From IMG/VR virus record IMGVR_UViG_3300017750_000117, positions 1 to 23,922 of that record: DNA of 23,922 nt; one strand, given 5' to 3'. The translations under genes were made by a program, and so were the position numbers. The notes under the pieces are model-generated. The model made no database searches and was not told where the DNA came from. It saw only the letters and a list, made by a program, of their open reading frames with translations. Shown piece after piece: positions 1 to 23,922 of the stretch. The stretch comes from a virus. Each line of letters starts with the position of its first letter. Within the stretch, counting starts at the first letter, position 1.

Positions 1-2629
1 AATTTTTGAAAGTAACACTAGGGATACTTACTACTCAGGGTTTAGAATATTCAAAGATACGGCAGATAGGATATCAATCCTTATATCAGACTCTGGTAAT
101 AATACAGATTACTCTAGGGTTAGGGCTGGGGACTTTGATGCCAATATTTGGTACTTTGTAACAATTACTAGCGATATGGATGGCAGTTTTTATACCTCAT
201 CTAACACTAAAATATATATAGACAATGTAATTCAGGCTAATTCTTCATATAATACTGGTTGGGATTCTAGTCACTCTGTAGGATATTCAGGTAGTGGCAA
301 GACAATGTTTTCTAAAGCACTAGTCCCCGACCCTGATACATTCTCGAAATTTCAAATTAAGAACTTTGCAATATGGAATGTCCAATTAGACTCAAATAAT
401 AGGACTGCTATTTATAATAGCGGAGCATTTACAACATTAAAAAATAACTTTGGGAACTATAATAAGTCAGGAAATTTAAAGGCTTATTGGGAGTTTAATT
501 CTGGAAGTAACTATGTAGAAGACCTTAGTGGGAATGTATCCAATGGCACAGTTACAGGAGCTAAATATGGTGGTTTCTTGCCCTTAGCTCTCTCAGATAC
601 CACAGTAGATGATGTAACTTATCATGGCTTTGTTACTAAGGCAGGCTCCATACGAGATACAATCAATTTACAGAATTCAAGTGCTAAGTCATCAAACTTG
701 ACTATTAGTGTAGGAGATTTTACCTATGAGAATGATAAGCTATCAAAACAGGTCTTGTTTGGTAATAAATACTATATTAATAAAACAGTAAAGGTTTATT
801 CTCAACCTATTAATAAATCAAATATAGATAGTTGTGTTCAAATATATAATGGTCGCTTAACAGATGTGGATATCAGCTCAAATGGATTATTAAATTTTAG
901 TTTTGCATCTAAGACTCCTTGGGACTTTATTACATTCCCACAAACTAAAACAAATACCACTCAGCAATACATTCCTGTAGTATATGGTAATTATACAGGC
1001 AATACTTATTCTGATAAAGTAACTAATATGGATTATTTAGTTCATCCTGTGCCTATTATGAGATTGGGCGATCCAAATCTTTTAGCAATCGCAACAAAAG
1101 CCGAGACTTCAATTTTACCACATTATTATGAGCCTGCTTTAAATGCTTTTATCCCATTAAACACATCAAATTACACGGCAGCAACTTTAAATCAAAACTC
1201 AGCATATGATAGTACTGCTAATGTTGCTGAAGTAGATAAGTCATTAAAAAGGTCTTTTAAGACAAGGCCAATTAGTATCACAGGCTCCGATGGCCATGAT
1301 AGTGGTAGTCATCAATTATTACTTCATAGTGGAAGTACTCAGGGAATGGGATATAGTGGTAATGGCTCTGCTAGTACCTATTTTAATTTTCCTTTAATAA
1401 ATGGGAAAATTACTGAGTTGGGACTACTAACTAAAGCGAATGTTGTAATCTTTGGAAGCCCTAATGGAACAAGCTATCAAAATATAGTTATATACTTTGA
1501 CACAGGAAATGAAACAATTGTTAATGCAAATAATGCAGGCTCATCAGGAACAGTTAACACATCAGGTAGTTTTTCTGGCTATACTGCTTATGATTATAGA
1601 AATATTCTAACTAATTATCAAGACTATGGCTACATATTACCACCTCTACGAATAAAGAGCCAAATTCAAAACAATCAAACTTTTGGAGCAACTGCAACTA
1701 CAACTGAGTTTCTAGCTCATTATGTAATTGAGTTTGATTTTACATCAGAATCAAAAGCGAAGGCAAGTTACAAGGAACTTGAAAAACTTGAATATATCTA
1801 TTTAGGCAACGATGGACTATCAAGTTCAATAACAGATACAACAACAGTAAGCGGGACCATAACATCAGGCCTGCACGCTCATCGTGACCTCTTGGCAAGA
1901 TTCACAGGATATGATGTCCCTGATTCTGATCTATATAATTGGTCAGATGATTTAAATGTTAACTCATTAAGGTCAGGGTGGAATTTAAGGTATTGGGCAT
2001 TAGAGCCTGTAGAGTTAAAGAAGGTCCTTCAGCAAATGCAGAAAGAATTTGCATTTATTTTCAAATGGCGACCAAACGGAGAGGGTTCTTATTGGACAGT
2101 TAAAGATAGTTACTCATCTGGAGATGTGGTCACTACTTTAGATATAGATGATATAAGCAATTTAAAAATTAATCATACACCATTTTCAGACTTAATCACA
2201 AAGATGGATGTCAATTATAAAAAGCACCCTGCTGAAGATAGAATGCTGCTAACTCAAACATCCCAAGACTCAACTTCAAGTCCAACACCAAGAGATAAAT
2301 GGAGCATTAGGACAAAAGAAAATCTGCTTTCTGTTGATCTTGAGATGAATGTAGATAAGCCAGGAAATGAAGATGTAGGACACGCTAACTCAGACCCAAA
2401 TGATGGATATGCTGATTATTATATGAGCATATTTGGAGATATAAAAAAGGTAATCTCTTGTGAAATAGTTAATCCTGCTAAGGGTTATATCTTAGAAACA
2501 GGAGATATAATCAAGTTTGATATTGACGAGATAAAGCCTTTTGGCGGGGATTGGAGTAACTATTATATGATTACAAGTATTCAAAGAAACATTGGAAAAA
2601 TAAAAATAAATTGTAGAGAGGTAGGATAA
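1..2629 (+). CDS. Large phage tail protein with LamG-like domain, 5'-truncated by window edge
   Basis: The frame is open from base 2 to the stop at 2627–2629. The first ATG (176) is internal, so the N-terminus lies outside the window. The visible part is about 875 residues. The first ~150 residues resemble a LamG/concanavalin-like jelly roll: a WYFVTIT strand, a KIYIDN strand, an IKNFAIWN strand and later LKAYWEFN. Such domains often bind carbohydrate. The rest is Ser/Thr/Asn-rich and beta-rich, with no enzyme motif that I recognise. The stop overlaps the next start (TAATG), showing translational coupling with another tail protein. I infer a tail-tip or baseplate protein, perhaps involved in host-surface binding. 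The family is not identified with certainty; position at the end of the late operon supports the structural call. Confidence 0.65.
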   Translation, partial: IFESNTRDTYYSGFRIFKDTADRISILISDSGNNTDYSRVRAGDFDANIWYFVTITSDMDGSFYTSSNTKIYIDNVIQANSSYNTGWDSSHSVGYSGSGKTMFSKALVPDPDTFSKFQIKNFAIWNVQLDSNNRTAIYNSGAFTTLKNNFGNYNKSGNLKAYWEFNSGSNYVEDLSGNVSNGTVTGAKYGGFLPLALSDTTVDDVTYHGFVTKAGSIRDTINLQNSSAKSSNLTISVGDFTYENDKLSKQVLFGNKYYINKTVKVYSQPINKSNIDSCVQIYNGRLTDVDISSNGLLNFSFASKTPWDFITFPQTKTNTTQQYIPVVYGNYTGNTYSDKVTNMDYLVHPVPIMRLGDPNLLAIATKAETSILPHYYEPALNAFIPLNTSNYTAATLNQNSAYDSTANVAEVDKSLKRSFKTRPISITGSDGHDSGSHQLLLHSGSTQGMGYSGNGSASTYFNFPLINGKITELGLLTKANVVIFGSPNGTSYQNIVIYFDTGNETIVNANNAGSSGTVNTSGSFSGYTAYDYRNILTNYQDYGYILPPLRIKSQIQNNQTFGATATTTEFLAHYVIEFDFTSESKAKASYKELEKLEYIYLGNDGLSSSITDTTTVSGTITSGLHAHRDLLARFTGYDVPDSDLYNWSDDLNVNSLRSGWNLRYWALEPVELKKVLQQMQKEFAFIFKWRPNGEGSYWTVKDSYSSGDVVTTLDIDDISNLKINHTPFSDLITKMDVNYKKHPAEDRMLLTQTSQDSTSSPTPRDKWSIRTKENLLSVDLEMNVDKPGNEDVGHANSDPNDGYADYYMSIFGDIKKVISCEIVNPAKGYILETGDIIKFDIDEIKPFGGDWSNYYMITSIQRNIGKIKINCREVG

Positions 2630-3693
2630 TGGCAAACTTAGATGTTCGCACACCAAGATTTTATTGTGATTACGCAAATTTTCTTATGAGTAGGGGGATT
2701 TCACAAAATAATAACTTTGACATCATAACAACAGATGCTAGTCATATTTCAGCAGTAAATGGAACAGAAGCAGAGCTTTTTGATATGAGGCCAATGAATC
2801 AGGTTGAGTTTAATACAACAGGCGATAGAGGTGGTCATGTAAATGTAACATTTGATATGAATACGGCAGGGTTCCGTGTTGATTTTGTAGCAATCTTAAA
2901 TCATAATATGATTGATGCTGATGCAAAAGTAAGAATTAGTGGAGATACTAATAGTAGCAATGGTCAAGCTACAACTAGAATAAATTCTGTAGATCACGCT
3001 AGTGTAGATTCTACACCGACTTTAGTTTTAGCAGATTGCTTAGGGGTTGATAGTGTCTCTGGGAATATTGCAACACCAAAAGGTTATTCGTCTAGCGGAA
3101 ATGAGGGACATACTATTATTACTTTTAGTGAAATGAATGAAAGATATTTTGGTGTTCAATTTGAAGGAAGCGATGGTAGCAATTTTAATGCATCAACTAA
3201 CTTAAAAATTGGATGTATTATGTTAGGGCAATATTACGATATGCCTCATAGCCCAGACCTATCTATAAAACGAAGTATAGTATTTGATGGGGTAACAACA
3301 CACCGATCATTAGGCGGGCAAACGTATTCTAATATGATTCATAGTGGAAGACGTTCTGTTAGCGATGAAAATAAGACTCCATTTCACACTTATTATTCAT
3401 CTTTTGGGGCTTATGGAGGTAGGATGGTTTATGATATGAACTTTAGCTATATTAACTCAACAGATTTGATGCCTGGAAATTATAACTTACCACAATCAAG
3501 TACTGATTCAGTTATTGAAGACATATGGAACAAAACAAATGGTAATCATATTCCATTTATATTTTCAGTTGATAGTACTAGCATGGCTCAATCAGACCAT
3601 ATGTTTGCTAGATTTGCTAATAATACATTAGAAACAAATCAGGTAGCAGATAAGGTTTGGAATGTCAAAATGAAAATACAGGAAGAATTTTAG
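2629..3693 (+). CDS. Putative phage tail protein (unknown family)
   Basis: A 354-aa protein whose ATG shares its A with the stop of the preceding tail gene. It has no signal peptide, membrane segment or catalytic motif. The sequence is rich in Asp, Asn, Ser and Thr and has short alternating hydrophobic strands (for example around residues 65–95), as expected for a beta-rich virion protein. The C-terminus (KVWNVKMKIQEEF) resembles the strand with which many phage tail-tip proteins end. It is the last gene before a convergent terminator and the attachment site, so it closes the tail module. Structural role is inferred from context; specific function is unknown. Confidence 0.55.
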   Translation: MANLDVRTPRFYCDYANFLMSRGISQNNNFDIITTDASHISAVNGTEAELFDMRPMNQVEFNTTGDRGGHVNVTFDMNTAGFRVDFVAILNHNMIDADAKVRISGDTNSSNGQATTRINSVDHASVDSTPTLVLADCLGVDSVSGNIATPKGYSSSGNEGHTIITFSEMNERYFGVQFEGSDGSNFNASTNLKIGCIMLGQYYDMPHSPDLSIKRSIVFDGVTTHRSLGGQTYSNMIHSGRRSVSDENKTPFHTYYSSFGAYGGRMVYDMNFSYINSTDLMPGNYNLPQSSTDSVIEDIWNKTNGNHIPFIFSVDSTSMAQSDHMFARFANNTLETNQVADKVWNVKMKIQEEF

Positions 3694-3698
3694 GCTGG

Positions 3699-3714
3699 AC
3701 CATATTGGACACGA
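3699..3714. repeat. attP-flanking direct repeat, copy 1 (16 bp)
   Basis: ACCATATTGGACACGA occurs here and again, identical and in the same orientation, at 3899–3914. The start-to-start distance is exactly 200 bp, and the two copies flank the tRNA-derived attachment core. Paired repeats around the core are typical of arm-type integrase or excisionase sites. That role is inferred from position. Confidence 0.7.
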
Positions 3715-3719
3715 GAATT

Positions 3720-3739
3720 GACCTAATTTGACCTAATTT
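3720..3739. repeat. Tandem 10-bp repeat in attP arm
   Basis: GACCTAATTT is present twice back to back (3720–3729 and 3730–3739), and GACAC follows directly. The spacing is about one helical turn. It lies in the left arm of attP and may bind integrase or excisionase; binding is inferred. Confidence 0.6.
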
Positions 3740-3770
3740 GACACATTACTTGCTATTTCATCTTTACAAA

Positions 3771-3794
3771 AAAGCCCCTATATTAAGGGGCTTT
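3771..3794. terminator. Bidirectional rho-independent terminator between tail genes and integrase
   Basis: AAAGCCCC (3771–3778) pairs with GGGGCTTT (3787–3794) across an 8-nt loop. An A-run before the stem supplies the U-tract for leftward transcripts. The right side gives a shorter U-tract. It lies between two convergent units, the tail operon (+) and repressor/integrase (-), as expected for a shared terminator. Confidence 0.75.
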
Positions 3795-3817
3795 ATCGAG
3801 GAGAAAAGGACTTAAAT

Positions 3818-3861
3818 GCCCTCGTAGTTCAACGGACAGAATAGATGCCTCCTAAGCATTA
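3818..3861 (+). other. attP core: 5' half of tRNA-Arg(CCT)
   Basis: The sequence folds as the first half of a tRNA. It has acceptor 5' strand GCCCTCG (3818–3824), T8/A9, a D-stem GTTC (3827–3830) with GAAT (3839–3842) and GG in the D-loop, and anticodon stem GATGC (3844–3848) with GCATT (3856–3860). The 7-nt loop CTCCTAA puts CCT at positions 34–36. No T-arm TTCGA and no 3' acceptor strand follow, so this is not a whole tRNA gene. The integrase gene ends inside it (stop 3859–3861). Together these mark the phage attachment core, with a host tRNA-Arg(CCT) gene as the predicted attB. Confidence 0.8.
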
Positions 3862-4935
3862 GGAAGTGGCTAATATATAAGGACTTACAGGCTCCTGTAC
3901 CATATTGGACACGAATTTAGAGAACTTCTTCATTGCCTGCTGCCTTTGATCTTGAATAATCCTAGCATACCATCTACGAGTTGTTTGAATATCAGCGTGA
4001 CCTAAATGCTCTGCTACTTGTTCAATTGAGCATCCAGAAGAAAGCATAAAAGAACCACAGGTAGAACGAAGCACTCTTGACGTAAATGGTATTCCGCTAT
4101 TTTTTGAGAGTTTTGCTAGACGTAGCCCAACTTTTTTTGCAGAATATCCCATAGGCTGACTTCGATATGAATACTTCATTAATATATCCATAACAAGCTC
4201 AGGAACGAATATTGTTCTTTCCTTATCAGCTTTCTCAATTACCTTTATTGTCTTATTAGTAAAATCAACTCTATCCCACGTTAAAGACAAAAGACCATTA
4301 AGCCTACAACCTGTATATAGATACATTACAAATATCTCATAAGTCTCTTCGTCCATAGGTGTCGCAAGAATCTTATTGACTTGATCTAGCTCAAGATAAT
4401 AAGGGTCCTTACTCTTAACAGTAAACTTAAAGAGCTCAGAAGGCATCTCTTTGACGAGTTTATCCTTATGGGTCATAGCTACATTAATTATTGATTTCAT
4501 AGCCCTTATATCGACATTTAGGCCATTAAGCTTTCTCTTAGGAAAATGCTTACGAAAATCAGTTGAGTCAAGGTTTTCTATCGGGCAGTTAGAACCTAAA
4601 GCATCTGAGAAATTAGCGAATGCATCGTGGTACTTATTTATAGTTAACTCTTTAATGGGCTTTTCTCTTTTTAGGTTTTTCCATTCTAAGCCTGTTTTAA
4701 AGAACCAATCATATAGTACTGCAATTGTAACTTGCCTGTTCGTTCTTTCAAACTTAAATCCCTGCTTCATTCTCTTTTCCATCTTCTCCCATTCTAATCT
4801 TTCTTTTTCGGCTTGCTCACTACTTCCATTAAATGTAAATCCTGTTCTTAATGGATTGCCATGCCTATCTTTCTTTTGGTAATCAGTATACCTTATTTTA
4901 TATTTATTAATTGTTAATTTTGTTTTACTTGCCAT
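3859..4935 (-). CDS. int: Tyrosine recombinase (phage integrase)
   Basis: A 358-aa site-specific recombinase that should join phage attP to a bacterial attB and, with a directionality factor, reverse the reaction. The N-terminal ~170 residues hold an arm-binding-like basic region and a helical core-binding domain. The C-terminal catalytic domain shows Arg211 (TGCRLNG), a Lys near 235–238 (EKADKER), R287-V-L-R290 in the place of the usual HxxR, His313 (LGH) and the nucleophile Tyr323 (RRWYAR). The first residue of the HxxR box is therefore Arg instead of His, which is unusual. The start overlaps the repressor gene by 11 nt, so the two are co-transcribed. The last codons run into the tRNA-derived attP core. 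Confidence 0.93.
   Translation of the reverse strand: MASKTKLTINKYKIRYTDYQKKDRHGNPLRTGFTFNGSSEQAEKERLEWEKMEKRMKQGFKFERTNRQVTIAVLYDWFFKTGLEWKNLKREKPIKELTINKYHDAFANFSDALGSNCPIENLDSTDFRKHFPKRKLNGLNVDIRAMKSIINVAMTHKDKLVKEMPSELFKFTVKSKDPYYLELDQVNKILATPMDEETYEIFVMYLYTGCRLNGLLSLTWDRVDFTNKTIKVIEKADKERTIFVPELVMDILMKYSYRSQPMGYSAKKVGLRLAKLSKNSGIPFTSRVLRSTCGSFMLSSGCSIEQVAEHLGHADIQTTRRWYARIIQDQRQQAMKKFSKFVSNMVQEPVSPYILATS
3899..3914. repeat. attP-flanking direct repeat, copy 2 (16 bp)
   Basis: Identical to 3699–3714. It lies inside the 3' end of the integrase gene, on the other side of the tRNA-derived core, as expected for an arm-type site. Just before it, ACAGG-CT-CCTGT-ACCA (3887–3902) looks vaguely like a collapsed tRNA T-arm plus ACCA, but it is coding sequence. 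Confidence 0.65.
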
Positions 4936-5284
4936 TAGTGTCGTCCTTTTTTTCTATCTGTTCTTTTATTTTATCGAGTTTTTCTTTCAGGTTTTTAATT
5001 ACATTTTTTTGTAATTCAATAATGTAAGATGCTTCAATAGTCACGTCTAATTCCTTGTCTTTTATTAGTTCGTCAATAATCTCAATATTGTCCCCATCAA
5101 TCGTAATCAATGTATTAGTAGCATCTGCAACAGCTTGTACGCTTTTTATTTGTATATTTGTAAAAATACCCTGCTTCCATTTGTAAAAAACAGTTCTAGA
5201 CATACCTGTTCTTTTTGCTAATTCAACAATAGATAAATGTGGATTATTGTCCATCATTGCTTTTATTACTTGTTGTTTGTTCAC
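4925..5284 (-). CDS. HTH (XRE-like) lysogeny repressor candidate
   Basis: A 119-aa DNA-binding protein. Residues ~16–40 form a helix-turn-helix (LSIVELAKRTGMSRTVFYKW). The C-terminal third (~90–115) is a charged heptad-like helix suited to dimerisation. There is no S24/LexA-type self-cleavage domain, so if it is the immunity repressor, induction would not use RecA-stimulated cleavage. It is transcribed divergently from the Cro-like gene and upstream of, and overlapping, the integrase, which is a common lysogeny module. A 20-bp near-palindrome lies 25 bp before its start and is a likely autoregulatory operator. The role as main repressor is inferred from position. Confidence 0.7.
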   Translation of the reverse strand: MNKQQVIKAMMDNNPHLSIVELAKRTGMSRTVFYKWKQGIFTNIQIKSVQAVADATNTLITIDGDNIEIIDELIKDKELDVTIEASYIIELQKNVIKNLKEKLDKIKEQIEKKDDTNGK

Positions 5285-5308
5285 TATTACAATTCACTTT
5301 CCCCCCAA

Positions 5309-5328
5309 ATTGTACCTTAAGTTACAAT
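5309..5328. promoter_or_regulatory. Near-palindromic operator candidate in the lysogeny switch
   Basis: ATTGTACCTTAAGTTACAAT is an 18/20 palindrome: ATTGTA/TACAAT arms around a CTTAAG centre, one mismatched pair. It lies in the 120-bp gap between the divergent repressor and Cro-like genes, close to the repressor start. This is where a dimeric HTH repressor would be expected to bind. No binding data. Confidence 0.5.
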
Positions 5329-5393
5329 AGGATACAAGTTGTTTCCAATAAATAAAAAAAAGTTTTTGATTATGTAAACTCTTTAATATATTC

Positions 5394-5413
5394 TGTACAC
5401 AATTTGTTAACAA
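5394..5413. promoter_or_regulatory. Two TGTTAACAA-type boxes, 11-bp phase, before the early operon
   Basis: TGTACACAA (5394–5402) and TGTTAACAA (5405–5413) start exactly 11 bp apart, just before the Cro-like gene. The same box with the same spacing occurs at 17397–17460 and 17717–17736. A poor promoter (TATATT near 5387, TTGATT upstream) may lie just before, so a bound protein would sit on or after the transcription start. Confidence 0.55.
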
Positions 5414-5424
5414 TTAGGATGAAC

Positions 5425-5610
5425 ATGGGAAATACAAAATTAGTTACGGAGTTAAAAAGCCAAGAGCGAAGCATAGCGTGGTTAGCTCGTAAATGCAAGA
5501 TTTCTAGAGCTTATATGCATAAGATGATTTATGGAAAAAGGAACTTCAGTATAAAGTATCAAAACATTTGCTCTGAGGCATTAGGATGCGGGTCCTTATT
5601 TAATGATTGA
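5425..5610 (+). CDS. Cro-like small HTH protein
   Basis: A 61-aa protein starting at ATG 5425, preceded by AGGA with 5-nt spacing; an in-frame ATG at 5419 and TTG at 5404 are weaker choices. Residues ~17–45 (SIAWLARKCKISRAYMHKMI) form an XRE/Cro-type helix-turn-helix and nearly fill the protein, so it is a minimal DNA-binding module. It is the first rightward gene after the switch, divergent from the repressor, which is the usual place for a Cro-type early regulator. The next gene overlaps its end by 8 nt. Confidence 0.7.
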   Translation: MGNTKLVTELKSQERSIAWLARKCKISRAYMHKMIYGKRNFSIKYQNICSEALGCGSLFND

Positions 5611-5788
5611 TAGATGGATTCCACAGAAAAATTTACCTAAGTACACAGGAATGTCTCGTACTTGGTGTCAAAGATTATTGAAACATACCAAAGGTCTTAT
5701 CATAAAAGTGGTAGACAGAACAAGTCGTAAACCAACTAAACTTATCCTGCGGAGCAGTCTAGATCAGGCTGATTGGAAAACATCTTAG
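5603..5788 (+). CDS. Small HTH protein, excisionase-like
   Basis: A 61-aa basic protein overlapping the Cro-like gene by 8 nt. IPQKNLPKYTGMSRTWCQRLLKH (residues ~6–28, quoted in part) resembles the MerR/Xis-type winged-helix recognition region, followed by a basic wing-like KVVDRTSRKPTKLIL. Short early-operon proteins of this form often act as recombination directionality factors or early regulators. Its stop lies at the first arm of a set of hairpins ending in a terminator, so it may be the last gene of a short immediate-early transcript. The excisionase role is a guess from size, fold and position. Confidence 0.5.
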   Translation: MIDRWIPQKNLPKYTGMSRTWCQRLLKHTKGLIIKVVDRTSRKPTKLILRSSLDQADWKTS

Positions 5789-5866
5789 TCCCCCTTATTC
5801 ATATCCTTCTTGTTATTGGGGACTCCGCTACAGAGGGGAGTTCAACGTCAGGCTCCCCTCTTTTTT
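5787..5866 (+). terminator. Terminator with competing hairpins (attenuator candidate)
   Basis: Three stems can form. P1 is AGTCCCC (5787–5793) with GGGGACT (5818–5824). P2 is ACTCC (5822–5826) with GGAGT (5837–5841). P3 is AGAGGGGAG (5832–5840) with CTCCCCTCT (5853–5861), followed by a T-run (5861–5866). P3 plus the T-run is a good intrinsic terminator. P2 shares bases with both P1 and P3, as in terminator/antiterminator switches. It would end the short early transcript unless antitermination occurs. Confidence 0.7.
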
Positions 5867-5869
5867 ATT

Positions 5870-6091
5870 ATGCGGATTAAAATATATAAAAATAATAAGA
5901 AATCAATTGAAGCGTTAGCCCTAACCATTACAAAAATGGTTTCTCGAAAGGGGTACACAGTAACTCAAGATGGAAAGAAAGAGTTTACTGTTCAAAGTCT
6001 CACTAAAACAGAAGAGCAAAATTTTATCAAAACACTTGTAAGTAAGTGGTGTGATAAAAATGGAGTCAGGTACGAATGTTTTACAAAATAA
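5870..6091 (+). CDS. Hypothetical protein, 73 aa
   Basis: Starts at ATG 5870 directly after the terminator T-run; the frame is open further upstream, but that part lies in the hairpins. It has no clear ribosome-binding site. The protein is Lys-rich with an alpha/beta pattern and no recognised domain or membrane segment. Placement right after a terminator implies that it, and all downstream early genes, need readthrough or a separate promoter. Confidence 0.5.
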   Translation: MRIKIYKNNKKSIEALALTITKMVSRKGYTVTQDGKKEFTVQSLTKTEEQNFIKTLVSKWCDKNGVRYECFTK

Positions 6092-6198
6092 AGAAGAATC
6101 TGTTTCCAATTATCGTAATCATAGCATTGAGCATTGTATCTATTAATGCCATTGCTACAATAATCAATAAGGAGTATAAAGTTGAATCAACAAAGTAA
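6076..6198 (+). CDS. Small single-span membrane protein, 40 aa
   Basis: The ATG at 6076 overlaps the end of the preceding gene. Residues 1–8 are basic (YKIKKN), residues ~9–30 form one hydrophobic segment (LFPIIVIIALSIVSINAIA), and a short polar tail follows, so the topology is probably N-in. The stop overlaps the next start (6182), which fits a coupled operon gene. Similar small proteins in phages include holin-like, superinfection-exclusion or membrane-anchor proteins; which of these applies cannot be decided. The signal-like composition also allows an exported peptide. Confidence 0.5.
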   Translation: MFYKIKKNLFPIIVIIALSIVSINAIATIINKEYKVESTK

Positions 6199-6739
6199 AG
6201 TAGTTCGATTTGAAAAGGCAGTTGTTATTTTTGCCAACCTAGATAAGCCTGATACATTTTTTGGCGAGCCAGGAGCACATAAAGTAACTATTGCAGTAGA
6301 TGGTGTAATACAAAAAAAGATAGATGATGCTCATGGTGAATTAGGTGGAGAAGGCAAGATTGCAGGGTATAGGGTTGATGAAGATAAAGGCACAACGATG
6401 ACATTTAAGACTAGCCTTTATGCTAAAGATGGTGTTAAGAAATTTCCTAGACAATGGAATAGGAATAAAACACCATTGGATTCTCAACCTGAGCGAAATG
6501 ATGTTATCAATATAATCACTATCGCTAAGGCAACATCTGTTAATAAGGCGAAATATACAACATTCTACCTTGATGCAATTCAGTTGGTTGAGAAAAATAG
6601 TGTAGATGATGCACCATTTGATAATCTTGACCCTAATGAAGAGGTATTTCCAGAGGTTGCAAATGAGCCACCTACAGATGCGAAGTTACGTAAAGCACAG
6701 GCTGAAAAGTCTGAAGATGAGAAGATGCCTTGGGACTAA
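6182..6739 (+). CDS. Single-stranded DNA-binding protein, T7 gp2.5-like
   Basis: A 185-aa protein starting at TTG 6182, with AAGGAG seven bases upstream. The first ~135 residues are beta-rich with spaced aromatic and basic residues and resemble phage gp2.5-type OB-fold proteins. The last ~45 residues are acidic and probably disordered and end DEKMPWD, like the acidic tips with which SSB proteins recruit partners. It should coat ssDNA during replication and recombination. The resolvase-like nuclease gene follows with a 10-bp overlap, which fits a recombination/replication block. The family call comes from architecture and context rather than strong motifs. Confidence 0.65.
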   Translation: MNQQSKVVRFEKAVVIFANLDKPDTFFGEPGAHKVTIAVDGVIQKKIDDAHGELGGEGKIAGYRVDEDKGTTMTFKTSLYAKDGVKKFPRQWNRNKTPLDSQPERNDVINIITIAKATSVNKAKYTTFYLDAIQLVEKNSVDDAPFDNLDPNEEVFPEVANEPPTDAKLRKAQAEKSEDEKMPWD

Positions 6740-7065
6740 AAAACCCAAAACAAAAAGGTTATAGACACGAAGTCGAGTGTGTCGAGTGGGCGAAGAAGCA
6801 CGGACTCAATGCAGTCCGTGCTTTTGGCTCAGATGGTAGAGCCTTGGGCGAAAAATCTGACGTAGATGTCGTTATTACAAATCCTGATTTACCAAATGAT
6901 GATAAACTTAAAAAATTAAAGCTACAGGCCAAGTCTAGGGCAGCATTCCCTAAATATTTCAGCCTTGGCAATGCAGATATTAAAGTATTTAAAGCCAATA
7001 GACAGAGGTCTATGGCATTAGTTGATTATGAATGGCTCTTAGAATGTTTGAGCCGTGTCCAATAA
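6730..7065 (+). CDS. Holliday junction resolvase-like PD-(D/E)XK nuclease
   Basis: A 111-aa protein from a TTG at 6730, overlapping the SSB-like gene. It has the compact Hjc-like layout: KGYRHE with Glu14, AVRAFGSDGRALGEKSDVDVV with Asp46, and LQAKSR with Gln66-x-Lys68, giving the E…D…(Q/E)xK metal-binding set. Such enzymes cut four-way DNA junctions or branched DNA before packaging. Length is near the usual 110–130 aa. The neighbouring ssDNA-binding protein supports a recombination role. Substrate is inferred from the family. Confidence 0.75.
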   Translation: MGLKNPKQKGYRHEVECVEWAKKHGLNAVRAFGSDGRALGEKSDVDVVITNPDLPNDDKLKKLKLQAKSRAAFPKYFSLGNADIKVFKANRQRSMALVDYEWLLECLSRVQ

Positions 7066-7226
7066 GAGACTTTAGAAAGTGTGCTTATTGTACACATGAA
7101 AAGGGAGATGTTTATTGCGGTCTAGCAACGAGTCAAAACAAAGTATGCAAGAATTTATTCGTATGTCCGCTCGACAAAAAAATCAAAAAAAAGAGAGGTC
7201 GGGCAAGAAGGCGGATGAAATCTTGA
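7032..7226 (+). CDS. Cys-rich small basic protein
   Basis: A 64-aa frame whose start lies inside the end of the resolvase-like gene; ATG 7044 is an alternative start. It has seven cysteines in the pattern CPI…KCAYC…YCGLA…VCKNLFVCPL, suggesting a zinc or iron-sulfur site. It ends in a strongly basic tail (KKIKKKRGRARRR) that could bind nucleic acid. The arrangement recalls the Cys-rich protein at 14027–14248, though they are not obviously homologous. The stop overlaps the next start. Function unknown. Confidence 0.55.
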   Translation: MALRMFEPCPIRDFRKCAYCTHEKGDVYCGLATSQNKVCKNLFVCPLDKKIKKKRGRARRRMKS

Positions 7227-7363
7227 ATGTTTGTCCAAATTGCAATGGTGTATGGTCAGAAATCTCTCTTGGTGGGGATAAATGCTATTCATTTTATCCT
7301 AAAGGTGTATTGCCGACTTATGGCAAAAAAAGAGAAGCTTGTAAGAAATGTGCGGGAGTCTGA
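7223..7363 (+). CDS. Small zinc-ribbon-like protein, 46 aa
   Basis: Starts at TTG 7223, seven bases after GGCGGA, and overlaps the preceding stop. The frame is open back to ATG 7115, but that stretch lies inside the previous gene. CPNC near the N-terminus and CKKC near the C-terminus form a zinc-ribbon pair; there is one additional Cys between. Its last three sense codons form one arm of a long inverted repeat that reaches the start of the methyltransferase gene, so its translation may affect the next gene. Function unknown. Confidence 0.5.
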   Translation: MNVCPNCNGVWSEISLGGDKCYSFYPKGVLPTYGKKREACKKCAGV

Positions 7364-7443
7364 ATTGGTAAAAATCACTATAATGGTGAGCAGGGTTAGC
7401 ATAACCCTCTTAACAAAGGGTGGATTCAGCCTTGACTCCCGCA
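7351..7443 (+). promoter_or_regulatory. Foldable RNA element at the methyltransferase start
   Basis: A perfect 10-bp inverted repeat (7351–7360 with 7434–7443) encloses several hairpins. TGAAT (7361–7365) can pair with ATTCA (7424–7428), and TCAC with GTGA. AGGGTTA (7392–7398) pairs with TAACCCT around a GCA loop. ACCCT can instead pair with AGGGT, which covers the likely Shine-Dalgarno AAAGGGTGG (7415–7423). The two pairings exclude each other. This could make a translational switch for the methyltransferase, or couple it to translation of the zinc-ribbon gene. Confidence 0.45.
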
Positions 7444-8010
7444 TTTAATAAAGATGTGGATATTACCCCAACAATTACACACCTCAGCTTATGTACAGGA
7501 TACGAAGGCATTGGACGTGGACTTAGAAACATTTGGCCAAATGTCAGAGAGGTCGCTTATGTGGAGATCGAAGCCTTCGCAATCGCAAACTTGGTTGCGA
7601 AGATGGAAGAGGGTAAACTACATCCAACACCTATCTATACGGACCTTAAAACTTTCCCATTCGAGAAGTTTTCTAAAAAGGTGGATATACTTTCAGCGGG
7701 CTTCCCTTGTCAGCCGTTTAGTGCTGCCGGAAGACGAGAATCAACAGACGATCCGAGACATTTATACCCATATATCGCTAAAGGAATCTCGGCCTGTAAG
7801 CCAACTTACGTTATTCTCGAAAATGTCGAAGGGATTATCAGTTCCAAAACGTCCTCTGGAGAGTCTGTACTCAAGTATGTCTGCGGAGATTTGGAAGAAA
7901 GAGGTTATAAAACAACGTGGGGAATATTCTCAGCGGTTGAAGTTGGGGCGACTCATCAACGAAAAAGGGTCTTCATCTTGGCCTACTCCAGATACAACGA
8001 ATGCAAATGA
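7432..8010 (+). CDS. DNA cytosine-C5 methyltransferase, catalytic part (motifs I–VIII)
   Basis: Transfers a methyl group from AdoMet to C5 of cytosine in DNA. Visible motifs, numbered from the GTG at 7420, are motif I (LSLCTGYEGIGRGL, 22–35), motif IV (GFPCQPFS, 94–101, catalytic Cys97), motif VI (ENV, 134–136) and motif VIII (HQRKRVFILA, 179–188). I prefer TTG 7432 as start because AAAGGGTGG lies eight bases upstream; GTG 7420 has no such site. The frame stops at 8010, just after motif VIII, so target-recognition region and motifs IX–X are missing. The missing parts follow at once in other frames (7877–8590, then 8557–8670). It may confer protection from host restriction or modify phage DNA. 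Confidence 0.8.
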   Translation: MTPAFNKDVDITPTITHLSLCTGYEGIGRGLRNIWPNVREVAYVEIEAFAIANLVAKMEEGKLHPTPIYTDLKTFPFEKFSKKVDILSAGFPCQPFSAAGRRESTDDPRHLYPYIAKGISACKPTYVILENVEGIISSKTSSGESVLKYVCGDLEERGYKTTWGIFSAVEVGATHQRKRVFILAYSRYNECK

Positions 8011-8590
8011 TGGTGTACCTTGGGAGAAATCAAAGAAGCAAATGGAAGAAAGACGAAAAAAAGTCAAAGAATTAGTGAAGCAGGGTAAGATAAAACAAGG
8101 AAGTGGAAGGTCGCTTAATCTAGCTACGGCAGTACAAAAAGAAAAGGATTGGCCTACACCAACAGGAGCAGAGGTTAGTGGTGGGACTAGAACTAAACAA
8201 ATATTAGAGGGCAAATGGGGAAACGTACAATTAAGAGAAGCAATAGAATTAGAGCAGGTGAAGAATTGGGGGACACCCAAGGAACAGGATTCGAGGGCAG
8301 CATCGTGGGACAGGGGCAAAAGCAACCTTGGAGAACAAGTACACGGACAAGATACCCCGCACGGCCAGGCGAAGAGCAACACGAGTGGGAAGAGCCAAGA
8401 GTCGTGGGGAACTCCAGCCCTGTACGATTACAACAAGAGGCCAAGGGCGGAAGTGAACTCGAAGCAGGCATCGATGGCAAGAAACTTGGGAAGACTAAAG
8501 CAGGACGGCAAACTGAATCCGAATTGGGTGGAGCAGATGATGGGCTTAGAAGTGGGGTGGACCCAATTACCAACAGAGTGGATAGATTGA
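7877..8590 (+). CDS. Methyltransferase variable/target-recognition region in +1 frame
   Basis: This frame overlaps the catalytic methyltransferase frame and runs on to 8590. It is open from 7454; ATG 7877, with GGAGAG upstream, is the likeliest start for a separate protein (238 aa). It has repeated WxTP motifs (SSSWPTPDTT, DWPTPTGAE, NWGTPKEQD, SWGTPALYD) and, near its end, LNPNWVEQMMGLEVGW. These are typical of the region between motifs VIII and X of phage cytosine-C5 methyltransferases. Here VFILAYS and SSWPTPD are encoded by the same bases in two frames. It is therefore either a separate subunit, a frameshift product, or the result of an indel. It ends just as motif X begins in the first frame. 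Confidence 0.5.
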   Translation: MSAEIWKKEVIKQRGEYSQRLKLGRLINEKGSSSWPTPDTTNANDGVPWEKSKKQMEERRKKVKELVKQGKIKQGSGRSLNLATAVQKEKDWPTPTGAEVSGGTRTKQILEGKWGNVQLREAIELEQVKNWGTPKEQDSRAASWDRGKSNLGEQVHGQDTPHGQAKSNTSGKSQESWGTPALYDYNKRPRAEVNSKQASMARNLGRLKQDGKLNPNWVEQMMGLEVGWTQLPTEWID

Positions 8591-8670
8591 GATTATTAGG
8601 TAATGGAGTTGTGCCTGAGACTGCGGAAAGAGCAATAAGAATTTTATTGGAGAGACTACATCAAGACTAA
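8557..8670 (+). pseudogene. Methyltransferase motif X fragment in the original frame
   Basis: The last ~38 codons read in the same frame as the catalytic part encode DRLRLLGNGVVPETAE…, a clear C5-methyltransferase motif X. The GTG at 8557 is only a nominal start; the frame is open back to 8215 but looks non-coding there. A -1 change near 8585–8590 would join the WxTP region to this motif. I list it as a gene fragment because no independent start with a good ribosome site is visible. It could instead be expressed by frameshifting. Confidence 0.5.
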
Positions 8671-8731
8671 TCACATATATCAAGGGGATGTTATAAAAGT
8701 ACTACAGGAGCTTCCTGACCAAAGTATTCAA

Positions 8732-9607
8732 ATGGTGGTTACATCTCCGCCTTATTGGAATCAAAGAGATTATCAGGCCAATGGACAAATTGGCCTTGAG
8801 GAAACGCTTGGCGAATATGTGACTAAGCTTGTATCTGTGTTTTGTGAGGTTAAGAGGGTTCTAAAAGATGATGGCACATTATGGCTTAACCTAGGAGATA
8901 CTTATTTAGCTACTAGAGGTAATAACAAAGCAGGATTTAATGAGCGTTATTTTGGGAAAAAGTTTAAGACAGATAAACAGGGTGATGTATTTAAAAATAC
9001 TAAAATAAAATTAAAAAATCCTATTGGTCCGAAAAATCTTATGGGAGTTCCTTGGCGAGTAGCTTTTGCTTTACAAGATGATGGCTGGACATTGAGGCAG
9101 GACATTATTTGGTCAAAGAAAAGATGTATGCCAGAATCTGTAAGAGATAGGTGTACTAAGTCACATGAATACATTTTTCTAATGTCAAAAAATCCAAAAT
9201 ATTATTACAACAATGAGGCTATAAAAGAAAAGGCAGTTACACAGGACAAATTTAAAAGGAATAGGGATACTACAAAATTAAACAACACCCCTGGACGAAG
9301 AAAAATGAACGGATTGATAACAAATAATTATGCTTATAAAAATAAAAGGTCTGTTTGGAGTATTAGCACTCAGGCATATAAAGGAGCTCATTTTGCAGTA
9401 TTTCCACAAGAGCTTCCTGAAACTTGTATAAAAGCAGGCAGTAAGCAAGGCGATATTATTCTTGATCCATTTTTTGGAAGTGGAACTACAGGATTAGTGG
9501 CAAATAGATTAGGTAGACGTTATGTCGGAATTGAATTAAACAAAAATTATGTCAAACTAGCTAGGGAAAGATTATCACAACAGGAGATTTTTACAAATGA
9601 AGTATAG
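8732..9607 (+). CDS. DNA N4-cytosine/N6-adenine methyltransferase (D12/N6_N4 class)
   Basis: An amino-methylating DNA methyltransferase. Motif IV is TSPPYWNQRDY near the N-terminus, and motif I is DPFFGSGTTG near residue ~245. That order (IV before I) marks the beta class. WxLRQDIIWSK and RSVWSI strands are also typical. The coding pattern begins before the ATG: in-frame codons from about 8672 read HIYQGDVIKVLQELPDQSIQ, the usual lead-in to motif IV, but no ATG, GTG or TTG exists there after the stop at 8636–8638. The ATG at 8732 lacks a ribosome site. So the true start is non-canonical, coupled, or affected by an indel. TSPPYW fits N4C or N6A targets. Confidence 0.8.
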   Translation: MVVTSPPYWNQRDYQANGQIGLEETLGEYVTKLVSVFCEVKRVLKDDGTLWLNLGDTYLATRGNNKAGFNERYFGKKFKTDKQGDVFKNTKIKLKNPIGPKNLMGVPWRVAFALQDDGWTLRQDIIWSKKRCMPESVRDRCTKSHEYIFLMSKNPKYYYNNEAIKEKAVTQDKFKRNRDTTKLNNTPGRRKMNGLITNNYAYKNKRSVWSISTQAYKGAHFAVFPQELPETCIKAGSKQGDIILDPFFGSGTTGLVANRLGRRYVGIELNKNYVKLARERLSQQEIFTNEV

Positions 9608-9755
9608 ATGGATAAGAGATTGGTTTCTTCATACAGATTATACATCAGGAGAGATGATTAGGACTTGGTTTCAAATTAATGACTTCCACCTTTTTACTAA
9701 ATGGTGGGCAACACATATGAGAAGGAGATTTCGTGAGCACTACAAAAAAAGATAA
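9597..9755 (+). CDS. Small Trp/Arg-rich protein, 52 aa
   Basis: The ATG at 9597 overlaps the end of the methyltransferase gene by 11 nt, and the frame runs to TAA 9753–9755, overlapping the next start (9733). The protein is basic and rich in aromatics (WIRDWF, TWFQI, KWWATHMRRRF). It has no membrane span of standard length but looks amphipathic. The dense overlap on both sides supports real translation, yet the downstream gene has its own strong site inside it. Function unknown. Confidence 0.4.
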   Translation: MKYRWIRDWFLHTDYTSGEMIRTWFQINDFHLFTKWWATHMRRRFREHYKKR

Positions 9756-9984
9756 ATACGATGTTTTAACAGATGGAGAAAGAAAGGGATTGTTTCATTT
9801 GTCTTTATTAAATCCTGATTTATACCCTGATAAAAAGAAAAAAATACCAATTGAATTAGAAGGTACAAATAAAGGTAAGGAAAATAGAGATTTTACAATA
9901 CTTGGTTTGATAGGGTTTGTAGGATTGGTTTTTCACATTTTAGAGCATGAGTATTTTGACTCAATAAAGCAGAATGAGGGGTAA
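9733..9984 (+). CDS. Hypothetical protein with one membrane-like segment, 83 aa
   Basis: GTG start at 9733 with a strong AAGGAGA about five bases upstream, which fixes the start. The first ~55 residues are charged and Lys-rich; residues ~57–72 (FTILGLIGFVGLVFHIL) form a hydrophobic helix that could cross the membrane; a short polar tail follows. No family recognised. It lies between the methyltransferases and a DUF1599-like gene. A membrane-anchored accessory role is possible, but nothing specific can be assigned. Confidence 0.6.
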   Translation: MSTTKKDKYDVLTDGERKGLFHLSLLNPDLYPDKKKKIPIELEGTNKGKENRDFTILGLIGFVGLVFHILEHEYFDSIKQNEG

Positions 9985-9989
9985 TAATT

Positions 9990-10328
9990 ATGTCAGACAT
10001 TATTAAACAAATGGAAAAAGAGTATCCACAGATGACTCAGAGATTCAAGATACTTCAACGAGAGCAGTATGAATTGTTCTGCCGTAAGCAACACGATTAC
10101 GGCTCAACTAATATTAGCGTAGGGACTAACCTAGAGACATCTGAGGAAGTAAAACTTTCATTAACAGGGTTATGGTTCAGGATGAATGATAAAATACAAA
10201 GATTAAAGAATTTATTGATGAAGGATCGTAAATCTGCCGTAGATGAACCTATGGAAGATGCTTTTCTTGATTTATCTAATTACGGCATTATGGCCACATT
10301 AGTAAAAGAAGGAAAATGGGGTAAATGA
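9990..10328 (+). CDS. DUF1599-like protein (nucleotide-modification-associated)
   Basis: A 112-aa protein. HDYGSTN, LSLTGLWFRMNDKIQRLKNLL and DAFLDLSNYGIMATLV match the pattern of DUF1599/Nmad1 proteins of phages, which have been linked by comparative genomics to modified nucleotides or base metabolism. It starts at ATG 9990 after GAGGGGT. The stop overlaps a short ATGA start for a 20-codon frame that I do not call. Its place in a block with two methyltransferases fits a DNA-modification role. Biochemical function of the family is not settled. Confidence 0.6.
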   Translation: MSDIIKQMEKEYPQMTQRFKILQREQYELFCRKQHDYGSTNISVGTNLETSEEVKLSLTGLWFRMNDKIQRLKNLLMKDRKSAVDEPMEDAFLDLSNYGIMATLVKEGKWGK

Positions 10329-10389
10329 TTCCCGCTCATAAAAGAACGAAAGTAGAGGCTTTCATTTGGATTTGGTTGGCGAACTAAAG

Positions 10390-10794
10390 ATGGGCGGGAA
10401 AGTTTTATCAAGTATGAGGATTGGCAAAATTGGAGAATATGCCGTGATAAAAGATGCATTGCATCAGGGATTTAATTGCTATGTCCCTGCCTGTGATGAT
10501 GCTCAGGTTGATCTCGTGATTGAAACTCAGCGTAGTTTTAAAAAAATACAGGTAAAGACAATACAAGCTTTAAAAACAGGTACAAGTATAGAGGTTCGTA
10601 TGAAAAAATACATGAACACAGGCAGAGTTGATATTATAGCCGTGTATTTCTTGCCGAAAAACATTATTGCATACTACCCATATAATAATGAGTTGTGTAT
10701 CAACTTAGCATTGGGTGTAGCGAATAACAATCAGGAAAAAAAGAGGGATTGGTTCTATAAATATGAGCGAATACCAAACATAATAAAGGAGTAA
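10390..10794 (+). CDS. PD-(D/E)XK endonuclease-like protein (PDDEXK_5 type)
   Basis: GKIGEYAVIKDALHQG (Glu in the first helix), DDAQVDLVIE (Asp) and KKIQVKTIQ (Gln-x-Lys) give the E…D…QxK nuclease set of the I-Ssp6803I/PDDEXK_5 family. The protein is 134 aa from ATG 10390; a TTG at 10366 and ATG 10414 are alternatives. Members act as homing-type or standalone phage nucleases. It is followed after two bases by another PD-(D/E)XK gene. Substrate unknown; no intron or intein is visible around it, so a homing role is not supported here. Confidence 0.65.
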   Translation: MGGKVLSSMRIGKIGEYAVIKDALHQGFNCYVPACDDAQVDLVIETQRSFKKIQVKTIQALKTGTSIEVRMKKYMNTGRVDIIAVYFLPKNIIAYYPYNNELCINLALGVANNNQEKKRDWFYKYERIPNIIKE

Positions 10795-10796
10795 AC

Positions 10797-11450
10797 GTGG
10801 GAAAATTCAAACTACACACTAAATATACATTAGAGGATGGCACAGTAGTCCCCTCTACAACTACAGTAACCAATGAAACATTAGGATGGAATAAATCTGT
10901 ACTAATGAATTGGGGTATCAGGATGGTCAAAGAGGGTAAGGACCCTCATAAGATGACCTCGGATGCTGCCCAAACAGGAACTTTGGCTCACGCTCTATGT
11001 GAAGCATGGATCAAGGGCGAAGATTATGCGGTTCCTGAGGAGTACACAGAGACTCAGGAGATTAAAGCTATGAAAGCTTTGATGGCCTTTAAAGAATGGT
11101 CAGAACAAGCTCGTCCTGAGTTTTTAGAGACTGAATTAAAGATGGTTAGTGAGAGTTTACGCTCTGGTGGAACCTGTGATGGCATATTTAAAATGAATGA
11201 TAAGCTATATCTCTATGATATTAAAACATCTAGGGGGGTTTATGAAGAAATGAAGGTTCAATTAGGGTGTTACACAGGAATGTATGAGGAAATGTACCCT
11301 GATAAGAAGATTCATGGCGGAGTAATCCTAAGATTAGATAAAGAATCAGGGGATTTTCACTATCACGCTATTTCTCGTGAGACAATGGATATTGGATTTA
11401 AGATATTCAAGAATTGTCGTGCTATCTATCATCTAAAAAGGGAATTATAG
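10797..11450 (+). CDS. RecB/Cas4-like PD-(D/E)XK exonuclease
   Basis: A 217-aa protein starting at GTG 10797 (AAGGAG upstream). It has TGTLAHALCEAW (motif with His and Glu), GTCDGIF (metal-binding Asp), LYDIKTS (D-x-K) and VQLGCYTGMYEE (Gln-Tyr helix), the order found in RecB-nuclease-domain proteins such as Cas4 and phage exonucleases. No four-Cys iron-sulfur cluster is evident, so it is not a standard Cas4. With the ssDNA-binding and resolvase-like proteins it probably processes DNA ends in recombination or replication. Its stop overlaps the next start (TAGTG). Confidence 0.75.
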   Translation: MGKFKLHTKYTLEDGTVVPSTTTVTNETLGWNKSVLMNWGIRMVKEGKDPHKMTSDAAQTGTLAHALCEAWIKGEDYAVPEEYTETQEIKAMKALMAFKEWSEQARPEFLETELKMVSESLRSGGTCDGIFKMNDKLYLYDIKTSRGVYEEMKVQLGCYTGMYEEMYPDKKIHGGVILRLDKESGDFHYHAISRETMDIGFKIFKNCRAIYHLKREL

Positions 11451-11653
11451 TGTCCTATTTATCAGGATGTTGTGACACACCTCAATTTAGTGAGGGACCT
11501 GAGGATATTTGTCCTAGTTGTGGGGAATGGTCAGAGTTTTATTGTGAACATCCCGACACAGAATATCAACCAAGGGAACCTGAAAATAATGTACCAGAAT
11601 CCTTGTCATGTTCAGAATGTGGCAAGGATTTACCCATACCTGAGTATTGCTAA
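11450..11653 (+). CDS. Small zinc-ribbon protein, 67 aa
   Basis: The GTG at 11450 shares its G with the stop of the exonuclease gene and has AAAAGGGA about seven bases upstream. Cysteines occur as CCDTP, CPSC, FYC, SCSEC and a terminal C, giving one or two zinc ribbons. The middle is acidic. Similar short Cys-rich proteins recur in this operon (7032, 7223, 14027). They may be nucleic-acid or protein adaptors. No specific family can be given. Confidence 0.6.
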   Translation: MSYLSGCCDTPQFSEGPEDICPSCGEWSEFYCEHPDTEYQPREPENNVPESLSCSECGKDLPIPEYC

Positions 11654-11681
11654 GGGCGAAAAAGGGTCAGAAACGAGAGAT

Positions 11682-11954
11682 ATGAATGCCGAAATCGAAG
11701 CAAATAACAAAAAAAGTCTCCAACTCAGAATGGGTTCGGAGAAGAAACAAAAGAAAGTGGGCTCGAAAGTTAGCTTTAAGACACTCTGTATCAAGGAAGC
11801 AGGTGGTTATGGCGGATACCAAAAAGTCTATAGATCAGACCCCTTTGAAACCACAGAGCGAGAAGCAAAAAGGCTTTTTCAAAAGGTCTATGGACGGAAT
11901 TCGCTCTGTCTTTGCGGGTCGAAACAAAAATTCAAGAGGTGTTGTTTAAGATGA
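11682..11954 (+). CDS. SEC-C motif protein, 90 aa
   Basis: The C-terminal ~20 residues read GRNSLCLCGSKQKFKRCC, a clear SEC-C zinc motif (usually GRNxxCPCGSxKKYKxCC; here Leu replaces Pro). The motif in SecA and other proteins binds zinc and mediates contacts. The N-terminal part is Lys-rich and poorly structured in this frame, whereas the frame one base later (from 11686) reads as a basic helix-like protein. The stop overlaps the next ATG (ATGA). The motif makes this frame's 3' end real; the true N-terminus is uncertain. Confidence 0.6.
   Translation: MNAEIEANNKKSLQLRMGSEKKQKKVGSKVSFKTLCIKEAGGYGGYQKVYRSDPFETTEREAKRLFQKVYGRNSLCLCGSKQKFKRCCLR
11686..11949 (+). CDS. Overlapping frame with basic N-terminal region (possible dual coding or frameshift)
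   Basis: An 87-aa frame lying almost wholly inside the SEC-C gene. Its first half (EWVRRRNKRKWARKLALRH) looks like a genuine basic helix, more so than the same bases in the SEC-C frame. Its second half is only the shadow of the SEC-C motif. One reading is that the true protein begins here and changes frame (-1) before the SEC-C motif, through an indel or frameshifting. No classical slippery heptamer is apparent. Low confidence as an independent gene. Confidence 0.25.
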   Translation: MPKSKQITKKVSNSEWVRRRNKRKWARKLALRHSVSRKQVVMADTKKSIDQTPLKPQSEKQKGFFKRSMDGIRSVFAGRNKNSRGVV

Positions 11955-12082
11955 GTGAACAAGAACTAATACAATTTTATAAAGATTTATTAAATAAGGG
12001 TGTAATCAAGTGGAAGTCAGCGGGACACGATAGATTACGACAATTAATATTAAGAAGGTACAAAAGTGATAAACGTACTTGA
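11951..12082 (+). CDS. Hypothetical protein, 43 aa
   Basis: The ATG at 11951 overlaps the SEC-C stop (ATGA), and the frame ends at 12082, 17 bases into the primase-helicase gene. The sequence is helical and basic (QELIQFYKDLLNKGVIKW, then RLRQLILRRYK). Tight coupling on both sides suggests that it is translated. No domain recognised; it could be a small partner of the primase-helicase. Confidence 0.45.
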   Translation: MSEQELIQFYKDLLNKGVIKWKSAGHDRLRQLILRRYKSDKRT

Positions 12083-13937
12083 TAAATTCCCTGAGGCTAA
12101 GATTCAGTCAGATGGTAAGTGGTATAAGGCTACCTGTCCTGAATGTTCTAGGGCTATGGCTCTTAGTGTTTCTTCTGAGAGTGGTTATTATCATTGCTTT
12201 AGGTGTAAACACAATGGCAAGATGGGTAATGGTCAAATTAAATCCCCTGAAGCAGTAGTAAAATCATCACACGATAAGAATACTGAAAGATTTATAGAGC
12301 ACTTCCAGAAGATAATGACCCATGAGTCATTGGGCGGAGTGTGGTCCGATATTGCATTAACCCCTGAATTAGGCTTAGGATATACTAGGGATGGAAAGCT
12401 TCAGTTCGGAATATATAAAGATGGCGAGCTGAAACACGTCAAGAATCATAAGGGTAGGCAGTACGGAGAGGCTACAAATAAGATATATCCTGAGATTGTA
12501 CTAGATAGAGGTAAGGCTGATAGTTATCTATGGATCGCTGAAGGCGAAAAAGATTGCATTACGGCCATATGTCATGGGCTTCAATGCGTTACATTCACAT
12601 CAGGAGCAGGAGCAATCCCTAAAGACATTAGTAAACTCGAAAGATTTACGAATATTGTTATATGTTATGATAACGACACACCTGGAAAAGAAGGAGCTAT
12701 GAAAGTAGCTAAGAAATTAGCCTTAGACCTACCGAAGGCCAAGATCACTATTTTTGAGTGGGAGAATAGGGACGAGAAATTTGACTTAACGGATTACTTT
12801 GCTCAGGGCGGTAAACTTGATGGGTTATATTCAGAATTAGATAGAAATGGGTATGAGTTTGGTAAGGACCCAAAAGATTATGGTGGTATGAAGGCAGATA
12901 ACTTCTTTGATTATATGAAGATGGATGCAGGGCAAGTCAAGTGGATATGTGAGGATATTATTACAGAGAAGAGCGTAGGGATGCTCGCAGCAGTAGACAA
13001 TGCAGGTAAAAGTATCTTTGCTTATCAGATGGGAATGTGTATTGCAATGGGAGTGCCCTTTATGAACTTTAAGGTCCCAAAGCCGAGAAAGGTACTATGT
13101 GTGCAGTTTGAGATGTCAGATGCGATGCAGATTGATAGATTACAAAAGATGTATAACTATCTTGAGGAATTACATCCTGATAAGGTTCATTTACTTAGGG
13201 AGAATTTTCATACTGTGCCATTAAAGGAAGCAGGGAAAATATTCGTAGACAAGTGGGAAAGACTTCAGGGGAATCTCATGGCGAGAAGAAACGACCAATA
13301 TGATTTGGTTATTGTCGATAATCTTTATAGTAGTACTAGCAAAGATATTAGTAAGAACCATGAGGTCGTAAAGGTATTGAGCTTTATCAGGGATTTGGTA
13401 GATCAGTTTGAAGTCTCTATCTTTTTAGTAAATCACCACAACAAGAAAACCTCAGATATTAAAATATTAGATAAAGATTCAATGCGAGGTGGTAAAGTTA
13501 TTAGTGATGTTGTGGAATATGTCCATCAGATTGCTGAGGCTAGTGTTGATCCTACGAAAAAACTCAGGATATTTAAGATTACAAAATCCAGGATGGCTAG
13601 TGATTTGAAAAATATTCCCTGTGGAATTACGCTTGAGGGAGAAAATGGGAAACTTTATTTTGATTGGAAGGGTCCTTTGCCTAAAAAGGAAGAGCTCTAT
13701 TATACGGAATCAGCAGATAATAAAGACTTTGATATGCTAAAAGATTTATTAGCTCTAAGGGATGAGCAGGGCGAAGTGAAAGCTATTCAGGTTGAGGGAG
13801 TCTTGGCGGATTATGATATGAGTAGGGCTACAGTATATAGATGGATTCAAAAACAGGTCGGGTTTGGAACTATGAAAAAATCAGGTCACGGAAGCTATAA
13901 AATAGCCGAAAATGACTTATGGAATTTATTACAGTAA
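12066..13937 (+). CDS. Phage primase-helicase (CHC2 zinc finger, TOPRIM, RecA-like ATPase)
   Basis: A 623-aa replication protein; GTG start with AAGAAGG upstream. Cys24, Cys27, Cys44 and Cys47 form a CHC2-type zinc ribbon. Residues ~155–235 are a TOPRIM domain, with catalytic EGEKD and DNDTPG. From ~290 a RecA/AAA_25-like ATPase follows: Walker A AAVDNAGKS, Walker B DLVIVDN, and a downstream NHHNKK. The C-terminal ~70 residues look like a winged helix (DYDMSRATVYRWIQ). It should prime and unwind DNA at the fork. No DNA polymerase gene is visible, so it probably loads the host replisome. Walker A lacks the usual first Gly. Confidence 0.85.
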   Translation: MINVLDKFPEAKIQSDGKWYKATCPECSRAMALSVSSESGYYHCFRCKHNGKMGNGQIKSPEAVVKSSHDKNTERFIEHFQKIMTHESLGGVWSDIALTPELGLGYTRDGKLQFGIYKDGELKHVKNHKGRQYGEATNKIYPEIVLDRGKADSYLWIAEGEKDCITAICHGLQCVTFTSGAGAIPKDISKLERFTNIVICYDNDTPGKEGAMKVAKKLALDLPKAKITIFEWENRDEKFDLTDYFAQGGKLDGLYSELDRNGYEFGKDPKDYGGMKADNFFDYMKMDAGQVKWICEDIITEKSVGMLAAVDNAGKSIFAYQMGMCIAMGVPFMNFKVPKPRKVLCVQFEMSDAMQIDRLQKMYNYLEELHPDKVHLLRENFHTVPLKEAGKIFVDKWERLQGNLMARRNDQYDLVIVDNLYSSTSKDISKNHEVVKVLSFIRDLVDQFEVSIFLVNHHNKKTSDIKILDKDSMRGGKVISDVVEYVHQIAEASVDPTKKLRIFKITKSRMASDLKNIPCGITLEGENGKLYFDWKGPLPKKEELYYTESADNKDFDMLKDLLALRDEQGEVKAIQVEGVLADYDMSRATVYRWIQKQVGFGTMKKSGHGSYKIAENDLWNLLQ

Positions 13938-13958
13938 CTCAAAAGGGCTACGTATAAT
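13929..13958 (+). promoter_or_regulatory. Possible promoter before the 14027 gene
   Basis: TATAAT (13953–13958) is a perfect -10 box; TTACAG (13929–13934) is a weak -35 box, 18 bases upstream. A tandem repeat and long hairpin follow directly, where an operator could lie. The -35 match is poor, so this is tentative. Confidence 0.35.
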
Positions 13959-13963
13959 AACAT

Positions 13964-14008
13964 GAGACTATTGAGACTATTGAGACTTTGAAGGCTGAAA
14001 GTCTCAAT
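13964..14008 (+). repeat. Tandem GAGACTATT repeats running into an 11-bp hairpin
   Basis: GAGACTATT occurs at 13964–13972 and 13973–13981, followed by GAGACTTT (13982–13989). ATTGAGACTTT (13979–13989) pairs perfectly with AAAGTCTCAAT (13998–14008) around an 8-nt loop. No T-run follows, so it is not a standard terminator. The mix of direct and inverted copies of TGAGACT suggests a protein-binding array or an mRNA-stability hairpin between the primase-helicase and the last early gene. Confidence 0.6.
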
Positions 14009-14026
14009 AATCTCACTATATAGGGC

Positions 14027-14248
14027 GTGGCTAAAACCTTAGCGTTAGATCAGAAATGTAAATTTTCTGATAAAAAAGACCTCAGCTGCAGGTATGCAAA
14101 AATTAAAAATGGGCGAGAATATTGTATGTTATTGTTTCAAGATTATTATCCTGAGCCTGATATTAATAACTTAGATAAATGTTATGAGAAATACCCAAGA
14201 CGGCAAAAAATCGGATTAATTAACAGATTGAAGAAAAAACGGCTTTGA
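14027..14248 (+). CDS. Cys-rich small protein, 73 aa
   Basis: GTG start at 14027; the ribosome site is poor (AGGGC immediately before). Cysteines lie at CKF, SCRYA, YCMLL and KCYEKYP, a possible four-Cys metal site, followed by a basic C-terminus (NRLKKKRL). It is the last rightward early gene and ends before a bidirectional terminator. Separation from the primase-helicase by 89 bp with repeats suggests separate regulation. Function unknown. Confidence 0.5.
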   Translation: MAKTLALDQKCKFSDKKDLSCRYAKIKNGREYCMLLFQDYYPEPDINNLDKCYEKYPRRQKIGLINRLKKKRL

Positions 14249-14301
14249 TATTTAGCGTATATGGAGTTTTTATTTAGGTTGGCATACCTAACTAACAATA
14301 A

Positions 14302-14333
14302 AAAAGCCCCACTAAATCAATAGCAGGGCTTTT
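14302..14333. terminator. Bidirectional terminator between early operon and leftward cassette
   Basis: AAAAGCCC (14302–14309) pairs with GGGCTTTT (14326–14333), with a 16-nt loop. U-tracts exist for both directions (TTTT on the right; A-run 14297–14305 for the opposite strand). It sits between converging units, the + early genes and the - cassette. Confidence 0.75.
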
Positions 14334-14354
14334 GGGGATACGATAGGATAAAGG

Positions 14355-14654
14355 TTATTCTTTATTAATAAACATTTTTTTAAATGATTCAAATACATCT
14401 CCTGCAACATCCCAAGTTGAGCCTAATGCGTCTGAATGATGCTTGTAAAGAATTTCATCAATTAATTCAATTGTAATATCGCTTGGCTTTAATATATCTT
14501 CTTCATTAATTCCAACAATATTTGAGCCACAACAATAAACAATGAATAATTCAATTGCCATTCGTTGGTGTGGTTGAAAACAATCAAGTGAATCAAGCAC
14601 TAAATCGCTATCTTCAATATCTAAAATATCAGTTAATTTTCTAGCTTCCTTCAT
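14355..14654 (-). CDS. Hypothetical protein, 99 aa
   Basis: Last gene of the leftward cassette. Its ATG shares a base with the stop of the upstream gene (TAATG). The protein is acidic and mostly helical, with a hydrophobic Cys-Cys stretch (ELFIVYCCG). No motif, signal peptide or membrane span of full length is evident. Function unknown; coupling implies co-expression with the WYL_2-like protein. Confidence 0.55.
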   Translation of the reverse strand: MKEARKLTDILDIEDSDLVLDSLDCFQPHQRMAIELFIVYCCGSNIVGINEEDILKPSDITIELIDEILYKHHSDALGSTWDVAGDVFESFKKMFINKE

Positions 14655-14935
14655 TAATACACCTCATAGTTTTTAACACATTTTACCTGAGTCACAGAAT
14701 TAAGATTAACATTACGATAACCCTTATTTTGAACGTCATATACACATATATAAGAATTCCTAAGATTTTTAGATATACTTCGTCCTGTGCCCTTCAAATG
14801 AGCACTTACTCCAAGCCTACCTATTAAGTCTCTATATTGTCCATTATTCTTTTTAAACGTGACCCTGAATATTCTACCACCAATTTTATTAAATAATTGT
14901 AGTAGCATCACTTTTGGTATTAAATAGAATTTCAT
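14654..14935 (-). CDS. WYL_2/DUF2693-like small beta-barrel protein
   Basis: A 93-aa protein with GGAGG about ten bases before its ATG. FRVTFKKNNGQYRDLIGRLGV, then LKGTGRS, YICVYDVQNKGYRNVNLNSVTQV matches the small SH3/Sm-like beta-barrel proteins (WYL_2, DUF2693) found in many phages. The fold may bind nucleic acid or a small ligand; the function of phage members is not known. It lies in a chain of coupled leftward genes. Confidence 0.6.
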   Translation of the reverse strand: MKFYLIPKVMLLQLFNKIGGRIFRVTFKKNNGQYRDLIGRLGVSAHLKGTGRSISKNLRNSYICVYDVQNKGYRNVNLNSVTQVKCVKNYEVY

Positions 14936-14937
14936 CT

Positions 14938-15093
14938 TTAGCCCTCCAATTTAATATTATAATTATTAGCTACTTTTTTAAGTAGTATTTCAGTATAATG
15001 TTTTTTATCTGAGGTCATTTCCTGAGTATAGCCATTCGTCCATAAATAGTCGATAGCCTCTAAACATTCTTTTTTTGTTACGTTATTTAACAT
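14938..15093 (-). CDS. Hypothetical protein, 51 aa
   Basis: ATG at 15093 with AAAGGAAA upstream at good spacing, which makes this short gene credible. The sequence (VTKKECLEAIDYLWTNGYTQEM…) is helical and soluble, with one Cys. It ends two bases before the WYL_2-like gene; its last codons carry that gene's Shine-Dalgarno. No family recognised. Confidence 0.55.
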   Translation of the reverse strand: MLNNVTKKECLEAIDYLWTNGYTQEMTSDKKHYTEILLKKVANNYNIKLEG

Positions 15094-15119
15094 ATTATTT
15101 CCTTTCGTTATTGGTTAAG

Positions 15120-15142
15120 ACTAGGGAATTTAATTCCCTAGT
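15120..15142. repeat. Perfect 23-nt palindrome (11-bp arms, one central base)
   Basis: ACTAGGGAATT (15120–15130), central T, AATTCCCTAGT (15132–15142). It lies in the 79-bp gap between the 29-aa and 51-aa leftward genes. No T-run follows on either strand, and the 1-nt centre is too tight for an efficient RNA loop without unpairing. A dimeric-protein site or an mRNA-processing hairpin is possible. Confidence 0.65.
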
Positions 15143-15172
15143 TTCGGATAGCAGAATCCATCATCAGTTAAC

Positions 15173-15262
15173 CTAGTGAGTTATTAGGAAATGTATAAAA
15201 TGACCTATTAACCCTAGCGATGCAAAAATAAGTATATAATCGCCTAGTTTATCTATGTCCAT
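15173..15262 (-). CDS. Tiny single-span membrane protein, 29 aa
   Basis: ATG at 15262 overlaps the stop of the 189-aa gene (TAATG) and has an excellent Shine-Dalgarno (GGAAGGAGG) five bases upstream, hard to explain unless it is translated. After MDIDKLGD comes one hydrophobic helix (YILIFASLGLIGHFIHFL). Membrane microproteins in phages include exclusion, lysis-timing and regulatory peptides. Function here is unknown. Confidence 0.6.
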   Translation of the reverse strand: MDIDKLGDYILIFASLGLIGHFIHFLITH

Positions 15263-15831
15263 TAATCCTCCTTCCTTGTATTATTAATTATTCTTTCCAT
15301 ATCATTTAAGGCTCTTTTTAGCTCCATATTTTCACGTCTTAACCTGTCATTAATTGTAGAATTATAATTAGCCTTAACATCATCAATATAAACCCCTAAT
15401 CCTTCTGCATCCTTCGCATCTACTCCGCCATAGGTTCCATATGATACACCTTCTTTTGGGCATCTATACCTAGTCTTAAATCGGTATCTAGAATTCTGTT
15501 CAGTTGCTAATTTATTCCAATGCTTAATGGCTTTTTTATTACCTTCAGTATTAGGAATAACACAGAATTGTTGGGTAGGTCTGCCGTCCCTATACTTGCC
15601 ATTGGTCATATTAGATTCAGGGAGCGTTATGGAATTAGAATTAAAAATATCCTTATGTATTTTTTTTCTAATTATATTTATTGCAGTCAAATAATCATCC
15701 TGACTAGTTAGATTTTCTGAATCTTCTTCGTCCATCAAATCCTCAAAATCCCATTCAGTATTGTAAAATACTTCTGATAGGATTAATTCGTACAGGTCGC
15801 CTAATATTGATTTTATCTTTTTTATTTTCAT
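15262..15831 (-). CDS. Hypothetical protein, 189 aa, coiled-coil C-terminus
   Basis: ATG at 15831 with AAGGAT upstream. The N-terminal ~50 residues are very acidic (EWDFEDLMDEEDSE). The middle has a basic-aromatic stretch (SRYRFKTRYRCPKEGVSYGTYGG), and the last ~35 residues (NDRLRRENMELKRALNDMERI) form a coiled coil. No known domain. Its gene follows the methyltransferase-like gene after 15 bp and carries the strong ribosome site of the 29-aa gene at its 3' end. Confidence 0.55.
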   Translation of the reverse strand: MKIKKIKSILGDLYELILSEVFYNTEWDFEDLMDEEDSENLTSQDDYLTAINIIRKKIHKDIFNSNSITLPESNMTNGKYRDGRPTQQFCVIPNTEGNKKAIKHWNKLATEQNSRYRFKTRYRCPKEGVSYGTYGGVDAKDAEGLGVYIDDVKANYNSTINDRLRRENMELKRALNDMERIINNTRKED

Positions 15832-15846
15832 TTTATTATCCTTCGT

Positions 15847-16446
15847 TTATTTATTAGAATTGTAAAAAGCCTTAGCGAATCCATCAGGGGTCGCACTTCT
15901 TAATTTTTTCGTCCTATCCGACTTGCCCCCAAGCTTTGCCCACATCCACGAACCACGTTTACCATTTTTTAACGTCACGAATTCAGGCTCTACTTTTGTT
16001 TGGGTAGGGATATTAAAATTGCCCCAAACAAGAGTCTTTTTTGTGTAGGGGTCGCCATAGTCGCAGGGATTAAATATTAAGGTGGGGTCACCTAAATACC
16101 TTCTTAATCTGCCTACAGGATTCTCCAAAGCCCAAAATTTAGGCTTAGTTATTGCAATGATTCTTAGGCAAGCATCAACAACGGAAAGCCCCTCAAGTAG
16201 GGCAGATTCCCCCTTAGCTTTCCACCATCTAGCCCCCGACCCTGCAAATTCTGTGCAGGGGGGAGCACATAAGACACCATAAATATTAAAATTAGGGGCT
16301 TCAAATAGTCGAACGTCACCTGTTGACCCCTTGCCCTTAATCCATTCTTGGGGGTCAATTATAATTACTTTATAATCAGGATTTTGAGCATAATATTTAC
16401 TCCAAGAACCCGTCCCCCCACATAAATCTAAAATAATTTTCTTCAT
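15847..16446 (-). CDS. DNA cytosine-C5 methyltransferase-like protein, compact
   Basis: A 199-aa AdoMet-binding protein. Motif I is LDLCGGTGSWS (6–16); an acidic residue follows in IIIDPQ; APPCTEFAGSG (61–71) is a PPC motif IV with Cys64; ALENPVGRL (107–114) is an ENP variant of motif VI. It lacks the long target-recognition domain and motif X of standard C5 methyltransferases, which have ~320 residues or more. Such short PPC/ENP proteins are common in phages; whether they methylate DNA is not certain. The start overlaps the upstream stop (TAATG). It is separate from the two methyltransferases of the rightward operon. Confidence 0.7.
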   Translation of the reverse strand: MKKIILDLCGGTGSWSKYYAQNPDYKVIIIDPQEWIKGKGSTGDVRLFEAPNFNIYGVLCAPPCTEFAGSGARWWKAKGESALLEGLSVVDACLRIIAITKPKFWALENPVGRLRRYLGDPTLIFNPCDYGDPYTKKTLVWGNFNIPTQTKVEPEFVTLKNGKRGSWMWAKLGGKSDRTKKLRSATPDGFAKAFYNSNK

Positions 16447-16628
16447 TATTTAGACCCCTGAATTAACTTATGTCTTAAATGTAAATAATCCCCTTGCTTC
16501 CAATTAATGCGTTTGCAGGATTCCCACATATTTAAAGAACGATTCTTATCCCATTTGTTTTGTAGTTCTTTTTCGTGGGTCTTAATTGCTTTTATAAGCA
16601 TCTTTATTTCATTATTATCTAATATCAT
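16446..16628 (-). CDS. Hypothetical protein, 60 aa
   Basis: ATG at 16628, preceded by an AAGGAT site that is identical over 18 bp to the one before the GP88-like gene. The protein is basic and helical (MLIKAIKTHEKELQNKW…). The stop overlaps the start of the methyltransferase-like gene. No family recognised; it may be a small partner of that protein. Confidence 0.55.
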   Translation of the reverse strand: MILDNNEIKMLIKAIKTHEKELQNKWDKNRSLNMWESCKRINWKQGDYLHLRHKLIQGSK

Positions 16629-16642
16629 ATCATATCCTTATT
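16625..16642 (-). repeat. 18-bp translation-initiation repeat, copy 1
   Basis: On the + strand TCATATCATATCCTTATT; identical at 17376–17393. In both places the repeat contains the start codon and Shine-Dalgarno (AAGGAT-ATGAT-ATG on the minus strand) of a leftward gene. Confidence 0.7.
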
Positions 16643-16661
16643 AGTTAGTTATTATCCTATG

Positions 16662-16688
16662 ATATCAGGGGAACAAAGCCCCTGATAT
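16662..16688. repeat. 10-bp hairpin between GP88-like gene and downstream genes
   Basis: ATATCAGGGG (16662–16671) pairs with CCCCTGATAT (16679–16688), loop of 7. A smaller hairpin, GGCCT-CTAT-AGGCC (16692–16705), adjoins it just after the GP88-like stop. No U-tract follows on the minus strand, so it may be an mRNA-processing or stabilising element or a weak attenuator rather than a full terminator. Confidence 0.55.
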
Positions 16689-16722
16689 TTCGGCCTCTAT
16701 AGGCCATCTTCAGATAGGCTAT

Positions 16723-17379
16723 TTAATGGTACTTGTAAGAGATGTTTTTAACATTAGGCATCCAACAAAGCCTGCAATCTCCGCATTCATTGTTAGTCTT
16801 ATAGGATTGACATTGAAGGCCTATAAAATCCTTATTCTTATTTACTGAACTTGTTGGAAGGTTATTGATTTGGGGGGGCTTACTATCTACCATGTGAGCA
16901 GATAAACGCACCACTAGGTTATCAGGGAAAGCCCCACATTCTGCCATATACTTTTTAACTATAGAGTATTCTCTAGTAGGTATCCAATGCATAATCTGCG
17001 GGGTTAATTTGCAAACCTGAACAATCTTTTTAAGATGGTCAACGTCCTGAATGTCCCCTGAATCATGCCATCTGAAATAGTTTTTATCCTTCTTATTCCC
17101 CTGATTATTTAATAGATAGACCATTGCATTAACCCATAGCGGGTGCATAATCTGCTTAGTCTTATCTACCATCTTTTGAGGTAGTTTATATCTAGCATAA
17201 TTCCCCTTCAAAGCATAGCATCCAAAACAAACACTATCCTTAATCTTGGCAAGCTTAGAACCTACCTTACAATGCAGGGCGGAAAGGTTGAAACTATAGC
17301 AGGGCATTTTAGATGTAGCACTTAAGACAGAGCCTAGTATCTGCCTAGCTATAGCTTTAGTCATTTTATTTATCTTCAT
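16723..17379 (-). CDS. Gene product 88 (GP88) domain protein
   Basis: First gene of the leftward cassette, 218 aa. The order SKMPCYSFNLSALHCKVGSKL…CFGCYALKGNY…FRWHDSGDI…HWIPTREY…FPDNLVVRLSAHMVD… matches the GP88-domain family, first named from mycobacteriophage gene products. Conserved Cys residues at the N-terminus (PC, HC, CFGC) and in the C-terminus (CQSY…CGDCRLC) suggest a metal or Fe-S site. Biochemical function of the family is unknown to me. It is preceded by the phased TGTTAACAA boxes and is expected to be expressed from a promoter there. Confidence 0.75.
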   Translation of the reverse strand: MKINKMTKAIARQILGSVLSATSKMPCYSFNLSALHCKVGSKLAKIKDSVCFGCYALKGNYARYKLPQKMVDKTKQIMHPLWVNAMVYLLNNQGNKKDKNYFRWHDSGDIQDVDHLKKIVQVCKLTPQIMHWIPTREYSIVKKYMAECGAFPDNLVVRLSAHMVDSKPPQINNLPTSSVNKNKDFIGLQCQSYKTNNECGDCRLCWMPNVKNISYKYH

Positions 17380-17393
17380 ATCATATCCTTATT
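17376..17393 (-). repeat. 18-bp translation-initiation repeat, copy 2
   Basis: Identical to 16625–16642, and in the same register to the start codon (17377–17379 on the + strand reads CAT). The GP88-like gene starts inside it. Confidence 0.7.
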
Positions 17394-17396
17394 TTA

Positions 17397-17460
17397 TGTT
17401 AACAAAGTGTTAACAAAAGATAACTAATAATATATATATCTGTCAACAATTTGTTAACAA
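17397..17460. promoter_or_regulatory. Four TGTTAACAA-type boxes in exact 11-bp phase
   Basis: TGTTAACAA at 17397, 17408 and 17452, and TGTCAACAA at 17441. Starts differ by 11, 33 and 11 bp, so all lie on one face of the helix. Two TATATATATC runs flank the right-hand pair (around 17431–17440 and 17461–17470). They lie directly before the GP88-like gene, where the promoter of the leftward cassette must be. The best guess is an operator for a phage regulator that binds cooperatively. Confidence 0.6.
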
Positions 17461-17503
17461 TATATATATCAGGTCAAAAAATAGGCTTTAAATCAAAATT
17501 TTG

Positions 17504-17584
17504 AGGTGTCCAAACGAACAAAAGAAGCAGAAGCCAAATAAATCTTTTAATGTTTGGTGTTCAATATGGTTTTTTAGGTGTCCA
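17504..17584. repeat. Three GGTGTYCA repeats; one nearly matches the attP arm repeat
   Basis: AGGTGTCCA at 17504–17512 and 17576–17584, and GGTGTTCA at 17556. The middle copy, GTGTTCAATATGGT (17557–17570), matches the reverse complement of the attP arm repeat (GTGTCCAATATGGT) at 13 of 14 bases. The stretch has no gene. It may be a binding site for a protein shared with attP. Confidence 0.5.
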
Positions 17585-17612
17585 TGTTCCTCTATAGTTC
17601 CTATGCTTAATA

Positions 17613-17693
17613 GGCATATCCCCCTAAATATTTTAATGTATTTTTTGCCCCCGATACACCAAGGCGAGGCTGCCTAGGGGGTGGGGGTATGCC
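17613..17693. other. GC-rich nested stem-loop upstream of terminase genes (pac/cos or ori candidate)
   Basis: GGCATATCCCCC (17613–17624) pairs with GGGGGTATGCC (17683–17693) with one bulged T. Inside, CCCCC (17648–17652) pairs with GGGGG (17677–17681), and AGGC (17662–17665) with GCCT (17672–17675). Bases 17647–17693 are GC-rich in a very AT-rich gap. The position ~100 bp before the first late gene is where many phages have their packaging site. No cut site can be read from sequence. Confidence 0.45.
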
Positions 17694-17713
17694 TCTTAAA
17701 ATTTTCCATCTTT

Positions 17714-17749
17714 TTTTGTTAACAAAATGTTGTCAGGTTATGTAAACAA
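17714..17749. promoter_or_regulatory. TGTTAACAA-type boxes before the late operon
   Basis: TTTTGTTAACAAAA (17714–17727) is a perfect 14-bp palindrome holding TGTTAACAA at 17717; TGTTGTCA follows 11 bp later (17728) and TGTAAACAA at 17741. This is the same box family as at 5394 and 17397, now 38 bp before the first late gene. It probably controls late transcription. Confidence 0.55.
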
Positions 17750-17786
17750 AACATTGCTAAATTCTTAACGCTACCCAGACAACGAG

Positions 17787-18131
17787 GTGCTTATTTCAGA
17801 TTGGCCACTACTTACTGATGCGGATCAAGAAAGACTCGAAGAGTGTATAACGCTATCAGAATCATTTAAATGGAAACTCAACGTATTCACGTCTGGACTA
17901 CTACCTGAAAAAGACAGGTGGTTACAAAAAGCAGCATATAGAGCCTACGATTCCTTAAGCAAACGAGAGCTCCAGGTATTCAAACTCCGTTGCAAACTCA
18001 TAACATTCCCTCTCATCGCAGAGCAACTCGACATTTCTACGTCCTCAGCAAAAACCTACTGGAGAAGAGCCTTAGCTAAGTGCATGGCCTTATGGGAGTC
18101 ATCCGACCCCCTAATAGATGAAGAGGAGTAA
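17787..18131 (+). CDS. Sigma-region-4/LuxR-like HTH protein, first late gene
   Basis: A 114-aa protein from GTG 17787; the ribosome site is weak (CGAG adjoining). Residues ~58–102 (LSKRELQVFKLRCKLITFPLIAEQLDISTSSAKTYWRRAL, quoted in parts) form a helix-turn-helix of the sigma-70 region 4/LuxR type. Sigma region 2 is absent, so it is not a complete sigma factor. It lies two bases before the terminase small subunit gene. It may regulate late promoters or take part in DNA recognition for packaging. The first ~55 residues show no known domain. Confidence 0.6.
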   Translation: MLISDWPLLTDADQERLEECITLSESFKWKLNVFTSGLLPEKDRWLQKAAYRAYDSLSKRELQVFKLRCKLITFPLIAEQLDISTSSAKTYWRRALAKCMALWESSDPLIDEEE

Positions 18132-18133
18132 TT

Positions 18134-18547
18134 ATGAGCAAAAGAGGTAGACCTAAAATTGATATTGACGAAGCAAAGCTAGAAATGCTTGCTGAGTTTG
18201 GTTGTAGCAATCAAGAGCTTGCATCATTTTTTGAGTGTTCAGAAGAAACACTACGCAAGAACTTTAAGCCTATTATAGATAAAGGCAGAGAGTTACAAAA
18301 AATTTCACTTAGAAGGGCACAATTTAAAGCGGTCAAAAATGGATCGGTTCCAATGATGATATTCCTTGGAAAAAACCTACTTCAACAGAGTGATAAGCAA
18401 CATATCGACCTAACAGGTAATTTAGAAGCCGTACTAAAAGAATGCGGGTTCGAGGATAGTAATATTGGCGAAGAAGATTCTGAACAAGGAAAAGTTTTGG
18501 GACCTGATAAACTACAAGCCGATTCCGAATCAAGTAGCAGTTCATAA
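18134..18547 (+). CDS. terS: Terminase small subunit (putative)
   Basis: A 137-aa protein with an N-terminal HTH (EMLAEFGCSNQELASFFECSEETLRK), an oligomerisation-like middle (KISLRRAQFKAVKNGSVPMMIFLGKNLLQQSDKQ) and an acidic, Ser-rich tail. This is the common layout of phage TerS, which binds the packaging site and recruits the large subunit. The KISLRRAQF…IFLGKN…QSDK section is typical of the family. The TerL gene starts within its 3' end (83-bp overlap), which supports the call. Confidence 0.8.
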   Translation: MSKRGRPKIDIDEAKLEMLAEFGCSNQELASFFECSEETLRKNFKPIIDKGRELQKISLRRAQFKAVKNGSVPMMIFLGKNLLQQSDKQHIDLTGNLEAVLKECGFEDSNIGEEDSEQGKVLGPDKLQADSESSSSS

Positions 18548-19769
18548 TAGCAAAGCTCGATTTCGCATCAACATCCAGGGGAGAAGGTCAGGTAAATCCT
18601 TTGGAGCAGCAAGGGAAATTGAACCTTGGATATTATCTCCGAACACGAGAGGATGGATATGTGCACCGAATTATGAGTTATGCGACAAGATAGCTCGTAT
18701 TGTAAAAGAAGATTTAATTCTCAGGCTAAAATTACCACTAGCTAGTAAAAAAGAAATCAATGGACAGATATACTACTTTAAGGTAGCAGGACTTAATTCA
18801 GAAGTATGGATCAAGTCAGCGGATAACGCAGATTCATTGGTGGGAGAAGGCCTGGATTGGCTCGTTATAGACGAGGCAGCCAAGATAAAAAAGATAATCT
18901 GGGAGCAATATCTTCGCCCTACGTTATCGGACAGAGCAGGATGGGCATTGATGACAACAACACCCGAAGGCCATAATTTTATGTTCGATCTCTATATGCG
19001 AGGAAAGGATAAGAATTTTCCAGATTGGGAATCATGGCAACACCCAAGTTGGGAGTCGCCTTACTTTAAGGAAAATATAGATGACCTCAAAAAAACGCTT
19101 ACAAAAGAAACATGGGAACAAGAATACGGAGCAAGCTTCGTCTCGTTCACAGGTCGTGTGCTACCATTTTCAAGGCACACAAATGTTATTAAAGGATTGC
19201 GATTCAACCCCAATCTTCCAGTATTTTGCTCAATAGATTTTGGGTTCCGTATGCCGGCGGTAGGGTGGTATCAGGTCGAGAAGAAAGAAGGACGAGATAC
19301 AGTCTTTCAGATAGATGAGATATGTTTTGAAGAAAATATCAAGACGGATCAACTCGCAGATATGATACTCAGGAAGAATTATCCTGTGGAAACTTATTAT
19401 GGGGACCCTGCGGGTGGTGGAGTTCAGGCTCAGAGTGGATTGGGAGATATAGAGCAATTCAGGCGAAAAGGAATATTCGTCAGATACAAAACAGATAAAG
19501 TTTCAAGAAATATCGCTAATGGAGTAAGTCATTTTAGGTCATTCGTGGAAGATGCAAATGGGGATGCTCATTTTTTCGTGAGTGACAAATGCAAGGGGTC
19601 TATCGATTGTTATGAAAACTACAGATATCCTGAACATAGGCAAGACCAAAGACTAAAAGAAGAGCCCTTAAAAGATGGTCGCCTAGATCACATGAACGAC
19701 TGCACAAGATATTTTCTCGTCAACCAATTCCCTATTAAGAGAAGAACAGCAGGAGTTATTGAGTGGTAA
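18465..19769 (+). CDS. terL: Terminase large subunit
   Basis: A 434-aa packaging motor. The ATPase domain has Walker A GRRSGKS (39–45), Walker B WLVIDEA (~132–138) and the coupling motif TTTPEG. The nuclease domain shows SIDFGF, YGDPAGGG and DGRLDHMND acidic residues, as in RNase H-fold TerL nucleases. Start is TTG 18465, eight bases after GAGGAT. It translocates DNA into the prohead through the portal and cuts at the ends. Its stop overlaps the portal start. Length is typical (400–480 aa). Whether it packages by headful or cos cutting cannot be told from this. Confidence 0.95.
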   Translation: MAKKILNKEKFWDLINYKPIPNQVAVHNSKARFRINIQGRRSGKSFGAAREIEPWILSPNTRGWICAPNYELCDKIARIVKEDLILRLKLPLASKKEINGQIYYFKVAGLNSEVWIKSADNADSLVGEGLDWLVIDEAAKIKKIIWEQYLRPTLSDRAGWALMTTTPEGHNFMFDLYMRGKDKNFPDWESWQHPSWESPYFKENIDDLKKTLTKETWEQEYGASFVSFTGRVLPFSRHTNVIKGLRFNPNLPVFCSIDFGFRMPAVGWYQVEKKEGRDTVFQIDEICFEENIKTDQLADMILRKNYPVETYYGDPAGGGVQAQSGLGDIEQFRRKGIFVRYKTDKVSRNIANGVSHFRSFVEDANGDAHFFVSDKCKGSIDCYENYRYPEHRQDQRLKEEPLKDGRLDHMNDCTRYFLVNQFPIKRRTAGVIEW

Positions 19770-21103
19770 TAGTACCGAATTTATCTCAGCAAGCTATCAT
19801 GGAGTCTCTCGCAGATAGTTTAGCATATATTGAGAATCAAAGACATAAAGAGAGAGAATACCTTTTAGATTTCTATGAGGGAATTAATACAGATGATTAC
19901 GTCCAACAATTTTTTGGGAGCGAATCGTTGCAACAAGTTCCCATTTTCACTCAGAACCTGACTCGAAGAGTGTGTAAGGTTCGCTCCCTAGTTTACAAAA
20001 GGCCTCCAAAAATGAGAGTCGAAGAACGATATACAGACTTCATTGACCTAGAGGATTTAAATGCAAGCAGAAGGCAACTTGAGTCTACTACGTTTCTTAT
20101 GGGTTGTATGGCATTTAGAAGTAGATGGAATGAGTTAAAGGGGCTAATTGAATACGATCTATTACCATTTTTCGACCCATTATTCCTGCCTGGAGAGTCT
20201 GAGCCATTTGGTATTATGTATGCCGTTGAAAATCACGGAATGTCAAAGCTTGAAAAACCTTATTATGCAGTATGGACAGAAGATAGGCCTGAAGCCCCTG
20301 GAAAACATTTTCTAATTAATCAGGATGGAGACAAAGTATCAGTTAATGAAGGAGATGTTAATCCTTATGGCATTATGCCTGTTACATTTACTCATAGATA
20401 TAAACCTATTAGAGATTGGTGGGTAGAAGGTGCAAGTGATGTCGTAAGAGCGGACCTTTCTACTTCCGTAGCAATGACAGAATTATCGTTAGCGATAAGG
20501 CTAGGAGCGATCGGTGTGAAATATGTTACAGGTGTCGATCAGTCAAGTAGAATAAAAATTGGGGTGGACAAGATACTTTACCTTCCTGAAGGCAGTAACT
20601 TTGGAATAACGGCTCCTCAAGGAAGTCTATCTCAAATTATTGAAGCAACAAGGTTCTTAGTAGAAGGCACACTAAACAATAACCACATCAGAGCAAAGTT
20701 CGCTCGACAGGATTCAGGAAATGCACCTTCGGCAGAGGCCTTAAAAATTCAAGAAATGGAGAACTATGACGAAAGGAATGCAGACCTAGAAAGCACATGG
20801 CGACCATTTGAAAAGAGAAGATATGAGATTGACAGAAAAATTCTAGAAGTAAAAGCAGGAGTATCTCTTCCTGAAGATTATTCCGTTGATTTTCTTGAGC
20901 CTCAGTATCCAATGTCTACAATGGAAGAGATGCAGTATTGGGCATGGAAATTTGAGAACCAGCTCGCATCTAAGATGGATTGGTTCGATTTTCACAATCC
21001 AGATGCTCCAAAAGAAGTGCGAGAACAATTCAAAGAAGAAGCTCAAGAACCTGAGGAAACAGAGCCTTCAAGACTATTATCCCGCTTACAACAAGGTTCG
21101 TAA
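19763..21103 (+). CDS. Portal protein
   Basis: A 446-aa protein between TerL and a MuF-like head protein, the usual place of the portal. GTG start at 19763, eight bases after AGGAG, overlapping the TerL stop by 7 bp. The sequence has the portal-like mix of an N-terminal helical part (YIENQRHKEREYLLDFYEG), a central beta/clip region and a long helical stretch (LKIQEMENYDERNADLESTW) with an acidic C-terminal tail. It should form the ring through which DNA is packaged. The family resembles SPP1/HK97-like portals by position, with no exact assignment. Confidence 0.8.
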   Translation: MVIVPNLSQQAIMESLADSLAYIENQRHKEREYLLDFYEGINTDDYVQQFFGSESLQQVPIFTQNLTRRVCKVRSLVYKRPPKMRVEERYTDFIDLEDLNASRRQLESTTFLMGCMAFRSRWNELKGLIEYDLLPFFDPLFLPGESEPFGIMYAVENHGMSKLEKPYYAVWTEDRPEAPGKHFLINQDGDKVSVNEGDVNPYGIMPVTFTHRYKPIRDWWVEGASDVVRADLSTSVAMTELSLAIRLGAIGVKYVTGVDQSSRIKIGVDKILYLPEGSNFGITAPQGSLSQIIEATRFLVEGTLNNNHIRAKFARQDSGNAPSAEALKIQEMENYDERNADLESTWRPFEKRRYEIDRKILEVKAGVSLPEDYSVDFLEPQYPMSTMEEMQYWAWKFENQLASKMDWFDFHNPDAPKEVREQFKEEAQEPEETEPSRLLSRLQQGS

Positions 21104-21886
21104 ATGGATCAAATTATAGATGGGGCAGTCTCAGACTATTTAAATCAGCTTGAAGAGTCTAAAGAAGAGTTTATTAAGGATATCCAAGAGCTTCAAGACC
21201 AAGGACTTAGCACAGAACAAATACTTGGTGTACTTGGAGCTTTGTCTATTGCTGATTATTGGCTTGGTGACGTTCTTATGCGGAATGCTATTGAAAACTA
21301 TCTTAAAGCTACTAGCACTATGCTCGATGATATGGTCCTATTTGGAAAAATTACTGAAACACAGTTACTCGCACTTAGAAAACTTCAAGAAAGCACAATT
21401 TTAAATTACACTCAATCCCTAGGAGATGAGGTGCGACTAGGAATATCGGAATCAATTGCAAGTGGTTTCAAGGGGAACAGATTACGTCAGCAGGTATCTG
21501 GAAGAGTAGGATTAAATGCAGGTAGAATAGAAGGAATTATCGGAATGGCTCTTGCTACCTACAGGCGAAGTATTAACACAGTTATGTTTGAATCACTTCC
21601 TGATGATACTCAGTTTTGGTATAACGGACCACTAGATGATAAGACTAGGCCAATATGTAGAGTGATGATATCAGCACAACCATTAACTAGGGACGAAATT
21701 GAAACTCAATTTCCTGGAGCATTAACCGATGGCGGGGGATTTAATTGCCGGCATGAATGGGTCCCTCTACAGACTCCTAATAGCAATGCAGATAGAGATA
21801 AGGCATCTGAGCAAGTATATGAAAATCAGAAAAAGTTTACAAATGCAAAAACATTACAAGAATACTACAGAGAAAGGAGCACCTAA
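21104..21886 (+). CDS. Phage head morphogenesis protein, MuF-like
   Basis: A 260-aa protein with the MuF-domain signature near the C-terminus: FWYNGPLDDKTRPICRVMI, then DGGGFNCRHEWVPL, with conserved Asp, Cys and His. The N-terminal ~100 residues are helical. MuF proteins are minor head components, some injected with the DNA, and are often encoded just after the portal, as here. It follows the portal stop directly and its own stop overlaps the next ATG. No toxin domain is fused at the C-terminus, unlike some MuF effectors. Confidence 0.85.
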   Translation: MDQIIDGAVSDYLNQLEESKEEFIKDIQELQDQGLSTEQILGVLGALSIADYWLGDVLMRNAIENYLKATSTMLDDMVLFGKITETQLLALRKLQESTILNYTQSLGDEVRLGISESIASGFKGNRLRQQVSGRVGLNAGRIEGIIGMALATYRRSINTVMFESLPDDTQFWYNGPLDDKTRPICRVMISAQPLTRDEIETQFPGALTDGGGFNCRHEWVPLQTPNSNADRDKASEQVYENQKKFTNAKTLQEYYRERST

Positions 21887-22431
21887 TGGCAGTATTAGGA
21901 AAAAGTAAAGTTGAGTTTGGACCAAGAGGTATACCTAAAAATCTTCCTTCATTAGAAAAGATAATACAATTCTCAAAGCCCTTTTTAAAAAACTTAACAA
22001 AAGTAGCTAGGGATTCTCATGTAAATATTATTATTCGTACTTCAACAAATCCTGATGGTAAAAAGTTTCCAAAGTTGACAAGAAAGTATAAAAAATTCAA
22101 AGCAAATAAATATAACAGTACAAAAGCAAACCTATATGCCTCAGGATCAATGCTCAAAGAGTTAAAACCTCAGTTACCTAAAAAAACTAGAGGCTTATCG
22201 ACATTAAACTATGCAATAAAAGGTAATTCTGTTCGTAAAGATGGCAAAAGTCATGGGCAAATAATGCATTACCATCAAGAAGGAGAAGGACACAATAAAG
22301 TTCGAGACATTACAGGAGAAAGAGTATTGCATAAAGAGACTCAGCGTGAGTTAGCATCAAGAATTGTAAACCAAATCAATAAGAATATAGAAACAACCCT
22401 AGCTCCATACTACGTGGAATGGAAAATATGA
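21886..22431 (+). CDS. Putative virion morphogenesis/tail-completion protein
   Basis: A 181-aa basic protein. RTSTNPDGKKFPKLTRKYKKFK, then LYASGSMLKEL and later HYHQEGEGHNKVR follows the pattern of gpG/Gam-like tail-completion or virion-morphogenesis proteins (G-x-x-W/F-x-x-L-x-x-x-Y, L-x-x-S-G-x-L, H-Q-x-G). The position between the MuF-like and scaffold-like genes is somewhat unusual for a tail-completion protein, so other head-assembly roles remain possible. Start overlaps the previous stop. Confidence 0.55.
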   Translation: MAVLGKSKVEFGPRGIPKNLPSLEKIIQFSKPFLKNLTKVARDSHVNIIIRTSTNPDGKKFPKLTRKYKKFKANKYNSTKANLYASGSMLKELKPQLPKKTRGLSTLNYAIKGNSVRKDGKSHGQIMHYHQEGEGHNKVRDITGERVLHKETQRELASRIVNQINKNIETTLAPYYVEWKI

Positions 22432-22958
22432 TAAATGAACAGGACCAAGCGGTCGCCCAGGAAGGGCAAGAAACTCCAGAAATGGAAAAAGAAGTCCAAG
22501 AGGCATCTCAAACCTCAACAGACGAGATAGTACAATCTAAAAAATACAGAAAAAGAGCTCAGTTAGCTGAAAAGAGGCTTGAGGAGTTGGAATTGAAGAT
22601 GAAAAAAGACGAAGATTCTAAACTTGCTCAAAAAGAAGAGTGGCGAACACTTGCCGAGAAAAGGGAGAAAGAAATTGAGGAATTAAAGGTTATGGCCGAT
22701 AAAGGTCAAGCCTTAGAGACTCAATTACGTCAATCTGCTCTAGAAGCTTTATCTGATGAAGATAGAGAGCTTTTGCAAGATCTATCAACTGAGAAGTTGT
22801 TAAAGTATGCAGAACGCTCTAGTAAAACAATTCAAACAAATGAGGAGAAGTCCGCAAATACTGTTGCTCCACGAAAGAATCCTTTTACGGCTTCAAGCAA
22901 AGAGGAAAGACAGAAAAATTGGACAAGTATCCTTAAAAGCTATACAGGGAGTAATTAA
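22419..22958 (+). CDS. Capsid scaffolding-like protein
   Basis: A 179-aa acidic protein with low-complexity Gln/Glu-rich ends and a central coiled coil (~45–90: KKYRKRAQLAEKRLEELELKMKK and KREKEIEELKVMADK). It lies immediately before the major capsid gene, where tailed phages usually encode scaffold. The C-terminus (RKNPFTASSKEERQKNW) is basic and could contact the capsid protein. ATG 22419 and ATG 22428 are both possible starts. Its stop overlaps the capsid start. No protease motif, so capsid maturation by cleavage is not indicated here. Confidence 0.7.
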   Translation: MENMINEQDQAVAQEGQETPEMEKEVQEASQTSTDEIVQSKKYRKRAQLAEKRLEELELKMKKDEDSKLAQKEEWRTLAEKREKEIEELKVMADKGQALETQLRQSALEALSDEDRELLQDLSTEKLLKYAERSSKTIQTNEEKSANTVAPRKNPFTASSKEERQKNWTSILKSYTGSN

Positions 22959-23830
22959 TGGCTTTCGCTTCACAACAATCACAGGGTAATCCTGTAACAA
23001 CTACTACTGGTGCCAATTATATACCAGAAATCTGGTCAGACGGAATAAAGGCATATATGGAGAAGGCTTTGGTCTTTGAAAAACTAGTAGACACTTCACT
23101 TAACGGACTCGTAAAGGGTCGTGGTGATGTATTTCACATACCTAAACTAGCTGCCGATGCAGATGCTGCAAAGACTGCTCAAACACCTGTCAGTTTCTCA
23201 GCGAACACTCATGGCGAGTCGCAGTTGACTATTGACCAACATCGTTACGTTGCAAAAATGGTGGAAGACATGGCATCCACACAGGCCAATCCAGGACTTT
23301 TAGAAAAGGAAGTTTCTGGAATGGGCTATGCATTAGCAAAGCAGATCGATATCTTCATTGAGAATCTTTTGGAGTCTCAAAACTCTGCTTCTCATGTTGA
23401 TCTTGCTACTGACAATCAGCTAACTGCTGCTGAAATCCGCTCAGGAATTCAGTTACTTATGGAAGCTGATGTACCTACAGGCGAGTGCAACATGGTTGTG
23501 CATCCTCGTCTTTATGTACACTTACTATCTATCAGCGATTTCGTTGATGCAAGTAAGTATGGTGCAGGGGCTCCTGCTGCTACAGGCGAGATTGGTCGTG
23601 TTTATGGTGTTCCAGTTTACACTTCAACAAATATAGCTCAAGCAGATGGTACAGGCGAAGAAATGGGTTATATCTTTCATCCTTCAGCAATTAGTTTTGC
23701 TCGTCAGTTGGATGTCAGGACTCAGTCTGAGTACTCTGTTGACTATTTAGGACAGAAGGTTGTTGCGGATGTTCTTTATGGTGGTGTCAAGGTATTTGAT
23801 GATCGTATTGTTGAATTCCGTAATCCGTAA
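22958..23830 (+). CDS. Major capsid protein (HK97-like fold family)
   Basis: A 290-aa protein, the last gene before a strong terminator. It starts MAFASQQSQGN and contains EIWSDGIKAYMEKALVFEKLVD, an E-loop-like region, IDIFIENLLE helix, MVVHPRLYVHLL and GRVYGVPVYTSTNI, then ISFARQLDVRTQSEY and a terminal beta strand. This order is typical of P22-coat/HK97-like major capsid proteins of tailed phages. GGGAGT lies before the ATG. High expression is expected, and codon use here is less AT-biased than in early genes. Confidence 0.88.
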   Translation: MAFASQQSQGNPVTTTTGANYIPEIWSDGIKAYMEKALVFEKLVDTSLNGLVKGRGDVFHIPKLAADADAAKTAQTPVSFSANTHGESQLTIDQHRYVAKMVEDMASTQANPGLLEKEVSGMGYALAKQIDIFIENLLESQNSASHVDLATDNQLTAAEIRSGIQLLMEADVPTGECNMVVHPRLYVHLLSISDFVDASKYGAGAPAATGEIGRVYGVPVYTSTNIAQADGTGEEMGYIFHPSAISFARQLDVRTQSEYSVDYLGQKVVADVLYGGVKVFDDRIVEFRNP

Positions 23831-23850
23831 GAGTTAATCTTACTTTTCTT

Positions 23851-23877
23851 AAAAGGGGTCCTAGTGACCCCTTTTTT
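23851..23877 (+). terminator. Strong rho-independent terminator after the capsid gene
   Basis: AAAAGGGGTC (23851–23860) pairs with GACCCCTTTT (23866–23875), loop CTAGT, followed by T's to 23877. It ends the head transcript, so the tail genes further on need readthrough or another promoter. The last 45 bases of the window hold no visible gene. Confidence 0.88.
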
Positions 23878-23922
23878 GTTTCTGTAATCTTTTAGTCTAT
23901 TAGTAGATGCCCATGTGAATCA

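Follow-up and report, generated by a model that had tools for sequence, protein, structure and literature searches.

Genes and features at the locus

The window analysed here is the whole stretch of 23,922 nucleotides of the IMG/VR record IMGVR_UViG_3300017750_000117, a phage sequence of environmental origin. At the locus of interest a tyrosine integrase gene runs up to a segment of a tRNA gene, and its start is overlapped by the gene of a helix-turn-helix regulator, with which it forms a probable operon (Table 1). On the other side of the tRNA segment lies a conserved phage gene transcribed towards the integrase. No family match was found for its product, which is probably a tail or structural protein. 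Because phage genes flank the site on both sides, we read it as an unintegrated attP and not as a prophage junction.

Two further observations concern genes of the window. By eye, the HxxR motif of the integrase reads RVLR (TSRVLRSTCG, between 4010 and 4110 on the minus strand), and the histidine of the catalytic box seems, from the sequence, to be replaced by arginine. A cytosine-C5 methyltransferase-like gene at 7420-8670 is apparently split over two or three frames: the N part occupies 7420-8010, and the middle and C parts follow in different frames as far as 8670; a frameshift, a split gene and an assembly error are all candidate causes.

Table 1. Features at and around the putative attP, in positions of the window
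Feature	Position	Strand	Basis and remarks
Conserved phage protein, in 14 IMG/VR contigs	2629..3693	+	ORF and relatives; far side of attP from the integrase
Putative P-arm copy of 20-nt direct repeat (CTGGACCATATTGGACACGA)	3695..3714	+	19/20 identical to 3895-3914
Three more TTGAC repeats in 10-bp phase (TTGACCTAAT, TTGACCTAAT, TTGACA)	3718..3743	+	repeat search
Intrinsic terminator hairpin	3771..3794	-	strong U-run on minus strand; terminator scan and folding
Copies of AAGGACTTA, 73 bp apart	3806..3814 and 3879..3887	+	repeat search
5' half of tRNA-Arg(CCT), identity block of the putative attP core	3818..3863	+	DNA match, cmscan, identity count
Anticodon loop CTCCTAA with inverted arms GATGC/GCATT beside it	3849..3855	+	sequence; putative crossover place
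Tyrosine integrase, 358 aa	3859..4935	-	PF00589 E 3.9e-18; phrog_1 E 6.9e-41
Putative P'-arm copy of 20-nt repeat, within integrase C-terminal codons	3895..3914	+	repeat comparison
Helix-turn-helix regulator	4925..5284	-	ORF and domain/profile matches; overlaps integrase start

Identity and extent of the tRNA half

Inspection of the sequence shows that the plus strand from 3818 to 3863 corresponds to positions 1-46 of a tRNA-Arg(CCT) and reads GCCCTCG TA GTTC AACGGACA GAAT A GATGC CTCCTAA GCATT AGG. The acceptor 5' strand, the D arm and the whole anticodon arm are present, with the anticodon CCT at 3851-3853, and nothing tRNA-like follows. The four pairs of the D-stem and the five of the anticodon stem (3844-3848 with 3856-3860) are intact. 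An Rfam cmscan of 601 bp against 4227 families gave a tRNA call at 3818-3885 of 21.2 bits (E 0.079), which falls under the Rfam tRNA gathering score of 29 bits because the fit is limited to the first 46 tRNA positions. ARAGORN detected no full tRNA in the window.

The best DNA match of the half in 7.3 Gb of plasmid-collection records was the tRNA-Arg(CCT) gene of Phocaeicola massiliensis, which sits in a record labelled plasmid. All 44 of the 44 bases were covered and 39 were identical (88.6%, E 7e-7). The identity and E-value of this match indicate that the tRNA half is real and not a chance resemblance. Counted per position, identity to the same gene was 40/46 at positions 1-46 versus 7/29 at positions 47-75, so that, relative to this proxy host gene, the identity block corresponds to one end of a tRNA gene, positions 1-46. 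The cmscan call, the DNA match and the identity count thus bear out the original prediction of an attP-like site with the 5' rather than the 3' half of tRNA-Arg(CCT). It had also described identity running from base 1 to the anticodon stem and then stopping, which we likewise observe, although the end may lie at 3863 rather than 3861. The stop codon of the integrase (TAA, 3859-3861) falls within the identity block, as had been claimed.

Repeats and hairpin around the core

The 20-nt direct repeat contains a 15-nt core that is longer than in every shuffle, and no shuffle equalled its match count. The two copies are likely to be arm-type sites of the integrase, and the TTGAC repeats between the first copy and the hairpin are likely to be additional ones; judged from sequence only, arm-type repeats flank the core on both sides. 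The AAGGACTTA copies also flank the core, just beyond the tRNA half, and could be sites for accessory proteins. We take contigs that share a 16-mer of the arm repeat to be chance matches, because none has the integrase or the tRNA half.

The hairpin is stable in both senses and receives a terminator score on the minus strand only; in the plus sense AUCG, and not a U-run, comes after the stem. Because the T-run (U-run in the transcript) is on the minus strand, which is the sense of the integrase, we read the hairpin as the integrase terminator, where the message would probably end after crossing attP. A terminator on the phage side had been predicted as an obstacle to transcription of the tRNA from that side. 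The hairpin is real, but with its U-tract on the minus strand it would not be expected to act as such a block.

Proposed integration and in silico junctions

Taken together, we consider it highly probable that 3695-3914 serves a temperate phage as attP, with a core made up of the 5' half of the host tRNA-Arg(CCT) through the anticodon arm. As expected of an attP with a tDNA fragment, a tyrosine integrase adjoins the site. The anticodon loop is one of the two main crossover sub-sites in tDNA islands (PMC4383910), and here it is flanked by perfectly paired stems; we therefore place a putative 7-bp crossover region at 3849-3855. The integrase would recombine attP with an attB in the host tRNA-Arg(CCT) gene, crossing over in the anticodon loop. 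At one junction the host promoter and host 5' half would be joined to the 3' end of the integrase gene, leaving a dead 5' fragment, while at the other phage DNA, the phage 5' half and the host 3' half would form a complete tRNA. Because attP holds the 5' half, both the 5' half of this rebuilt tRNA and the region upstream of it would come from the phage, and its transcription would have to be driven from the phage side. After the crossover the integrase would retain its stop codon and be parted from its terminator, which stays across the crossover.

We joined attP in silico at the anticodon loop with the Phocaeicola massiliensis gene as a stand-in host. Where the phage left arm and 5' half were followed by the host 3' half, ARAGORN called a complete tRNA-Arg(CCT); it called none at the opposite junction, which contains a 5' fragment only. 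With this proxy host, a complete tRNA is thus present in silico at the downstream end only, which is the end expected for the 5'-fragment class, and the predicted rebuilding of a tRNA with a phage-borne 5' half is reproduced. The C-terminus and stop codon of the integrase were unchanged in the in silico product, since 3859-3861 lies on the integrase side of an anticodon-loop crossover. The suggestion that recombination could change the last codons of the integrase is therefore not supported for a crossover at 3849-3855.

A simple sigma-70 scan of the plus strand at 3694-3817 returned no sigma-70-like promoter, which leaves the expression of the rebuilt tRNA unexplained. Several contigs that have an integrase start 79-217 bp 5' of a tRNA-Arg(CCT) also show, by eye, a TAGAAT- or TAAAAT-like hexamer shortly before the tRNA, and this analogy suggests that phages at the 5' side may bring promoter-like sequence. 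One could speculate that after integration a phage promoter of some unrecognised kind drives the host tRNA, and that the host's own tRNA promoter, at the junction with the 5' fragment, reads antisense into the integrase. We regard this combination as improbable; if true, lysogeny would tie the supply of tRNA-Arg(CCU) to the prophage and would help to shut off the integrase.

Host and relatives

It had been proposed to search bacterial genomes for a matching tRNA-Arg(CCT). The nearest gene is the 39/44 match described above, and neither an exact 42-mer of the core nor a degenerate version of it was found in host genomes of 84,980 species, for which reason attB is something we infer. Bacteroidota were considered as the host because the best tRNA match is there, but a Shine-Dalgarno-like motif before most genes of the window speaks against this.

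No IMG/VR viral contig contained the exact core or a close relative of the integrase, and no relatives of the helix-turn-helix regulator were found. A terminase-based search for relatives led to a phage (G006) with an integrase 26% identical to the one described here. This integrase likewise converges on the same structural-protein gene, a few bases away, and no tRNA match was found near it. In the contigs that share the structural gene beside attP (L018-L031) no tyrosine integrase was detected, and the integration module therefore seems to have been gained or lost beside this gene.

A pattern scan of IMG/VR identified 38 contigs with tRNA-Arg(CCT), all with a complete gene. In contigs G027-G062 (loci L034-L069), the integrase domains that lie no more than 2 kb from this gene number 19 on the 5' side, all divergent, and nine on the 3' side, all co-directional; five contigs have an integrase on each side. 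One contig, G027 (IMGVR_UViG_2843959644_000001), has a second copy of the tRNA's initial 14 bases near its far end, which fits a phage that sits upstream of the gene. Such a distal att repeat was sought in 16 tRNA-Arg(CCT) contigs and found in G027 only. The other 15 had none, possibly due to trimmed contig ends, and because of this the side of the integrase is weaker evidence there. These data suggest that 5'-side integration at tRNA-Arg(CCT) is frequent in IMG/VR.

Alternative explanations

Similar 5' sequence occurs in the tRNA-Arg genes of some phages, and the segment might be what is left of a complete tRNA-Arg(CCT) gene of the phage after decay of its 3' half, with no link to integration. 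We find this quite unlikely, since the match stops sharply past the anticodon arm (40/46, then 7/29), every stem position of the 5' half is intact, and the half adjoins the integrase and is flanked by arm-like repeats; the G006 integrase, too, lies a few bases from a structural-protein gene with no tRNA match there. The arm repeats and the position of the integrase, which fit an attP, also argue against a regulatory tRNA mimic, in which the 44 bases would act in the 3' region of the integrase and not as a recombination core. Overlap with the integrase stop codon would suit such a role, but the RNA folds no better than shuffles (z 0.31), and we give this idea very little credence.

tRNA-Arg(TCT) can read AGG. 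The site could then be an attP at which integration silences the host tRNA-Arg(CCT), with the host tolerating the loss by means of tRNA-Arg(TCT) or of a phage tRNA encoded elsewhere (PMC10865867). That no promoter was found upstream of the rebuilt gene is consistent with silencing, and since the window covers part of the phage genome, the remainder could encode a tRNA. However, the window itself has no tRNA gene, and the identity block is a full 5' half, longer than the ~10-17 bp cores of PMC10865867, as would be expected if selection maintains a functional rebuilt tRNA. Silencing therefore appears unlikely, and an attP that rebuilds the host tRNA is the interpretation we prefer.

Comparison with known systems

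The original prediction treated a phage-borne 5' half as a departure from known behaviour, but there is precedent for it. Islander lists 159 5'-fragment versus 3760 3'-fragment islands, 3919 in total, so that 4% are of the 5' type (PMC4383910). Among 88 elements integrated at tRNA genes in Sinorhizobium meliloti, 9 match the tRNA 5' end and preserve the tRNA (PMC11476347). The Islander 5'-fragment islands share with our site a tyrosine integrase, an attP with a 5' fragment of the target tRNA and an element-borne 5' part in the rebuilt tRNA; they differ in that here the attP alone is seen, with no integrated copy and no attL or attR of this phage. The S. meliloti prophages and islands are alike in having the attR repeat at the tRNA 5' end and a preserved tRNA gene, and differ in host and phages.

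Phages with tRNA-dependent lysogeny, such as Fionnbharth, also have a tyrosine integrase, likewise place the core within a tRNA gene and likewise face a shortfall in tRNA supply once integrated. Their cores of ~10-17 bp do not restore the tRNA, a loss made good by a whole tRNA of the phage (PMC10865867), whereas here the core spans 46 positions and rebuilds the tRNA in silico, and the window, a genome fragment, has no tRNA gene. Integrases that extend across attP are known from Mx8 and SSV, as cited in PMC4383910, and like them our integrase has a coding sequence that touches the att core. Here the overlap is confined to the stop codon and adjacent bases, and a crossover in the anticodon loop would leave the coding sequence as it is. 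G027-type contigs have the same tRNA-Arg(CCT) isoacceptor, and the repeat of G027 likewise involves the tRNA 5' end. However, G027 shares no more than 14 bp there, and the G027 integrase is on the 5' side and divergent from the tRNA, whereas ours is on the 3' side and faces it.

The apparently frequent occurrence of 5'-side integrases at tRNA-Arg(CCT) in IMG/VR implies that phages strongly tend to carry the 3' half but do not always do so. The site described here is a clean 5'-fragment example with a fully readable attP, and it poses the question of where the promoter of the rebuilt tRNA comes from. Overall, the 5' arrangement is uncommon but already catalogued, and there is good support for placing this site in the minority 5'-fragment class as one of its ordinary representatives.
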